54,850 nt of DNA from Oscillospiraceae bacterium (GTDB lineage: Bacteria; Bacillota; Clostridia; Oscillospirales; CAG-272). The notes beneath the pieces are model-generated. The model made no database searches and was not told the DNA's origin. It worked only from the letters and a program-made list of their open reading frames with translations. The stretch is from the NCBI GenBank assembly GCA_015064415.1, contig SVSG01000012.1:1-54850 (forward strand), read 5' to 3'. Positions 1-54,850 of this stretch are shown piece by piece (positions within the stretch are counted from its first letter, which is position 1; each line of letters starts with the position of its first letter). The position numbers and the translations under genes are program-made.

Positions 1-59
1 ATAGACTTGAGCATCTTATTGTACCATGTTAGGAGATTTTTTGGTATAACCTCTGTTGC

Positions 60-78
60 CCACCCGCATAGCGGGTGG
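60..78. repeat. Perfect hairpin in a noncoding hairpin-rich stretch
   Basis: Arms CCACCCGC and GCGGGTGG around a 3-base loop. Small dyads follow (GCGCTTCGCGC near 91-101, TGCC-TAA-AGGCA near 107-116). Positions 1-269 hold no convincing gene; the open frame starting at 7 has no ribosome binding site. The stretch could be the 3' end of an upstream transcript, a small RNA or a remnant of a palindromic mobile repeat; the window does not decide. Confidence 0.5.
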
Positions 79-129
79 TTGTCTGTTTCGCGCTTCGCGC
101 TCAACTGCCTAAAGGCACTAAAACAAATC

Positions 130-158
130 GGCAGAGAAAACAAGTTCTCTGCCGAAGT
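130..158 (+). terminator. Rho-independent terminator of an upstream gene outside the window
   Basis: Nine-base-pair stem GGCAGAGAA / TTCTCTGCC with loop AACAAG, followed shortly by GTTTTTG. It lies before the promoter of the DUF6273 gene. Confidence 0.55.
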
Positions 159-269
159 TTTTGTGAGGCCCATTTCTCCGCTAAGAATGCAGAGAGAATC
201 GGGTGCTCTTTTTTGTTTTAATCTCTGCATCCGCTGTACTTCGTCGGTGCGGCGTTCTGTGCTTCCCTC

Positions 270-298
270 TTTACAAAGTCGCTTTTCTGTGTTATACT
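270..298 (+). promoter_or_regulatory. Sigma-A promoter for the DUF6273 gene
   Basis: TTTACA at 270-275, 17-base spacer, TATACT at 293-298. Transcription would start near 305, about 25 bases before the ATG at 329, which has GAGAGGAG upstream. Confidence 0.7.
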
Positions 299-328
299 TA
301 TCATATCAAGCGCAGAGAGGAGACCCAA

Positions 329-1441
329 ATGGCAAAATTTGTTTTGATGACGGAAGTAAAGACCTTAAGAGAGATCGCCGAGTGGTGGGAGTGCCAGAAC
401 GATACTGAAACAGAGGTACAGCTTTTTGAGAGCTTTGACGAAGCCAAGCTTGCCACGCGGAAAACAATTCGGCGCCTCACGCGCAAACACGACTTTTTCC
501 CGCTGAAAAGGGGCGGCGGATACGCGCCGCTTGAGCAGTTTGCCCATGGCTATGATGAAGATCTTACTCTGCTTGCCAAGATCGTCCGCTACACGCTGGG
601 CAAGCCCGAGTACGTTTATGAGAACCCTTCTTCACTTGACATCCGGGCGACAGATGACGGCGATCACTACATCGCCTTCGTCGGCACAAAGGATCTAATC
701 CTTGCCGAATACTACGGCCAGACCTTGAGAATGAACGTGCACAACATGTCCGACCCCAAAAACGATTATTTCTTCACGTACAAGGACAGCGACGAGAGCG
801 ATATCCCGACGTGCGAAATTTCCGTGCGCCTTTGTCCCGTTGGAAAAATCAAGAAAAAGCACGAAAGAAAAGCGCTACCGAAGAACTACGAAACCGTGAC
901 GTTCGGCCGCTATATGCAGGACGCGGATGGTGAAACGCTCACACCTCTTTCCTGGCGCGTGCTTGAAAAAAGAGGAGATATGACGCTGCTGATCACCGAA
1001 AAAGTGGTGGACCACCAGCAATTCGCTGCCAACGAAAGCAACGATTGGGAAACAAGCGACATACGGAAATGGCTGAACACCGAATTTGCCGACCGCGCCT
1101 TTGACGAGCAGGAAAAGCAACAAATCGGCGAGGTAACAAAGGGCGAGCGGATATTTTTGCTTGACTTTGACGAATATCTGGAGTATTTCCCCTCCCCCGA
1201 TGACGCCCGTGCCGAATACACCGATTACACAAGAAGCAAGGCCTACGTCGGCACTGTGCGCGAGCCCTACGCCTTCTGGTGGTTACGCGCGCCGAACAGC
1301 GATGACGATTGGGACGAGGACAGCAACGTTTACTTGTATCACGTCTGCAACAACGGCACCCTAAACCCGTTTGAAAGAGCGGAATACAGGGACGGTGTAC
1401 GCCCCGTGCTTTGGGTAAGATCGGACGCCCTCACGGACTAA
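329..1441 (+). CDS. DUF6273 domain-containing protein
   Basis: A 370-residue protein of unknown function. The C-terminal half carries the DUF6273 pattern I recognise: SWRVLE, then LLITEKVVD, then a W-x-x-S-DIRKWLN block, a YTRSKAYV segment, FWWLRAP, and a final DGVRPVLWVR. In this family these blocks form one compact domain, common in gut Firmicutes and of unknown biochemical role. The N-terminal roughly 190 residues are charged and lack a signal peptide, so the protein is probably cytosolic. The start at 329 is chosen because GAGAGGAG lies just upstream; the longer open frame from 203 has no such site. It is a single-gene unit between its own promoter and a strong terminator. Confidence 0.8.
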   Translation: MAKFVLMTEVKTLREIAEWWECQNDTETEVQLFESFDEAKLATRKTIRRLTRKHDFFPLKRGGGYAPLEQFAHGYDEDLTLLAKIVRYTLGKPEYVYENPSSLDIRATDDGDHYIAFVGTKDLILAEYYGQTLRMNVHNMSDPKNDYFFTYKDSDESDIPTCEISVRLCPVGKIKKKHERKALPKNYETVTFGRYMQDADGETLTPLSWRVLEKRGDMTLLITEKVVDHQQFAANESNDWETSDIRKWLNTEFADRAFDEQEKQQIGEVTKGERIFLLDFDEYLEYFPSPDDARAEYTDYTRSKAYVGTVREPYAFWWLRAPNSDDDWDEDSNVYLYHVCNNGTLNPFERAEYRDGVRPVLWVRSDALTD

Positions 1442-1520
1442 GCGCCTTCATTCTTTGACGGTACACGTTACAAAAGCGGCGCACAACTGCGCTCTATCAA
1501 AAACCGATATCACACCGAAA

Positions 1521-1549
1521 AGCGGCGGGCAAATGCCCGCCGCTTTTTG
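1521..1549. terminator. Bidirectional terminator
   Basis: Eleven-pair stem AGCGGCGGGCA / TGCCCGCCGCT with a 2-base loop, A-run on the left and T-run on the right. It serves the DUF6273 gene (plus) and the surface-protein operon that ends at 1570 (minus). Confidence 0.8.
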
Positions 1550-1569
1550 CTTTTTTGTCGCAAAAACGC

Positions 1570-3963
1570 TTATACGTTGGTCTGTTTTTTCTTCCTTAGC
1601 AGGAACCAATACACACAGAAGCCACCGCCGACCACAAGCACAACTGCGCCGATTGCAATGGCAACGATCGCCCCTGTGGGAAGTCCTTCCTCGCTTTTCG
1701 CCGCAAGGGCACCGCAGGCGGTGCATGCGTCATCAGCAAAGGTATGTGCCAGCTTTTCGCTTTGCGCGCCGCAATCGCACACGTGCCAATGTCCTGCGGC
1801 ATCGCTCTGCCAAGCCGCGGCAAAGGTGTGCCCCGTGGCGGCAAGCTTGAGAGTGGCGGGATCGGCGACCTCGTGCATCCCCCATTTATCCGTGTAGCTC
1901 TTGCCGCAAGTGCAGGTGTAATGTGCGGCAACGCCGTCCTCGGTGCAACCGGGGGACTTCTCCGCCACTGCGTTTTTGATACAGCTATGCGCGCCCGCGG
2001 GGATACCGTTTTCATTCTCGCACAGAAAACCAAGACGAACGGCAAGCATCTGCAGCTCGGGCTGATAGATCACGTCAACAGCCTCAAGCCCCGTGCCCGA
2101 AAGCACAAAGTCAAAATCACTCAGCACACCGGGAACACTCCAACCCTCTGCCACGTGGAAAGCAAGCATATACGTATATGCCTTCCTCAGCAAAAAGGCG
2201 TTGGCAGGGGTGGGGGGAGTCCCCTCACCTACTTGCAACCAAGCGTCGAGCGTGGCCTTCACCTCGTCCTCCAGCTTGGTGCAATCACATTCTGCGCCGC
2301 AAAGGGTCAGCGCCTCGTGGGCAAAGATCTCATCGGGAATGCGGGCAGGGGTGGTCACGCCCACAAGTGCGCTTGCATCAAAGATCAGCTCGTTAAGTAG
2401 CTTCTCGGGCTCTGCAGGAATGCCCGTTTCTTCGTTATAGGTGAAGGTGAAAACGGCGTCAAACTGCGTGTCCGAGCCGATCTTCACGTTCATCACCTGC
2501 TCCCAGCCGATGCCGTAGATGCGAACGCTGTCGGGGGTGCCCCAAAAGCTTTTTCTGTTCTCAAAATAATAGCCCGGCTTTGCCGCCACGCTGACCATAT
2601 AGCCGTATTCCTTGCCGTTTTCAAACTGCGTAACGGGATCGCCCGTCTCGCCGTCGAGAAAGCGGTTCAGCGTGATCTCGCCTTCGCTGACAAATTCATA
2701 TTGCTCGCTTTCGGGATAAAGCTCCGTCAGATCCACGGGGGTCTTGCTGCCCGCCGCAACGCTTGCATCAATACGGATGGGCAGCGTCACGGGCTTCATT
2801 TCCTTCCACGTGATGCGGAAGGGCTCGCTTGTTGCCACGGTGTTACCGTCCTTGATCGCCTCGATGTGGTAAAGCGCGGTCTGCGCCTCGCCCACATAGT
2901 AAAAGGTAAAGCTTGTGGTGAATGCGTTGCTGTAAACGTTCCAATCCTCATATTCCTCGTCGTAATAGGCGATCTGATACTTGTCCACCGCACCGTTTGT
3001 CAGGAAGGAAAGCTCGATACTGCCGTCCTCCCCGCGATAGTAGCCGACAGGATCTGTGGGGCTTTCGGTAAAGGAAAGCGTGGTCACCGAGGGGAGCAGC
3101 AGCATCGTCACGCTGTAAATGCCGCTTTCCGCGTCATAGCCCCCGGCAAAGTCCACGCCGGGTGCGATCGCCTTCTTGCAGGGCAGATGAACGTTTTTGG
3201 GCTCCAGCTCGTACAGATCGTACCCCTCCTTCGCACGGAAGGAAAAGTGCATCATATATTCGGTATTTTCCTTGATCGCACCCTCAGCAGGGGTATACGT
3301 CATACTCTCGGTATCTATGCTGTCGGAAATGCCGTCGCCGTTGGCATCGGTCATATCCACAAATACGGGAACTTGCACGATGTCGATCTTATCCTCGCTG
3401 CCAAGGTGCGGATAAAATGCAATATCGGAAAAATCCTGCCCCGCCACGTAGCCGGTCATGGTGAAATAGGCGTGCTCCACCACCACGGGCTCAACAATAT
3501 TCGGATCATCCGCGATCACGATCTCGGGGGAGGTGGCAAACACGCAGGAAAAGTCTCCGTGCTGTGACACGGGCTCCAGCACCCACGCCTCGCCGTCCAC
3601 CGTACAGGTCACGGTTTTGGCAAGCTCGTAAGTCTTGGCATTCTCGCCGTCGATGCGAAGCTGGGCAAATACGCGGTACTTGCCGGGGTAAAAGCAACCG
3701 CTGTAGTTTTCCCATTTGCCGCTTTCCTCGTCATATTTTTCCCAACAAGTGACCCAGCTCTGGTTGAAGCGGGTGGGCGCACCCTCCTCCACGGTAAAAT
3801 TCAATTTTTGGGTGCGACCGTAAAGCACCGCGACCTCATCAAGATTGGAGGTAGCGATCACGGTGGTGATGGCTGTTCTTGCCGCAAAGGCAGGCAGGCA
3901 AAGCGCACCGCAAAGCAACAAAACAGACAAAACGGTGCAAAAAAGTCGGGTACGTACCTTCAT
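1570..3963 (-). CDS. Secreted, C-terminally membrane-anchored surface protein with Cys-rich repeats
   Basis: A 797-residue protein with an N-terminal signal peptide (KVRTRLFC, hydrophobic stretch, cleavage near PAFAA). The main body (about 30-650) looks beta-rich, with Thr/Val/Tyr/Asp-rich segments and no recognised catalytic motif. Residues about 655-745 hold Cys/His repeats (CTEDG...YTCTCGKSY, HWHVCDCG, CTACG) of the kind seen in clostridial surface proteins. A Gly-rich membrane segment follows (about 757-785, ending GGGFCVYWF) with a KKK tail; there is no LPXTG motif. It is the last gene of the operon, starting 6 bases after the preceding stop codon with its AGGAGG inside that gene's 3' end. 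Function unknown; a cell-envelope binding or structural role is inferred. Confidence 0.8.
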   Translation of the reverse strand: MKVRTRLFCTVLSVLLLCGALCLPAFAARTAITTVIATSNLDEVAVLYGRTQKLNFTVEEGAPTRFNQSWVTCWEKYDEESGKWENYSGCFYPGKYRVFAQLRIDGENAKTYELAKTVTCTVDGEAWVLEPVSQHGDFSCVFATSPEIVIADDPNIVEPVVVEHAYFTMTGYVAGQDFSDIAFYPHLGSEDKIDIVQVPVFVDMTDANGDGISDSIDTESMTYTPAEGAIKENTEYMMHFSFRAKEGYDLYELEPKNVHLPCKKAIAPGVDFAGGYDAESGIYSVTMLLLPSVTTLSFTESPTDPVGYYRGEDGSIELSFLTNGAVDKYQIAYYDEEYEDWNVYSNAFTTSFTFYYVGEAQTALYHIEAIKDGNTVATSEPFRITWKEMKPVTLPIRIDASVAAGSKTPVDLTELYPESEQYEFVSEGEITLNRFLDGETGDPVTQFENGKEYGYMVSVAAKPGYYFENRKSFWGTPDSVRIYGIGWEQVMNVKIGSDTQFDAVFTFTYNEETGIPAEPEKLLNELIFDASALVGVTTPARIPDEIFAHEALTLCGAECDCTKLEDEVKATLDAWLQVGEGTPPTPANAFLLRKAYTYMLAFHVAEGWSVPGVLSDFDFVLSGTGLEAVDVIYQPELQMLAVRLGFLCENENGIPAGAHSCIKNAVAEKSPGCTEDGVAAHYTCTCGKSYTDKWGMHEVADPATLKLAATGHTFAAAWQSDAAGHWHVCDCGAQSEKLAHTFADDACTACGALAAKSEEGLPTGAIVAIAIGAVVLVVGGGFCVYWFLLRKKKQTNV

Positions 3964-3968
3964 TTTGC

Positions 3969-5987
3969 TTACACCTCCTCGTCGGGGGCGGGGGCGGTGG
4001 GCATCTTCTTTTTTCTGATCACAAACCAATATACGGCAAATCCACCGCCGCCAAGCAGAGCCACTGCACCGACCACAATCAGCACGATGACTCCTGCGCC
4101 AAGCCCTTCCTCATAGGGTGCTGCGCAAATGTCACAGCCACCGTTGCCGTTGGCATCGGCGTGTGCACCGACAAGCGTCTTTTCACCGCAGACACATTCC
4201 TTCCAATGGTTCGCGGCATCAAACTTCCACTCCTCGCCAAAGGCGTGGGTATGGACGGGCGTATCGGGCTGCGGTGCATCCTCCCAGATGGCATACAGAT
4301 CGGTGTCCTTGTGGGGGGTAAAGGTCGCCTCGGTCAGCACCTCTCCGTCCTTGGAAAGCGCCCAGCCCTTAAACAGCTTGCCGTTGGGAGCGGTAAATGC
4401 GTTTTCGGGCAGGGTATATTCACCGTAGTGGTTTTGGACTGCGGTCATCTCGCCCGTGCCGCCGTTGGCATCAAAATAGATGGCGTAGAAGGGGTGGATG
4501 TGCAAATAACGGATGCTTGCAAGGTTATCTTTATTGAATTCCACCTCGGTCCCGCCGTTCACTTCGGTGGCGGCGGTCAGCTCATACTCTCTGCCGTAAA
4601 CAGAAAGGTCGGGAAAAACAGCAAGCGCCTGATTGCCGCGCAGCTTCACGTCCGCCCCGATAAATTCGGGCGCAAGAACGGCGTTGCCCATGAGAATGCC
4701 CACGGTGGCAGGCCCTTCGTGCTCCACGGGGCCCGTGGCAAGCACCTCCAGCACGCCGCCGCTCACGCGGGCGCTGCCCTGTGCCGCGGCAATGCCTGCG
4801 GCAAAGCCCTTGCCGGTGGCAAGTGCGGTGGCTTCTACGCTCGTGATGCTGTCATTCAATTTCACGTTATTGGCATAAATACCTGCGGCATTGGGGCCCG
4901 ATGCCGACAGCTCCAGAGTGCTGTTCCAAATATCCACGTTGGTGTTAGGGGATTCGATACCGCCGATGCAAACTGCGCTTTCCTTATCCGCGACGCGCAC
5001 ATCGATCTTCAGCTTGCTGTCCTCAATGCCGATATCCTGCATGGAGCTGATGCCGCACGCGCCCTCTTTGGTGGCGCGGCAGGAGATCTCAAGGTCACAG
5101 CCCTTCATCGAGACGGTGCCGCCAAACATCATCGCGTAGGCAACAGCGCCGCTTATCTCGATCTTTCCGCTGACATTTTCAAAGACGCCCGCGCTCGTGG
5201 GAGCCAAAATGCCATACATATTGCCCTTTATGTCAAGCACCGAATTTTTCACCGTGAAGCTACCGCCGCCCTCACCAACGGCGATCGGTACGGTGCCCTC
5301 TTCGTCGACGGCAGCGCTATGTATCGTCACATTGCAGTTTTCAATGGTGATATCACCCGTTTCGGTATACAGTCCCACAAAGTTTCCGCCATCGGGAACG
5401 TTGGTGTTCTTCAGCGTGATGTCACCGGCCTGGGTGGCGACCAGACCCGCTTTGCCACTGATCGTCGCGTCCTCCACGGTCACGTCGCCCACCGCTTCGA
5501 GACAGATCCAGTCAGAGGAGAGCTCACAATTTTTGATCACAACGTCCTGCGCGCCTGTTACAACGTAAGCGTTTGACCAAAGCTTGCCCGTACCGGATAT
5601 TTCTATATTTTTGGCAGAAGCGATAGCCACTTCACTGCCATCCGGCATACCACCATCATGAGTGGGAACCGTGATCCGATTTTCGCCCACCAACTTGACG
5701 GTCAGATCCGCGATCTCGGCATAAATACCGGCAGTGAATATATCCGAAGTGTAGAGTTCGGCGATATTGGCGCCGCTTAGCGTCAGGGTCTTGGTGGCGG
5801 CATCGTAAGAAACGGTACCGTCCCCCAGCACGTCGGCGGCGTTCTGCGCGGTGACCTGCGTATTGTTCACCCAAAGGTCGTAGCCGTCTGCGGCAGATGC
5901 CGACAGGGTGCAGACAAGGCACATCGCGAAAAGGGTGGCAAGCACCACCGATGCCGAGATGATCCGTTTCATCTTTTTCATTTTCAT
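3969..5987 (-). CDS. Secreted beta-helix-like surface protein with Listeria-Bacteroides repeat and membrane anchor
   Basis: A 672-residue protein with a signal peptide (MKKMKRIISAS..., cleavage near SASAA). Residues about 35-480 consist of repeating short strands (DVVIKNCELS, DITIENCNV, SFTVKNSVL), as expected for a right-handed parallel beta-helix or DUF4353-like carbohydrate-binding fold. Residues about 500-572 form a Listeria-Bacteroides repeat (FDANGGTG ... FKGWAL ... DLYAIWE). A Cys/His segment (HWKECVCG, CDICA) and a Gly-rich transmembrane anchor (GGGGFAVYWF) with RKKK follow. The same C-terminal module occurs in the other two large proteins of this operon. A surface glycan-binding or adhesin role is inferred, not shown. 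Confidence 0.8.
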   Translation of the reverse strand: MKMKKMKRIISASVVLATLFAMCLVCTLSASAADGYDLWVNNTQVTAQNAADVLGDGTVSYDAATKTLTLSGANIAELYTSDIFTAGIYAEIADLTVKLVGENRITVPTHDGGMPDGSEVAIASAKNIEISGTGKLWSNAYVVTGAQDVVIKNCELSSDWICLEAVGDVTVEDATISGKAGLVATQAGDITLKNTNVPDGGNFVGLYTETGDITIENCNVTIHSAAVDEEGTVPIAVGEGGGSFTVKNSVLDIKGNMYGILAPTSAGVFENVSGKIEISGAVAYAMMFGGTVSMKGCDLEISCRATKEGACGISSMQDIGIEDSKLKIDVRVADKESAVCIGGIESPNTNVDIWNSTLELSASGPNAAGIYANNVKLNDSITSVEATALATGKGFAAGIAAAQGSARVSGGVLEVLATGPVEHEGPATVGILMGNAVLAPEFIGADVKLRGNQALAVFPDLSVYGREYELTAATEVNGGTEVEFNKDNLASIRYLHIHPFYAIYFDANGGTGEMTAVQNHYGEYTLPENAFTAPNGKLFKGWALSKDGEVLTEATFTPHKDTDLYAIWEDAPQPDTPVHTHAFGEEWKFDAANHWKECVCGEKTLVGAHADANGNGGCDICAAPYEEGLGAGVIVLIVVGAVALLGGGGFAVYWFVIRKKKMPTAPAPDEEV

Positions 5988-6019
5988 AACAACTTCATTC
6001 CTTCCTTAGGTAAATCAAG

Positions 6020-6406
6020 TTACGCCTTTTGTATTTTGATAAGCCCGCCCGAAAGGGCAAGAACTCCATCCTCTATCCAGGTGGGCGCGTATTCTGCGCC
6101 GTTTTTCATATAGTCCACATACAGCACGCCGTTCTCGATCTTACAGGGAAAGTGGTCGATCAGAAGTCCCCGCTCGGTCTCCTGCCAGCCCTTCTCGGCG
6201 GCAAGCCCCTCCTCCCCCTCACGGGGGCGGTAGAAAATGTCAAGCGCGGTCTCACTGAGAACAAATTCGGCTTCAAGCATGCGCCTCAGTTCCCTGTTTT
6301 CGTCGCTTGGCTCCATGGCCGCGATCTCAGTATCGCTCACCCTGCGGAATTTGCCCTTTCCGACCCAAAGCATTTCCTTCAACTTCCAAACACCCAAAAG
6401 CTCCAT
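6020..6406 (-). CDS. Small protein, paralogue of the upstream 124-residue protein
   Basis: A 128-residue acidic protein of unknown function without signal peptide or membrane segment. It begins with a G-x-W-K motif (GVWKLKEML) and alternates short predicted strands, which vaguely recalls lipocalin-like barrels, but this is only a resemblance. It aligns along its whole length with the next gene upstream (6463-6837): shared blocks include WKLK.ML, A.F..SE.A.D..Y.P, GW..TE.G.LID..P.KIE.GVLY.DY and GAEY.P. The start at 6406 has GGAAA upstream; the longer frame to 6505 would run through a terminator hairpin. Confidence 0.7.
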   Translation of the reverse strand: MELLGVWKLKEMLWVGKGKFRRVSDTEIAAMEPSDENRELRRMLEAEFVLSETALDIFYRPREGEEGLAAEKGWQETERGLLIDHFPCKIENGVLYVDYMKNGAEYAPTWIEDGVLALSGGLIKIQKA

Positions 6407-6433
6407 ATGCGTTTCCTTTCCGTATGGCAAAAG

Positions 6434-6457
6434 CCCCCCTGCGTGGCAGAGGGGTTT
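6434..6457 (-). terminator. Intercistronic hairpin between the two small paralogues
   Basis: On the minus strand CCCCTCTGC / GCAGGGGGG with a CAC loop is followed by CTTTT. It may attenuate transcription into the last three genes of the operon. On the plus strand it is followed by seven T residues, so it may also stop antisense transcripts. Confidence 0.5.
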
Positions 6458-6462
6458 TTTTG

Positions 6463-6837
6463 TTATACCTTTTCGATGGCCGTCGTGTCGCCGATCAAAA
6501 GGCACCCCTCTTCGTCGATCTCAACAGGGGTATATTCCGCGCCATCGCGCTCGTAATCCAGATACAGCACGCCGCTTTCGATCTTGGCGGGATAGCTGTC
6601 GATCAAAACACCCTTTTCGGTCAGCTCCCAGCCCTCTTCCTCCACCATAGGCATCTCTTCCTCAGTGGGCTGATAGTAAACGTCAATGGCGCTCTCGCTG
6701 ATGATAAAATCAGCCGCAAGCATCTTCAAAAGATCCTCGTCGCCCATTGCCTCGATCTCGGCTCTGTCGAACATCTTGACGCCGTTCTCGTCGGCGGAAA
6801 GCATCTTTTTTAACTTCCAATTACCCAAAAAGTCCAT
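6463..6837 (-). CDS. Small protein, tandem paralogue of the downstream 128-residue protein
   Basis: A 124-residue acidic protein (GNWKLKKML at the N-terminus) clearly homologous to the adjacent 6020-6406 product over its full length. The conserved core is SE.A.DVYYQP, GWELTEKG.LID and YPAKIESGVLYLDY. It has no signal peptide or recognised domain. AAAGGAGC precedes the ATG. The pair is a tandem duplication inside the surface-protein operon; the two copies have diverged considerably, so the event is old or the copies are under different selection. Confidence 0.75.
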   Translation of the reverse strand: MDFLGNWKLKKMLSADENGVKMFDRAEIEAMGDEDLLKMLAADFIISESAIDVYYQPTEEEMPMVEEEGWELTEKGVLIDSYPAKIESGVLYLDYERDGAEYTPVEIDEEGCLLIGDTTAIEKV

Positions 6838-6852
6838 ACGTATGCTCCTTTC

Positions 6853-7431
6853 TTACGCCCACGCGTCCTGCGACGTCGGGATGCGGATGTCGGAAAGCAG
6901 ATTTTGCTCCCACAAATACCACGTGCCGCCGCCCGTTTTGCGCAACGTCACCGAGCGCGGGCTGTCCGCGCCGCCGCTGTGGATCAACAGCTTCATATAA
7001 TTGCCGTTTTCCAGCTTGGAATACTGATTGGAGATCACCTTCACCGTATAAGGCGTGGCAGGGGTGTACCCGTTAGCGGGGGTGGCACCTTCAAAGTAGG
7101 AGCGCGCCACGTAATCCTTGCCGTCCATCAATCTGTCGTTGAGAAAAGAGACGTCCGCAGGGCTCATCGGGCGCGGACCGCGCAAAAAGTTCAACATTTC
7201 GGTGCCGACCTCGCGGTCCTTGGAGTAAGCGCAAAGGGCACAGACCGTCAGCGCCGCCGTCTTGAAGGGATCATCCAGCACCGCCTCGGGCATGGCCTTC
7301 AACGCCTCAAGCGTCTCGGGCAATGCCTCGAAGGTGTAGGTCTCCTTGCGTGACATCATGGCCAAAATTTTATTTCTGACGTACAAAAACGGATTTTTCA
7401 CCTTTGCACTGATCATTCTCAAAATATCCAT
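6853..7431 (-). CDS. DUF6935-like protein
   Basis: A 192-residue cytosolic-looking protein. I recognise, with moderate certainty, a pattern typical of DUF6935: a helical N-terminal half (TFEALPETLEAL, TAALTVCALCAY), the block LRGPRPMSPADVSFLNDRL, then YVARSYFEGATPANGY, and a C-terminal strand-rich part ending GGGTWYLWEQ.LLSDIR. No enzyme motif is visible. The start is supported by AAAGGAGT. It sits in the middle of the operon, 18 bases after the preceding gene. Members of this group are often found next to other uncharacterised small proteins; no function is known to me. Confidence 0.7.
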   Translation of the reverse strand: MDILRMISAKVKNPFLYVRNKILAMMSRKETYTFEALPETLEALKAMPEAVLDDPFKTAALTVCALCAYSKDREVGTEMLNFLRGPRPMSPADVSFLNDRLMDGKDYVARSYFEGATPANGYTPATPYTVKVISNQYSKLENGNYMKLLIHSGGADSPRSVTLRKTGGGTWYLWEQNLLSDIRIPTSQDAWA

Positions 7432-7448
7432 ATTAAAACTCCTTTACT

Positions 7449-7997
7449 TCAAAGGGACTCCTTCCCCTCCGCCGCGATGCCGAACAGTCGGCACAGCTCC
7501 TGCACGAAGGCGACGGGTAAGAAAGGATCCTGATTGTTGTAGCAATACAGCGTTTCGCCCGATGCGTACTCGGCATCCACCGAGGCGCCGTAAAAATCGG
7601 GCAGGCCGCTGACCTTATAATAGCTGCCGTTATACTGCGCCACGTTGTATTTGCGCAGCAGCGACTCCAGCTCTTCGAAAAGCTCCTGCGAGCGTATTTC
7701 CCGACGCTCGCCGTCAAGGACGGCGGGGTTGTTGCACCCCACGGTACAGCTGACCCCGTCCTCGCCCCTCGATGCGCTGAAATCATATACACCGCGTAGC
7801 AGCTGTGTGTCTTCTTCCATCAAGGATAGCGCGGAAAAGCGGCAGGAAAAGCGCGTCAGCTCACGGGACTCGATCACTTTCGGGGCATCGGTATCGTGAC
7901 GGATGCGCGTGCCGCCGTCTATTTCCACCGAGGGGCCCTCGTATATTCTGTCACGGCGGCGCTTACGCCACTTTTTGATCCATTTACCAAGGCACAT
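7449..7997 (-). CDS. Hypothetical protein, basic N-terminus
   Basis: A 182-residue protein I do not recognise. The first 20 residues are strongly basic (KWIKKWRKRRRDR), followed by a mixed alpha/beta segment with a Cys in a VGCNNPAV context, and a C-terminal part (KYNVAQYNGSYYKVSGLPDFYGASV) rich in Tyr. No signal peptide or transmembrane helix. Its ATG has AAGGAGG upstream and lies 28 bases after the stop of the 985-residue surface protein, so it is co-transcribed with it. Confidence 0.65.
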   Translation of the reverse strand: MCLGKWIKKWRKRRRDRIYEGPSVEIDGGTRIRHDTDAPKVIESRELTRFSCRFSALSLMEEDTQLLRGVYDFSASRGEDGVSCTVGCNNPAVLDGERREIRSQELFEELESLLRKYNVAQYNGSYYKVSGLPDFYGASVDAEYASGETLYCYNNQDPFLPVAFVQELCRLFGIAAEGKESL

Positions 7998-8025
7998 ACG
8001 CCGCCCCTCCTTTTCGTTTTTTGTT

Positions 8026-10983
8026 TTATTCTTCGTCCTTCTTTTCCTCGGTCGGCTCTTCGGTTCTACCCTCTGCCGCCTTCACCGTCTCGGGTGCCTT
8101 ATTTTTGATAACGAACCACCAGACGCCAAAGCCAGCGCCGCCAAGCAACAGCACCGCGCCGATGACGATCAGGGCGATCGCCCAGCCGGCAAGCCCTTCG
8201 CTCATATCATAGCCGCACGCGTCACACAGCTCGTCGCCGTCCGCATCTGCGTGGGCTGCGCGATCGGCCTCACCGTTGCAGGTAGCGCAAGCGTGCCAGT
8301 GTCCGTTTTCGTCCTGCATCCACTCCACACCGGCGGTGTGACCCTTGGCGGGTGCCAGCTCAGTGCCGCACACGGTGCACTTCTGTGCATCGGTACAAGT
8401 TGCAGCAGCACCGGGCACATGCTCGCCCGTGATGGGTGCGAGCTCGGTGCCGCAAACGGTACAATTTTGTGCGTGGCCGCAGTTTGCCGCCTCACCGGGG
8501 GTATGCGCAAGCTTTTCGGCAAGAACCTTGCCGCACACGGTGCACGTCTGGTCTGCTGTGCAGCTTGCTGCCGCGCCGGGGGTATGGGTGGTCTCACGCT
8601 GCTTGCCGCAGGTGGGGCAGACCTCGGAGCAGGCAAATTCGTAGGTGTGGACGCCGTAGCCCTCGCTCTCGCTCGTTCTCTCGTGTCCGCAGATCTCGCA
8701 GATCACGTCGCAGGGACCGCTGTTGCCGTATTGGTGCTGCCCGCTGATCACCGAGCCGGTAATATCGGGGCAATTCTCGTCGACACAGCACTTCTCGTGC
8801 ATGCCCTGGCCGTTGTCGGTATAGCTGTTATCGTAAATGTGCTGATGTACGTCCTCGGCCACCAGAACTGCGCTAAAGTGGGTGTTCTCAGCGATGTAAT
8901 ACTCGCCCACAAACGTCATCTGACCGTCCACGGTCCAGCCCACAAACTTCTCACCCTCGCCAAGAGTGCCTTCATATTCGGGAAGGGTGATCACTCCTTC
9001 CTTGGTGAGGAAGCTCTGCCCATCAGAGAAGCTGACACCGTAGAAGGGCAGCTCTTCAGCCAGCAGGATCAGTGCAAAGATAACACGGTCCTCGCTGTAT
9101 GCGATCACGTTGGCCTCCTGACCGTTGATAAAGGCGGCGGTACCGCCCTCGGCGATCCGATAGCCCTCCTTGGCGGCAATGGTCACGAGAATCGAATAGT
9201 TCTTGGCGCCAACGTAAACGTGATCGGGATTCAGCACCGTGCCGCTCTCGTGGTCCGCGATCATAAAGCCCTCTACCACATAGGTGTCGCTGCCCAGCTT
9301 GATCTGCTGTGCGGGGTTTCTGCCCTCCAAGGGGTTCTCCACCGTCACGTCGATCTTGGTGATGGGCGCCTTGGCACACTCAAACGTCATGGCCAGCTGC
9401 ACGTAATGCGTCTCGGGGTGGTCGGGGTGAGCCATGATCACACCGACGTCCTTGCCGTTGATCTTCGCCTTCAGCGTGCCGATCGGGGCAAATTCAAACT
9501 CGCCCGCATCGCCGTTGATCGCCTTGTCGGAGCGAACAATGATCATCAGCTCATAGGTGTGTCCGTATTCAAAGGTATCCTCTGCGGTCAGCGCCTTGTT
9601 GGCGGTCAGGTCAAACCAAACGATAGAGGGATCTGCATCACCCTTGTCATAGCCCTGACCGTAGGTGAAGTCGTAATCGGGCTTCTCGCCGTTCACGGGC
9701 TCGGTCACGCCGCCCACGTTGATCTCGGTCATCACACCGCCGCCGCAGGGGGCAAAGTCTACGGTAACAAATGCCAGAGTGGGATCGTCCATGGTCTGTA
9801 CGCTTACGTAACCCACGTTGGCGCTGCCCATGACAAAGTCGGTAAAGCGATGAATGTCATCGGATCTGATGAAGAAGGAGAGCGTGTAGTAAGCGCCCTG
9901 CTCAAACGTCGACTGGGCGGTCAGAGGCTCTCCGTATCCCAGCCTCCAGGCAAGGCCGTTTACAAAGCCATACTCCGCACCGCCACTGACGGCATCATCG
10001 GTAACCAGAGAATAGGTGTCATCCCCCATAGTAACAGCGTACTGAGGATGCTGACCTGCCACGGGTGCCTGAATGCCCTCAAAGGACACGCTATCCAGCT
10101 CCTGCGCCTTGCAGGATACGATGTCGTAGGTAAGGGTCACAGGATGATCATACTGATATTCACCGGCGATCTTCGTCAGCTTCATCGACATCTGTCTGCC
10201 GTTGACGTAGCCGTAGATATATCCATCATCGCCAATGGTGTGCGTACCACTCGCGCTGAAGCGGAAGCCTTCATGGGTATAGAAGGTGGCGATCAGGCGA
10301 TAGTCCTTGCCCGTCATGAAGATGTCGTCGTCATCCATTGCGACCCACTCGCCGCCCACGCGGTGATACCAGTTGCAATCCTCGCTCCAGGAGGAGCGAG
10401 ACATCTGGCGCTCGTTATAGGGGGCGACGATGACGTCATCCTTGGTCTGACCCGCAATGGGAGTGGCCACTCTCACGTAAGGGGTGATCTCTCCCACGGG
10501 AATGTTATCGAATTTGTAGGTAACGCAAATGGTCTTTGCATCGGGATTGAGCTCACGGGCGCTTACCGTAGCTGCCTGACCGTTGACGGTGGCATTGATG
10601 TGATACACGGGCTCACCGTTCACGTACTCAAAGTTCCAGGTCTTATTCCCCTTGACCGCCAGTTCGATCTTGACGGTGTAGAAATAGTTGCCGATAAAAT
10701 AATCGTCGTTATCGCCTTCACCGAGGCGATCATCCAGATAATCGGTCTCGTTGCCCTTGTACCAATGCACGCCGACGACCTTATAGTCCATCGGGGTATC
10801 GCAGGTCACACTGCTATTGCTGCGGTCCACCGTAGCACCCGCCTTGGGGGCCTCCAGCGTCAGCGCCACCGACTTGATGTCGTTGGGCGTGTTGAACGCC
10901 AACAGCGTGAGCGTCGAGCCAAGCAGCATCGAAGCCACCATCAGCACCGAAAGCAGTGCCGCAAAAATTTTCCTTGTTTTCAT
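8026..10983 (-). CDS. Large secreted surface protein with tandem CxxCG repeats and membrane anchor
   Basis: A 985-residue protein, first gene of the operon. Signal peptide at 1-30 (KTRKIFAALLSVLMVASMLL). Residues about 35-740 form a long beta-rich region that looks like repeated sandwich modules: several segments pair a V..P..G..P motif (EGIQAPVAGQHP, GGVTEPVNGEKP, VENPLEGRNP) with a Y.V..G..Y continuation. Residues about 755-925 hold Cys repeats, including three HxPG-A-x-C ... CTVCG-x-xLA units, then HWHACATC and CDACG. A Gly-rich transmembrane segment follows (GGAGFGVWWF) and a charged 24-residue cytosolic tail. AAGGAGG lies 7 bases before the ATG. Probably an envelope-anchored extracellular protein; ligand unknown. 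Phased repeats lie upstream. Confidence 0.8.
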   Translation of the reverse strand: MKTRKIFAALLSVLMVASMLLGSTLTLLAFNTPNDIKSVALTLEAPKAGATVDRSNSSVTCDTPMDYKVVGVHWYKGNETDYLDDRLGEGDNDDYFIGNYFYTVKIELAVKGNKTWNFEYVNGEPVYHINATVNGQAATVSARELNPDAKTICVTYKFDNIPVGEITPYVRVATPIAGQTKDDVIVAPYNERQMSRSSWSEDCNWYHRVGGEWVAMDDDDIFMTGKDYRLIATFYTHEGFRFSASGTHTIGDDGYIYGYVNGRQMSMKLTKIAGEYQYDHPVTLTYDIVSCKAQELDSVSFEGIQAPVAGQHPQYAVTMGDDTYSLVTDDAVSGGAEYGFVNGLAWRLGYGEPLTAQSTFEQGAYYTLSFFIRSDDIHRFTDFVMGSANVGYVSVQTMDDPTLAFVTVDFAPCGGGVMTEINVGGVTEPVNGEKPDYDFTYGQGYDKGDADPSIVWFDLTANKALTAEDTFEYGHTYELMIIVRSDKAINGDAGEFEFAPIGTLKAKINGKDVGVIMAHPDHPETHYVQLAMTFECAKAPITKIDVTVENPLEGRNPAQQIKLGSDTYVVEGFMIADHESGTVLNPDHVYVGAKNYSILVTIAAKEGYRIAEGGTAAFINGQEANVIAYSEDRVIFALILLAEELPFYGVSFSDGQSFLTKEGVITLPEYEGTLGEGEKFVGWTVDGQMTFVGEYYIAENTHFSAVLVAEDVHQHIYDNSYTDNGQGMHEKCCVDENCPDITGSVISGQHQYGNSGPCDVICEICGHERTSESEGYGVHTYEFACSEVCPTCGKQRETTHTPGAAASCTADQTCTVCGKVLAEKLAHTPGEAANCGHAQNCTVCGTELAPITGEHVPGAAATCTDAQKCTVCGTELAPAKGHTAGVEWMQDENGHWHACATCNGEADRAAHADADGDELCDACGYDMSEGLAGWAIALIVIGAVLLLGGAGFGVWWFVIKNKAPETVKAAEGRTEEPTEEKKDEE

Positions 10984-11042
10984 TGTTCGTCCTCCTTGTG
11001 ATGTTGTTTTGAAAAGGCCTTCACAACGTTCGCCTTGAGTCC

Positions 11043-11048
11043 ATTGTA
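11043..11048 (-). promoter_or_regulatory. -10 element of the surface-protein operon
   Basis: TACAAT on the minus strand about 60 bases before the ATG. The 17-base-distant -35 position reads TGCGCA, a poor match, so the promoter is probably activator-dependent; a repeat array begins exactly there. Confidence 0.45.
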
Positions 11049-11070
11049 ACACGCGCACGTGTGTGTGCGC

Positions 11071-11121
11071 ATCACCCGCGACGGGTGATATTCAAAAAAG
11101 GACGGGTGATTTTCGGGTGAT
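11071..11121. promoter_or_regulatory. Helically phased octamer array, putative activator sites
   Basis: Plus-strand reading: ATCACCCG at 11071-11078, then CGGGTGAT at 11082-11089, 11103-11110 and 11114-11121. The first two form an 8-3-8 inverted repeat; the three same-oriented copies start 21 and 11 bases apart, i.e. two and one helical turns. The array lies just upstream of the weak -35 of the surface operon. The adjacent LuxR-type protein is the natural candidate binder (inference). Confidence 0.55.
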
Positions 11122-11138
11122 GCCCTCCCCGCAAAAAC

Positions 11139-11159
11139 AAAAAAGCCCCCGAACGGGGC
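11139..11159 (-). terminator. Second terminator after the LuxR-type gene
   Basis: Minus strand GCCCC-GTT-CGGGGGC followed by TTTTTTG. Together with the stronger hairpin at 11172-11205 it insulates the surface operon from the regulator gene. Confidence 0.6.
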
Positions 11160-11171
11160 GAGAAAACGAAA

Positions 11172-11205
11172 AAAGTGGAGGGCGATGCGCATCGCCCTCC
11201 ACTTT
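11172..11205 (-). terminator. Strong terminator of the LuxR-type gene
   Basis: A perfect 34-base palindrome (arms AAAGTGGAGGGCGATGC and its complement), followed on the minus strand by a T-run. It begins 4 bases after the stop codon. Confidence 0.85.
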
Positions 11206-11208
11206 GGC

Positions 11209-12150
11209 TTATTTTTGATAGGAGAGTGCCAGCAGCTCTTCCCTGCCGGACACGTTGCATTTTTCGTAAAGATGCGTAAGATGGGTCTTGACGGTGTTTT
11301 CGGAAACGTGCAAAAGCGCTGCGATCTCCTTGCGGCTTTTGCCCTCAAGCACAAGCTCCAGCACCTCCTTTTCCTTGGAGGTCAGCGCCGTTTGCTCGGG
11401 CAAATTTTCCAATACCGTTTGTAGCTTTTGTGCACCCGTCATCGAATCCACCAGCACGATGGAGGTGGGCGGCACGTCGCTGACGTGCACGTAATCCTGC
11501 AGCATCCAATAAGCGAAGAAAAAGACAAATTCGCTCATCAGATAAGACACAGAAAGAAACTCGAAATTCCATGTGATCAGCTTTTCCACGATCCACATAC
11601 CGATGTTGCCGATCACCACGGCAAACATCAAGCCGACAAGCTTTTGCGATTGCCCCTTGCGCTTTTTAAGGGATACGCCGATCACCACAAACATCGCCAC
11701 AAAATAGGAAAGCACGTAGACGAGATTGACGGGATGCAAAAAGCCATATACCTTCACCAGCTTGGCGGCACCGTCGGCTTGTATCAGCGTCACGCTTTTA
11801 TAGTACCAATCCAGATGTCCCGTGGTCAGCACAAGGGCGAACATCAGCATCGCCGCGCCGATCAGCACATATTTCACCCATTTTTTATAGGTAAAGCCGC
11901 AAAGCCCCGAGATAATCATAAACATGCAAAACGGCACGAAAACCTGCCCGCAATAGGCAATTTTGTTTGCCACAAGCGCGAACTCCACCGTTCGGGACAG
12001 CGACAAAAGCAAATAGCCGAGGTTTACCACACAAACGGAAAGATTGAGCACCAAAAGCCATGGCTCACTTTGATTTTTGCGCATGAACAGATAATATCCG
12101 ATCGGCAACAGTAGTGAAAACGTGAAGATCACGCTGTATATGACCGTCAC
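11209..12150 (-). CDS. Membrane-bound LuxR-type transcriptional regulator with N-terminal multi-pass sensor
   Basis: A 313-residue protein. Residues 1-235 contain seven hydrophobic segments (IYSVIFTFSLLLPIGYY, LLVLNLSVCVVNLGYLLL, VFVPFCMFMIISGLCG, VLIGAAMLMFALVL, LVYVLSYFVAMFVVIGV, LMFAVVIGNIGMW, MSEFVFFFAYWM), like the 7TM sensor region of some histidine kinases. Residues about 255-313 form a LuxR/GerE helix-turn-helix (LTSKEKEVLELVLEG, RKEIAALLHVSENTVKTHL). There is no receiver domain. The start is a GTG at 12150 with GGGAGG upstream; the frame to 12207 lacks a site. It lies directly upstream of the surface operon, in the same orientation but separated by two terminators. It probably senses a membrane signal and controls that operon (inference). 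Confidence 0.85.
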   Translation of the reverse strand: MTVIYSVIFTFSLLLPIGYYLFMRKNQSEPWLLVLNLSVCVVNLGYLLLSLSRTVEFALVANKIAYCGQVFVPFCMFMIISGLCGFTYKKWVKYVLIGAAMLMFALVLTTGHLDWYYKSVTLIQADGAAKLVKVYGFLHPVNLVYVLSYFVAMFVVIGVSLKKRKGQSQKLVGLMFAVVIGNIGMWIVEKLITWNFEFLSVSYLMSEFVFFFAYWMLQDYVHVSDVPPTSIVLVDSMTGAQKLQTVLENLPEQTALTSKEKEVLELVLEGKSRKEIAALLHVSENTVKTHLTHLYEKCNVSGREELLALSYQK

Positions 12151-12195
12151 TGTGGCACCTCCCTTCCCGAAATTTGGACAGTTTTTACTTACAAA

Positions 12196-12224
12196 ATTAT
12201 AACACAAAAACGAAAATAAAGCAA
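12196..12224 (-). promoter_or_regulatory. Sigma-A promoter of the LuxR-type gene
   Basis: TTGCTT (12219-12224), 17-base spacer, TATAAT (12196-12201) on the minus strand; the GTG start is about 40 bases downstream of the predicted transcription start. Confidence 0.75.
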
Positions 12225-12255
12225 GATGCTTTTTAAAACGAATTTTTTCTTTGCT

Positions 12256-14190
12256 TCAACGCTCTTGCTTTGCCCCTCGCGCCACGTAGCGCTTGGCCTG
12301 GGTGCTGAAAAGCTCGAAATATTTGCCCTTTTGCTCCATCAGCTCCAAATGGGAGCCGCATTCGATCACGCACCCGCCCTCCAGCACCACGATCTTGTCG
12401 GCCACGGTCGCGCTGGAAAGGCGGTGTGACACAAAGATCGTGGTCTTGTCCGAGCGCAATTTGTCGAATTGATTGAAGATCTCCTGCTCTGCCATCGGGT
12501 CCAGCGAGGCAGTCGGCTCGTCCAGGATCAGCACGTCAGAGTCCGCGTAAAACGCCCGCGCGATCGCAAGCTTTTGCCACTGACCGATGGAAAGCTCGGT
12601 ACCGTTCGGCTCGAAAATGCGCATCAGGGGCGTAGCGTACCCCTCCGGCATGGCCTCGATGTACGCCTTGGCGGCACTTTGCTCGGCCGCGTATTCCACG
12701 GCCCCGATGCCCGCCTCCTTGTGGATATCGCCAAAGCGGATATTCTCCTCCACGCTGACCGCGTATTTGCCGAAATCCTGAAAAATGATGCCGAAGATCT
12801 GATACAGGGCCTTGATATCATAGTCACGAATATCCTTGCCGTCAAGCAAGATCTGCCCCTCGGTGGGATCGTACAGTCTTGTCAGCAGCTTGATCAGGGT
12901 CGTTTTTCCTGCCCCGTTCAAGCCCACCAGCACGACCGTTTCCCCGCCGCGTATCGTGAGGTTGATGCCCCTCAGCACGTCACGGTCACTGCCGGGATAG
13001 CGGAAGCTGACGTTTTGGAACTCGATCGTATGCGCGACGTTGCGCGCAACGGCAAGCGGAGAGGAAAGACGCGGGCGTACTGTTTGCTCTTCGTTCATAA
13101 AGGCGATCAGGTTGTCGATAAACAGCGTGCCCTCATAGATCGTGGCGGAGGTGGAGATCAGCGTGCCCACGCAAGTGGCAACGGAGGCAATGGCTCCCGC
13201 ATAGAGCGTATAATCGCCGATCAGGATCTCACCCGTCCACACCTGCTGTGCGATCAGAATATAAAACACCAGATTGGTAACGCCCGACACGATGCCAAGC
13301 AGCACGTGCCACGCGTTTTCGCTCAGGATCAAGCGTCGCAGCCCCTTGTAATACTGCGAAAAAACGCGGAGATAGCGTGCGATAAAGGTGTCCGCCAGAT
13401 CGTACATGCGCACCTCCTTGATCTTGTCCTTATCCACCAGCAACCCCGAGTAATAATTCATCTGCCGACGCTCTTTAGAACGTCTTTTCATATACTGAAA
13501 ATTCTTTCTGCGATAAATAAAGGTGATGATGGCGGAAGGGACGGACAAAAGAAGGATCACAAGCGTCGCCCACGCAAGCCCCGGGGCGGCCAGCAAAATG
13601 ACCAGATAGCTGATAAACTCGATCACCGTGCTGATCACGCCGAAGGTGTCGGAAAGGATGCTCAGGGGGCGGTTGCCCGCCTCACGGTTGGCATTTTCCA
13701 TTTTTTCGTAAAACTGCGGATCATCAAAGGAGGCAAGATCCAGCTCCTTTGATTTTTGCATGATCTGTAGCTTCACCTGTTTGACGACCTTTTCGCCCGC
13801 GATGCGATTCAGGGCATGGCTGAGATTCTGCACGATGCGCACCAACACGCGGTAGACGAACAAAAAGATCAGAAGATAGAGCACCGTGGAGCCCCAGAAG
13901 GCCGAAAGCGGTTGCCCGCCCAGCGTGATGACGTGCTGTAATTCGTTCAGAATGCTTTTGGAGATCAAGGAGCCGATGATCGGCGTCACGCCCTTGAAAA
14001 GCGCCATGAAGCTGAGCAAGAACAAGATCCACGGCCCCGTTCGCCAGACCAGCCGCACAACGTAAGCAAATCTTTTGAAAAAGCCGCCAAGCAGTACCCG
14101 CAGATAGCGGAATACGTCGGGAAAATTCTTCGGGGGCGGAACACGATCATAGGTGTATTGCGGGCCGAAGCCCCTCATGCCTTGTGCCAT
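12256..14190 (-). CDS. ABC transporter, fused permease and ATPase (exporter type)
   Basis: A 644-residue half-transporter. Residues about 50-350 form the membrane domain with six hydrophobic segments (ILFLLSFMALF, VLYLLIFLFVY, VIEFISYLVILLAAPGLAWATLVILLL and others). The ATPase follows: Walker A GLNGAGKTT (about 424-432), Q-loop FGIIFQDF, signature LSIGQWQ (about 533), Walker B VLILDEP (about 552), D-loop SLD and H-loop VSHR (about 585). The signature has Ile where LSGGQ has Gly, as in other clostridial LS.GQWQ exporters. It is the last gene of the operon, 20 bases after a TetR-type regulator. A drug, peptide or lipid substrate is possible; the sequence does not say which. It would act as a homodimer, or heterodimer with a partner not in this window. 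Confidence 0.88.
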   Translation of the reverse strand: MAQGMRGFGPQYTYDRVPPPKNFPDVFRYLRVLLGGFFKRFAYVVRLVWRTGPWILFLLSFMALFKGVTPIIGSLISKSILNELQHVITLGGQPLSAFWGSTVLYLLIFLFVYRVLVRIVQNLSHALNRIAGEKVVKQVKLQIMQKSKELDLASFDDPQFYEKMENANREAGNRPLSILSDTFGVISTVIEFISYLVILLAAPGLAWATLVILLLSVPSAIITFIYRRKNFQYMKRRSKERRQMNYYSGLLVDKDKIKEVRMYDLADTFIARYLRVFSQYYKGLRRLILSENAWHVLLGIVSGVTNLVFYILIAQQVWTGEILIGDYTLYAGAIASVATCVGTLISTSATIYEGTLFIDNLIAFMNEEQTVRPRLSSPLAVARNVAHTIEFQNVSFRYPGSDRDVLRGINLTIRGGETVVLVGLNGAGKTTLIKLLTRLYDPTEGQILLDGKDIRDYDIKALYQIFGIIFQDFGKYAVSVEENIRFGDIHKEAGIGAVEYAAEQSAAKAYIEAMPEGYATPLMRIFEPNGTELSIGQWQKLAIARAFYADSDVLILDEPTASLDPMAEQEIFNQFDKLRSDKTTIFVSHRLSSATVADKIVVLEGGCVIECGSHLELMEQKGKYFELFSTQAKRYVARGAKQER

Positions 14191-14210
14191 TTTTCTCTTC
14201 TTCCTTCCAT

Positions 14211-14822
14211 TTATTTCAAATATTTCAAGATCATATCCGTCACGTGGTCGGCGCGTCGGCAGATCTCATCCTTTGACATGAAATCCGTTTGCAAAAGCTG
14301 CGTGAAGGTATAGCCGTTTGAAAAATAAGAAAAGCAAAGAAGATTGATGGAAAGCACCGTTTCCGCGAGGTCGATATCCGCGCGAAAGGTGCCGTTTTCT
14401 ATGCCCGTTTGCAGGGATTTTTGTAAAAGTGCAAGCGTTTTGCCCTTGATATCCTTCGCTGCCGACAGGCGCAGATACTGCGCCTCATTGAGGTTTTCCC
14501 GCATCACGATCTTCACGAAGGACGTATTGCGACCAAGAAAGTCAAAGTAGCTGCGGATCAAGAGGCGAACCACCTCCTCCGCACTCCCCGCGCACTGCGT
14601 AAGAAGCGGTGCCTCCCATTCCGCCAAGCGGCGGTAGATCTCCTCGATCACGGCAACGTACAGCTGCTCTTTGCTCCCGAAATAGGCGTAAAGCATCCGC
14701 TTGTTAACGCCCGCGCGTACCGCGATCTCGTCCACGCGTGCGCCGTATATGCCCTTTTCGGCAAATTCCGGCTCTGCCGCCTGCAAAATTTTCTGCTTGG
14801 TATTTTCAGCCCGCGCCGTCAT
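14211..14822 (-). CDS. TetR/AcrR family transcriptional regulator
   Basis: A 203-residue protein. The first about 50 residues are the canonical TetR helix-turn-helix: KQKILQAAEPEFAEKGIYGARVDEIA, followed by RAGVNKRMLYAYFGSKEQLY. The C-terminal helical domain (about 55-203) would bind a ligand and dimerise. Its ATG overlaps the stop of the upstream DapA-like gene by 4 bases, and the ABC exporter begins 20 bases downstream. Such TetR-exporter pairs usually mean the regulator represses the exporter until its substrate appears. No separate promoter is visible, so it depends at least partly on the sugar operon upstream. Confidence 0.9.
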   Translation of the reverse strand: MTARAENTKQKILQAAEPEFAEKGIYGARVDEIAVRAGVNKRMLYAYFGSKEQLYVAVIEEIYRRLAEWEAPLLTQCAGSAEEVVRLLIRSYFDFLGRNTSFVKIVMRENLNEAQYLRLSAAKDIKGKTLALLQKSLQTGIENGTFRADIDLAETVLSINLLCFSYFSNGYTFTQLLQTDFMSKDEICRRADHVTDMILKYLK

Positions 14823-15886
14823 GCGCTTCCACCTTCCTTTTCGACACCGTTCAGGTACTTTTTCACAAAATCATCGTCCACAAGGTGCGGATACGTCGCA
14901 AGCACGCGATCCAGCTCCTCGCTCTGCCCCGGTGAGAGTGTCTCGTCGGGGTCAAGGCACCACGTGCCCTTCATCAGTCCTTGGCGACGCAGCACCTCAT
15001 GAATACCGGGGATGCATCCCGCAAAATTATGCGCGGCATCAAAAACCACGGCATTGGCATCCGTGATCTCGGCAGCCAATGTTAGCATTTCGGGGGTAAC
15101 GGTATGGTTTTTTTTGATATTTCCAAACATTTCGACCACCTTTTTCGTCCAAATGCTCCAATGGCCGAGCAAACCGCCCTCAAAGCGTTTTTTATAGGTC
15201 GCGCCGTCCTTTTGGAAGCGGTATTCGGTAAGCAGATCGACCACAATGTTGTCATCGTTGCCCGTATAAAGGGTGATCTCCCCCGCACGCGAGGAAAGCG
15301 CCGCCGCGCGCACCACGTCCAAGGTCTGATAGCGATTGAAGGGAGCGCTTTTGATGGCGACCACGTTCGGAATTTCACAAAGGCGCGCCCAGTACTCATA
15401 GCTGAAGCGCCTGCCGCCAACGGCGGTCTGCAGATAAAAGCCGATCACGGGCATTTCTCGCGCGACCGCCTCGGTACGTGCAAGCATTTGCTCTTCGGTA
15501 AGATCGTTGAGTCCCCCGGGCGAGAGCAGTACGGCATCGTAGCCGTATTCCTTGGCGATTTTCGCCTCGTGCACGGCCTCTGCGGTCTTGCCGCAAACAC
15601 CCGCCACGCGGACGATCACGCGCCCCGTTTTTTGCTCATATTCGTCAATTGCCCCCGCAACGGTGCGCAAAACGCGCTCAAAAAGATTATATTGAGGCAT
15701 GCGGATCTCAAACTGTGTACTGTGCACGGCAGTGGCGATACCACCCGCGCCCGCCGCGAGGTAGTACCCCGTCAGGACTTTTTGCTGTTCCTCGTCAAAT
15801 TCTCTTTTTTCCGTCAGCGCCAAGGGGGTGGCGGGGATCACCGTGCCCGCGTGCAATAGCGCCAGCGCCTTTTCCCGTCTTGTCAT
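14819..15886 (-). CDS. Dihydrodipicolinate synthase family (DapA/NanA-type) aldolase or lyase
   Basis: A 355-residue TIM-barrel enzyme. Family marks: IPATPLAL near the N-terminus, GAGGIATAVHSTQ where DapA has its GT(T/S)GE region, a Tyr in VIGFYLQTA (catalytic Tyr position) and the Schiff-base Lys179 in NVVAIKSAP. The C-terminus is about 60 residues longer than DapA (about 290), so lysine synthesis is unlikely; the neighbours (two Gfo/Idh/MocA oxidoreductases, a sugar epimerase) suggest cleavage or dehydration of a keto-sugar acid. Its first base is the last base of the epimerase stop region, so translation is coupled. Substrate unknown. Confidence 0.8.
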   Translation of the reverse strand: MTRREKALALLHAGTVIPATPLALTEKREFDEEQQKVLTGYYLAAGAGGIATAVHSTQFEIRMPQYNLFERVLRTVAGAIDEYEQKTGRVIVRVAGVCGKTAEAVHEAKIAKEYGYDAVLLSPGGLNDLTEEQMLARTEAVAREMPVIGFYLQTAVGGRRFSYEYWARLCEIPNVVAIKSAPFNRYQTLDVVRAAALSSRAGEITLYTGNDDNIVVDLLTEYRFQKDGATYKKRFEGGLLGHWSIWTKKVVEMFGNIKKNHTVTPEMLTLAAEITDANAVVFDAAHNFAGCIPGIHEVLRRQGLMKGTWCLDPDETLSPGQSEELDRVLATYPHLVDDDFVKKYLNGVEKEGGSA

Positions 15887-16902
15887 CAGTAGCTCCCCTT
15901 TCTTTCCTCAAAGTGCGTGGGCTTACCAAGGGAACGCCCGCCGTCCTGAATCCATTCTGCCTGCCAACGGATCAGCGTCTTGGCACCAACGGCAGGATAA
16001 CCGAACAGTTCCATCGCCGCCGAGGCGTTGTTCAGATACGCGTCGGTGCCATCCGAGCCACTAAAGATCGGCTCCTTGCCGAGATGTTTACCCAGCTCCT
16101 GTGCCGTGGCGCGCACAGAAAGCGTTTCGGGGCCCGTCACGTTCATCACCTTGGCGGGGTTTTCCGCGTGCAAAAGTCCGCGCAGGGCGATCTCGTTCGC
16201 GCTCCCCTGCCAGATGCAATTCAAGCACGGCGTGGAAAGGTCGATCGCCTCCCCGCGCAGGATCTTGTCCGCCATATCATACAGCACGCCGTAGCGCAGA
16301 TCGACGGCGAAATTGAGGCGGTAAATAAAAATTTTCGTACCGTAACGGTGCGCGGCAAACTCAAATGCACGCTCACGCGCAAGACAGCTCATTGGGTACT
16401 CGCCAATCGGCCCCACGGGATCGCACTCGCGCGAGCCGCCGCCCGCGATCGGCACAAGGGGATAGATATTACCCGAGGAAAAGACCACGATGTCAGACTT
16501 TTGGAATTTCTCTGCCACAAAGGCGGGGAGCGTGGCGTTCATTGCCCATGTCTGCCACTCGTTGCCGTCCGTGCCGAACTTTCGTCCCGCCATATAGATA
16601 ACGTTCTCCACCCCAGGAAGGGCGCGTAGCTGCGCGGTATCCAGAAGGTCGCAGGGGATTGTCTCCACGCCGCTTTCCTGCAGGAGTGCGGTGGCGATCG
16701 GATCGGTGAAGCGAGAGACCGCAATCACGCGCTTGGAGATACCCGCTCGCTCGATGGCGCGCTTGGCAAGCACACAAAGCGTAGGTCCCATCTTGCCTCC
16801 CGCGCCCAGTATCATAATGTCACCCTTGATCCTCTTCATATCCTCAACCAGCGCCGCGGAAGGCGTGGTCAGCATTTCATTCAATTTATCTTCCGTCCAC
16901 AT
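15886..16902 (-). CDS. NAD-dependent epimerase/dehydratase family protein
   Basis: A 338-residue Rossmann protein with the nucleotide-binding loop ILGAGGKMG near residue 35, an acidic/arginine strand end (AVSRF) and VIYMAGRKFG. The usual catalytic Y-x-x-x-K is not present: the matching segment reads GEYPMSCLARER, with Cys where Lys is expected. It may therefore be a reductase-like or non-canonical member of the extended SDR family. The start at 16902 (ATGTGG) is chosen because AAGGAG lies 6 bases upstream; it overlaps the end of the preceding frameshifted gene by 17 bases. It belongs to the sugar operon and probably acts on an oxidised sugar made by the two upstream oxidoreductases. Confidence 0.8.
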   Translation of the reverse strand: MWTEDKLNEMLTTPSAALVEDMKRIKGDIMILGAGGKMGPTLCVLAKRAIERAGISKRVIAVSRFTDPIATALLQESGVETIPCDLLDTAQLRALPGVENVIYMAGRKFGTDGNEWQTWAMNATLPAFVAEKFQKSDIVVFSSGNIYPLVPIAGGGSRECDPVGPIGEYPMSCLARERAFEFAAHRYGTKIFIYRLNFAVDLRYGVLYDMADKILRGEAIDLSTPCLNCIWQGSANEIALRGLLHAENPAKVMNVTGPETLSVRATAQELGKHLGKEPIFSGSDGTDAYLNNASAAMELFGYPAVGAKTLIRWQAEWIQDGGRSLGKPTHFEERKGSY

Positions 16903-18681
16903 ATGCATCTCCTTTTTCAAAATCATAGATCACCGTGCAACTGCCGTCTGTCACGTGATAAACACCCGTGCCATACTCGGCTTGCATCCAGGGGCTGTCG
17001 AACAGCTTATAGGGGAATTGTTGCTTTTCGCCGCATACGTATCGCTCTTTGTAGTTCATGCGCACATCCATAAACTCGGCCGTCATCGTGTCTTTGTCAA
17101 AGAAAATCGGGTGTCTCTTCATCGCGGCGGCAAAGTCTGCGAGCGAGGCGTAATGGGCAATGCCCTCCACGTGACATATAAAGCAATGTTTCCATCCGTC
17201 AGACACGGCCTCGTACCCCGCGCTCTCCCCTTCCTTAACAAAGCGATATCCGTTTGAGAACCACACCATCACGAAGAGCCGATCGTAGCGTAAGAAAATG
17301 TAGTTTTCCTCCAGCATTTTTTCATCGAAAAGTGCCAACGGAATGTCTGCATTGATGCCGGGGTGCTTAGGGGAATACGCCTCCTTCGGTGCACGTAACC
17401 GACGGGTGCCGCATAGGGCTCATTTTTGATATCGTACATCGAGATCGCGGTATCCTTCGTGCAAAAATGAGTGCCGCAATTACAAAAGCTGTCTCCTGTC
17501 CATTGGTTGTGGATCTGATAGTAGCCGGGGGTGCCCGGGTGATGCGAAAAGATCTTGGCGCGTCCCTCACCGCGCCCGAGAAGCGTCAGCTCCCACTCGT
17601 GCTGCTCGTGATGTGCGTACCAGGAGCCGATGTTGTTTTCGGGATAATCATCCTGATGATTTACACCGCCCAACATATAATCCTCACACACGTAGGTGTA
17701 TTTATCGATGGAAAGCCCCTCGACAGATACAAGCAGCTCATGGTTGATGGCGTCGCGAAATCCGCGCGTTTGATGCAGATGACGGCGTTCGCGATTCTCG
17801 TAAGGGTAGGTGCGATTTTTCGCCACTCGGCACACGATCTCGGACGGATAGTAATCGGAAAGGATGGCGGCCGTGTGCGTCATCGGGGGCTCGGGATAAC
17901 CGCCCTCCGCCCCAAAATAGTAGCAATAGTAGGTGTACGTCGAGGCATGAAAAAACTTAGGGGGGCCGCTTTGAAAGGCAGAATTCAACGCCACATTGGG
18001 ATAGATGCGCCCATGCGCGCCGCCGTGCAGGCCGCAGCGACTGTCCACGATCATATCCAACAGCAACACATCCATGTGCATGGCGGCAAGTTTTTTCAGT
18101 CCTGCGTCCTCGGTATAGCTGTAAAGTGTGTTCAGAATAGCCAGGTCCTCGGCATTGTAGCCGCAGGAATCAAACTCCCCCCAACCGCGCCGCGCGCGGT
18201 AGTCCAGAAACTCCAGAATATACGCCTTGGCCTCATCGTACACCGCACTTGCCGTCATCCCAAACTGCTCGAAATGATGGTCCTTATAAAACTGTGCCGC
18301 AAGCAAGCGCACCACGCCCCCCATCAAGGCGTGATTCTCCGAGCCGAACTTGCTTAGAAAATTGCGTGTCAGAAAAAAGCGATCCAACGATGCACGCGTG
18401 TCGGCTGTCAGCCGATCATAAAACAGATAGAGCGCATGCAACAGATTCAGCGCGGCAAAATCACACTCTCCACGCGGGTCTCGCCCCGTGGGGTGGGGCA
18501 GATCGAACCAATCGGCAGTGCGCTTCATCTGCTTCTCCGCCATTTCAACGTCAACGCCCCGCGCAAGCCGCAATATCGCGGCATACGCGTACATATCCAG
18601 CGCGGGGTCGCTTGCTAACATATAGGCAAACGCCTTTTCGCGCCGCGCGGCCTGCGCCGCCTTCATTCCCGCATGATCCAT
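16886..18681 (-). pseudogene. Large enzyme-like gene split by a frameshift near 17395
   Basis: Two overlapping frames read as one gene. The upstream frame (18681 to 17269) gives a helical protein: SENHALMGGVVRLLA, WGEFDSCGYNAEDLAILN, CGLHGGAHGRIYPN and later strands; its first part resembles the alpha/alpha-toroid of heparinase-like polysaccharide lyases (tentative). After PYAAPVGYV (about 17395) this frame becomes Arg-rich nonsense. The second frame (stop at 16886) continues sensibly as PKEAYSPKHPGINADIPLAL, then FDEKMLEENYIFLRYDRLF. One missing base just before the GCACCG stretch would explain it, giving a product of about 598 residues. Either a real inactivation or a sequencing/assembly error. 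The downstream part has YGTGVYHVTDG and no own ribosome binding site. Confidence 0.75.
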
Positions 18682-19830
18682 TTATATCTCCTCGATCGCA
18701 AAAGAAAATTTATCAGCTTTTATACCGCATTCGGAAAACAGAGCCGTTTCCCGATAACATTTACGCATCGTGGCGCAAAGACCTCTCACCCAGATCTTTT
18801 CCTCATTTTGTGATACCGTTTCGGGGTTAAAGGCGGCAACCGTCATGTTTTTGTGCAGTCCTGCCATCAGCGCAGTATGCGCACTTGCCGTGTGCACGGT
18901 ACAGGGTGGGAGCGTGCCGTTTTCCACGGCTCTCGCGCAGTCGCTTACCTTGCGCATCTCATCTTCAAACGGATCGCCGTAGCACACGCGCAAGCCATCA
19001 CCAAAATCAGCCACGATCTGCCCGTCAAAATAGGTCACGGTCGCTTTTTCAAACTCATACACAAACTGTGGATCCAGCTTTTCGTCCGCCGCGTGCGAGG
19101 CGACAAAAAAAGCCGTACTCCCCTCCCGCATTTCCATTTTCAGCGCACACGTATCAAAGGTTTCAATGTCATAGGCACGCAGACATTCTGCCTCCACCCG
19201 CAACGGTGTTGCCGCGCTCTGCATCTGCTCGCCCAACAAAAAGAGCATATTGTGCAAATAATGTGCGCAGGCATTTGAGGCAATGGAATCCCATACCGTC
19301 ACGCCGTCCTTTTGTATTTTTCCGGCCCAGCCGACACCGCGGCCGTAGTAGGATCTTTTGCGCGGCCAGCTCACGATGGTCTTGAGCACGCGCGGCTTTC
19401 CCAGCCGCCCTGCAAGGATATCCCGTTTCAAGGCAAGAACGGCATCTGAGAAGGACCATTGGTATCCAATGGCGACCCATTTCTCGTACCGTCCGGCAGC
19501 ATTTTCCATTTCCAACGCTTCCCGTAGAGTGGGGGCAACCGGCTTTTCGCAAAGCACGAAGGAACCGTGAGAAAGCGCCGCAATGCTTTGCGCCGCGTGC
19601 AAAAAAGGCGGCGTACAGATAATGGCGAGCTCCGCCATTTCTTTTGCATAAAACTCCTCCATGCTTTTATACACGGGAATACCCGCCGCAAGGATCTCCT
19701 CCATGCGCGCGCAACTGTCAAAATAGGGCTCCACTACGCCGACAAGCGTAAGCGTGGGATCGACTTTTCCAAGCAAAAAGTCCACGTATTTGACACCGTA
19801 GCCACCCGCGCCAACCAATAGAATATTCAT
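18682..19830 (-). CDS. Gfo/Idh/MocA family oxidoreductase (complete)
   Basis: A 382-residue NAD(P)-dependent sugar oxidoreductase. N-terminal Rossmann domain with LLVGAGGYG at residues 4-12 and the family hallmark CEKPVAPT near residue 95. The C-terminal alpha/beta domain carries WDSIASNACAHYLHNMLFLLGE, the position where this family has its catalytic D..x..H segment. Its TAA stop is immediately followed by the ATG of the frameshifted gene, so the two are translationally coupled; the other oxidoreductase ends 4 bases upstream. Together the pair probably oxidises and rearranges a sugar or inositol-like substrate. Specific substrate unknown. Confidence 0.85.
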   Translation of the reverse strand: MNILLVGAGGYGVKYVDFLLGKVDPTLTLVGVVEPYFDSCARMEEILAAGIPVYKSMEEFYAKEMAELAIICTPPFLHAAQSIAALSHGSFVLCEKPVAPTLREALEMENAAGRYEKWVAIGYQWSFSDAVLALKRDILAGRLGKPRVLKTIVSWPRKRSYYGRGVGWAGKIQKDGVTVWDSIASNACAHYLHNMLFLLGEQMQSAATPLRVEAECLRAYDIETFDTCALKMEMREGSTAFFVASHAADEKLDPQFVYEFEKATVTYFDGQIVADFGDGLRVCYGDPFEDEMRKVSDCARAVENGTLPPCTVHTASAHTALMAGLHKNMTVAAFNPETVSQNEEKIWVRGLCATMRKCYRETALFSECGIKADKFSFAIEEI

Positions 19831-19834
19831 ACCG

Positions 19835-20788
19835 TTACCCCATTAAATTGATTTTCTCGCCCGTGTCGGCCGCCTCTCGTGCCAGAAGCGCCACGCGTGT
19901 CAGATAAAAGATCTCATCGGCGGGGATGGGCTCCTCACCCGCAAGAAAACGCTCCCAAAGCGTGGCGGTCGGCGCGGACGCAACGGTTCGCTCGCCGCGT
20001 TCGTCCAGCAAGCGAAGCACGTCGCCGCAGATCTCTAACACACCGCGCGTACCCACCACGCGGATGCGGTCATCCCCGTGCGTGGGCGCCGCCTTGGGGC
20101 GATGATAGTCGATGGAAAGCGAAGCGGGCACGCCGCCCTCCAGCATGAATTGGCAAACTGCCGCACGCTCGGGACTTTGTCCGTCGCTTTGCGCGGTTAC
20201 CGATAAAAAACGCTTCCCTGTAAAATGATAAATCCAATCGATCGCATGGATCCCCACCCAAGGGATCGTGCCGCCAAAGAGGGCGCGGTCTGCGTACCAC
20301 GCGGGATTGCGCGAGCTGAATTTATAGCTTTTCTGCGCACTGACAAGGCATATCTCGCCAACGGCGCCCTCGCGCACCAATCGCGCGCCCTCATAAAAGG
20401 TGGGAAAAAATCGCATTTCGTGCATAGCGCAAAAGCGGATGCCGCTCTCCTTCACTGCGCGCTCCACGCGAGATAGCTGTGCCTGTGTAGTGGCCACGGG
20501 CTTTTCACAAAGCACGTCGATGCCGCGCGCGGCACACGCGATCACCGCCTCGGCCGCGAGTCCGAATACGGGCGAAACCACCGCCACGTCGGGGCGCGCT
20601 TCATCCAGCATGGCAAGCGCATCCGAAAAATAAGGGGCCTCGGGTGCAAAGCTCTTGCTTGCAAGCTCGTGTGCGCTCCATGGTGCCACGCCGCAAAGCG
20701 TAACATTCGCGCGCACCGCCCCATGGCGGTATGCCTCCTTCGCTTGCCTGCAGGTAGCGATCAAGCTTTCACGTCCGTTTCCTTGCAA
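19835..20788 (-). CDS. Gfo/Idh/MocA family oxidoreductase with atypical N-terminus
   Basis: A 317-residue member with the hallmark CEKPVATT (about 92), AMHEMRFFP and a D-x-x-YHFTG stretch (IHAIDWIYHFTG). The first strand of the Rossmann fold is missing if translation starts at the TTG at 20788: the product begins MQGNGRESL, although the codons upstream (reading KQLLL) would supply that strand. No ATG or GTG exists between an in-frame stop at about 20813 and the TTG, and no ribosome binding site is visible. A near-leaderless TTG start, a non-standard start or 5' decay are the options. It is the first gene of the sugar operon, preceded by a strong promoter and a perfect dyad. Confidence 0.72.
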   Translation of the reverse strand: MQGNGRESLIATCRQAKEAYRHGAVRANVTLCGVAPWSAHELASKSFAPEAPYFSDALAMLDEARPDVAVVSPVFGLAAEAVIACAARGIDVLCEKPVATTQAQLSRVERAVKESGIRFCAMHEMRFFPTFYEGARLVREGAVGEICLVSAQKSYKFSSRNPAWYADRALFGGTIPWVGIHAIDWIYHFTGKRFLSVTAQSDGQSPERAAVCQFMLEGGVPASLSIDYHRPKAAPTHGDDRIRVVGTRGVLEICGDVLRLLDERGERTVASAPTATLWERFLAGEEPIPADEIFYLTRVALLAREAADTGEKINLMG

Positions 20789-20808
20789 AAGTAACTGTTT
20801 GGTTACTT
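20789..20808. promoter_or_regulatory. Putative operator: perfect 7-6-7 dyad at the transcription start
   Basis: AAGTAAC, six bases, GTTACTT. It covers the predicted transcription start immediately downstream of the -10 element, the classic place for a repressor. Binder unknown; the TetR product of the same operon and the neighbouring LysR and NiaR-like proteins are candidates. Confidence 0.6.
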
Positions 20809-20809
20809 T

Positions 20810-20839
20810 ATTTTACCACATGCGCGCACGCGCTGTCAA
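20810..20839 (-). promoter_or_regulatory. Sigma-A promoter of the sugar operon
   Basis: TTGACA (20834-20839), 18-base spacer ending TGG, TAAAAT (20810-20815) on the minus strand, so it also fits an extended -10. Predicted start near 20803, leaving only about 15 bases of leader before the TTG codon. Confidence 0.75.
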
Positions 20840-20899
20840 GCAAAACGCAAAAATATTTATTTTTCTGCATTTTTGTGTGTATTTTATCCAAAAAAGGTC

Positions 20900-20938
20900 T
20901 TGATTTTTCCCGTGTGTTGTTGTATAATACAATTGTAT
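20900..20938 (+). promoter_or_regulatory. Promoter of the LysR gene with overlapping palindrome
   Basis: TTGATT (20900-20905), 17-base spacer, TATAAT (20923-20928). A perfect 12-base palindrome ATACAATTGTAT (20927-20938) overlaps the end of the -10; such a site could mediate autoregulation by the LysR product. Confidence 0.7.
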
Positions 20939-20996
20939 ATTGATTTAGACAATACTTTCGTCGCAACCAATTTATTTCTTTTATATGGAGGAAAAC

Positions 20997-21887
20997 ATGG
21001 ATCTTCGCAATCTTAACACCTTCATTCAAGTCGCGGAGCTGAACAGCTTTTCCCGCGCGGCGGAAAAGCTTGGTTACTCTCAGCCCACGGTATCCTTTCA
21101 GATCAAGCAGCTGGAGGCCGAGCTTGGCGTACAGCTTTTTGACCGCGTGGGGCACACCATCTCCCTCACGGCGGCGGGCCGCTCGGCACTCGCGCACGCG
21201 CAACAGATCTACCGCATGACCGAGCAAATGACCAAGGGCGCCAAGGAGGACTCCTGCCCGCACGGCCTTGTGCGCGTGGCCATGGCAGACTCGCTTTGCG
21301 AGCCGCTGGTGCTTGGCAGCTTCGCCAAATTCCGCGCCGTTTACCCCCACATCTCCCTGAAGATCACTACCGCCGGCACGGACGAGCTCTTCCGCCTGCT
21401 GGATCATAACGAGGCCGACATCGTCTGTACGCTGGACAGCCACATCTATAACACCACCTACATCATCAGCCACGAGGAGAAGATCGGCGCGCATTTCATT
21501 TGCCCCGCCGGTCACCCCTTCGCAAGAAAGGACGTGGTCTCACTGCAGGATCTGATGGGCGAGCCCTTTTTGCTGACCGAGAAGGATATGAGCTATCGCC
21601 GCCTGCTTGACGAGCAGCTGGCTCGCTTTTCGCTGGAGGTCACCCCCGTGCTGGAGTTCGGCAGTGCCGACCTGATCTGCCAGCTGGTAAGCGAGGGGGA
21701 CGGCATTTCCTTCCTGCCCGACTACGTCACGGAAAACGCCGTACGTGCAGGTAAGATCAGTCGCCTCCATGTCAAGGAATTTGACCTTGAGCTGTGGAAG
21801 CAGTTCCTTTATCATCGTGACAAATGGATCGACGCCCCGATGCGCGCAGTATTGGACTTTTTCTCCGAGAACACGCTCACGCACTGA
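20997..21887 (+). CDS. LysR family transcriptional regulator
   Basis: A 296-residue protein with a standard LysR N-terminus (DLRNLNTFIQVAELNSFSRAA, then LGYSQPTVSFQIKQLE, LGVQLFDR) and a periplasmic-binding-like effector domain (about 90-290: GLVRVAMADSL, DIVCTLD, EPFLLTEKDMSYR, GDGISFLPDYV). The start at 20997 is preferred: GGAGG lies 6 bases upstream, whereas the ATG at 20985 overlaps that site. It is transcribed divergently from the sugar operon, the usual arrangement for a LysR regulator and its target; the inducer would then be a sugar-derived metabolite (inference). It shares a bidirectional terminator with the NiaR-like gene. Confidence 0.9.
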   Translation: MDLRNLNTFIQVAELNSFSRAAEKLGYSQPTVSFQIKQLEAELGVQLFDRVGHTISLTAAGRSALAHAQQIYRMTEQMTKGAKEDSCPHGLVRVAMADSLCEPLVLGSFAKFRAVYPHISLKITTAGTDELFRLLDHNEADIVCTLDSHIYNTTYIISHEEKIGAHFICPAGHPFARKDVVSLQDLMGEPFLLTEKDMSYRRLLDEQLARFSLEVTPVLEFGSADLICQLVSEGDGISFLPDYVTENAVRAGKISRLHVKEFDLELWKQFLYHRDKWIDAPMRAVLDFFSENTLTH

Positions 21888-21891
21888 AAAA

Positions 21892-21925
21892 ACGAGCCGC
21901 AGAAAAATCTGCGGCTCGTTTTTTA
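21892..21925. terminator. Bidirectional terminator between the LysR and NiaR-like genes
   Basis: Twelve-pair stem ACGAGCCGCAGA / TCTGCGGCTCGT with an AAAA loop; A-run on the left, T-run on the right. Confidence 0.9.
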
Positions 21926-21929
21926 TTTA

Positions 21930-22445
21930 TCATTTCACGGAAATCAGATATTTTCCGTCCTTCAATGCCTGCTCAACCTTATCGAGGATCTCCTCGCTCT
22001 CAGCAAGGACGGTGTGGAAATGGCGTCCGCCCGTGATGTTCATCAGCTCGCTGGAGGTGCCGTTCTTGACGCCGTTGATAAAGCGGTCGATGTGACGGTT
22101 GGAATAGATGTTCAGGGGTGCGGAGATCTTGCCGTACACCTTATGCTTGACAAAAACGTCCTTGACGGAGCCGCCGTTTGCCACGATGCAGCGCAGCTCG
22201 GGCTCGGTCTCATCGGCGGTGTGCATGACCTCGAACACGCGCTCCAGAAGCGGTACCTTCTGCAGTAAGTAGCCGTAGTGCGTGGAAAGGATCTCATACC
22301 CCTCCTCGCGCAGCGTGGCAATATCCTGCACAATGATCTGTCGGGAAACGCCGAAGCGCTCGGAAAGTGTATTGCCGGCCACGGGGGCCTTGGCATTGGC
22401 CAGCAGCATCGCCATTTCTTTTCTTCTTTCGTTTGCTTTCATCAT
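21930..22445 (-). CDS. NiaR-like transcriptional repressor (HTH_11 plus 3H domain)
   Basis: A 171-residue protein. Residues about 1-60 form a winged helix (RRKEMAMLLANAKAPVAGNTL, FGVSRQIIVQDIATLRE). Residues about 70-171 match the 3H domain with three His-containing motifs: FVKHKVYG, SNRHIDRFI and GGRHFHTVLAE, which bind a metal. This architecture is that of NiaR (YrxA), the Firmicutes repressor of NAD synthesis and niacin uptake, which uses nicotinic acid as co-repressor. No NAD genes are in this window, so targets must lie elsewhere. Start: ATG at 22445 sits 9 bases after AGAGG; the ATG at 22451 is too close to it. Confidence 0.82.
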   Translation of the reverse strand: MMKANERRKEMAMLLANAKAPVAGNTLSERFGVSRQIIVQDIATLREEGYEILSTHYGYLLQKVPLLERVFEVMHTADETEPELRCIVANGGSVKDVFVKHKVYGKISAPLNIYSNRHIDRFINGVKNGTSSELMNITGGRHFHTVLAESEEILDKVEQALKDGKYLISVK

Positions 22446-22480
22446 AGCCATTTACCTCTTTTAATTTAAACGATGACAGT

Positions 22481-22515
22481 TGGTTACAATTACCAATCAG
22501 TCGCATGTTTCCATG
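22481..22515. promoter_or_regulatory. Two small dyads in the niaR-like leader
   Basis: TTGGT-7-ACCAA (22481-22497) and GCATG-4-CATGC (22502-22515) lie between the promoter and the start codon. Either may be an autoregulatory site; I cannot match them to a known NiaR box by memory. Confidence 0.35.
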
Positions 22516-22524
22516 CTCAATTTT

Positions 22525-22553
22525 ATTATACACAACAACAATACACTTGTCAA
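22525..22553 (-). promoter_or_regulatory. Consensus sigma-A promoter of the niaR-like gene
   Basis: TTGACA (22548-22553), 17-base spacer, TATAAT (22525-22530) on the minus strand. A perfect consensus. Confidence 0.85.
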
Positions 22554-22697
22554 GCGGGAGTTTGTTTTTTCTTGTTTTTTTACATCTTTCACAAAAAAGA
22601 ACTCTTTTATTTGACAATTTGACCATTACAAAAAAGAGCAATCTGTATTACAAAAAAGATTTTTCTCGCGCGCGGACCCGCGCGGCCCGCTTTTTTA

Positions 22698-22706
22698 TGT
22701 TATAAT
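22698..22706 (+). promoter_or_regulatory. Extended -10 promoter of the DUF4838 gene
   Basis: TG-T-TATAAT at 22698-22706 without a clear -35. It is followed by GGTAACC at 22711-22717. The ATG at 22738 has CAAAGGAG upstream. Confidence 0.6.
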
Positions 22707-22737
22707 ATAGGTAACCCAATGTCAAAGGAGAACACAA

Positions 22738-24618
22738 ATGAAGCTTACCGCACGCTCTCATGTCACCATCCTCCTTCCCGTGAAGGCGACCTCCCGCGAG
22801 CAATTTGCCGCCGAGGAACTAAAAAAATATTTGAAATTATTACTACGCTGCGAGGTCGCGCTTGCAAGTGACGAGGCGCGCCCCGACGGCCCCGCGTTTT
22901 TGATCGGCGGCCCCGAGCGCAATGCGCAAAGCGTGCGCTACCTCACCGCAGAGGAATTCCGCACCACGGTGCCCGGCCCCGAGGGAATGCTGATCCGCGC
23001 GCTTGACGCGGACACCGTTCTGCTGGCGGGCTCGTCATGGCACGTGGGCGAGTGTGAGCGCGGCACGATCTATGCCGTGTATGAATTTTTAGAGCGTTAC
23101 TGCGGCTGTGTGCTGGCGGCATACTCGCACCCGCACGCGGATGCGGGCGAGATCGTGCCGCACATGGACGCCCTGGAGCTTGACGGAGCAGAGTATTGCA
23201 AGCCCTCGGCCGACCGCCCCTACCGCACGGCGATCGTGCAGTACGAGGATGCGGCAGGCAACCCCAAGCGCGACTTGAACATTCCCTTCTTCGACTGGCT
23301 TGTCAAAAACAGATACAACCGCTTCCTCACGTGGACCAGCGTGTACGAATACTTCAAAAAGAGCGGGCTTTTGCCGGAGTTTGAGCGCAGAGGCATCCGC
23401 TTTACGGTGGGCCACCACGAATCCTCGCGTCTGTTTTTGCCCGCACACGGCAACGAATATTTCCCCGAGCATTATTACGAAACGCACCCCGAGTACTTCA
23501 AGCTGCAAAGCGACGGCACGCGCTTTCACAACACGGATCACTGGGGTCAGTGGATCTATTGCACGCGCAACGAAAGCATGATCCGCGAGGTGGCGAAAAA
23601 CATCATCGAGTGGGTGGCGGAAAACCCTGCGGTGGACGTGCTGGCACTCTGGCCGAATGACGGCATGGCCGAGCAATGCACCTGCCCCGCTTGCGCCAAA
23701 TACAGCAAGGTCGAAAATTATTGCTACTTCATCAACAGCGTGGCCAAGCTTGTGAATAAGGTGCATCCGCACCTGCGCTTTGATATGCTGATCTACGTGG
23801 ATCTTTGGGACTGCCCCGAGGGGCTCTCGCTGGAGCCCTCTATCCTTGTGGACGAGGCAACGTGGCACAATTCGGGGCTTCGCACCACGGGAAAGAAGGA
23901 CGGCTCCTCCCTTTCCGGCACGCACTTTGAGGAAAACCTGCTGAAATGGAAAAAGACGGGGGCCAAGGTTGTCTACTACGATTACTACATGGGCATATAC
24001 GGCGTACGCCAGCGCTGGCTGCCGATGGCGGACGAGGTGCAGGCGATCTGGAAAAACTTTATCGATAAAGGGATTTCGGGTGCGGGCACGCAGATCGAGA
24101 CCTTCAATCTATGGAACCATCTGCTCAACTTCTACACCTTCGGACGCACGGGGTATGACACCTCGCTTACCGTAGAGGACACCGTGACGGCGGTTGCCTC
24201 GCTTTGCGGCAAAGCCGCACCCGTGGTAAAAGAGATCCTGCTTACGGGCGAGGCGCTGGTGGATGGGCAACTCCCCTTGCACAAATGTGCCACCCTGCTG
24301 ATGGAAAACATTGACAAGCAAGCGATCTATGCGGCATATGAGCGCGCGTTTTCGCTTGCCGACACGCCGCGCGCGCGCAACAATCTGCGCCTTTTGCGCA
24401 TGGTCTTCCGCTATTCCGATCTGGAGGTGCAGGAGGAGGCATCGCGCGATAAAAAGTACGACCGCATCAAGGAAAATTACGTGGACGCACGCGGCGAGAT
24501 GGGCTTCATGACCCGCTTTGACAGCTTTTGGAAAAATAATCCCGGGTACGGCATCGCCTTTCCGCTTAAAAGCGAGGAAAAGAACTTCGTTCCCGATAAA
24601 TGGTATCTCTTTGAATGA
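22738..24618 (+). CDS. DUF4838 domain-containing protein (putative glycan-active enzyme)
   Basis: A 626-residue cytosolic-looking protein. The N-terminal about 110 residues (FAAEELKKYLKLL ... LLAGSSWHVGECERGTIYAVYEFLERYCG) resemble the accessory domain that precedes catalytic domains in GH67-type enzymes. The rest matches DUF4838: RTAIVQYED, KNRYNRFLTWTSVYEYF, GHHESSRLFLP, YCTRNESMI, ALWPNDGMAEQCTCPACAKYS, YVDLWDCPEGL. Conserved Asp and Glu residues in the barrel could be catalytic, but no activity is established for the family to my knowledge. A single-gene unit next to the LysR and NiaR-like regulators. Two more DUF4838 proteins lie at 42424-46358; this one is only distantly related to them. 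Confidence 0.82.
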   Translation: MKLTARSHVTILLPVKATSREQFAAEELKKYLKLLLRCEVALASDEARPDGPAFLIGGPERNAQSVRYLTAEEFRTTVPGPEGMLIRALDADTVLLAGSSWHVGECERGTIYAVYEFLERYCGCVLAAYSHPHADAGEIVPHMDALELDGAEYCKPSADRPYRTAIVQYEDAAGNPKRDLNIPFFDWLVKNRYNRFLTWTSVYEYFKKSGLLPEFERRGIRFTVGHHESSRLFLPAHGNEYFPEHYYETHPEYFKLQSDGTRFHNTDHWGQWIYCTRNESMIREVAKNIIEWVAENPAVDVLALWPNDGMAEQCTCPACAKYSKVENYCYFINSVAKLVNKVHPHLRFDMLIYVDLWDCPEGLSLEPSILVDEATWHNSGLRTTGKKDGSSLSGTHFEENLLKWKKTGAKVVYYDYYMGIYGVRQRWLPMADEVQAIWKNFIDKGISGAGTQIETFNLWNHLLNFYTFGRTGYDTSLTVEDTVTAVASLCGKAAPVVKEILLTGEALVDGQLPLHKCATLLMENIDKQAIYAAYERAFSLADTPRARNNLRLLRMVFRYSDLEVQEEASRDKKYDRIKENYVDARGEMGFMTRFDSFWKNNPGYGIAFPLKSEEKNFVPDKWYLFE

Positions 24619-24624
24619 TACAAC

Positions 24625-24657
24625 GCCTCCCCCTTTGGGGGGAGGCAAACTTTTTTT
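24625..24657 (+). terminator. Terminator of the DUF4838 gene
   Basis: Stem GCCTCCCCC / GGGGGAGGC with a short loop, followed by seven T residues; begins 6 bases after the stop codon. Confidence 0.85.
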
Positions 24658-24668
24658 CGCTACCCCCC

Positions 24669-24697
24669 TTGACATCCACGGTGTTTTCTGCTATAAT
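24669..24697 (+). promoter_or_regulatory. Consensus promoter of the manganese-export operon
   Basis: TTGACA (24669-24674), 17-base spacer, TATAAT (24692-24697). Transcription starts near 24704, exactly where the riboswitch begins. Confidence 0.9.
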
Positions 24698-24703
24698 TTG
24701 GAG

Positions 24704-24790
24704 AGAATAAGGGAGTAGTCAGCACTCTTGTGATAAGGTCAACATCATGGAAGATAATTCCTGGCTTTATCTTAAATGACGAGACTTATC
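24704..24790 (+). promoter_or_regulatory. yybP-ykoY manganese riboswitch
   Basis: The aptamer shows the family's L1 signature AGGGAGTAGTC (24710-24720) and the partner region GGTCAACATCATGG, with TGACGAGAC closing the junction. P1 pairs ATAAG (24707-24711) with CTTAT (24785-24789). The 3' strand of P1 is part of the 5' arm of the terminator that follows, so Mn2+ binding, which stabilises P1, should prevent termination and switch the exporters on. The context (P-type ATPase then MntP) is exactly what this riboswitch class controls. Confidence 0.85.
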
Positions 24791-24818
24791 TGCAAAAGAG
24801 CAGATAGGTCTATTTTTT
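24783..24818 (+). terminator. Riboswitch-controlled terminator
   Basis: Eleven-pair stem GACTTATCTGC / GCAGATAGGTC with loop AAAAGA, followed by TATTTTTTAT. Its 5' arm overlaps the P1 strand of the aptamer. Confidence 0.85.
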
Positions 24819-24897
24819 ATGCGCAAACCGCCCTTTTACCCTGTTTCCCTGCCCCGCTGTGGGGCTATTATATATTAATTTATAGGAGGAACCCAAA

Positions 24898-27564
24898 TTG
24901 ACACCCCACAATCAGTCGATCGAAGAGGTGCTTTCCACCCTCTCCACTGACAAAGCCCAGGGTCTTTCTTCCGCTGAGGCCGCCGCACGTGTAGAAAAGT
25001 ACGGCGAGAACCGCCTGCGTGAGAAGAAAAAGAAGACCACGCTGCAGCGTTTCTTTGACCAGTTCAAGGATGCCATGATCATCATTCTCTTGATCGCGGC
25101 CGTTGTATCGTTCGTTATGATCTGCATTGAAAAGAACTGGGGCGAGCTGTTCGAGCCCGGTCTCATTCTGCTGATCGTCATTCTGAACGCCGTGATGGGC
25201 GTATATCAGGAGGGCAAGGCGGAAAGAGCACTGGATGCCCTGAAAAACATGTCTGCACCGCACGCCCGTGTGATCCGCGATGGCGTGGAAAAGGTCGTGG
25301 ATGCCGCAGAGCTTGTGCCCGGCGACATCATCAAGCTGGAGGCCGGTGACTTCGTTCCCGCCGACGCACGGCTCTTGCAAAGCGCCAGCTTGAAGTCCGA
25401 GGAGGCAGCCCTTACGGGTGAGTCTGTTCCCTCCGAAAAGGACGCCACCGTGGTGGTGGACGAAAAGGCCCCCATCGGTGACCGCACCAACATGGTGTTC
25501 TCCGGCTGCTCCATCACCTACGGCACCGCCTTGGCCGTGGTGACCGGCACGGGTATGGACACCGAAATGGGTAAGATCGCAGGCCTGCTTGACGGCGAAG
25601 GCGAGACCCAGACCCCCCTGCAGGCAAAGCTTGCTCAGCTTGGCAAATACCTTGGCTTTATGGCTCTGGCCGCCTGTGCCATCATCTTCGTGGTCGGTCT
25701 TTTGAACGGCCTGGAATGGATGCACCTGTTCATGACTGCCGTTTCTCTTGCCGTTTCCGCGATCCCCGAGGGCCTGCCCGCCATCGTGACGATCGTGCTT
25801 TCCATCGGTGTGCAGCGTATGGTAAAGAAGAACGCACTTATTCGCCGTCTGCCCGCCGTGGAAACGCTGGGCGGCGCTTCCGTCATCTGCTCGGATAAGA
25901 CCGGCACCCTGACGCAAAACCGCATGACCCTCACCAAGGCCTACGTGGACGGTGGCGAGGTCGAGCTGATCTCGAACGAAAACTCCGAGCAGATCCGAAA
26001 GCTGCTCAACTACGGCACGCTTTGCTGCGACGGCTCGGTGAACTTCACTGCCGAGGGCGAGCAGCACATCGGTGACCCCACCGAGACCGCCATTGTAGTG
26101 GCTTCCCACAAAAACGGCTTTGAGAAGGATGCGCTGAACGCCAAGTTCCCCCGTCTTGCCGAAATTCCCTTTGACTCTGACCGTAAGCTGATGTCCACCG
26201 TCAACGTGATCGACGGCAAGAAGATCGTTATCGTAAAGGGTGCCTTTGATATGATGGCGACCCGCTGCGTGAAGGGCGATCTGGAAACCGCCAAGCGCGT
26301 GACCAATGAGATGAGCTCGGACGCACTGCGCGTGCTGGCCGTGGCTTACAAGGAGATTGACACAGTGCCCGAAGACCCCACCTCCGAGGAGCTGGAAAAC
26401 GGCCTCACCTTTATGGGTCTTGTCGGCATGATCGACCCGCCCCGTCCCGAGGCACGCGACGCCGTTGCCGTTTGCCGCCGTGCAGGCATCAAGGTCGTGA
26501 TGATCACGGGCGACCACGTGGTGACCGCCTCCGCCATCGCCAAGGATCTTGGCATTCTTGTGGAGGGCGACCGCGCCATCACGGGTGCCGAGCTTGACGC
26601 GATGAACGATGACGAGCTGGACGCTGTGGTTGCAAGCATTTCTGTATACGCTCGTGTATCCCCCGAAAACAAGATCCGCATCGTCAAAGCATGGCAGCGT
26701 AAGGGCCAGGTCGTTTCGATGACGGGTGACGGCGTGAACGACGCGCCCGCCCTCAAGGCCGCCGACATCGGCTGTGCCATGGGTATCACCGGCACCGACG
26801 TGGCCAAGGGCGCTTCCGACATGACGCTGACCGACGACAACTTCGCCACCATCGTGGACGCGGTTGAGGAAGGCCGCGGCATTTACGCCAACATCAAAAA
26901 GGTGGTCGGCTTCCTGCTCAGCACCAACATCGGTGAGGTCTTCACCGTATTCTTCGCCATGCTGATGTGGCACATTTCTCCTCTTCTTTCTATGCAGCTG
27001 CTTTGGATCAACTTGGTCACCGACTCTCTGCCCGCCATCGCCCTTGGCATGGAGGCCGTGGAGAAGGACGTCATGGACCGCAAGCCCAAGCCCAAGGATG
27101 AGGGCATCTTCGCGCACGGTCTTGGCATTCGCGTTGCCATCCAGGGCGTGATGTTCGCCGCGCTCACGCTGATCGGCTTCTGGGTGGGCACCGGGCTCCC
27201 GCTTGCCGACATGTTCAACGGCGTTCTGCTGGATGACGCACACGAGCTGAACCTGATGGGCGGCCAGACGCTGGCATTCATGGTGCTGGCCCTTTGCCAG
27301 ATCGTGCAGGCCTACAACATGCGCTCCGAGCATTCGCTGTTTAAGATCGGTCCGTTCACCAACAAGAACCTCAACCTCGCCGCACTTGCCTCCACCGCAC
27401 TGATGGCATTCGTGCTCTTCGTGCCCGGCGTGCAGGACATCTTCAATCTGGTGTACCTCACTTGGCAGCAGTACCTGATCGGCGTGGGGCTCATTTTCGT
27501 TCCCCTTGTTGTGATGGAGCTTGGCAAGCTGTTCGGCTTTATCAAGCATCACGAGCATAAGTAA
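24898..27564 (+). CDS. P2-type cation ATPase, probably Mn2+/Ca2+ exporter (YoaB-like)
   Basis: An 888-residue P-type ATPase of full length. Visible motifs: N-terminal cation ATPase domain, TGES in the actuator domain (about 174), IPEGLPA in M4 (about 289-295), phosphorylation site DKTGTLT with Asp333, KGAFDMM in the nucleotide domain, DPPRPEA, TGDGVNDAP (about 608), and ten membrane segments. M4 and M6 (NIGEV, LLWINLVTDSLPA) fit the P2A (SERCA-like) group. The start is TTG at 24898 with AGGAGG 8 bases upstream. Control by a manganese riboswitch and the MntP gene downstream indicate Mn2+ export, as for Lactococcus YoaB; Ca2+ transport cannot be excluded from sequence. Confidence 0.92.
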   Translation: MTPHNQSIEEVLSTLSTDKAQGLSSAEAAARVEKYGENRLREKKKKTTLQRFFDQFKDAMIIILLIAAVVSFVMICIEKNWGELFEPGLILLIVILNAVMGVYQEGKAERALDALKNMSAPHARVIRDGVEKVVDAAELVPGDIIKLEAGDFVPADARLLQSASLKSEEAALTGESVPSEKDATVVVDEKAPIGDRTNMVFSGCSITYGTALAVVTGTGMDTEMGKIAGLLDGEGETQTPLQAKLAQLGKYLGFMALAACAIIFVVGLLNGLEWMHLFMTAVSLAVSAIPEGLPAIVTIVLSIGVQRMVKKNALIRRLPAVETLGGASVICSDKTGTLTQNRMTLTKAYVDGGEVELISNENSEQIRKLLNYGTLCCDGSVNFTAEGEQHIGDPTETAIVVASHKNGFEKDALNAKFPRLAEIPFDSDRKLMSTVNVIDGKKIVIVKGAFDMMATRCVKGDLETAKRVTNEMSSDALRVLAVAYKEIDTVPEDPTSEELENGLTFMGLVGMIDPPRPEARDAVAVCRRAGIKVVMITGDHVVTASAIAKDLGILVEGDRAITGAELDAMNDDELDAVVASISVYARVSPENKIRIVKAWQRKGQVVSMTGDGVNDAPALKAADIGCAMGITGTDVAKGASDMTLTDDNFATIVDAVEEGRGIYANIKKVVGFLLSTNIGEVFTVFFAMLMWHISPLLSMQLLWINLVTDSLPAIALGMEAVEKDVMDRKPKPKDEGIFAHGLGIRVAIQGVMFAALTLIGFWVGTGLPLADMFNGVLLDDAHELNLMGGQTLAFMVLALCQIVQAYNMRSEHSLFKIGPFTNKNLNLAALASTALMAFVLFVPGVQDIFNLVYLTWQQYLIGVGLIFVPLVVMELGKLFGFIKHHEHK

Positions 27565-27572
27565 ACAAACCG

Positions 27573-27607
27573 TTCCGTGGCAGATGCCGTTTGGCATCTG
27601 CCCGGAA
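27573..27607 (+). promoter_or_regulatory. Intercistronic hairpin between the ATPase gene and mntP
   Basis: Ten-pair perfect stem GGCAGATGCC / GGCATCTGCC with a GTTT loop, extended outward by TTCCG / CGGAA across one unpaired base. There is no T-run after it, so it more likely protects or separates mRNA segments than terminates. Confidence 0.6.
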
Positions 27608-27639
27608 TTTGCATTATAGGACAATTTCGGAGTGTTAAA

Positions 27640-28260
27640 ATGATCAACGTAACGCTTTTACTGACCGCCGCGGGGCTTGGTGCAGGGCTTGCAATGGATG
27701 CCTTTTCCGTCTCGCTTGCCGATGGATTGCACGAGCCGCGTATGAAGCTCCCGCGCCTTTGCGCGATCGCTGCTACCTTTGCGCTGTTTCAGTTCGCCAT
27801 GCCGATGATCGGCTGGCTGCTGGTATCTACTGCGGCAAGCTACTTCACTGCCTTTCAGCCCTTTATCCCCTACATCGCCCTGGCACTGTTGCTTTTTATC
27901 GGCGGCAAAATGCTTTGGGAGGGCGTTCATTCCTGCAAGTGCGAGCTGAAGGAAAATGAGGACGGCGAGCAGGTGCTTGTTTGTGACTGCACCACGCGCC
28001 TTGGCTTTGGCTCCCTGCTTTTGCAAGGCGTGGCAACCTCTATTGATGCGCTTTCCGTTGGCTTTACCATCGCGGATTATACCCCCCTGCAGGCATTTGT
28101 GTCCTGCCTTGTCATCGGCGTGCTGACCTTCGGCATTTGCTTTGCCGGTATTCTGATCGGCAAAAAGTTCGGCACCAAATTAGAGGGTAAGGCCGCGATC
28201 TTCGGCGGCGTGATCCTGATCGCCATCGGCATTGAGATCTTCCTTACCGGTATTCTGTAA
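27640..28260 (+). CDS. mntP: Manganese efflux pump MntP
   Basis: A 206-residue membrane protein with six hydrophobic segments and the two repeat halves of the family. The first repeat has GLAMDAFSVSLADG near residue 17, the second ATSIDALSVGFTIA near residue 130; the Asp residues in MDA and IDA line the transport path. A charged, Cys-containing loop (CKCELKENEDGE, VCDC) separates the halves. The start at 27640 has CGGAG 8 bases upstream. It is second in the operon behind the Mn riboswitch and P-type ATPase, giving the cell two export routes from one Mn-induced transcript. Confidence 0.93.
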   Translation: MINVTLLLTAAGLGAGLAMDAFSVSLADGLHEPRMKLPRLCAIAATFALFQFAMPMIGWLLVSTAASYFTAFQPFIPYIALALLLFIGGKMLWEGVHSCKCELKENEDGEQVLVCDCTTRLGFGSLLLQGVATSIDALSVGFTIADYTPLQAFVSCLVIGVLTFGICFAGILIGKKFGTKLEGKAAIFGGVILIAIGIEIFLTGIL

Positions 28261-28262
28261 GT

Positions 28263-28300
28263 AAAACGGGTGAGCGTGGCTCCCCCGTTTTGATTTTTTT
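28263..28300 (+). terminator. Terminator of the manganese operon
   Basis: Arms AAAACGGG and CCCGTTTT around an inner AGC/GCT pairing, followed by GATTTTTTT. Confidence 0.75.
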
Positions 28301-28310
28301 GGTAAAGGCC

Positions 28311-28339
28311 TTGATATTTCCTTGTGCTTGTGCTATAAT
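28311..28339 (+). promoter_or_regulatory. Promoter of the structured RNA
   Basis: TTGATA (28311-28316), 17-base spacer, TATAAT (28334-28339). The predicted start at about 28346 is the first base of the long closing helix, so the RNA begins flush with its own stem. Confidence 0.8.
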
Positions 28340-28345
28340 AAAAGT

Positions 28346-28538
28346 GCCAAACAAATTTCATAAGCATCTGCGCAAGGGATATTTTTCTTTTTCAAAGGGA
28401 AAGCTATACCCTTTTTTCGTCGTACACAATCGCTCGGTGGATTCGGCAAAAATGCAACCTCCGCGGGTGATTGTATAAGGATTTATCCTTTGCTTTGCTT
28501 GAAATTTGTTTGGCGACAATCGGAGCTTGCATTTTTCG
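28346..28538 (+). ncRNA. Long structured RNA with alternative folds (unknown class)
   Basis: Helices read directly: P1 pairs 28346-28359 with 28501-28514 (14 perfect pairs), continued after a 2-base bulge by AAGC/GCTT (28362-28365 with 28497-28500). P2 pairs 28372-28381 with 28484-28493 (10 pairs, one G-U). P3 is AAAGGG/CCCTTT (28394-28414). P4 is ACAATC/GATTGT (28426-28431 with 28469-28474) plus further pairs. An alternative helix is possible: 28448-28463 pairs with 28521-28536 (15 pairs, one mismatch), and a second ACAATC at 28516-28521 competes for GATTGT. Size and closing-stem layout recall 6S RNA; position before a gene suggests a riboswitch or attenuator. I cannot assign a known class. 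Confidence 0.7.
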
Positions 28539-28568
28539 GTGCGTCAGCTTCGGTTGGCGCACTTTTTT
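28539..28568 (+). terminator. UUCG-capped terminator between the structured RNA and the lipoprotein gene
   Basis: Ten-pair stem GTGCGTCAGC / GTTGGCGCAC (two G-U pairs) closed by a UUCG tetraloop and followed by TTTTTT. It ends 21 bases before the next start codon, so it either ends a stand-alone RNA or acts as an attenuator. Confidence 0.85.
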
Positions 28569-28589
28569 GATAGCAAAGGAGGATCCACC

Positions 28590-30302
28590 ATGAAAACACG
28601 CATCACCGCCCTGCTTTTGAGTTGCGCCTTATTGCTTGCACTGGGTGCCTGCACCGATCCGCCGCAAGGGGCGAAAAGCTATGACAAATTTTACTACGTC
28701 GTGCTGAACAGCGAGCATCTGTCAAAAGAGGACACCCTTGCCATACAGACGTTGCTTTCCGCATACGACGCGCACGAGATCGTTTGGATAGATGCCAAGG
28801 ATTGCACCGATGCCCCGTCGCTTTACGAAAAGCTGAAGACAGATCGCACCACGCGCCAAAATACCTTGGACGGTATCCTGCTTCTCGGCACGTCGCAGGC
28901 GGTACCCGCCTTTTGGCTTGGCGACAAGGTTGCCTTGCGGGAGGGCTTTGCCACGGGCGATGCCTTTGCATCTGATTACTTTTACGGCAATTTTGAAAAC
29001 GATGCAAGTGCGCTTCAAAATTTCAGCGTGGCAGATTATTTTGCGGGCGACAAGAAGCTTGATTTCACGCCCGCGTGGCGCGTTTGCCGTCTCACGCTGG
29101 GATACGGCGAATACACCGATTACGTGGAGAATTATCAGGCATATTGGAAGGGCGCGGACAGCGCCGTACCGCTTCCCGTTTGCTTCGCTAACTCCATCTT
29201 TGCGCACGGCGGCACGGGCGTGGACGATATGTCCGTGTTCCTTGACCGCGCCGTCAAGGAATGGAAGATCCTCGACCGCGCCAATCTCTATGCCAATCAA
29301 CAAGGTGACCACCCCTCCTCCACCGCTACAACAAAGGATTGCACCACAAAGGCAATGGTGCAGGAAAACAAGGGCGGCGTGTGCGAATTTTACTTTTCGG
29401 GGCACGGTAGCCGCGCGGAGCTGTTCCGCACCGTATGGGAGGGCGAGAAATGCTCTTATACTGCACTCCTCGACTGGAATAATATTCACTCGGTTCTTGG
29501 CAAAAATCCTTATTTTTTGAACGTCTGGGCCTGCAACACCGCCGAAGGACTGGATCAAAATCTTGTTCGTATCGCCCTGCAAAACGGTTGCCTTGGTGCC
29601 CTTGCCCCTACGGCAGAATTCAACAACAACGGCGTTTCCTGCCTTGCCGATGCCGAGCAAATGCGACAAAACGGCAATTTCTTTTATTTCTATCACACCT
29701 ACCTTACCGCGCGACACGAGGGAATGCCGCGCACACACGCCATTTTGGCGGCACAGCAAAAAATGGCAAGCGCACTGCAAGAGCTTTCGCAAAAGCCCCT
29801 TGATTACGCGCAAAATTATCAGATGGCCTATGCCAATTTGCTTTCCTGCGCAAATATCGGCGTGCCGGAACCGGACGCCGGCGCACTTGTGAGCGCCACG
29901 GCCACCGAGCTCCCCCATGCCACGTCGGCACCCGTGTCAAAAGAGCACGTCTCCATCACCACTGGCACGGAAAACGGCGAGAAGATCGCACTTACGGCCA
30001 CGTTGAAAAAAAGTGCGGGGAGCATCCCGCTTCAGTTGGAAAAAGCGGAAGCCACCCTTTTGGATAACGGCGCGGTGCGCTTCATCGTTACCCTTTCGCC
30101 GCAAGCTCATTTGACGTTACAACTGCTGCAAAACGAGCAGACCTATCTCTCTCGCGCGACCTATCACGTATTCCGCGCCGAGCGCACCGAGCTTGTGTTT
30201 GACCTATCCCATGATCTGTGGGCGGGTGACAGTATTATTTTAGCGTTCAAATCCCCCACCGGTACGGGATTTGCAATGTGGGAGCTTTCGCAGATCCCAT
30301 AA
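28590..30302 (+). CDS. Lipoprotein with clan CD (caspase/gingipain-like) peptidase motifs
   Basis: A 570-residue lipoprotein: signal peptide and lipobox LALGAC (Cys about 22). The central domain has the two hallmarks of clan CD cysteine peptidases: a hydrophobic strand ending YFSGHG (His272) and a second ending LNVWACNT (Cys315), followed by GCLGALAPTAEF, as in C25/caspase-like folds. An N-terminal Rossmann-like part (YVVLNSEHLS, DGILLLGTSQAVPAF) fits the gingipain-type layout. The C-terminal about 130 residues are beta-rich. It would act outside the membrane. AAAGGAGG precedes the ATG; a UUCG terminator and structured RNA precede it, and a small membrane protein follows 20 bases downstream. 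Substrate unknown; enzymatic activity is inferred from motifs only. Confidence 0.72.
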   Translation: MKTRITALLLSCALLLALGACTDPPQGAKSYDKFYYVVLNSEHLSKEDTLAIQTLLSAYDAHEIVWIDAKDCTDAPSLYEKLKTDRTTRQNTLDGILLLGTSQAVPAFWLGDKVALREGFATGDAFASDYFYGNFENDASALQNFSVADYFAGDKKLDFTPAWRVCRLTLGYGEYTDYVENYQAYWKGADSAVPLPVCFANSIFAHGGTGVDDMSVFLDRAVKEWKILDRANLYANQQGDHPSSTATTKDCTTKAMVQENKGGVCEFYFSGHGSRAELFRTVWEGEKCSYTALLDWNNIHSVLGKNPYFLNVWACNTAEGLDQNLVRIALQNGCLGALAPTAEFNNNGVSCLADAEQMRQNGNFFYFYHTYLTARHEGMPRTHAILAAQQKMASALQELSQKPLDYAQNYQMAYANLLSCANIGVPEPDAGALVSATATELPHATSAPVSKEHVSITTGTENGEKIALTATLKKSAGSIPLQLEKAEATLLDNGAVRFIVTLSPQAHLTLQLLQNEQTYLSRATYHVFRAERTELVFDLSHDLWAGDSIILAFKSPTGTGFAMWELSQIP

Positions 30303-30322
30303 TTCAAAATTGGAGGCCACCT

Positions 30323-30874
30323 ATGACACCGCAAAGAAGAGCATTTATTCACCGCACGTTTGTCTTTTTGCTGCTTACCGTGATCGCGCACGCTGTCGCG
30401 GATCTTTTCTACATCGTGATGCTGGCCGCTCCGGTGCAGCAATCGCTCGCCTATCCCGACCACACGCCGATGATCATGGTGATCTGCTTTTCCTTGGCGC
30501 TTTTCTTGATTTTCACCATATTTCTTGCCGTCACCTTCGCGCGAAACGGCGAGGAGCGCAGAAAATATCAAGCACTGCTGAAGGAACACCCCTTCACGCT
30601 TTCGCAGAACTTCAAATACCTTTACAAGGACGCGTTGCATCGCACGGTAATCTATGCGATCTTTCAGCTCCCCTTCGTGATCTTTTATTCCGCCTTCGGC
30701 TTCAGCTACGGGCCCATGACGGGCTTTGAGCGCTTCTATATCCTTGACGTTGCCTTTTATGAGATCACACAGGTCTCCGTGCTCGGATTTCTCCTGAACG
30801 GTATGCTGTTTTTCGCCCTTTCCCTCCTCACAAAGCTGTTTGTGCTTCACCTTTGGAAAAAGGAAGCGTTATAA
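30323..30874 (+). CDS. Small integral membrane protein of unknown function
   Basis: A 183-residue protein with four hydrophobic segments (FVFLLLTVIAHAVADLFYIVML, IMVICFSLALFLIFTIFLAV, VIYAIFQLPFVIFYSAFG, VLGFLLNGMLFFALSLL) and a basic N-terminus. A charged stretch between segments 2 and 3 (RNGEERRKYQALLKEHP) probably faces the cytosol. No family recognised. TGGAGG is 8 bases before the ATG. It is co-transcribed with the caspase-like lipoprotein and could help it in the membrane, but this is only a positional guess. Confidence 0.7.
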   Translation: MTPQRRAFIHRTFVFLLLTVIAHAVADLFYIVMLAAPVQQSLAYPDHTPMIMVICFSLALFLIFTIFLAVTFARNGEERRKYQALLKEHPFTLSQNFKYLYKDALHRTVIYAIFQLPFVIFYSAFGFSYGPMTGFERFYILDVAFYEITQVSVLGFLLNGMLFFALSLLTKLFVLHLWKKEAL

Positions 30875-30875
30875 A

Positions 30876-30915
30876 AAAATATGCGCCCCGACTGCAGTCG
30901 GGGCGCATATTTTAT
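30876..30915. terminator. Bidirectional terminator
   Basis: Perfect palindrome with arms ATATGCGCCCCGACTG and its complement, flanked by A7 on the left and TTTTATT on the right; serves the 30323 gene (plus) and queT (minus). Confidence 0.85.
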
Positions 30916-31430
30916 TCTTCATTCATATACTTGCGGGCATTGTCACCAAACAACTGGCGACGGTGCTTTTGCAGGGCAAAAAGCAGTACCGGCCCCAGTA
31001 CACCGACCGACAGCACCTCTCCCACAAAAACGGTAAGAAAAAGGAACGGGAACGCCACGTCGGTCTGGAAATATGCATAGCGCAACACAAAGGGCACGAT
31101 CACCGTATTTGCCAAAATGGGCGGTAACGGTGTGAGAAAACGCCACTTTTTGAGAAGGCGCGTGCCAATGGCTCCAAGGAGTGTGGCCAGCGTGCCGAAC
31201 AGGATATCCAGCACGTGCGCCCCCGTGAAAACGTTGGCAAGCAAGCACCCAAGGGTGACGCCGGGCACGGCGGCTGAGGTGAAATACGGCAGGATGCAAA
31301 GTGCCTCGGAAAGTCGCACCTGAATGACGTTTTGCCCGGATAGCCCCAGCATTGCCGAAAAGTAGGTCAGCACAACGTAAAGTGCGGCGATCACCGCCGC
31401 GTGAACGAGGAAACGGGTCTTGTTTTTCAT
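30912..31430 (-). CDS. queT: QueT-type ECF transporter S component (queuosine precursor uptake)
   Basis: A 172-residue membrane protein with five to six hydrophobic segments. I recognise the QueT pattern: VIAALYVVLTYFSAMLGLSG, VQVRLSEALCILPYFT, AVPGVTLGCLLANVFTG, LDILFGTLATLLGA and ILANTVIVPFVL. QueT proteins are substrate-binding subunits that dock onto a shared energy-coupling module (EcfA/A'/T, not in this window) to import queuosine precursors. A preQ1-I riboswitch in the leader supports the assignment independently. The ATG is 8 bases after GGGAG, which the riboswitch can mask. Confidence 0.9.
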   Translation of the reverse strand: MKNKTRFLVHAAVIAALYVVLTYFSAMLGLSGQNVIQVRLSEALCILPYFTSAAVPGVTLGCLLANVFTGAHVLDILFGTLATLLGAIGTRLLKKWRFLTPLPPILANTVIVPFVLRYAYFQTDVAFPFLFLTVFVGEVLSVGVLGPVLLFALQKHRRQLFGDNARKYMNEE

Positions 31431-31440
31431 GGTTTTACTC

Positions 31441-31481
31441 TCCCTAGTTTTGTTTTAAGTGAGGATGGTTACGAACTCACT
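31441..31481 (-). promoter_or_regulatory. preQ1-I riboswitch
   Basis: Minus strand: stem GTGAG / CTCAC enclosing a TTCGTAACCATC loop, then an A-rich tail ending AAAACTAGGGAG. This matches the preQ1-I (class I) consensus, in which the tail pairs with the loop as a pseudoknot. The tail runs straight into the GGGAG ribosome binding site of queT, so control is at translation: preQ1 bound, uptake off. Confidence 0.88.
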
Positions 31482-31501
31482 TGCGGAAATCCGCTTGCTA
31501 T

Positions 31502-31530
31502 ATTTTAGCAGAAAAACACTTGTTTGTCAA
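31502..31530 (-). promoter_or_regulatory. Promoter of queT, overlapping the folC stop codon
   Basis: TTGACA (31525-31530), 17-base spacer, TAAAAT (31502-31507). The -35 box contains the stop codon of folC, and no terminator separates the genes, so read-through from folT-folC is also likely. Confidence 0.8.
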
Positions 31531-32813
31531 GCATCGATCAGCCCCATTTTTTCAAGGGCGTCCGTGACCTCGACGTACATATACAGCGACCCGAGCGAGA
31601 AAAGCGGCGTGCCCGTCTCGCGCGCGTATGCGACGGCGGCGGCAACGGCCTCCTCCACGGTATCGTGTGCGCTTGCCTCGACGCCTGCCTTTTGATACAC
31701 GGTGGCGTAATCGGCGGCGGCAAGCGAACGGGGGTTATTCGGTGTCAACGTGAAAACACGGCAGGTAAGGGGCGCGAGCGTTGCCACCATGTCGGTATAA
31801 TCCTTATCCGCCATCACGCCCGTCAAAAGGGCAACGGGTCTGTCGGGAAAATAATGTCTGATGCCCTTGGCGGCGGCGGCGATCCCCTCCGGATTGTGGG
31901 CGCCGTCCGAAAAAATGAGGGGCGTATCGCACAATTTTTCAAATCTGCCGCGCCAGCGTACTGCGGCAAGACCTGCAAGCTCGGCTTCTTTAGAAATAGA
32001 AAGCCCGCGCGTGCGCAACACGTCAAGCGTGGTCAGCACCGTGGCAAGGTTTTGCGGCTGATAGGTGCCGAGCAGCGGAATGTGCACGTCCGTGTGCGCG
32101 CCATAGTCCACCAGCGTGCCGGAAAAGGTCATTTCCTTCACCGTCATCGAGGTGTCCTCGGCGGCGAAAAAGGCAGAGCCCATTTCACGCGCCTTGTTTT
32201 CGATCACGGCGCGCGCGCCTTTGTCGTAGCCACCCCAGATCACGGGACAGCCCGCCTTGACGATCCCCGCCTTCTCGGCGGCGATCTTTTCCACCGTGTC
32301 CCCAAGGAACGCGGTGTGGTCCATCGCGATGCCCGTGATCACACAGGCAAGCGGATCCCGGATGACGTTGGTAGAGTCCAATCGACCGCCCATACCTGTC
32401 TCCAGCACCACCACGTCACACTTTTCCTTGAGAAAATGCACAAGCCCGATGGCGGTGATCAGCTCAAACTCAGTGGGGGCGTCCGCCATACTTTGCGCAA
32501 AGGGGCGCACGATCTCGGTGGCCGCCGCCAGATCCCCATCCGAGATCGGCTTGCCGCACACGCAAATGCGCTCGTTAAAATGCTTGATATAGGGGGAAAC
32601 GAAAAGCCCCGTTTTGTACCCCGCCGCGCGCAACACGCTTTCCAGCATAGCAGAGTTCGAGCCCTTGCCGTTTGTGCCCGCAATATGGATAAATCTGAGC
32701 CCGTTCTGGGGGTTATTCAATTTTTCAAGCAGCTCCGTGATGCGTGCAAGGCCGGGGCGGCTTCCCTTCCACACAACGGAGTGGATATATTCCAGCGCTT
32801 GTTCGTAGGTCAT
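31527..32813 (-). CDS. folC: Folylpolyglutamate synthase / dihydrofolate synthase
   Basis: A 428-residue Mur-ligase-fold enzyme that adds glutamate to folates. ATP-binding loop GTNGKGS at 46-52, FVSPYIKHFNERI, the FELITAIGLVHFLKEKCDVVVLETGMGGRLDSTNV block typical in order of FolC (Glu and His/Lys metal and phosphate positions), AMDHTAFLG with the conserved His, and SDGAHNPEG in the C-terminal domain. Length is normal for the family. The start at 32813 overlaps the folT stop by 4 bases; the longer upstream frame simply runs through folT antisense to its frame. Imported folate is thus retained by glutamylation in the same operon. Confidence 0.93.
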   Translation of the reverse strand: MTYEQALEYIHSVVWKGSRPGLARITELLEKLNNPQNGLRFIHIAGTNGKGSNSAMLESVLRAAGYKTGLFVSPYIKHFNERICVCGKPISDGDLAAATEIVRPFAQSMADAPTEFELITAIGLVHFLKEKCDVVVLETGMGGRLDSTNVIRDPLACVITGIAMDHTAFLGDTVEKIAAEKAGIVKAGCPVIWGGYDKGARAVIENKAREMGSAFFAAEDTSMTVKEMTFSGTLVDYGAHTDVHIPLLGTYQPQNLATVLTTLDVLRTRGLSISKEAELAGLAAVRWRGRFEKLCDTPLIFSDGAHNPEGIAAAAKGIRHYFPDRPVALLTGVMADKDYTDMVATLAPLTCRVFTLTPNNPRSLAAADYATVYQKAGVEASAHDTVEEAVAAAVAYARETGTPLFSLGSLYMYVEVTDALEKMGLIDA

Positions 32814-33400
32814 TTCCGACACATCCTTTCCAACTGCTTTTGAAAGCCACGATGGCGCAAAAGCAGATACAAAATGGCAATTTCCAATATGGCAATGATG
32901 GTATAGTTCAACAGCCGCCAGAGCGTCAGCTGCAGATACCCGAGATTGTATTTGGCAAGATACCACGCGGCAATGCCGGCGGTCTTGATGCCGACAGAAC
33001 CCACCAGGTGCGCCGCCAGCGCCGAGAGCGAAATGCGCAAAAGCAAGGGCGCGCGGGCAAGCAACCACCCACAAAGCCCCGCAACCAGCCCCGCGGCGGC
33101 GGCCCCCAGCGTGATGAGGGGATTGATGGTATAGCCGTAGGCAAGGCAGCCGACAAGGTCGGCCACCGCCCCCGTCATCGCCCCCGCGATCGGCCCCAGC
33201 ACAAGCCCTGCAAGAATGACGGGCAGATTTTCAAAGCTGATGCGCACAAACTCCGCAAACGGGGTCGGGATCTGCAAAAATTTGCCGAGGATGAGACTCA
33301 TGGCCGCAAGCAACGCGGCAAGGCAAAGGGCGCGCGGATTTGCAAATACGGCAATAGCGTGCGGCGTTTTGCGCGATACGTGTGGTTGTTTTTCTTTCAT
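32810..33400 (-). CDS. folT: Folate ECF transporter S component
   Basis: A 196-residue membrane protein with about six hydrophobic segments: LCLAALLAAMSLILGKFLQI, the family-typical RISFENLPVILAGLVLGPIAGA, VADLVGCLAYG, NPLITLGAAAAGLVAGLCG and a C-terminal YLLLRHR. The FENLPVIL..LVLGPIAGA block marks the FolT group, which needs an ECF energy-coupling module encoded elsewhere. The start at 33400 has AAGGAGG 9 bases upstream; the frame to 33673 runs through the riboswitch. A THF riboswitch in the leader and folC downstream fix the substrate as folate. Confidence 0.92.
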   Translation of the reverse strand: MKEKQPHVSRKTPHAIAVFANPRALCLAALLAAMSLILGKFLQIPTPFAEFVRISFENLPVILAGLVLGPIAGAMTGAVADLVGCLAYGYTINPLITLGAAAAGLVAGLCGWLLARAPLLLRISLSALAAHLVGSVGIKTAGIAAWYLAKYNLGYLQLTLWRLLNYTIIAILEIAILYLLLRHRGFQKQLERMCRK

Positions 33401-33402
33401 AA

Positions 33403-33442
33403 TAAAAACCTCCTTTTCCCGAATTTCATCGAAAAAAGGAGG
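33403..33442 (-). promoter_or_regulatory. Expression platform of the THF riboswitch
   Basis: On the minus strand CCTCCTTTT (33434-33442) pairs with AAAAGGAGG (33409-33417), the second arm being the folT ribosome binding site. A TTTTTATT run follows directly, so the same hairpin could hide the ribosome binding site and act as a terminator. Confidence 0.7.
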
Positions 33443-33463
33443 CGTTATACGCTCTGTTTCGGT

Positions 33464-33564
33464 GAAGCGGGATGCAGAGCGTTGACCGCGTTTGGCTTGC
33501 ACCAAACTTCGTCCGACCGGCAACTCCCCGTCCCGTCGGCACTTGACGCCAATGCTCTTACTCT
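33464..33564 (-). promoter_or_regulatory. Tetrahydrofolate (THF) riboswitch
   Basis: Minus strand order: AGAGTAAGAGC, then GCGTCAAGTGCCGACGGGA, GGGGAGTTGCCGG, CGAAGTTTGGTGC, CGCGGTCAACG and GCATCCCGCTTC. These blocks match the THF riboswitch consensus found before folT genes. Folate bound to the RNA would reduce uptake. Confidence 0.88.
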
Positions 33565-33578
33565 TCTTTGATGACATC

Positions 33579-33607
33579 ATTATAAAATAAGTATCAAAAA
33601 ATGTCAA
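33579..33607 (-). promoter_or_regulatory. Consensus promoter of the folT-folC operon
   Basis: TTGACA (33602-33607), 17-base spacer, TATAAT (33579-33584); transcription starts about 10 bases before the aptamer. Confidence 0.85.
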
Positions 33608-33625
33608 TAGGTCTTGCGAAAAATC

Positions 33626-33654
33626 TTGCCAAAGTGAGAAAAATGTGCTACAAT
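33626..33654 (+). promoter_or_regulatory. Promoter of the esterase gene
   Basis: TTGCCA (33626-33631), 17-base spacer, TACAAT (33649-33654); diverges from the folT promoter. Confidence 0.75.
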
Positions 33655-33684
33655 AGCAACAACAAGATATCAAGGAGGCACATT

Positions 33685-34521
33685 ATGCTGATCGAACAAA
33701 TCACCCTGCACCCCTTTGAGGATGCCACGCTTACCTCGCTTTGCCTTTCCAATTTGAGCGATCTCAAGCTCTCTCCCCGCCGCGCCGTGATCGTTTGCCC
33801 CGGTGGCGGTTACAGCAATCTTTCCCACCGCGAGGACGAGGTGGTCGCCGCGCAATATCTGGCCGCGGGCTTTGCTACCTTTATTCTGCACTATTCGGTG
33901 AAGGAAAATGCAAAGGATTTCCGCCCCTTAAAGGAGGCCGCACTTGCCATCAAGCACGTGCGCGAGAACGCCGAGCATTATAACATCGACCCCGACTACG
34001 TCTTTATCACCGGCTTTTCCGCAGGCGGTCACCTTGCCGCAAGCGCCGGTGTGCTGTGGGATCACCCCGCCGTGAAGGAGGTGCTTGGTACCGAGGACAC
34101 CCGCGTGGCACGCCCCACGGGCATGATCCTGTGCTATCCCGTCATCACCACGGGCGCGTACACGCACGTGCACTCCGCCCAGCGCCTTTGCGGTACCTTC
34201 CAAGAGGAATCTGTCGCAAATTACCCCCGCGAGGTCGCGGATCAGTTCTCGCTGGAGCTGCACGTGAAGGAGAATACCCCGCCCGCCTTTTTGTGGCACA
34301 CCGCCGCCGATCAGGCCGTGCCCGTGGAAAATTCCCTGCTCTTTGCCGCGGCCTGCTCGCGTGCCAAGGTCCCCTTCGAGCTGCATATTTTCCCCGAGGG
34401 GCGCCACGGTCTCTCGCTTTGCAACGATCAGACCGCCAGCGGCAGTGAAAAGAACCTGATCCCCCACAACGAGTGCTGGATCGACCTTGCCACCCGTTGG
34501 GCGAAGGACCTCACCGTATAA
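33685..34521 (+). CDS. Alpha/beta hydrolase, acetylesterase-like (BD-FAE/Est type)
   Basis: A 278-residue cytosolic hydrolase. Oxyanion-hole motif CPGGGYSNLS near residue 43, nucleophile motif GFSAGG with Ser112, LWHTAADQAVPVENS supplying the acidic residue, and catalytic His in EGRHGLSL near residue 241. The layout fits carbohydrate acetyl- or feruloyl-esterases of gut bacteria that remove acetyl groups from oligosaccharides. CAAGGAGG is 8 bases before the ATG. Monocistronic with its own promoter. The exact ester substrate cannot be told. Confidence 0.85.
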   Translation: MLIEQITLHPFEDATLTSLCLSNLSDLKLSPRRAVIVCPGGGYSNLSHREDEVVAAQYLAAGFATFILHYSVKENAKDFRPLKEAALAIKHVRENAEHYNIDPDYVFITGFSAGGHLAASAGVLWDHPAVKEVLGTEDTRVARPTGMILCYPVITTGAYTHVHSAQRLCGTFQEESVANYPREVADQFSLELHVKENTPPAFLWHTAADQAVPVENSLLFAAACSRAKVPFELHIFPEGRHGLSLCNDQTASGSEKNLIPHNECWIDLATRWAKDLTV

Positions 34522-34566
34522 TTTGAAATTTTTCACATATTTTTCCGATTTTTTTCAAAAAAGATG

Positions 34567-34595
34567 TTTACTTTTCACAAATAGTATGCTATAAT
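34567..34595 (+). promoter_or_regulatory. Promoter of the hibernation factor gene
   Basis: TTTACT (34567-34572), 17-base spacer, TATAAT (34590-34595). Confidence 0.7.
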
Positions 34596-34599
34596 AGAA

Positions 34600-34633
34600 C
34601 TGTAATCCGATGGAATCACCCAAGCGGTTACAG
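34600..34633 (+). promoter_or_regulatory. Leader hairpin before the hibernation factor gene
   Basis: CTGTAA(T)CCG pairs with CGGTTACAG, nine pairs with one bulged T, almost at the 5' end of the mRNA and just before the AAAGGCGG ribosome binding site. Possibly an mRNA stabiliser or a translation control element. Confidence 0.45.
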
Positions 34634-34648
34634 AAAGGCGGAAACCAT

Positions 34649-35167
34649 ATGAAATTTACCATTAGCGGAAAACAAATGACCGTGCGCCCCTCTCTCAAGG
34701 AAATGACCGAGAAGAAGTTTGCCAAATTCAACCGTTTCTTCGACGATGATACCGAGGCGGTCGTTGTTTACAGCTGCCGCCACGATCTGCAATATATCGA
34801 GCTGACCATCCGTTACAACGGCACCATCTTCCGCGCCGAGGAGGGCGCAGAGACCTTCCAGATCGCCATTGACGAGGCGGTGGAGTCGCTGGAACGCCAG
34901 ATCCGCAAGAACAAGACGCGTCTGGAAAAGAGGCTGCGTCAGGGCGCATTTACAGACTACGCCCCCGATGAGGACTTTGAAGAGGAGGAAGAGTTCGACA
35001 TCCGCACCAAGTCCTTCTCCGTCAAGCCGATGTCGGTCGAGGAAGCCATCCTGCAGATGAACCTGCTGGAGCACCAGTTCTACGTCTTCCGCGATGCCGA
35101 GACCGAGGAGATCTGCGTGGTCTACTGCCGCAAAAACGGCGGCTACGGCCTCATCGTTCCGGAATAA
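34649..35167 (+). CDS. hpf: Ribosome hibernation promoting factor, long form
   Basis: A 172-residue protein of the long HPF (RaiA/YvyD) type. Residues 1-95 are the S30AE ribosome-binding domain (KFTISGKQMTVRPSLKEM, KFAKFNRFF, VELTIRYN-like IELTIRYNGTIFRAEE, SLERQIRKNKTRLEKR). An acidic linker (EDFEEEEEFD) leads to the C-terminal dimerisation domain (about 118-172: VKPMSVEEAILQMNLLEHQFYVFRDAET, GGYGLIVPE). The protein joins two 70S ribosomes into inactive 100S dimers in stationary phase. It has its own promoter, a leader hairpin and a strong terminator. Confidence 0.95.
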   Translation: MKFTISGKQMTVRPSLKEMTEKKFAKFNRFFDDDTEAVVVYSCRHDLQYIELTIRYNGTIFRAEEGAETFQIAIDEAVESLERQIRKNKTRLEKRLRQGAFTDYAPDEDFEEEEEFDIRTKSFSVKPMSVEEAILQMNLLEHQFYVFRDAETEEICVVYCRKNGGYGLIVPE

Positions 35168-35174
35168 TTGCATA

Positions 35175-35226
35175 CAAAAAAGGCGAGCATTGCTCGCCTT
35201 TTTTATTTCGCCCGTCGGGCGTTTTC
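35175..35226. terminator. Bidirectional terminator plus a second small hairpin
   Basis: AAAAAAGGCGAGC-ATT-GCTCGCCTTTTTT at 35175-35204 ends hpf (plus) and the 35225 gene (minus). A second hairpin CGCCCG-T-CGGGCG follows at 35209-35221. Confidence 0.85.
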
Positions 35227-35983
35227 ATTCGTCCTCAGGTTGCTCGCGGGGCTCTTCGTGATACAGCAAAAACATATTCATGTGCTTCGCGCGCTCGGTA
35301 CGCGCGACAAGGAACGAGAGCCCCAGCGTCACAAGGCAAAGCCCGGCGCAAACGAACAGCGGGATATTCCATTGAAAGCGCACCGGCTCCCCGCTGATGT
35401 TGGGGATTTTTTCGCCCACAAAAGAAAGGAAATACGGATACAGCAAGGGCAACAGCACAAGCAAATCCGAAAGATACAACCACACGCGGTTGGGAAAGGG
35501 CACCTTGAAGATCAGCTTCATGCGGTTGCTTTCCTCGCTCTTGTACCCCGCGCGAAAAGCGCGGACGGCGGTATAGGCCGCAAGCCCCGTGAGAAAAAGT
35601 GCCACCAGAAACAGAAGAATACCCAAGATCGCCCCTGCCGACAGAATGCCGTAAAACCAGCTCTGCCCCGCCGAGGTCTTTCCGCCAAGATAGTCGTGCA
35701 TGCCAACAAGCGTGTTGCCGAAAAGCTGCAGTAAGGACACCCACGTTGTCCGTCTGCCCATGACGCCGCCCACACAGTAAATGCAGGAGAGCAGGAATGA
35801 AAGCAGCACCGTAAAAAAGGGCAAAAGGTAGCGCGCATACACAAGCGCGACGAGAAGTTTCTCGTGCAAAATTCTGCCGTTTTTGGCATTATCCCCCGAA
35901 ACGGTATCAGTTTTTTCGCAATTTTCCTCCTCGTCCGCAACGCGGTCGAGGTCGTTTTTTTCAAGATCCATTGCTTTGCTCAC
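35225..35983 (-). CDS. Integral membrane protein of unknown function
   Basis: A 252-residue protein with an acidic cytosolic N-terminus (about 40 residues) and four hydrophobic segments: LLPFFTVLLSFLLSCIYCVG, GILSAGAILGILLFLVALFLTGL, YLSDLLVLLPLLYPYFLSFVG and IPLFVCAGLCLVTLGLSFLVA. The tail is acidic (EEPREQPEDE). No family recognised. It begins at a GTG (35983) that overlaps the stop of the HD-domain gene by 4 bases; an ATG four codons later is possible. Co-transcribed with the HD-domain gene. Confidence 0.7.
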   Translation of the reverse strand: MSKAMDLEKNDLDRVADEEENCEKTDTVSGDNAKNGRILHEKLLVALVYARYLLPFFTVLLSFLLSCIYCVGGVMGRRTTWVSLLQLFGNTLVGMHDYLGGKTSAGQSWFYGILSAGAILGILLFLVALFLTGLAAYTAVRAFRAGYKSEESNRMKLIFKVPFPNRVWLYLSDLLVLLPLLYPYFLSFVGEKIPNISGEPVRFQWNIPLFVCAGLCLVTLGLSFLVARTERAKHMNMFLLYHEEPREQPEDE

Positions 35984-36603
35984 GACTTCGGATGACGCCC
36001 TTCCACAAAGAAGGTCGCCTCCATATCCGCGGTAAACAGCGCCACCGCCAGCGGGAATCTGGAGAAGGCGTTGCCCACGTTGCGCACGTCCTCATCCCCC
36101 GAAAAGCCCATATGATAGCGGATGGCAAATGCCTCGTCACGCGTCAGGCGCATGTAACCCGAGGCGATGTAAACAGACTTTTCGCCGTGACCGTAGGGAA
36201 GCTGATCGTCAATGGTATAGTAGGGCTTGGCGACCCACACGCCGTTTTCCTTGACGTTGCGGGTGCTCTCCACGTAAAAATTCACCTTGCACAGATCGTG
36301 CAAAAGCGCCACAATGGCAATGCTCTCCTCGGAATAATCAAGCCCGTATACGTCGCGCACGCGCTCGCGGGCAAGGTAATCGCAAAGGCAATCGTATACG
36401 TTCAAGCTGTGCTCCAAGAGCCCCCCCGGATGCGCGCCGTGATACTGAGTGCTGGCGGGTGCGGTGAAAAAGTCACAGTTGTCCGAGCACAGGTAATCCA
36501 GCAGGCGATCCGCCCCCTCGCGGTGGATCTTGTTCTTGAAGATCGAAATAAAGCGCTCCTCGTTGGAAAGCAGGCCGTCCTCGCGGGACATATCAAAGGT
36601 CAT
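35980..36603 (-). CDS. HD domain-containing phosphohydrolase
   Basis: A 207-residue cytosolic protein. HD signature: GGLLEHSLNV (first metal His), then VALLHDLCKV with the His-Asp pair about 40 residues later; the later HMGFSGDED may add a ligand. The N-terminal stretch FFTAPASTQYHGAHPGGLLEHSL is characteristic of clostridial HD proteins annotated as hydrolases or HD-superfamily nucleotidases. Likely a metal-dependent phosphohydrolase of nucleotides; substrate unknown. AAGGAGG lies before the ATG at 36603. Confidence 0.85.
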   Translation of the reverse strand: MTFDMSREDGLLSNEERFISIFKNKIHREGADRLLDYLCSDNCDFFTAPASTQYHGAHPGGLLEHSLNVYDCLCDYLARERVRDVYGLDYSEESIAIVALLHDLCKVNFYVESTRNVKENGVWVAKPYYTIDDQLPYGHGEKSVYIASGYMRLTRDEAFAIRYHMGFSGDEDVRNVGNAFSRFPLAVALFTADMEATFFVEGRHPKS

Positions 36604-36634
36604 GGAAATGTCCTCCTTATCTTTTCTTGCTAAC

Positions 36635-36663
36635 ATTGTATCACTTTTTTGGCGCGTTGTAAA
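36635..36663 (-). promoter_or_regulatory. Promoter of the HD-domain gene
   Basis: TTTACA (36658-36663), 17-base spacer ending TGA, TACAAT (36635-36640) on the minus strand. Confidence 0.75.
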
Positions 36664-36702
36664 GGGGGAGGAATATTTTTCGAAGGAAAAAGGGCGCAGA
36701 TA

Positions 36703-36731
36703 TAGACAAACGCGGTAAAATATGATATAAT
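36703..36731 (+). promoter_or_regulatory. Promoter of the hisS operon
   Basis: TAGACA (36703-36708), 17-base spacer ending TGA, TATAAT (36726-36731); an extended -10. Confidence 0.75.
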
Positions 36732-36774
36732 TATTTTAATTATGACAAACATGAAATACGGAAAGGATTTTCAA

Positions 36775-38076
36775 ATGGATAAGCTTTCGGTTCAACCCTA
36801 CAAGGGCACAAGAGATTTTTACCCCGCAGAAATGAAGCTGCGCAACTGGTTCTTCGGCAAGGTGAGAGGCACTCTCACGCAAAGCTGCTTTGAGGAATAC
36901 GACGGCCCGATGCTGGAGTCGCTTGACCTCTATGCGGCCAAAAGCGGCGAGGAGCTGGCAAAGGAGCAGACCTACAACTTCACTGACCGCGGCGGACGCG
37001 GTCTTGCCATCCGCCCCGAAATGACCCCCACCGTGGCGCGCATGGTCGCGGCCAAGATGGGCGAGCTCAACTACCCCCTCAAATGGTTCTGCATTTCGAA
37101 CATGTACCGCTACGAGCGCCCGCAGCGTGGTCGCCTCCGCGAGTTCTGGCAGTTGAACGTGGACATCTTCGGCTGCGACACCTATGAGGCCGATCTGGAC
37201 GTGATCCAGAGCGCCATCAACGTGTTGCGCGCCTACGGCGCGGATGAGAGCATGTTCTGCGTGCACATCAACAACCGCCGCTTCTTCAACGACGTCATCG
37301 CCGCCATCGCGGGCACCGACCAAGAGGGTGCGCGCCGCGTCTCCAAGGTGGTGGACCGCAAGAACAAGGTCACGCGGGAAGCGTATGAAAGCTCGATGAA
37401 GGAGCTTGGCCTTTCCGACGAGCAGATCGCCAAGATCGACGCGCTTTACGGAATGGGCGTGAAGGAGGCCACCGCGCTTTGCCCCGATTCACAGGGCGCC
37501 GCCGAGCTCAACTCCCTGTTCGACGCGCTGGAAAAGACGGGCATGGACAAATACTGCACGTTCGATTTCGGCATCATCCGCGGTCTGGATTATTACACGG
37601 GCACCGTGTTTGAGGTGTTCGACCTCGCCCCCGAAAACAACCGCGCCATGTTTGGCGGCGGCCGTTACGACAACCTTGTCGGCCTTTTCGTGAAGAACGC
37701 GAAGATCTCGGGTGTTGGCTACGGCATGGGCGACGTGACGCTGGAAAATTTCCTTGTCACCCACAAGCTGATCCCCGATCTTACGGGCGGTGAGGCAAAG
37801 GTGCTGGTGACCCGATTTGACGACGTACCCTACGAGGCGTACGTCAAGCTTGCCGATACGTTGCGCGAGAGCGGTGTGGCCGCCTCGCTGTATCTTGGCA
37901 GCAAAAAGTTCGGCAAGCAGATCGACTACGCCGTCAAGGGGGATTACACCCACGTGGCGATCATGGGCGGCAGCGAGCTTGCCGAGGGTACGGTCAAGAT
38001 CAAGGATCTGAACGCCCGCACCGAAGCGGTATGCAACAATACCGCCGAGGCACTTGCCGCTTATTTTTGCAACTGA
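36775..38076 (+). CDS. hisS: Histidine--tRNA ligase
   Basis: A 433-residue class II synthetase that charges tRNA-His. Motif 1 region PYKGTRDFYPAEM, motif 2 MYRYERPQRGRLREFWQLNVDIFG read as FR.ER-type, HisRS-specific RGLDYYTGTVFE near residue 270, motif 3 GGGRYDNLVG, and a C-terminal anticodon-binding domain (about 340-433). The start at 36775 has GAAAGGA 8 bases upstream and gives the normal MDKLSVQPYKGTRDF N-terminus; the ATG at 36742 has none. First gene of a four-gene operon. Several alternative motif positions resemble the bacterial HisS type with Arg in RPEMTP. Confidence 0.95.
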   Translation: MDKLSVQPYKGTRDFYPAEMKLRNWFFGKVRGTLTQSCFEEYDGPMLESLDLYAAKSGEELAKEQTYNFTDRGGRGLAIRPEMTPTVARMVAAKMGELNYPLKWFCISNMYRYERPQRGRLREFWQLNVDIFGCDTYEADLDVIQSAINVLRAYGADESMFCVHINNRRFFNDVIAAIAGTDQEGARRVSKVVDRKNKVTREAYESSMKELGLSDEQIAKIDALYGMGVKEATALCPDSQGAAELNSLFDALEKTGMDKYCTFDFGIIRGLDYYTGTVFEVFDLAPENNRAMFGGGRYDNLVGLFVKNAKISGVGYGMGDVTLENFLVTHKLIPDLTGGEAKVLVTRFDDVPYEAYVKLADTLRESGVAASLYLGSKKFGKQIDYAVKGDYTHVAIMGGSELAEGTVKIKDLNARTEAVCNNTAEALAAYFCN

Positions 38077-38092
38077 GCAAAGGAGCCCCTCT

Positions 38093-38632
38093 ATGGTTTA
38101 TCTGTTTTTAGCCAACGGTTTTGAAGAAATTGAGGCACTTTGCCCCCTGGATCTGTTGCGCCGCGCAGGCGTTGAGGTCACCACCGTGGGCGTGGGCGGC
38201 GATATGATCCGCGGCTCACACGGCATCACGGTGCAAGCCGATATTCCCGACACAATGTTTGCCGATGCCGCGCCCGAAATGGTCATTCTGCCCGGCGGCA
38301 TGCCCGGCTCCAAGAATCTGGACGAAAGCCGCATTGTGGATATGGCGCTGAAGGCCGCCGTGCGCAACGACGCTTATATTGCCGCCATCTGCGCCGCCCC
38401 CTTCGTGCTTGGAAAGCGCGGACTGCTTGCGGGCAAGGAAGCCACCTGCTATCCCGGTTTTGAAAACGAGCTGACGGGTGCCTCCATTTCCGACAAAAAG
38501 GTGGTACGCGACGGAAAATTCATCACCGCCGCAGGCATGGGCGTGGCTCTGGAATTCGGTCTTGAGCTGGTCAAGGCCATGACGGACGATTCCGTTGCCG
38601 AGCGCCTGCGCGAAGCCATCCAATGTCAATAA
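38093..38632 (+). CDS. DJ-1/PfpI family protein (YajL/DJ-1 type)
   Basis: A 179-residue protein of the DJ-1 superfamily. Conserved Glu14 in GFEEIEALCPLDLLRRAG, VILPGGMPGSKNL, nucleophile Cys100 in AAICAAPFVLGKRGLL, and the YPGFEN and TAAGMGVALEFGLEL blocks. DJ-1/YajL proteins act as chaperones, glyoxalases or protein deglycases; which applies here cannot be told from sequence. CAAAGGAG precedes the ATG, 17 bases after hisS. Confidence 0.9.
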   Translation: MVYLFLANGFEEIEALCPLDLLRRAGVEVTTVGVGGDMIRGSHGITVQADIPDTMFADAAPEMVILPGGMPGSKNLDESRIVDMALKAAVRNDAYIAAICAAPFVLGKRGLLAGKEATCYPGFENELTGASISDKKVVRDGKFITAAGMGVALEFGLELVKAMTDDSVAERLREAIQCQ

Positions 38633-39192
38633 CCATCCCCGAGCAAAAAAAGCGCTTGCGCGCCGCGTATCTTGCTTTGCGCGCCACGCTCCCGCACAAG
38701 CGCGAGCTTGACCTTGCGCTGTGCCGCGAGATCGCGGCGCACGCCGCCTTCCGTGATTGCGACACGCTTCTTGCCTTCGCCCCCACGAAGGGTGAGCCCG
38801 ACCTCACCCCGCTTTACCGTATTGCCTTGGAGCGTGGCCTTTGCGTCGCGTTTCCGCGTTGCACGGGCAAGCAGATGTCCTTCCACACGGTAAGCGCACT
38901 CACGGAGCTTTCCCCGGGGCGTTTCGATATTCTCACCCCCAGCGAGAATGCACCAAGGGCCTCCCTTGGCGCGCACACGCTTTGTCTGTTGCCCGCACTT
39001 GCGGCAACGAAGGACGGTTACCGTCTTGGCTACGGCGGCGGCTTTTACGACCGCTTTCTCCCCGCTTTTCCGGGTATCACACTGCTTCCCATTTACAGCG
39101 CGTTGCTTTGCGACGCGTTGCCGCGCGAGGATACCGATATCCCCGCCACCCACATTCTGACCGAGAAAGGAGTACTTTTGCCGTATGGCTAA
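38623..39192 (+). CDS. 5-formyltetrahydrofolate cyclo-ligase
   Basis: A 189-residue enzyme of the 5-FCL (MTHFS) family, which converts 5-formyl-THF to 5,10-methenyl-THF with ATP. Signatures: N-terminal KKRLRAAYLALRATLP, FAPTKGEPDLTPL (substrate loop), and the hallmark RLGYGGGFYDRFL near residue 130, then ILTEKGVLLP. It starts inside the end of the DJ-1 gene (10-base overlap) without its own ribosome binding site, so it relies on translational coupling. It complements the folT-folC folate-salvage operon elsewhere in the window. Confidence 0.93.
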   Translation: MSITIPEQKKRLRAAYLALRATLPHKRELDLALCREIAAHAAFRDCDTLLAFAPTKGEPDLTPLYRIALERGLCVAFPRCTGKQMSFHTVSALTELSPGRFDILTPSENAPRASLGAHTLCLLPALAATKDGYRLGYGGGFYDRFLPAFPGITLLPIYSALLCDALPREDTDIPATHILTEKGVLLPYG

Positions 39193-40111
39193 CCTTTTGC
39201 CACCGCGTCCCCGCTACGCAAGGGAACGCGCGCGCTATCCTCTTTTGCTGCTGTTCGCCTTCGCTTCGCTGTTCGCGGTCCGTACGGTAAAGCTTTTTCT
39301 GCCCGACCTTTTCGCCCCCCTCTGGGTGCCCCTGCTGGTACAGCTTGGCACGTTTCTGATCCCCTCACTGATCTTCATCCGCCATTGCGGCAAGGGCTAT
39401 ACACGCTCGATCCGCCTGCGCCGCCCGCACCTTGCGCACCTGCCGTTGATGCTTGCCGCCTTTTTCACCCTGTTCAGCGGCGCGCTGCTGCTTTCCATCC
39501 TGTTTGGCGGCACAGACACCATCGGCAACAGCTCCGCCTCCTTTGAGGCATCCGCCCCCACGGGCCCGTTGCAATCCCTGATCGCCGTTCCGCTGATCGC
39601 CGTGTTGCCCGCCCTTTTGGAGGAGCTTTTGTTCCGCGGCATCCTTTGTGCCGAGCTGGACCGTCGCGGGGCCCTGCGCGCCGTGCTGGTTGGTTCGCTG
39701 TTATTCTCGCTGATCCATTTCGATCTGCACAATCTCCCCGTCTATTTCTTCGCGGGGGCGTTGCTGACGCTCACGCTTTATGCCACCGACTCGCTGCTTG
39801 CCTCGATGCTTATTCACGTGCTTTACAACGTGGTCTCGCTTTTCGGCCAGCGCTATCTCAACGCGCTTTACAGCTTTACGGGCAGTGTCGAGCTTTTCCT
39901 TTTCCTTGTCATTCTGATCTTCTTGGTGTCGGCGCTGTTCTTCTCCTTTTTCTGCGCCAAGGAGTACCGCATGCGCGCCGCCGAAAACCTCCCCGCCCCC
40001 AGGCGCGACGTTCCCCTTCACGTGCAATTTTACACCATGCTGGACGCGCTTTGTGAGTGGTCGGTCTTACTTTGCGTCCTGCTGTCCGTCATCGGATTTG
40101 TCCTGTTTTGA
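39185..40111 (+). CDS. CPBP family intramembrane glutamic protease
   Basis: A 308-residue membrane protein with about eight hydrophobic segments. The CPBP (CAAX protease/ABI) motifs are in order: motif 1 EELLFRGILCAEL (Glu-Glu...Arg, about 155), motif 2 SLLFSLIHFD with catalytic His, and motif 3 SMLIHVLYNVVSL. The protease cuts within or near the membrane; bacterial members are linked to bacteriocin immunity or processing of lipid-modified proteins, but no such gene is nearby. It overlaps the end of the cyclo-ligase gene by 8 bases. Confidence 0.88.
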   Translation: MANLLPPRPRYARERARYPLLLLFAFASLFAVRTVKLFLPDLFAPLWVPLLVQLGTFLIPSLIFIRHCGKGYTRSIRLRRPHLAHLPLMLAAFFTLFSGALLLSILFGGTDTIGNSSASFEASAPTGPLQSLIAVPLIAVLPALLEELLFRGILCAELDRRGALRAVLVGSLLFSLIHFDLHNLPVYFFAGALLTLTLYATDSLLASMLIHVLYNVVSLFGQRYLNALYSFTGSVELFLFLVILIFLVSALFFSFFCAKEYRMRAAENLPAPRRDVPLHVQFYTMLDALCEWSVLLCVLLSVIGFVLF

Positions 40112-40114
40112 AAC

Positions 40115-40144
40115 AAAAAAGTCGCACACGTGTGCGACTTTTTT
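40115..40144. terminator. Bidirectional terminator
   Basis: AAAAAAGTCGCACAC and its perfect complement, T-run on the right; ends the hisS operon (plus) and the GH20 gene (minus). Confidence 0.9.
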
Positions 40145-40150
40145 GTTATT

Positions 40151-41590
40151 TTACTTGTCCTGCACCAGCCACGCGGCACGGCGCAAAACCTTTCTGAATA
40201 CTTTTTTGTAATCCTCAAAGCTGAGCTTTCGCTCCACCGTCCAGGTGCGCTCCGCAAAGGCGGGGAAATTCTCAAGCAGGCGGCTGATGTGTTGCTCGTA
40301 GGTAAGGCCCCAGGAGCACATCGTAGCGCCCAGCAGATCGTCGGTGGGCTGGATGTTGATGGGATTGAGACGCGCTACGGAATGCTCCCACCAATGCTGC
40401 CAGTTATACACGTTCCAGTTGAGCAGATCCTCGGGCCCCCATCGTCTGGTAAGACTGTCCACAAGGTAAGTGGGCTGCCAGGAGGCGTTGATGATCTTGA
40501 AGCCGTTTTCCAAAAGCTCGGTGCACAGCTGATAGTGCGACTCCCACGCGATAACAACAGTCTCCTTGGGCACGTAGTGCGAGCTTTCCTTGGGGAAGCC
40601 CTCCCAGACCATCGGCGTTTTGCCAAGCGAAAGCACGTAGGCGGCCACGCGGCCCACGTATTCGCTATACAGCTCGTGCGCGTCCTTGATGCCGTGCGCC
40701 TGCATGTATGCGCGGCAATCGCGGCATTGATTCCACATCTCGCAGGGGGCCTCATCGCCACCGATGTGGATGTAGGGAGCATCCGGGAACAGCTCTACGA
40801 TCTCGGCAAGCAAAGTCTTGACGCCCTCAAAGGCCACCTCGCTGCCCGCGCAGACAAGGGCACCCGCGTTGATCGGATCACCCAGCTCGTTATAGAACTT
40901 GCCGCTCTCTCCTTCCGCATGATTGGAAAAGATCTCGGGATACGTGCGATTGAGCGACTCGGCATGACCGGGGCACTCGAACTCGGGCACCAGCAGAATG
41001 CCGCGCGCCTTGGCGTAGCGGTTCATTTCCGCGATCTGCTCATAGGTGAAGTGCTTCTTGGAGGTCAGCTTCGGGAACGCCTTGGAGGGCAAGCTGTAGC
41101 ACACGTTGTCCGCGATGTGCATGTGCAAATGATTGATCTTATACAGGAAGCAAAGATCGATATACTTGAGCATTTTTTCAAAGGGCTGCCAGCAAAAGCC
41201 CACGTCGATCATGAAGGCGCGGAACTCCTTTTCCGGCCAATCGTGAATCTGCAAGCTCTGCACGGAAAGCTCGCCCCCCTGATACTGCATCAGCTGGAGC
41301 GCGCTGGCAAGGCCGTACAGTACACCCTCACGGGTGGCGGCGCGGATCACGAGGCGGTCGGTACTGTCGATCGTGTACGCGTTAGCGGCAAGCGTTCCGT
41401 CCAAAACAAGACGAATGCCCGCATCGCAGGACACGGCAAGCTCTTCCTCAAATACCTTTTCAAAGCTTTCGCAAAAGCCCTCTTGCACGTCGCTCCAATC
41501 CGCCACGTCGGTATATACGGCGGCGGGGATGGCGTGATATTTTTCGTCAAGGATCTCATATTTTTTCGGGGTGGGAAGCAAATTGATCAT
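40151..41590 (-). CDS. Glycoside hydrolase family 20 beta-N-acetylhexosaminidase
   Basis: A 479-residue cytosolic enzyme without a signal peptide. N-terminal GH20b domain (about 1-110: INLLPTPKKYEI, RLVIRAATREGVLYGLASALQLM), then the TIM barrel (about 115-479): EKEFRAFMIDVGFCWQP, INHLHMHIADN, VPEFECPGHA and the catalytic pair Asp279-Glu280 in HIGGDEAP, which binds the substrate N-acetyl group and protonates the glycosidic bond; later PMVWEGFP and NWNVYNW. It removes terminal N-acetylglucosamine or N-acetylgalactosamine, here probably from imported oligosaccharides such as mucin or host-glycan fragments. GGAGG is 9 bases before the ATG. Monocistronic. Confidence 0.9.
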   Translation of the reverse strand: MINLLPTPKKYEILDEKYHAIPAAVYTDVADWSDVQEGFCESFEKVFEEELAVSCDAGIRLVLDGTLAANAYTIDSTDRLVIRAATREGVLYGLASALQLMQYQGGELSVQSLQIHDWPEKEFRAFMIDVGFCWQPFEKMLKYIDLCFLYKINHLHMHIADNVCYSLPSKAFPKLTSKKHFTYEQIAEMNRYAKARGILLVPEFECPGHAESLNRTYPEIFSNHAEGESGKFYNELGDPINAGALVCAGSEVAFEGVKTLLAEIVELFPDAPYIHIGGDEAPCEMWNQCRDCRAYMQAHGIKDAHELYSEYVGRVAAYVLSLGKTPMVWEGFPKESSHYVPKETVVIAWESHYQLCTELLENGFKIINASWQPTYLVDSLTRRWGPEDLLNWNVYNWQHWWEHSVARLNPINIQPTDDLLGATMCSWGLTYEQHISRLLENFPAFAERTWTVERKLSFEDYKKVFRKVLRRAAWLVQDK

Positions 41591-41620
41591 CGGGGTTATC
41601 CTCCTTTTATCGTTACCCCC

Positions 41621-41649
41621 ATTGTAACACAAAAAACGGGGAAAATCAA
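41621..41649 (-). promoter_or_regulatory. Promoter of the GH20 gene, embedded in a terminator hairpin
   Basis: TTGATT (41644-41649), 17-base spacer, TACAAT (41621-41626). The -35 lies in the loop of the hairpin at 41631-41657 that ends spoIIR, so upstream transcription and initiation here may interfere. Confidence 0.7.
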
Positions 41650-41657
41650 CCCCGTTT
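41631..41657 (-). terminator. Terminator of spoIIR
   Basis: Minus strand AAACGGGG, 8-base loop, CCCCGTTTTTT. It overlaps the GH20 promoter. Confidence 0.75.
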
Positions 41658-41697
41658 CTGTACTATTTTGCAGCATTGCGCACTTTTGCGGATGATT

Positions 41698-42297
41698 TTA
41701 ACCGAAAAGCTCCTCGGCCACCTCCAGAATTTTAAAGCGCAGCTTGTATTTCGTTCCTTCGGTCTCCGTGATCAGACGGTACTGCTCCTCGGTAAGCCCT
41801 GCGGAAAGGCAAGCCGTTTCCCGCTCCCCCGCGGCGGTACTGAGACACAGCGGCGGGAAAAGCACGCACCACCAGTTCTGCCCTGCGGCCTCCCCGATCT
41901 TCACCTGCAGGGAAAGGTACTCCCCTGCGGGCAGGGCCGCCGTCTCGTAAATGCGTCGCGGGTACGCCTCCTTCGTCAGCGTGACCGCGACGGTATGCGG
42001 TTCTCCTTTTTCGGCAAGCGTCCGCTCGGCGATCTCCCCGATCTGTGACAGACTATCCCGCAAGCGCCCGTTTGCCTCCTCCATGCTTTTCGCGTCGGCA
42101 AGCAAGCGCTCCGTGTACGCCAAAACGGCATCACGTACCTCAAGTTTTAATGCCTGGTCCTTTTCGCTGTCCGAATTTGCCAGCACGTGAAGGCGGATCA
42201 CGCTATCGTAAATTTCGCCCTGCGCCTGCACGGGAAGGATCAAAAATGCGCTAAGAAGCATGGTGGCGGCCAACAAAAGGGTGGTCCATTTTCTCAT
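41698..42297 (-). CDS. spoIIR: Stage II sporulation protein R
   Basis: A 199-residue secreted signalling protein of endospore formers. Signal peptide (MRKWTTLLLAATMLLSAFLI, cleavage near VQA), then the SpoIIR core: IRLHVLANSDSEKDQALKL, VRDAVLAYTERLL and NWWCVLFPPLC. In Bacillus it is made in the forespore under sigma-F and triggers SpoIIGA to process pro-sigma-E in the mother cell. The promoter upstream fits sigma-F almost perfectly. GGGAG precedes the ATG at 42297. Its presence indicates that the host can sporulate or descends from a sporulating ancestor. Confidence 0.92.
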   Translation of the reverse strand: MRKWTTLLLAATMLLSAFLILPVQAQGEIYDSVIRLHVLANSDSEKDQALKLEVRDAVLAYTERLLADAKSMEEANGRLRDSLSQIGEIAERTLAEKGEPHTVAVTLTKEAYPRRIYETAALPAGEYLSLQVKIGEAAGQNWWCVLFPPLCLSTAAGERETACLSAGLTEEQYRLITETEGTKYKLRFKILEVAEELFG

Positions 42298-42320
42298 ATT
42301 TTCATCTCCCTTCTTTGCCC

Positions 42321-42351
42321 AAAGTTTTTCCGAAAAGCGCAGCACTTATAC
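42321..42351 (-). promoter_or_regulatory. Sigma-F promoter of spoIIR
   Basis: Minus strand GTATA (42347-42351), 15-base spacer, GGAAAAACTTT (42321-42331). This agrees with the sigma-F consensus (GYATA, then GGNNANANTNT) at every defined base. No sigma-A promoter is visible. Confidence 0.8.
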
Positions 42352-42388
42352 ACGAAAAAGGCAGATTTTTCCAAATGCCCGACAAACA

Positions 42389-42420
42389 AAAATTCCCTGC
42401 GCCGCGGCGCAGGGAATTTT
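42389..42420 (-). terminator. Terminator of the DUF4838 pair
   Basis: A perfect 32-base palindrome (arm AAAATTCCCTGCGCCG), followed on the minus strand by TTTTTG; starts 4 bases after the stop codon. Confidence 0.88.
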
Positions 42421-42423
42421 CAC

Positions 42424-44367
42424 TTACTGCTCAAGCGCCTTCGTTTCCTTGAGCAACGGGCGATAGGTGGTGTAAAAGATGTGCTGATCGAAATAACGCT
42501 CGATCTCCACCTCATAAGCGGCAAAATGGGTCGAGAAATCCGAGAATTTGTCGGACGCCTCCAGATCCTTTCCTGCCGCCTTCAGAGCGAACACGGCGGC
42601 AAGTCCGCGGCAAAATTCACTGTACTTTTCCAAAAGGCGCATGCTCACGGTCTGCGCGCGCATCGGCATATTCTCGTGTGCCAAAAGCAAGGCGTCCAGT
42701 CGGTCGCACACCTGCGCCACCTCCTGCAAGGGCCCCACCATCGCGGCATTGTGATAGTGCGTTTTATCATATTTGAGCGAGTGCGGCACCTCTAAGTATT
42801 TCTGCGAAAGGCGCGTGTCGATCTGCTCAAAGACGGCGTAAAATTCGCGCCAGTCCTCGCCGTAGGCGTGGGTGAAATAGTCCTCTACCAGCGCATCAAA
42901 GCTTGCGCTGTTATCAAATAACGTCTGTCCGTACACCCAGTAGCAAAGCCCGTTCGGGAAGAAGCTGCGCTGAGAGCCGTCCTCGATCACGCCGTCAAAG
43001 CCGTTGGCTTTATAGGAAAGGATGTCCTCGTAAATGCGCTTGGCAAAGGAAAGGACGCCCGGCGCGAAGAACTGATGCTTCCAGAAGTGATATTCGTACG
43101 CGAAGGAGGCACACGGGGCAAAATCGCGCCAATTCTGCGCGCGCATGACGTACTCCTCCATACGCGAGAGGCGCCCCGTCACGTTGCGCACGAAGGGGGT
43201 GAGCTCCACGCGCGGATCTTTCTCCACCGAATACGTATAGCTGCGCGAGATGGCACCGAGCAACATTGAGAAACGGGCGGGATTCTTAATGTGCTCGCAG
43301 GTGGGCTCGAACGCGGTGTCGGAATACGCGCAAAAGACGATACGTGTGTCTAATTTTCGTACCGAAAGCTCCGCGTCGATCTCGTTGAGCAGCACCACGT
43401 ACCAGTCTGAGGGAGTCTTGGGTGCGCAGGCGGCGCACTCGCAATGATTGCGCTGCCAGTCGGCAAGCCAGACGTGCAGATAGGTCACGTGCGCGGACTT
43501 TTGCGCGTAATCCGCCACGTATTTGACCACCTTGGCGCGTGCCTCGGGATTGGACATACAAAAGTTGGTGTTCAGTGCCACGCCCTTATAAAGTCCGCGC
43601 ACGCCCCCGATCTCAGCAAGATACTGCACCGACTCGGCGGGTACGGGATTTTCCATATTCGCCTTCCACCCGTCATCCGAGCGGATGCCGAAGGACTCGC
43701 TTGTCCAGCCATGCCCCATATCGTGGAACTGCAACCCGCGACGCTCGATCTCGCACTCGCACACGCGCTTCCATTGCTTGACCGTTTCGGGGGTCACGGG
43801 CTCGGGGCGTCTTGTTTTGTTGCCGGAATGGTTGTAATAGCTGTCATAGTAGGTGCGGGGATTGTCAAACTCGATCATATAGACGTTCATGCCGATCTTG
43901 GGTGTGAAATCGATGGTTTCGATCATGCATTGCTGGCTTTCCGCGCCCTCGTTACACTGGCCGCGATAGCGGCAATCCGCCATTTTATGATAGGAGACCG
44001 CCTGCACGTCCTTGACGGGGATATACTCGCCGTCAATACCGGGAAACAGCCATCGACAGCCGTTCTCCTGCAAAAAGCGGTACGCGGCAAGCAACACGCT
44101 GCGCGGATTCGAGCCCGCGATCACACCACCCCGCGCGGTAGTCTGGATATGCAGAATATCGTCCAGCTCCGTGTCTGCGGCCTCGCTTACGTCCAGACCG
44201 AAGTCCTGCATCAATCCAAGCGTAAAACCGTCGTTTTCTCGCACCGTTGTGCGGCTAATTGCAATATCGCCGCATTCCGGCATCATCATTCTCAGATATT
44301 TTTTCAGCTCCGTGGCGGCGAAATCCACCACCGCGTGATCACTCAATTTATAAATCTTGTAAGACAT
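42424..44367 (-). CDS. DUF4838 domain-containing protein, copy B of a tandem pair
   Basis: A 647-residue protein. The N-terminal about 110 residues (VVDFAATELKKYLRMMM, GGVIAGSNPRSVLLAAYRFL) form the accessory domain; the rest is DUF4838 with KIGMNVYMIEFDN, ECEIERRGLQFHDMGHGWT, VWLADWQRNHCECAAC and GVIEDGSQRSFFPNGLCYW. No signal peptide; intracellular processing of a glycan or glycoside is likely but unproven. It shares most of its first about 220 residues with the upstream copy (44379-46358), then diverges; the region around residue 370-430 is shorter here. AAGGAGT precedes the ATG; 11 bases separate it from copy A. Confidence 0.82.
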   Translation of the reverse strand: MSYKIYKLSDHAVVDFAATELKKYLRMMMPECGDIAISRTTVRENDGFTLGLMQDFGLDVSEAADTELDDILHIQTTARGGVIAGSNPRSVLLAAYRFLQENGCRWLFPGIDGEYIPVKDVQAVSYHKMADCRYRGQCNEGAESQQCMIETIDFTPKIGMNVYMIEFDNPRTYYDSYYNHSGNKTRRPEPVTPETVKQWKRVCECEIERRGLQFHDMGHGWTSESFGIRSDDGWKANMENPVPAESVQYLAEIGGVRGLYKGVALNTNFCMSNPEARAKVVKYVADYAQKSAHVTYLHVWLADWQRNHCECAACAPKTPSDWYVVLLNEIDAELSVRKLDTRIVFCAYSDTAFEPTCEHIKNPARFSMLLGAISRSYTYSVEKDPRVELTPFVRNVTGRLSRMEEYVMRAQNWRDFAPCASFAYEYHFWKHQFFAPGVLSFAKRIYEDILSYKANGFDGVIEDGSQRSFFPNGLCYWVYGQTLFDNSASFDALVEDYFTHAYGEDWREFYAVFEQIDTRLSQKYLEVPHSLKYDKTHYHNAAMVGPLQEVAQVCDRLDALLLAHENMPMRAQTVSMRLLEKYSEFCRGLAAVFALKAAGKDLEASDKFSDFSTHFAAYEVEIERYFDQHIFYTTYRPLLKETKALEQ

Positions 44368-44378
44368 CTTATCACTCC

Positions 44379-46358
44379 TTAACCGATGATTTGTGTGATG
44401 CTGGTCTGGAATTGCTCCTCAAAGATCTTGCGCAGAGCACTTTTGCACATGTACTGATCGTAATAGCGCTCGATCTCAAGCTCGCGCTTGCCAAACTCGT
44501 CAAAAAAGGCGTGATAGAGCGCGGCCGCCTGTTCATGCTTTGCCTCACATTTTAGCATCATGCACTTGGCAAGCCCCGCGCAAAAATCCGCGTGATGCGC
44601 GAGCAGCTGCATCGAGACCGTCTGCACGCGTTTGGGGCAATTCGTGTGCTCCACGGCGTATTTTTTCGCGTTTTCTGCTACCGTTATGACGTTTTCCATA
44701 TTTTTCTTGCGCGCGGGATCGTAAAATTTGCCGTGTGTGCGGTCGGTGCTTGCCTCTCCCTTCATATAGGCAAAATCAAACAGCTCCGTCACCGTTTTGA
44801 GATACTCATACGCGAAATCCGCGTGCTCGCCGTAGGCGTGCGCGAAATAATCGCGTGTGAGCGCATCTACGTCGGCGCTCAGATCAAACAGCGTGTGCCC
44901 ATACACGTAATAGGATAGCCCGTTCGGGAAAAAGCTGCGCTGTGAGCCGTCCTCGATCAGCCCCTCGATGCCCGCCTTCACCATCGACTTGATATCCTCG
45001 CTGATACGGCGGGAGAAGTACATGGCGCCCGGATCGAAATACTGATTGATCCAGAAATGGTACTCATAACAGAACACCGTTCCCTGCCAAAGCTTACGCC
45101 AGTCGCGCAGATAGGCATAGCAATCCTCGATGGTCTTTGGCATCCGCAGCCGGTTACGCTCATAGGGCATCGTCTCCCCCTTGTCGCTTGCCACGTCCAG
45201 AGAGGTGAGATATTTGCGCGCGATCGGCGCAAATAAAAGCGCGAAGCGCCGGGGATTTTTGATCTTCACGTGCTCGGGTGCCCACATCGTGTCCACGTAG
45301 GAGATAAAGGCGATGCGTGCGTCGCTCCCGCGTCGCGTCAGCTCCTCGTCCAGCTCGTTCATCATCATCATGTACCAGTCGGCGGGGCGCATTTTTTGGC
45401 ATTCCTCGCACTCACAATGGTTGTTGCAGGCGTCCGCCAGCCACACGTGCGTGTAGGCCACGTTCGTGTGCGCTACGGCGTAATCTGCCACGCCCTTCAC
45501 CACCTTGGCGCGTGCCGCAGGGTTGGACATACACACGTTGGTATTCAGCGGTACGTTGCCGCAAAAACGGCGGCTGGAGGTGCCGTCGCTTGCCTTGCGA
45601 TAGGCAAGATACTGTCGGACGTCATCGGGGATCTTGTCGCTTGGCACGCGCTTCCAGCCCTCAATGGAGGAAATGCCGAAGGGCTCTGCCGTCCAGCCGT
45701 GTCCCATATCGTGAAACTGCAACCCACGGCGCTCGATCTCGCACTCGCACGCGCGCTTCCACTGCTTCACGGTATCGTAGCTCACGGGCTCCTTTTTGCG
45801 GTTTGCCTCGTTGTCCTTGTGGTTGTAATATTCGTTGTAATAGGTAAAGGGATTGTCAAACTCGATCATATAGACGTTCATGCCGATCTTGGGCGTGAAG
45901 TCAATGGTTTCGATCATGCATTGCTGGCTTTCCGCCCCCTCGTTGCACTGACCGCGATAACGCGCGTCCGCCATTTTGTGATAGAAGGTGGGCGCGATCT
46001 CCCTCACGGGGATATATTCGCCGTCAATGCCGGGGTACAGCCAGCGGCAACCGTTCTCCTGCAAAAAGCGATACACGGCAAGCAACACACTGCGCGGATT
46101 TGAGCCCGCGATCACGCCGCCCTTCGCCGTGGTATCGACGTACAGGATGTCATCCAGCTCGATATCGGCGGCTTCGCTTGTATCCAGACCGAGATCCTGC
46201 ATGACACCGAGCACGAAGGCGTCCTCGCGGGGCGCGCTCACGCGCGAAATGGCGATATCACCGCACTCCGGCATCATCATTCTCAGATATTTTTTCAGCT
46301 CTGTGGCGGCGAAATCCACCACCGCATGATCTGTCAGCTTGCAAATTTCAAAGGGCAT
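44379..46358 (-). CDS. DUF4838 domain-containing protein, copy A of a tandem pair
   Basis: A 659-residue protein with the same architecture as its downstream neighbour: accessory domain (about 1-110, GGVIAGSNPRSVLLAVYRFL), then the DUF4838 barrel with IGMNVYMIEFDN, ERRGLQFHDMGHGWTAEPFG, VWLADACNNHCECEECQKM and GLIEDGSQRSFFPNGLSYYVYG. The C-C pair pattern CECEEC also occurs in copy B (CECAAC) and in the third window copy (CTCPAC), so it is a family feature. GGAGG precedes the ATG at 46358. The two-gene unit has its own promoter. Function of the family is unknown; the GH20 gene and galE nearby fit a glycan-use setting. Confidence 0.82.
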   Translation of the reverse strand: MPFEICKLTDHAVVDFAATELKKYLRMMMPECGDIAISRVSAPREDAFVLGVMQDLGLDTSEAADIELDDILYVDTTAKGGVIAGSNPRSVLLAVYRFLQENGCRWLYPGIDGEYIPVREIAPTFYHKMADARYRGQCNEGAESQQCMIETIDFTPKIGMNVYMIEFDNPFTYYNEYYNHKDNEANRKKEPVSYDTVKQWKRACECEIERRGLQFHDMGHGWTAEPFGISSIEGWKRVPSDKIPDDVRQYLAYRKASDGTSSRRFCGNVPLNTNVCMSNPAARAKVVKGVADYAVAHTNVAYTHVWLADACNNHCECEECQKMRPADWYMMMMNELDEELTRRGSDARIAFISYVDTMWAPEHVKIKNPRRFALLFAPIARKYLTSLDVASDKGETMPYERNRLRMPKTIEDCYAYLRDWRKLWQGTVFCYEYHFWINQYFDPGAMYFSRRISEDIKSMVKAGIEGLIEDGSQRSFFPNGLSYYVYGHTLFDLSADVDALTRDYFAHAYGEHADFAYEYLKTVTELFDFAYMKGEASTDRTHGKFYDPARKKNMENVITVAENAKKYAVEHTNCPKRVQTVSMQLLAHHADFCAGLAKCMMLKCEAKHEQAAALYHAFFDEFGKRELEIERYYDQYMCKSALRKIFEEQFQTSITQIIG

Positions 46359-46388
46359 TCCCAGACCTCCTGACCGTTCGCTTTATTC

Positions 46389-46418
46389 ATTATAACACAC
46401 GCGCGCACAAAAAAGCAA
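46389..46418 (-). promoter_or_regulatory. Promoter of the DUF4838 pair
   Basis: TTGCTT (46413-46418), 18-base spacer, TATAAT (46389-46394) on the minus strand. Confidence 0.7.
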
Positions 46419-46447
46419 GAGGCACGCGCTTTTCGCGCCAAAATAGC

Positions 46448-46487
46448 AAAAAGCCGCGAAGCGGCATCGCTTCGCGGCTTTTTTTAT
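46448..46487 (-). terminator. Terminator of galE
   Basis: Arms AAGCCGCGAAGCG and its complement with a 4-base loop, A/T-runs on both sides; it overlaps the galE stop region. Confidence 0.88.
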
Positions 46488-47494
46488 TCTTCGTATCCGT
46501 TGGGGTTTTGCGACTGCCATCTCCAGGAATCGCGCACCATGTCGGACAGCGTGTGCGTGGCACGCCAACCAAGCACGCGCTCTGCCTTGGCGGGATCGGC
46601 ATAGCATGCGGCAATATCCCCCTCACGGCGGGGCGCGATACGATAGGGCACCTCTACGCCGTTTTCGCGGCTGAAGGTGTGCACCATGTCCAGCACGCTG
46701 TAGCCCACACCCGTGCCAAGATTGAACACCTCGGCGCCCGGCTTGTCATACTGCAATGCCGCCACGTGACCGCGCGCCAGGTCCACCACGTGGATATAAT
46801 CTCGCACGCCCGTGCCGTCGGGGGTGGGATAATCGTTGCCAAAGACGGAAAGCTCCTTCAGCTTGCCCACGGCAACCTGTGTCACGTACGGCATCAGATT
46901 GTTCGGGATGCCGTTCGGCATCTCACCGATCCTACCGCTTTTGTGTGCGCCCACGGGATTGAAATAGCGCAGGAGGATCACCTGCATTTCGGGGTGCGCC
47001 ACACAGTAACCGAAAAGAATCTGCTCGATCATATATTTCGTCCAGCCGTAAGGATTGGAGCAGTTCCCCGTGGGGCTGTCCTCCGTGATCGGGCATTTTT
47101 CGGGGTTGCCGTACACCGTGGCGGAGGAGCTGAAGATCAGCTTCTTCACGCCCGCCTTTTCCATGGCGCGCAGCAGCACCAGCGTGGAGATCAGATTGTT
47201 TTCATAATACTCCAAGGGCTTTCTCACAGACTCGCCCACGGCCTTCAGACCCGCGAAATGCACCACGGCGTCAATGGCGTGCTCCGCGAAGATGCGGTCC
47301 ATCGCCTCCTTATCGGCAACGTCTGCCTCGTACAAGGGGATCCTCTTCCCAAGGATCTGTTCCACGCGCTCCACAGACTTTTTGGAGCTGTTGGAAAAAT
47401 TATCTACCACCACGACCTCGTGGCCTGCCTCACACATTTCAATGATCGTATGGCTGCCGATGTAACCGGCGCCGCCCGTCAGTAAGACCTTCAT
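46484..47494 (-). CDS. galE: UDP-glucose 4-epimerase
   Basis: A 336-residue extended SDR enzyme interconverting UDP-glucose and UDP-galactose with bound NAD. NAD loop GGAGYIGSH at 7-15, VVHFAGLKAVGES, catalytic Ser in SSSATVYG and the pair Tyr/Lys in NPYGWTKYMIEQ (Y-x-x-x-K), then YFNPVGAH and DYIHVVDLARGH, all as in GalE. Length is normal. AAGGAGG precedes the ATG. Monocistronic between its promoter and terminator; it could feed both galactose use and envelope polysaccharide synthesis. Confidence 0.95.
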   Translation of the reverse strand: MKVLLTGGAGYIGSHTIIEMCEAGHEVVVVDNFSNSSKKSVERVEQILGKRIPLYEADVADKEAMDRIFAEHAIDAVVHFAGLKAVGESVRKPLEYYENNLISTLVLLRAMEKAGVKKLIFSSSATVYGNPEKCPITEDSPTGNCSNPYGWTKYMIEQILFGYCVAHPEMQVILLRYFNPVGAHKSGRIGEMPNGIPNNLMPYVTQVAVGKLKELSVFGNDYPTPDGTGVRDYIHVVDLARGHVAALQYDKPGAEVFNLGTGVGYSVLDMVHTFSRENGVEVPYRIAPRREGDIAACYADPAKAERVLGWRATHTLSDMVRDSWRWQSQNPNGYEE

Positions 47495-47545
47495 TTCGTC
47501 CTCCTTTTCTCCGCCTTTGCGCGAAGAGTGAATTGCTTTGATAGT

Positions 47546-47574
47546 AGTATAACATACTTTACCCGCAAAGTCAA
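47546..47574 (-). promoter_or_regulatory. Promoter of galE
   Basis: TTGACT (47569-47574), 17-base spacer ending TGT, TATACT (47546-47551). The stretch 47575-47713 upstream is AT-rich and I see no gene in it. Confidence 0.75.
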
Positions 47575-47713
47575 ACAGCTTTGCCCGAAATCAAAGCTTT
47601 TTCCACAAATTTAAAGTCCGAGCTATTTTTTTGCATTTCCAAATATTTTATGCAAATTTCCAATTTCTATTATTTATTTTTCACTTTTTGTCCTTTATTC
47701 GACGTTTATTTTC

Positions 47714-47752
47714 AAAAAAGCATCCGTGTCGACGTGCGACGCGGATGCTTTT
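47714..47752 (-). terminator. Terminator of the vWA-kinase-phosphatase operon
   Basis: Stem GCATCCGCGTCG / CGACACGGATGC with one mismatch, followed on the minus strand by TTTTTTG; 12 bases after the last stop codon. Confidence 0.82.
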
Positions 47753-47764
47753 CGAGTTTTTTGA

Positions 47765-48448
47765 TCAGAAATCGTTGTTGAACCACTTCTCAAGCGAATC
47801 ATCGTTGGGATTGCTGGAGGAGGCGGAAAGCAGCTTGAAGAGCTTGTCAAACGCCTCGGTATTGCGGATCAGCTTGGGACGAAGCAGGGGGGAGAAACGG
47901 TTCAGGGAGTCATGGTTGAAGTTCACACCGATGCCTACGGGGAAGATCTTCAGCTCCTTGTTGGAGACCATTTCGGACACCTCGCGAGAGATGAAGGAGA
48001 TATCGTCGGTGGGATCGCCGTCGGTCATCACCATCAAAATCGGCTTATAGTGCTCGATATCGTTGTCGCGGTAGTACTGGCGACGCTCCTTGAGCAGCTC
48101 TACGGCCTTCGTCATGGCGGTGCCAAGGGGGGTGCCGCCGCTTGCCGCCAGATGGCGGAAGTGGATGCGGTCCACCGTGGTATAGCGGGAAACGATGCGC
48201 ACCACGTCACCCATGGTGATGATGCACAGGTCGCAGATCTTGGAGGCCTTGGGGTCATTTTGTACGTAAGCAAGAAACGCGTCGATGTTGCGGTTCAGCT
48301 CGTCGATTTTAGGCATTTTCGTGCCGTCGGGATAGCGCATGGAGCCACTGCAGTCAAGCACCAGGCAGATCGGCACCTTACGGGTGGAGGAGGCGGCAGG
48401 CGCACTGAAATCGCCAAAATCAAGATCGTCAAAAAGTCCGTTGTTCAT
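47765..48448 (-). CDS. TerY-like von Willebrand factor A domain protein
   Basis: A 227-residue cytosolic vWA protein. After a short acidic N-terminus (about 24 residues) the vWA domain shows a full metal-ion-dependent adhesion site: Asp32-x-Ser34-x-Ser36 in LVLDCSGSM, the Thr in GGTPLGTAM and the Asp in MVMTDGDPTDD. Length and motif spacing fit TerY of the tellurite-resistance associated stress systems. It is the last of six genes and follows the kinase by 21 bases. In the TerY-P triad a vWA protein is thought to be the phosphorylation target controlled by a kinase and a PP2C phosphatase; that role here is inferred from gene order. Confidence 0.85.
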   Translation of the reverse strand: MNNGLFDDLDFGDFSAPAASSTRKVPICLVLDCSGSMRYPDGTKMPKIDELNRNIDAFLAYVQNDPKASKICDLCIITMGDVVRIVSRYTTVDRIHFRHLAASGGTPLGTAMTKAVELLKERRQYYRDNDIEHYKPILMVMTDGDPTDDISFISREVSEMVSNKELKIFPVGIGVNFNHDSLNRFSPLLRPKLIRNTEAFDKLFKLLSASSSNPNDDSLEKWFNNDF

Positions 48449-48469
48449 ATCGGTTTCTCCTTTACTTCA

Positions 48470-49801
48470 TTAAGCATTTTTTTGTGCGGCGCGCTCTTTG
48501 GAAAGAATGTAAACGTCCAATTCACGCAACCATTCCGACAGGTAAGTGACCTTGCCCTCGGTAAAATAGTAATAGAAATAGCGGCGCATTGCGGGGCTGA
48601 GCGAGAACCACACCTTCATGTGGTAAGGCAGGGTCTTCGGATCCATGGTATTGGGATCAAACTCCGGCGGGTAGGTGAAATCACGGCTGCCGTCGCCATC
48701 GATCTCGGTATTATCCTTGCTGTAGAAGGGGCCCTTGAGCATCAGGATCTCAAAAATGATCTTGTTGATCGGGAAGTATTCCTCGCGCACACTGCGCAGA
48801 ATGCGTTTGAGCTGATCGCCCGTATAGATGCGCTCGGTATACTCCTTGTGGCACACGGTGCAGGCGTAATCCTCTACCTGGAAGCTGCCCGCATCGATGA
48901 TGTGCACGTCGCAGTTTTTGGCCACCAGAATGTTATCCAGCTTCATGTCACCAACCAGAATATCCCGCTCGTGCAGATAGTGCACGTTGCGCAGGAAATT
49001 GCGCACGATGAGGAAGCGGTCGATGAGGCGGAACTCGGAAAAGCCGTCGTCGCGCAGCTCGTCCACCGATTGCATGGCGGAAAGCTCCTTCATCAGATAG
49101 CCGACGAACTGATTGCGGTAGTACAGAATATCCAGCGGCCAGGAAATGAAGGGGTTATCACAGCCCATTTCCGCCATGGCCTGCAGCTTTTTAAAGTTTA
49201 CGTAAGAGATGTGCTTTTTGAAATACAGCTTGCAGAAAAGACCGTTATAGGTGCGATAGCACACGCCCTCGCCGCCCGAATATTCCTTCGATTTATCCAG
49301 CTTCAAATAGCCGTAGCGGGGCGAATACACGTAGGTCAGCTCCTTGATATCAAAGGCGTTGACGTATACGTCCTTTTCCAGATAAAAGGCCTTGCCGTTC
49401 TCATCCACGCCATGCGGGAAGGGGGCAAGCGCGCCCTCGTGGAAGCGCAGGAACTGCACTCCATCGCCCAGCGGCGCGAAGTTGTCGACCAGCTTTTGCT
49501 GCTGTGTCACGATCACCAGCTTTTCTGCGGCCATGGGCGTGAGCGCATCATAGCGGAATCCGTCGCCCGTATCGACCTGCAGCGTGTTGCCAAGCGCCGT
49601 GAACAGCTTGACGAAGTTTTCCAGCGCCAGCGCGTCGGACTCGCGTCCCAGATTGCGGTAATCCGCCACGCGCGCATGGATGGCGGTATCCAGAAGGAAG
49701 CAAAGCTCGGGCTCGCGCGCAAGCAGCTCCTCCACCATCAGATATGCATCTTCCTCCAAGAGAAAGGAGTCATCCATATAATAATATGCTTTTACTGACA
49801 T
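48470..49801 (-). CDS. Protein kinase-like protein (atypical, DAG instead of DFG)
   Basis: A 443-residue cytosolic protein. Residues about 170-400 form a kinase fold: a Gly-rich-like GGEGVCYRTY, Lys in LFCKLYFKK, a hinge after GYLMKEL, the catalytic loop HERDILVGDMKLDNILV with Asp285 and Asn290, and the metal-binding IIDAGSF (about Asp302), where DFG is replaced by DAG. The first about 165 residues are a separate alpha/beta domain of unknown fold. The C-terminal Zn-ribbon usual for TerY-P kinases is absent; only CTVCHKEY is seen in the activation segment. It overlaps the PP2C gene by 10 bases. Active kinase is likely because all key residues except Phe are present. Confidence 0.8.
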   Translation of the reverse strand: MSVKAYYYMDDSFLLEEDAYLMVEELLAREPELCFLLDTAIHARVADYRNLGRESDALALENFVKLFTALGNTLQVDTGDGFRYDALTPMAAEKLVIVTQQQKLVDNFAPLGDGVQFLRFHEGALAPFPHGVDENGKAFYLEKDVYVNAFDIKELTYVYSPRYGYLKLDKSKEYSGGEGVCYRTYNGLFCKLYFKKHISYVNFKKLQAMAEMGCDNPFISWPLDILYYRNQFVGYLMKELSAMQSVDELRDDGFSEFRLIDRFLIVRNFLRNVHYLHERDILVGDMKLDNILVAKNCDVHIIDAGSFQVEDYACTVCHKEYTERIYTGDQLKRILRSVREEYFPINKIIFEILMLKGPFYSKDNTEIDGDGSRDFTYPPEFDPNTMDPKTLPYHMKVWFSLSPAMRRYFYYYFTEGKVTYLSEWLRELDVYILSKERAAQKNA

Positions 49802-50745
49802 GATTCACCTCTCAGGAAAGAAAGATCGATGGGAGCGCCCGCGGGGGCGCCGGGATCCAGAAGGTAAGCGTAGCTGCTGACACGCTTGATCTGTCCCTCG
49901 CCCGTGATACCGGCAAACAGCTCCTCGCTGTACTCCGGCGACAGTGTGGTGTTATCCACGCTCTCCAGATACAGCAGATTCAAGCTCAGATCGTCGTAGC
50001 TCTGGCGCGCCACCGTGCGGGAAAGAAAGCGTTGCAGATTGGCGCGGTATTGCTCCACGGGCACGCCCGCGAAATTATCAAACAGCTTTTGCGTGTTGGG
50101 ATGCATGCCGCCCGCAGGGGTATACAGCACCTCCTCGGGGCCGTCCGACATCATCAGAATGCCCTCCAGCTGCGGACACTCGCCGTGCACAAGGCGCAAA
50201 TGATCCTTGGCGTTATGGTCCGTCACGAAGAAGGTGATGTTGGGGCCTCCGCCGTTTTCGGGGTGCGAGAGCACCTCCACGCGACGGGTAAGGCCGCGCT
50301 GGTAAAGCGCCGCCATCACGCCGTCACCCACGTGACCTGCGATGTAGCGCCCCGCCTTGATCGCGGCAAACTGCAGCGTACAGCCAAAATCGGGCAGTGC
50401 GCGTTCTGGCGTGACCTGCGTGCGCAGGGCGTCCAGCACGGTGTCCAGGATCTCTAAGCGCAGGTGCAAGAGCAGCGTTGCCGCCTTGGGGTCACCGCCC
50501 TCGATCTTCTCCATTTTGGCATAAAAATCATCGAATTTTTTCACAAGCAGCTCCGTCACCGCGCGGGTGGAATACTCCGATCCGATCTGCGAGAACTTGC
50601 GGCTGCCGCCGCCGTCGGAAAGCGCGATGGCATACACACCGTCAGCGAATGCCGAGGCCACGTTGTCCTGGCAAACCACGTTTGCCGTAATATGGTCCTT
50701 GCCTTGTACGGCCACGCCGCACTGCTTCCATTTTTGTAAAATCAC
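49792..50745 (-). CDS. PP2C family serine/threonine phosphatase
   Basis: A 317-residue metal-dependent phosphatase. Conserved acidic motifs: CQDNVASA near residue 25, AIALSDGGGSRKFSQIGS (first metal Asp), YIAGHVGDGVMAAL, MMSDGPEEVL, and SYDDLSLNLLYL (last metal Asp). The architecture is a plain catalytic domain without membrane anchor (PP2C_2 type). The start is placed at the GTG at 50745, which forms a GTGA overlap with the stop of the preceding vWA gene and has GGGTGG 8 bases upstream; a GTG at 50757 is less likely. It is expected to reverse the phosphorylation made by the kinase encoded next. Confidence 0.87.
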   Translation of the reverse strand: MILQKWKQCGVAVQGKDHITANVVCQDNVASAFADGVYAIALSDGGGSRKFSQIGSEYSTRAVTELLVKKFDDFYAKMEKIEGGDPKAATLLLHLRLEILDTVLDALRTQVTPERALPDFGCTLQFAAIKAGRYIAGHVGDGVMAALYQRGLTRRVEVLSHPENGGGPNITFFVTDHNAKDHLRLVHGECPQLEGILMMSDGPEEVLYTPAGGMHPNTQKLFDNFAGVPVEQYRANLQRFLSRTVARQSYDDLSLNLLYLESVDNTTLSPEYSEELFAGITGEGQIKRVSSYAYLLDPGAPAGAPIDLSFLRGESCQ

Positions 50746-51347
50746 AGCACAGCCCACCCTTCAAAGTCATTTTTGCGGAATTTCAAGCCGCCCTCCGCGC
50801 CCTCGGCGCGGCGATCAAGCATCCCCTCAAAGAAGGTAAAGAACTGATCGATCTGCCCCTCCTTGATGGTGATCATGTGCTTGACGCGGTCAAGCGACTG
50901 CATCCGCTCGGTATACAGCTTTCCGGAAAGCTTGAAGGGCAAATACATCAGTCGCCCGGACTGCTCCATCTCCTCCAGCTGTGCCACCACGGCAGAGGGC
51001 TCGTCAAAGGTGAACCCGTCCGACAGGATCACGATCCACGGGCGGAACACCTCCTCACCTGCGCTCTCCAGCTCGGAAACGCGCGAAAGCAAGCGATCGG
51101 CCGCCACCTGCGTGGCACGCCTCAGAAGTGGCATGCGGCCCGCGCGGACGGGCCTGATCTCGGCATCCGCAAAGCTCTTCACCACGTCGGGTGCAAAGGC
51201 GTCAAAGGTCAACAGCTCCCATTCCAGGAACGGATATTGCGCCCCCGAGGCGGCCAGACGGCGGAAGCCGTTCATCAGCGCGGCCAGCTTTTCCTTGGAG
51301 ACCGACGCGCTGTTATCCAGCACAAAGCTTACCAACTGTTTGCTCAT
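50742..51347 (-). CDS. Second von Willebrand factor A domain protein
   Basis: A 201-residue cytosolic vWA protein different from the TerY-like one. It starts almost directly with the metal site: Asp11-x-Ser13-x-Ser15 in FVLDNSASVS; the later Asp is in IVILSDGFTFD. A Thr in the middle MIDAS position (RRATQVAADRLL) is plausible. The last about 40 residues (GQIDQFFTFFEGMLDRRAEG, KFRKNDFEGWAVL) are amphipathic. It follows the 600-residue membrane protein by 2 bases and overlaps the PP2C start. It may form a complex with the membrane protein or be the second target of the kinase/phosphatase pair. Confidence 0.82.
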   Translation of the reverse strand: MSKQLVSFVLDNSASVSKEKLAALMNGFRRLAASGAQYPFLEWELLTFDAFAPDVVKSFADAEIRPVRAGRMPLLRRATQVAADRLLSRVSELESAGEEVFRPWIVILSDGFTFDEPSAVVAQLEEMEQSGRLMYLPFKLSGKLYTERMQSLDRVKHMITIKEGQIDQFFTFFEGMLDRRAEGAEGGLKFRKNDFEGWAVL

Positions 51348-51349
51348 AC

Positions 51350-53152
51350 TCAGTCTCCTTTCTCACAGAATGCGCGCACGCGGTCCAGCGCCTGGCGCGT
51401 GCTTTCGGTACGGTACATCAAGGGCCGCAGGTGTACGCGGTCCTTTTCCAGCAGGTGGCAAAGCAGCTGCCGGCCAAACTCTGCCATTTCCTCTTTGTTT
51501 GCGGCGCCGGCGCACGGAAGTGCCGCGGGAACGCTTACAAACTCCTGCAGAACGGTGGCACGGACTGCCTCATCCGCATGGCACAGCATCCAACCGCCCA
51601 CCAGCATACGAAGCGCGGCGATCTCACCAAAGCTGAGGGTGAAGCGGTACTCGCCAAGAACGGCGGCAAGGCGCTCGGGAGACCAGATCGCGGCATCCGC
51701 CGGGGGATTGACGATATATTGGAGCAACACGCGCGTGGCAGAGTCGCAAAGCGGCTTCCACGTGCGCGCAACGCGCGTATAGAGGATGCCCAGCTCGCGG
51801 CGCGCATCCATATACGCCTCGTTTCTCACGATCTCCACGATCCGCGCTTCCTCCTCTTCGCCAAGGTCCAGCTCGGTACGGCGATCGTACAGCATCAGTG
51901 CAATGTTCTCAAAAATACTGCCCGTATTGCCCACGGCATACTCGTTGCCAAGGATCAGGGCAAAGGCCTGCGTTTGCTTGGCCGCCTCGTTCAGCTCGCC
52001 ACCGCCCACGCGGGATTTTTCCGCCTTCAGTGCCTCGTCCAGCACGTCGGCGTGTGCGGCGTCCATCTGAGAAAGCAACAGATAAGACATTTTTACGCGG
52101 TTTGCGGCAAGCAGATCGGCAAGAATAACGGTCAGCTGGCGGTTGTTGTAAGCCGCCACCATGCCGGGCGCAAACGCCCATTCCCAGTTTTCGGGGATCA
52201 TGACCTCTCGCACCATCACGGTGGGGATCTGCCGGTTCTCGTACAATACGCTTGCCAGCGCGGAACGGTCCTTGAATACAGCCGCCGCACGCATAAAGCG
52301 CGTCAGCGTTTCGCTGTTGACCTTGACGCCGATGCCGTGCAGCAGCGTCATGATGTTGCCCAGTGCCACAGCGCCCGCCACGGCCCCCGACTCCACCTGC
52401 TGAATGACCATGCCGGCCACCTGCGTGCCGTAGGAGCTCTTGATATCGGTCAAAAGATCGTCCACGGTGACGTCGTCAAAGTCGCGCAACGGCACGACCT
52501 TCAGCTCCGGCTGCTCCTCGTTTTGCAGGAAAAGCGCCAGCGCATTGTCAAAATCATGCTCGATCTGCAAAGAGAAGCGGTCGATCTCCTCCATGTACTC
52601 CTGCACCATCTTGCCGATGGGGGCAAAAAGGTCGGAAAGGAACTGCGCAGAGATCGGATGGGTCAGATTTTTGTTGAAGGAGCTCAGCGTGCCGCTCAGC
52701 TGACCATGCAGCTCCTTGACACGCTTGCGGCAGACCTCCATGTTGTAAAGCGTTTGCTCCTTGTTGCTCAGAAGGTCGGCCACCTGCACGTAGTAGGCGT
52801 CGAAAATACGAATATCGCGCACGTATTTGCGGCGGGAAAGCGAGAAGTAGACCACGCCGCCGTTCACGGCAGCGAGCAACAGCATCGGGACCGCATAAAT
52901 GCGCAAAACGGGGTTGAACAGCACGACCAGCGTCAACACCAGAAGGATCGCAGCCAGCGCCCCCGCCACCACCGCAACGGGAATGTCGCGCGTAATGTAG
53001 AACAGATAATTCTTTTCGCGGTAATTGGCCAATTTGATCTGCTTGCGGCAAAGCAGGCGGTACTCCGCGCGCAACGCGAAGAACAGCACCGCGCCGCCGG
53101 CAAGCGTCAGTGCGATGAGCAAAAACGGCATCATAAATTCAAAGCTTGTCAT
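51350..53152 (-). CDS. Membrane protein with large cytosolic domain, unknown family
   Basis: A 600-residue protein with three N-terminal hydrophobic segments (about 5-27, 57-78 and 84-105) followed by about 490 residues that are mostly helical and probably cytosolic. This domain includes a coiled-coil-like stretch (about 130-210, NKEQTLYNMEVCRKRVKELHGQL), a Gly/Ala-rich stretch (GAVAGAVALGNIMTLLHGIG) and a charged C-terminus. No domain recognised and no enzyme motif seen. It overlaps the upstream surface-domain gene by 4 bases (ATGA), and the second vWA gene follows at once. It is placed to link an extracellular sensor to the cytosolic vWA/kinase/phosphatase proteins. Confidence 0.8.
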   Translation of the reverse strand: MTSFEFMMPFLLIALTLAGGAVLFFALRAEYRLLCRKQIKLANYREKNYLFYITRDIPVAVVAGALAAILLVLTLVVLFNPVLRIYAVPMLLLAAVNGGVVYFSLSRRKYVRDIRIFDAYYVQVADLLSNKEQTLYNMEVCRKRVKELHGQLSGTLSSFNKNLTHPISAQFLSDLFAPIGKMVQEYMEEIDRFSLQIEHDFDNALALFLQNEEQPELKVVPLRDFDDVTVDDLLTDIKSSYGTQVAGMVIQQVESGAVAGAVALGNIMTLLHGIGVKVNSETLTRFMRAAAVFKDRSALASVLYENRQIPTVMVREVMIPENWEWAFAPGMVAAYNNRQLTVILADLLAANRVKMSYLLLSQMDAAHADVLDEALKAEKSRVGGGELNEAAKQTQAFALILGNEYAVGNTGSIFENIALMLYDRRTELDLGEEEEARIVEIVRNEAYMDARRELGILYTRVARTWKPLCDSATRVLLQYIVNPPADAAIWSPERLAAVLGEYRFTLSFGEIAALRMLVGGWMLCHADEAVRATVLQEFVSVPAALPCAGAANKEEMAEFGRQLLCHLLEKDRVHLRPLMYRTESTRQALDRVRAFCEKGD

Positions 53153-54339
53153 ACGATCCTCCTTCTTTGCAGGAAGAAGAAGACCGCCGCCGCGATCAAC
53201 AGCACTGCAACAATGATAAAGAATATGACGTAAGTATTGTGGGGATTGTCAAATCGCAGCGTCAGCGTGGTGTACGTGGTGCCCTCGTCCGCCTCGGACA
53301 CGCGCAAGAGGAAGGCGTTTTCGACCACGTTGCCGTTCGCGTCCTTCACTACGAACTCGTGCTCGCCGCTCTTTTCCAAGCGGTAGTCGCCTTCGATCTT
53401 TTCACCGTCGACGTAAAAATCCGCATCCCAAACGGAAAGACGAAGCGACACGGGCTCGTCAACCGTGGTTTTCGGCAGAACCACAACAACCTGCAGATTC
53501 AGAGTCTGTGCATCAGGCAAAGCGCCCATTGCGGTGATCGGCGTGCCGTTCAGCGCAGCCGTCAGCGTGTGCTGACCAACAGCGGTCACGCGGTGTACGC
53601 CGGGGCCCAGATTCTTGTCGCCGTCCAGAATAACGTCGGGCTGCTCGGGGAACTCGCCGACGGTAAGCTCCAGCGTGTGCAGGCCGCTTTCGGTGTCGTA
53701 CACCTTTTGCGCCGTGCAGGCACTGACGTAGAACGTGAGACTGTATACCTGATTGTTGCTGACCATCTTCAGCGTGTGGCGGCCCATCTGTGTGATCGTG
53801 GTGCCGGACTGGAAGTTTTTGTCATAGCTCGCCATGCCCTCGTCCAGCGCCATGCTGTCCACGTTGAGGCACTCGACCACGGGATAATAGGTGCAGATCA
53901 GATCCTGGAATTTGGCAAGATCGTTGTCAAAGCCGACCGTGGTCTCGCCCAGCTTGATCACGGGGAGCACGATCAGAGTGCCAAGCCAGTACTCGCCCGT
54001 CTCCTTGTGGATCACGGTGATGTCGTACTTGCCCGCCTTTTCCAGATGGATGCTGACACCCTCCTGCAGCACGCCGTTCACCTTAAGATTTGCCTCGTCC
54101 GCCTGCCAGGTAACGGTGGCGGCACGTTGCAGATAGGTCTTGGGCTGGCTGGACGCCCCTGCGGCCGCCAGTGAGACCAGTACGCTTTCCGGTACGTCGT
54201 TTTCATCCACGGGGTCATAGCGGTAGCTGACCGTCGCCCACATGGTGCTCTCCTGCGCCGGTGCCGCAGCCGCAGGAAGGATCGCCGCAAGCGACAGCAG
54301 TACGCAAAGCGACATCCAAAGGCAGATGATTTTTTTCAT
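53149..54339 (-). CDS. Secreted single-pass membrane protein with beta-sandwich ectodomain
   Basis: A 396-residue protein, first gene of the operon. Signal peptide (KKIICLWMSLCVLLSLAAIL, cleavage near AAAAP), then about 330 residues that look like several Ig/beta-sandwich modules, each containing a K.G.Y/H-type strand (EKAGKYDITVI, MGRHTLKMV, VGQHTLTAAL, KSGEHEFVVKD). A C-terminal transmembrane helix (about 368-390, YVIFFIIVAVLLIAAAVFFF) ends in QRRRIV inside the cell. It would sit in the cytoplasmic membrane with its body outside and could be the sensor or a wall-binding anchor of the operon. GGGGGA precedes the ATG. Ligand unknown. Confidence 0.82.
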   Translation of the reverse strand: MKKIICLWMSLCVLLSLAAILPAAAAPAQESTMWATVSYRYDPVDENDVPESVLVSLAAAGASSQPKTYLQRAATVTWQADEANLKVNGVLQEGVSIHLEKAGKYDITVIHKETGEYWLGTLIVLPVIKLGETTVGFDNDLAKFQDLICTYYPVVECLNVDSMALDEGMASYDKNFQSGTTITQMGRHTLKMVSNNQVYSLTFYVSACTAQKVYDTESGLHTLELTVGEFPEQPDVILDGDKNLGPGVHRVTAVGQHTLTAALNGTPITAMGALPDAQTLNLQVVVVLPKTTVDEPVSLRLSVWDADFYVDGEKIEGDYRLEKSGEHEFVVKDANGNVVENAFLLRVSEADEGTTYTTLTLRFDNPHNTYVIFFIIVAVLLIAAAVFFFLQRRRIV

Positions 54340-54407
54340 ATTGTCCCCCTGTTCCAATTGTTTTGGGATTGCCAAATTGCACAAACACAAACGCATGTGT
54401 TTTTAAT

Positions 54408-54436
54408 ATTTTATCATATTTTTTAAAATAGGTCAA
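54408..54436 (-). promoter_or_regulatory. Promoter of the six-gene signalling operon
   Basis: TTGACC (54431-54436), 17-base spacer ending TGA, TAAAAT (54408-54413) on the minus strand; predicted start about 60 bases before the first ATG. From 54437 to 54602 I see no gene; there are only A/T-runs near 54558-54600. Confidence 0.75.
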
Positions 54437-54602
54437 TTCTATTCATGAAAATTTAATGAAAAACGAACGCTTTTCACGATTCGTTCACATTTGGAAACTA
54501 TTTATAAGATCCCTGAAAGCGCACGCGCCAACCGTTCCCGCGCCCCCAATCGCGCGCTAAAAAACTTTTTTCAAAAAAAGTGATTTTTTTCAAAAAAAGG
54601 GC

Positions 54603-54631
54603 TTGACAATTAGAGAAAGTTTTGGTATACT
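54603..54631 (+). promoter_or_regulatory. Promoter of tRNA-Pro
   Basis: TTGACA (54603-54608), 17-base spacer, TATACT (54626-54631). Confidence 0.85.
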
Positions 54632-54649
54632 ATATAGGTCGCAAGACAT

Positions 54650-54725
54650 CTGGGTGTGGCGCAGCTGGTAGCGCGCTACCTTGGGGTGGTAGAGGCCGCA
54701 AGTTCAAGTCTTGTCACTCAGACCA
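54650..54725 (+). tRNA. tRNA-Pro(GGG)
   Basis: A 76-base cloverleaf with encoded CCA. Acceptor CTGGGTG pairs with CACTCAG (one G-U), D arm GCGC-loop-GCGC, anticodon arm CTACC-TTGGGGT-GGTAG giving anticodon GGG, T arm GCAAG-TTCAAGT-CTTGT. It reads CCC and CCU proline codons. Confidence 0.93.
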
Positions 54726-54730
54726 AGAAA

Positions 54731-54758
54731 ACGAGTAGATTATTTCTGCTCGTTTTTC
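54731..54758 (+). terminator. Terminator after tRNA-Pro
   Basis: Stem ACGAGTAGA / TCTGCTCGT (one G-U) followed by TTTTTC. Confidence 0.8.
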
Positions 54759-54850
54759 TTTATTTTACAAGGGTTTTTGGCACTTTTTCAGTGTCCGAAA
54801 ATCTTTTTTTTCTTGCCTCCGGATTTGCCTCATTTTGGCTCGATTTTGGG

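Follow-up and report, generated by a model that had tools for sequence, protein, structure and literature searches.

Does the six-gene operon described here, carried by some gut bacteria, couple a TerY-P-like switch, built from a vWA protein, a PP2C phosphatase, and a protein kinase, to a receptor in the membrane, and which of its parts are new? The window, 54,850 nucleotides of contig SVSG01000012.1, carries six minus-strand ORFs between positions 47765 and 54339 (Table 1), which along the operon encode a predicted secreted one-pass protein (A), a predicted three-pass membrane protein (B), a vWA protein (C), a PP2C phosphatase (D), a kinase (E), and another vWA protein (F). A sequence-only reading of the window had proposed this set and order, and other genomes bore it out: among 21 genomes of the genus searched, the order was the same in all 6 carriers, with A not visible in one of them (G008) because its contig starts inside B. 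The suggestion that the order be sought across Clostridia found a narrower answer, since it was kept in the six carriers but in one genus only.

Table 1. Features of the operon and its flanks in the window
Feature	Position	Strand	Length (aa)	Remarks
Promoter-like site TTGACC-17-TAAAAT	54408-54436	-		TG before -10; 10/12 consensus positions
Gene A	53149-54339	-	396	ORF; start 54339 chosen to match homologs
Gene B	51350-53152	-	600	ORF
Gene C	50742-51347	-	201	ORF; vWA-like, eroded MIDAS, conserved C-terminal FEGWAVL tail
Gene D	49792-50745	-	317	ORF; start revised to GTG at 50745
Gene E	48470-49801	-	443	ORF; remainder after residue 152 is the kinase domain
E N-terminal domain	49346-49801	-		residues 1-152; faster-evolving; occupies the PIN-domain place of related kinases
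Gene F	47765-48448	-	227	ORF; TerY-like vWA, complete MIDAS, conserved C-terminal tail DDSLEKWFN(ND/ES)F
Inverted repeat	47716-47752			16 pairs; possible terminator 3' of gene F

The genes are closely spaced in the window (A/B, -4; B/C, +2; C/D, -4; D/E, -10; E/F, +21), as the sequence-only reading had described. The 4-base overlaps recurred elsewhere, that of A with B in all five loci having both genes and that of C with D in all six loci (counting D from its revised start), but the 10-base overlap of D with E was specific to the window; at each of the remaining five loci, a single base separates the two genes. A single promoter had also been proposed, and a promoter-like site does precede the operon; the scanned region, however, held six such sites versus 4.3 expected by chance, so we regard the site as weak promoter evidence. 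The inverted repeat was called terminator-like by the scan on the plus strand only; read on the minus strand, the stem is followed directly by six T, but this was not scored as a terminator.

Hydropathy predicts that both A and B are membrane proteins, in agreement with the earlier proposal. A is predicted to consist of a signal peptide, an extracellular part of ~335 residues, a C-terminal TM helix, and a short Arg-rich cytosolic tail (RRRIV), and hydrophobic segments were present at both termini in 5/5 sequences. B is predicted to have three N-terminal TM helices (~5-28, 57-80, and 84-106) and a cytosolic part of ~490 residues, a topology based on hydropathy and on where positive charges lie relative to the presumed cytosolic face, on which they are found, with boundaries placed partly by eye. 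Profile searches with each protein returned PP2C_2 for D, VWA for F, Pkinase for E, a weak VWA_CoxE match for C, and nothing convincing for A (Pfam, NCBIfam, PADLOC, PHROGs, and PDB) or B (Pfam, other family libraries, and PDB). The best PDB match of A, an IgA Fc receptor (E = 0.18), was dropped. Of the family's 145 other genomes, two gave matches of A, and these were dropped as well because they covered positions 1-38, the signal peptide alone. Matches of B to the Pfam entries DUF4131, AF1548-like_C, and divDNApol (E = 0.07-0.26), to AmaP (E = 0.47), and to PDB entries (all E at least 0.4) were attributed to chance. A class-level search with B matched 2 of 291 genomes, namely, its own and G244, where a short match (46 positions, 1.4e-4) was also put down to chance. 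Viral contigs yielded no relative of B, E, or F by the peptide patterns used. A and B were found in this genus only, always with the triad, and they appear to be new among the material searched.

The second vWA protein that had been proposed is C, and we assign it to this class because it aligns with vWA proteins and because its profile matches canonical vWAs from other triads (3.2e-17 in one case); its sole domain match was the one to VWA_CoxE (E = 0.012). F matched VWA itself (E = 1.5e-10). The MIDAS motif (DxSxS...T...D) was complete in F at 6/6 loci and in C at 0/6, the middle Thr being missing from C in every case, while a Trp-containing tail (W-tail) was present in C at 6/6 loci and in F at 0/6. 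The ten vWA genes of related triads at L039, L092, L093, and L103-L107 all had DxSxS, TDG, and the Trp tail, and nine had the middle Thr, replaced by Ser in L107. Seven g112 vWAs retained the metal site but had no W-tail, which shows that some triads do without the tail. In the operon, then, MIDAS and W-tail are divided between two vWA proteins, and in related triads a single protein carries both. Two vWA genes are not a novelty in themselves: passages of PMC11090510 describe Type III-A CoCoNuTs with a duplicated vWA, one copy of which is shorter and lacks the middle MIDAS Thr. Unlike those systems as described there, the operon has no ATPase gene between its vWA genes, and the CoCoNuT passages of that paper do not mention a partition of W-tail and MIDAS, which looks new. 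C and F do not group on the tree, but the branch of C is very long, so a birth of C by duplication of F is unproven.

The enzymes of the operon keep their signature residues. D matched PP2C_2 (E = 1.1e-31), and its motifs SDGGG, GHVGDG, SDG, and DDL, which we take to be those of the metal site, were invariant in 6/6 sequences. E matched Pkinase at 1.3e-6 with 28.5 bits, below the curated threshold of 31.7, and K191, D285/K287/N290, and D303xG305, presumably the catalytic residues, were likewise invariant in 6/6. In the N-terminal domain of E, D10 and T99 aligned with an invariant D and T of related kinases, and the other acidic residues were unmatched. Comparison of this domain with the PIN profile was not significant (score 15.0, probability 0.4%; reversed control, 10.7), and it had no PDB match. 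It may be a domain different from PIN or a decayed PIN; a PIN ancestry, attractive by eye, would be a reading of the alignment. A domain search found no zinc-ribbon or OB match in E, and the alignment shows nothing C-terminal of the kinase domain; E ends at residue 443, near the end of the profile matches in related kinases (positions 415-430/441 in 9/10 others).

By these comparisons, the operon core is a derivative of the vWA-PP2C-kinase triad TerY-P. The TerY-P-like label holds in that a vWA with MIDAS, a PP2C, and a Ser/Thr kinase share one operon (the kinase and TerY matches being weak). It is not a strict TerY-P: TerY-P kinases carry a C-terminal zinc ribbon, or an OB-fold in the stand-alone defence form (passages of PMC11090510), whereas E has neither, and the operon adds a second, MIDAS-less vWA and two membrane proteins. 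The absence of TerD, to which the sequence-only reading had given weight, was seen throughout, with PF02342 found in 0/14 genomes holding the operon or related triads (the operon's own genome being 81% complete) and in 2/14 control genomes, B. subtilis among them. This absence is not new, however, since passages of PMC11090510 describe modules like TerY-P both in the role of stand-alone defence systems and in partnership with CoCoNuTs, and we found more triads in other Bacillota, in genomes without TerD.

Searched outside the genus, the profiles of kinase, vWA, and PP2C had among their best matches a set of triads from other Bacillota and from a Fusobacterium (L039, L092, L093, L103-L105, and L107), organized as kinase, vWA (or two vWAs), and PP2C. 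Unlike the operon, these have a PIN or PIN-like kinase N terminus, a vWA with both metal site and W-tail, and no A or B, and both Pfam-scanned kinases (L039 and L093) contained a zf_Tbcl zinc finger. Matches to vWA, PP2C, and kinase occurred together at 19 of 22 related loci from other genera, and matches to A or B at none of the 22. A and B match no described system, in keeping with the candidate undescribed transmembrane phospho-switch of the sequence-only reading, but the membrane link has a partial precedent: passages of PMC7159879 describe actinobacterial GAP1-N2 neighbourhoods with a kinase, a PP2C, and a stand-alone vWA, in which the kinase is sometimes fused to TM helices. There the link lies inside the kinase, and here there is a separate A-B pair. 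A literature search with loose terms returned unrelated papers only, among the matches listed.

Across the carriers, conservation broadly drops from the cytosolic core outwards. Mean pairwise identity was 0.88 for F, the slowest-evolving of the six proteins, 0.83 for the E kinase domain, and 0.77 for D; it was 0.64 for C, 0.64 for B 108-240, and 0.57 for the E N-terminal domain and fell to 0.56 for B 241-600, 0.50 for the B TM part, and 0.39 for the A ectodomain. Such a gradient would be expected if a variable sensor were mounted on a constant switch, although the low identity of A may also come from relaxed constraint. Together with the two conserved 4-base overlaps, it appears to be new among the material searched. 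Moreover, B and E occurred in the same 6 of the 21 genus genomes; several of these 21 are incomplete MAGs, so absences within the genus are uncertain.

We consider it about an even chance (roughly 0.5) that the operon is a receptor-coupled derivative of a vWA-PP2C-kinase (TerY-P-like) switch, because the six-gene block is kept and B and E co-occur, because A and B have no convincing relatives elsewhere and are missing from the related loci, and because the conservation gradient is joined by the complementarity of MIDAS in F and W-tail in C. At the cell surface, A would detect a signal; since its cytosolic tail is minimal, it would relay this signal laterally, to B's TM helices. The cytosolic part of B would hold C, which has lost its metal site and may be a scaffold whose conserved Trp tail holds the kinase or the phosphatase. 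At the membrane, the signal would alter how kinase E and phosphatase D are balanced, and F, with its intact metal site, could be the output, a phospho-controlled binder carrying the signal to a target encoded elsewhere, as the operon itself holds no output gene. We infer the topology, each protein-protein contact, the signal, the direction of the switch, and the target of F, and both sensing by A-B and its feeding of the kinase are putative. A more detailed version is tentative: a transmembrane TerY-P-like receptor in which A-B is a dedicated input, the vWA function is split into a metal-site output (F) and a Trp-tail scaffold (C), and E has swapped its PIN nuclease for a receptor-docking domain. 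If true, a self-contained, nuclease-bearing switch would have been turned into an environmental signalling pathway. For TerY-P-like switches, the literature passages leave the signal input and the role of the vWA as hypotheses; a natural version with a likely surface-protein input and with vWA features on two proteins would make these roles separable by single-gene removal.

The operon might instead serve antiphage defence, with A-B detecting phage at the surface and the triad triggering growth arrest, as in stand-alone TerY-P, reported to act on T7-like phages (passages of PMC7699616 and PMC11090510). The patchy occurrence in the genus and the fast-evolving ectodomain of A would fit, as would the settings of two related triads: L093 is plasmid-borne, next to IS elements and mobQ, and L039 adjoins an N6 DNA methylase. 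We nevertheless think this rather unlikely, as the operon has no recognised effector nuclease, and its GC and GC3 are close to those of neighbouring genes. PADLOC matched F to TerY only weakly (1.3e-4) and E weakly to several kinase models (best, 6.6e-6), with no match for A-D, and g112 triads lie among housekeeping-looking genes (by eye). Furthermore, the neighbour families looked up at the window, L007, L008, and L010 included no defence genes; they were NAD-dependent epimerase, DUF4838, pyridine-nucleotide oxidoreductase, beta-lactamase fold, GH28, GH39, and recombinase, two neighbours being named within the window.

Ordinary base composition, intact PP2C and kinase motifs, and a divergent tRNA-Pro(GGG) upstream of A in 4/6 loci (window, L008, L009, and L010), which fits a settled place, would agree with an envelope or growth-state regulator, likened in principle to PrkC/Stp or to T6SS PpkA/PppA, in which A-B sense cell-wall or nutrient state and E and D set the phosphorylation of housekeeping targets through F. 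However, the operon was not found in most of the genus, and the domain search detected neither PASTA nor FHA in any of the six proteins, so we judge this reading unlikely. A and B could also be surface proteins that are simply co-transcribed with the triad and functionally untied to it, but this is improbable: they share no domain with it and their biochemical link to it is putative, but the A/B stop-start overlap and the gene order are kept despite B having diverged to 47-50% identity with that of the window, and B and E are present or absent jointly in 21/21 genus genomes.

A mobile island at tRNA-Pro was considered from the tRNA-Pro neighbourhoods of the six carriers and of ten operon-less genomes (L081-L089 and L091). 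ackA-like/tmcAL-like genes lay 5' of the tRNA in eight of these ten (by eye), L083 and L084 being without them. In L083 a gene closely related to galE (4.5e-186) flanks the tRNA 3', versus 5' in the window; the comparison thus revealed no clean empty site. No tRNA-Pro was found at L007 or at the short locus L011; in G007, tRNA-Pro is on a separate contig, and the operon contig opens with a piece of a serine recombinase.

We identified the products of the six operon genes (A to F) by a Pfam domain scan, and the kinds assigned to D, E and F by the sequence-only reading held: a PP2C phosphatase for D (PP2C_2, 1.1e-31), a vWA protein for F (VWA, 1.5e-10) and a kinase for E (Pkinase, 1.3e-6, slightly under the curated cut-off). 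C is vWA-like, with a weak VWA_CoxE match alone (0.012), and A and B gave no convincing family or structure match in profile scans. From hydropathy, A is predicted to have a signal peptide and a C-terminal transmembrane helix followed by a few residues; it may have a beta-sandwich fold, as the sequence-only reading proposed. For B, three transmembrane helices are predicted at the N-terminus, some 490 residues come after them, and the putatively cytosolic side bears positive charges. D and E keep their characteristic motifs unchanged across the six operon loci; particular residues in these motifs are presumably catalytic, as in their families. We moved the start of D from 50757, its position in the ORF list, because a Met stands at the fifth residue of the longer reading in 5/5 homologs and because the revised start overlaps the C stop by 4 bases in 6/6 loci. 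Upstream of A stands a promoter-like site, in a region where the count of such sites is about that of chance, and an inverted repeat follows F.

Coordinates of the operon genes and of features in related loci (L handles)
Feature	Sequence	Position	Strand	Remark
Gene A	window	53149-54339	minus	
Gene B	window	51350-53152	minus	
Gene C	window	50742-51347	minus	
Gene D	window	49792-50745	minus	start revised
Gene E	window	48470-49801	minus	
Gene F	window	47765-48448	minus	
tRNA-Pro(GGG)	window	54650-54725		
tRNA-Pro(GGG)	L008	19324-19399		
tRNA-Pro(GGG)	L009	14830-14905		
tRNA-Pro(GGG)	L010	7342-7417		
Kinase, PIN or PIN-like N-terminus	L039	6533-8899		
Kinase, PIN or PIN-like N-terminus	L092	7299-9605		
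Kinase, PIN or PIN-like N-terminus	L093	6065-8644		
Kinases, PIN or PIN-like N-terminus	L103	6801-8435, 8803-11328		
Kinase, PIN or PIN-like N-terminus	L104	7786-10296		
Kinase, PIN or PIN-like N-terminus	L105	1282-3816		
Kinase, PIN or PIN-like N-terminus	L107	8361-10124		
N6 DNA methylase gene	L039	12294-13416		N6_Mtase, 1.2e-78
Cluster in G032	L060	3363-13993		two vWA, two PP2C-like, four kinase-like genes
Triad	L094	1357-7857		Sinorhizobium meliloti plasmid
TerY-like vWA genes	L108	5389-8292		
TerY-like vWA genes	L109	7980-9391		

We looked into how the operon is distributed. B was present in 6 of the 79 relatives searched and in 6/21 genomes of the genus, the same six that carry kinase E; this is a lower bound for operon carriers, since many genus genomes are incomplete (that of the window, 2.25 Mb in 43 contigs, is 81% complete). 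The six-gene order, which the sequence-only reading had proposed to look for elsewhere, recurs identically in the five other carriers, with A out of view in G008, whose contig begins inside B. All five are MAGs labelled Clostridia bacterium or Oscillospiraceae bacterium; three have deer cecum as their stated source and two are without one. A class search with the B profile matched 2/291 genomes (our own and one short, chance-like match), and a family search with the A profile matched 3/146 (our own and two by signal peptide only). When 22 related loci were scanned with all six profiles, neither A nor B was found in any, and vWA, PP2C and kinase were all matched in 19; the exceptions were L048 (no triad match, the class search with the E profile having found its kinase), L059 (kinase only) and L109 (without kinase). 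A divergent tRNA-Pro(GGG) gene lies upstream of gene A in 4/6 operon loci, and its neighbours differ in all ten operon-less genomes examined.

Mean pairwise identity (5 sequences for A, 5 or 6 for the remaining parts) broadly increases from outside to inside: 0.39 for the A ectodomain, 0.50 for the transmembrane part of B, 0.56 for B 241-600, 0.57 for the E N-terminal domain, 0.64 for B 108-240 and for C, 0.77 for D, 0.83 for the E kinase domain and 0.88 for F. Such a rise would be predicted if the receptor varies and the switch stays constant; relaxed constraint on A would also give its low identity. That A and B would be coupled to the triad is a well-motivated guess.

We also compared the two vWA proteins with those of related triads (24 sequences aligned, 29 checked for motifs). 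In all ten vWA genes of eight triad loci outside the genus (L039, L092, L093 and L103-L107), DxSxS and TDG are present and the C-terminal tail contains a Trp (DWGEL in one gene, AWGEI in L093, otherwise GWAEL or the like); the middle Thr is there in nine and is replaced by Ser in L107. Seven vWAs of the genus g112 keep the metal site and are missing the Trp tail. F has the full metal site and a different tail; C ends in FEGWAVL in 6/6 loci and has lost the middle Thr in 6/6, DxSxS in 2/6 and the last Asp in 1/6. This motif pattern is what would remain if two functions had been divided between two copies. C and F did not group in a tree, which counts against simple duplication of F, though the placement of C, on a very long branch, is unsure.

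In the available parts of the literature, TerY-P is defined by a vWA, a PP2C and a kinase bearing a C-terminal zinc ribbon, versions with an OB-fold have been demonstrated to act as defence systems on their own, and type III-A CoCoNuTs carry a pair of vWAs, of which the internal one lacks the middle Thr and is a little shorter (PMC11090510); TerY-P is also described as active against T7-like phages (PMC7699616). The triad, the absence of Ter genes and a duplicated vWA are already known; neither a dedicated A-B pair nor a division of metal site and Trp tail between two vWAs was among the known systems we found.

Related triads were recovered at several ranks. The E profile matched 11/291 class genomes at 1e-8 and the D profile 9/291, our own counted in each; seven of the other matches are from g112, where kinase, vWA and PP2C occur together, with other genes interposed in G273. 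Downstream of the g112 triads (L040-L046) an unknown protein is encoded (214-370 residues; start resembling KKYEILPGVE.PD), and by eye the surrounding genes resemble housekeeping genes. A wider kinase profile matched 6/398 phylum genomes at 1e-20, our own counted, and the other five (L103-L107) all have kinase, vWA and PP2C, the kinase N-terminus of L106 being cut by a contig end. A family search at 1e-6 gave 3/246 genomes: our own, G475, where the kinase is the only triad gene recognised on a 13-kb contig, and G032, from another genus, where four kinases cluster with two vWAs and two PP2Cs at L060.

Several related kinases have a PIN or PIN-like stretch at the N-terminus. That of L039 reaches the curated cut-off for PIN_4 (21.9 bits), and a zf_Tbcl zinc finger comes after its kinase domain; the Lysinibacillus kinase (L093) has zf_Tbcl and a PIN_4 match under the cut-off (18.1 bits), and those of L092, L103-L105 and L107 show the same PIN-like pattern by eye. 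For the G475 kinase, PIN is absent from the matches listed and zf_Tbcl is under its cut-off; four g112 kinases scanned gave no PIN match. Every PIN or PIN-like kinase in the table has vWA and PP2C genes alongside, and these proteins are possibly kinase-controlled ribonucleases; we found no description of such a triad in the parts seen of the literature on TerY/PIN or on PIN, PP2C, vWA and kinase together. E has a 152-residue domain at the PIN position, in which the alignment keeps only the first Asp and a Thr, and profile comparison did not support homology to PIN. Mean pairwise identity (0.57 vs 0.83 for the kinase domain) shows it to be the faster-evolving part, and we infer a docking domain, possibly a decayed PIN.

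Further triads were found on two plasmids, one of Lysinibacillus and one of Sinorhizobium, and in a Fusobacterium record. The Sinorhizobium triad comes after three genes of a His-Xaa-Ser system, annotated as hxsB, hxsC and hxsA. Next to the L039 triad lies a gene for an N6 DNA methylase, with what looks by eye like a specificity-subunit gene. TerY-like vWA genes are also carried by two human-gut 'phage' scaffolds of unverified status (L108 and L109), which may be bacterial DNA rather than phage; PP2C-like genes lie nearby on both and kinase-like genes on L108.
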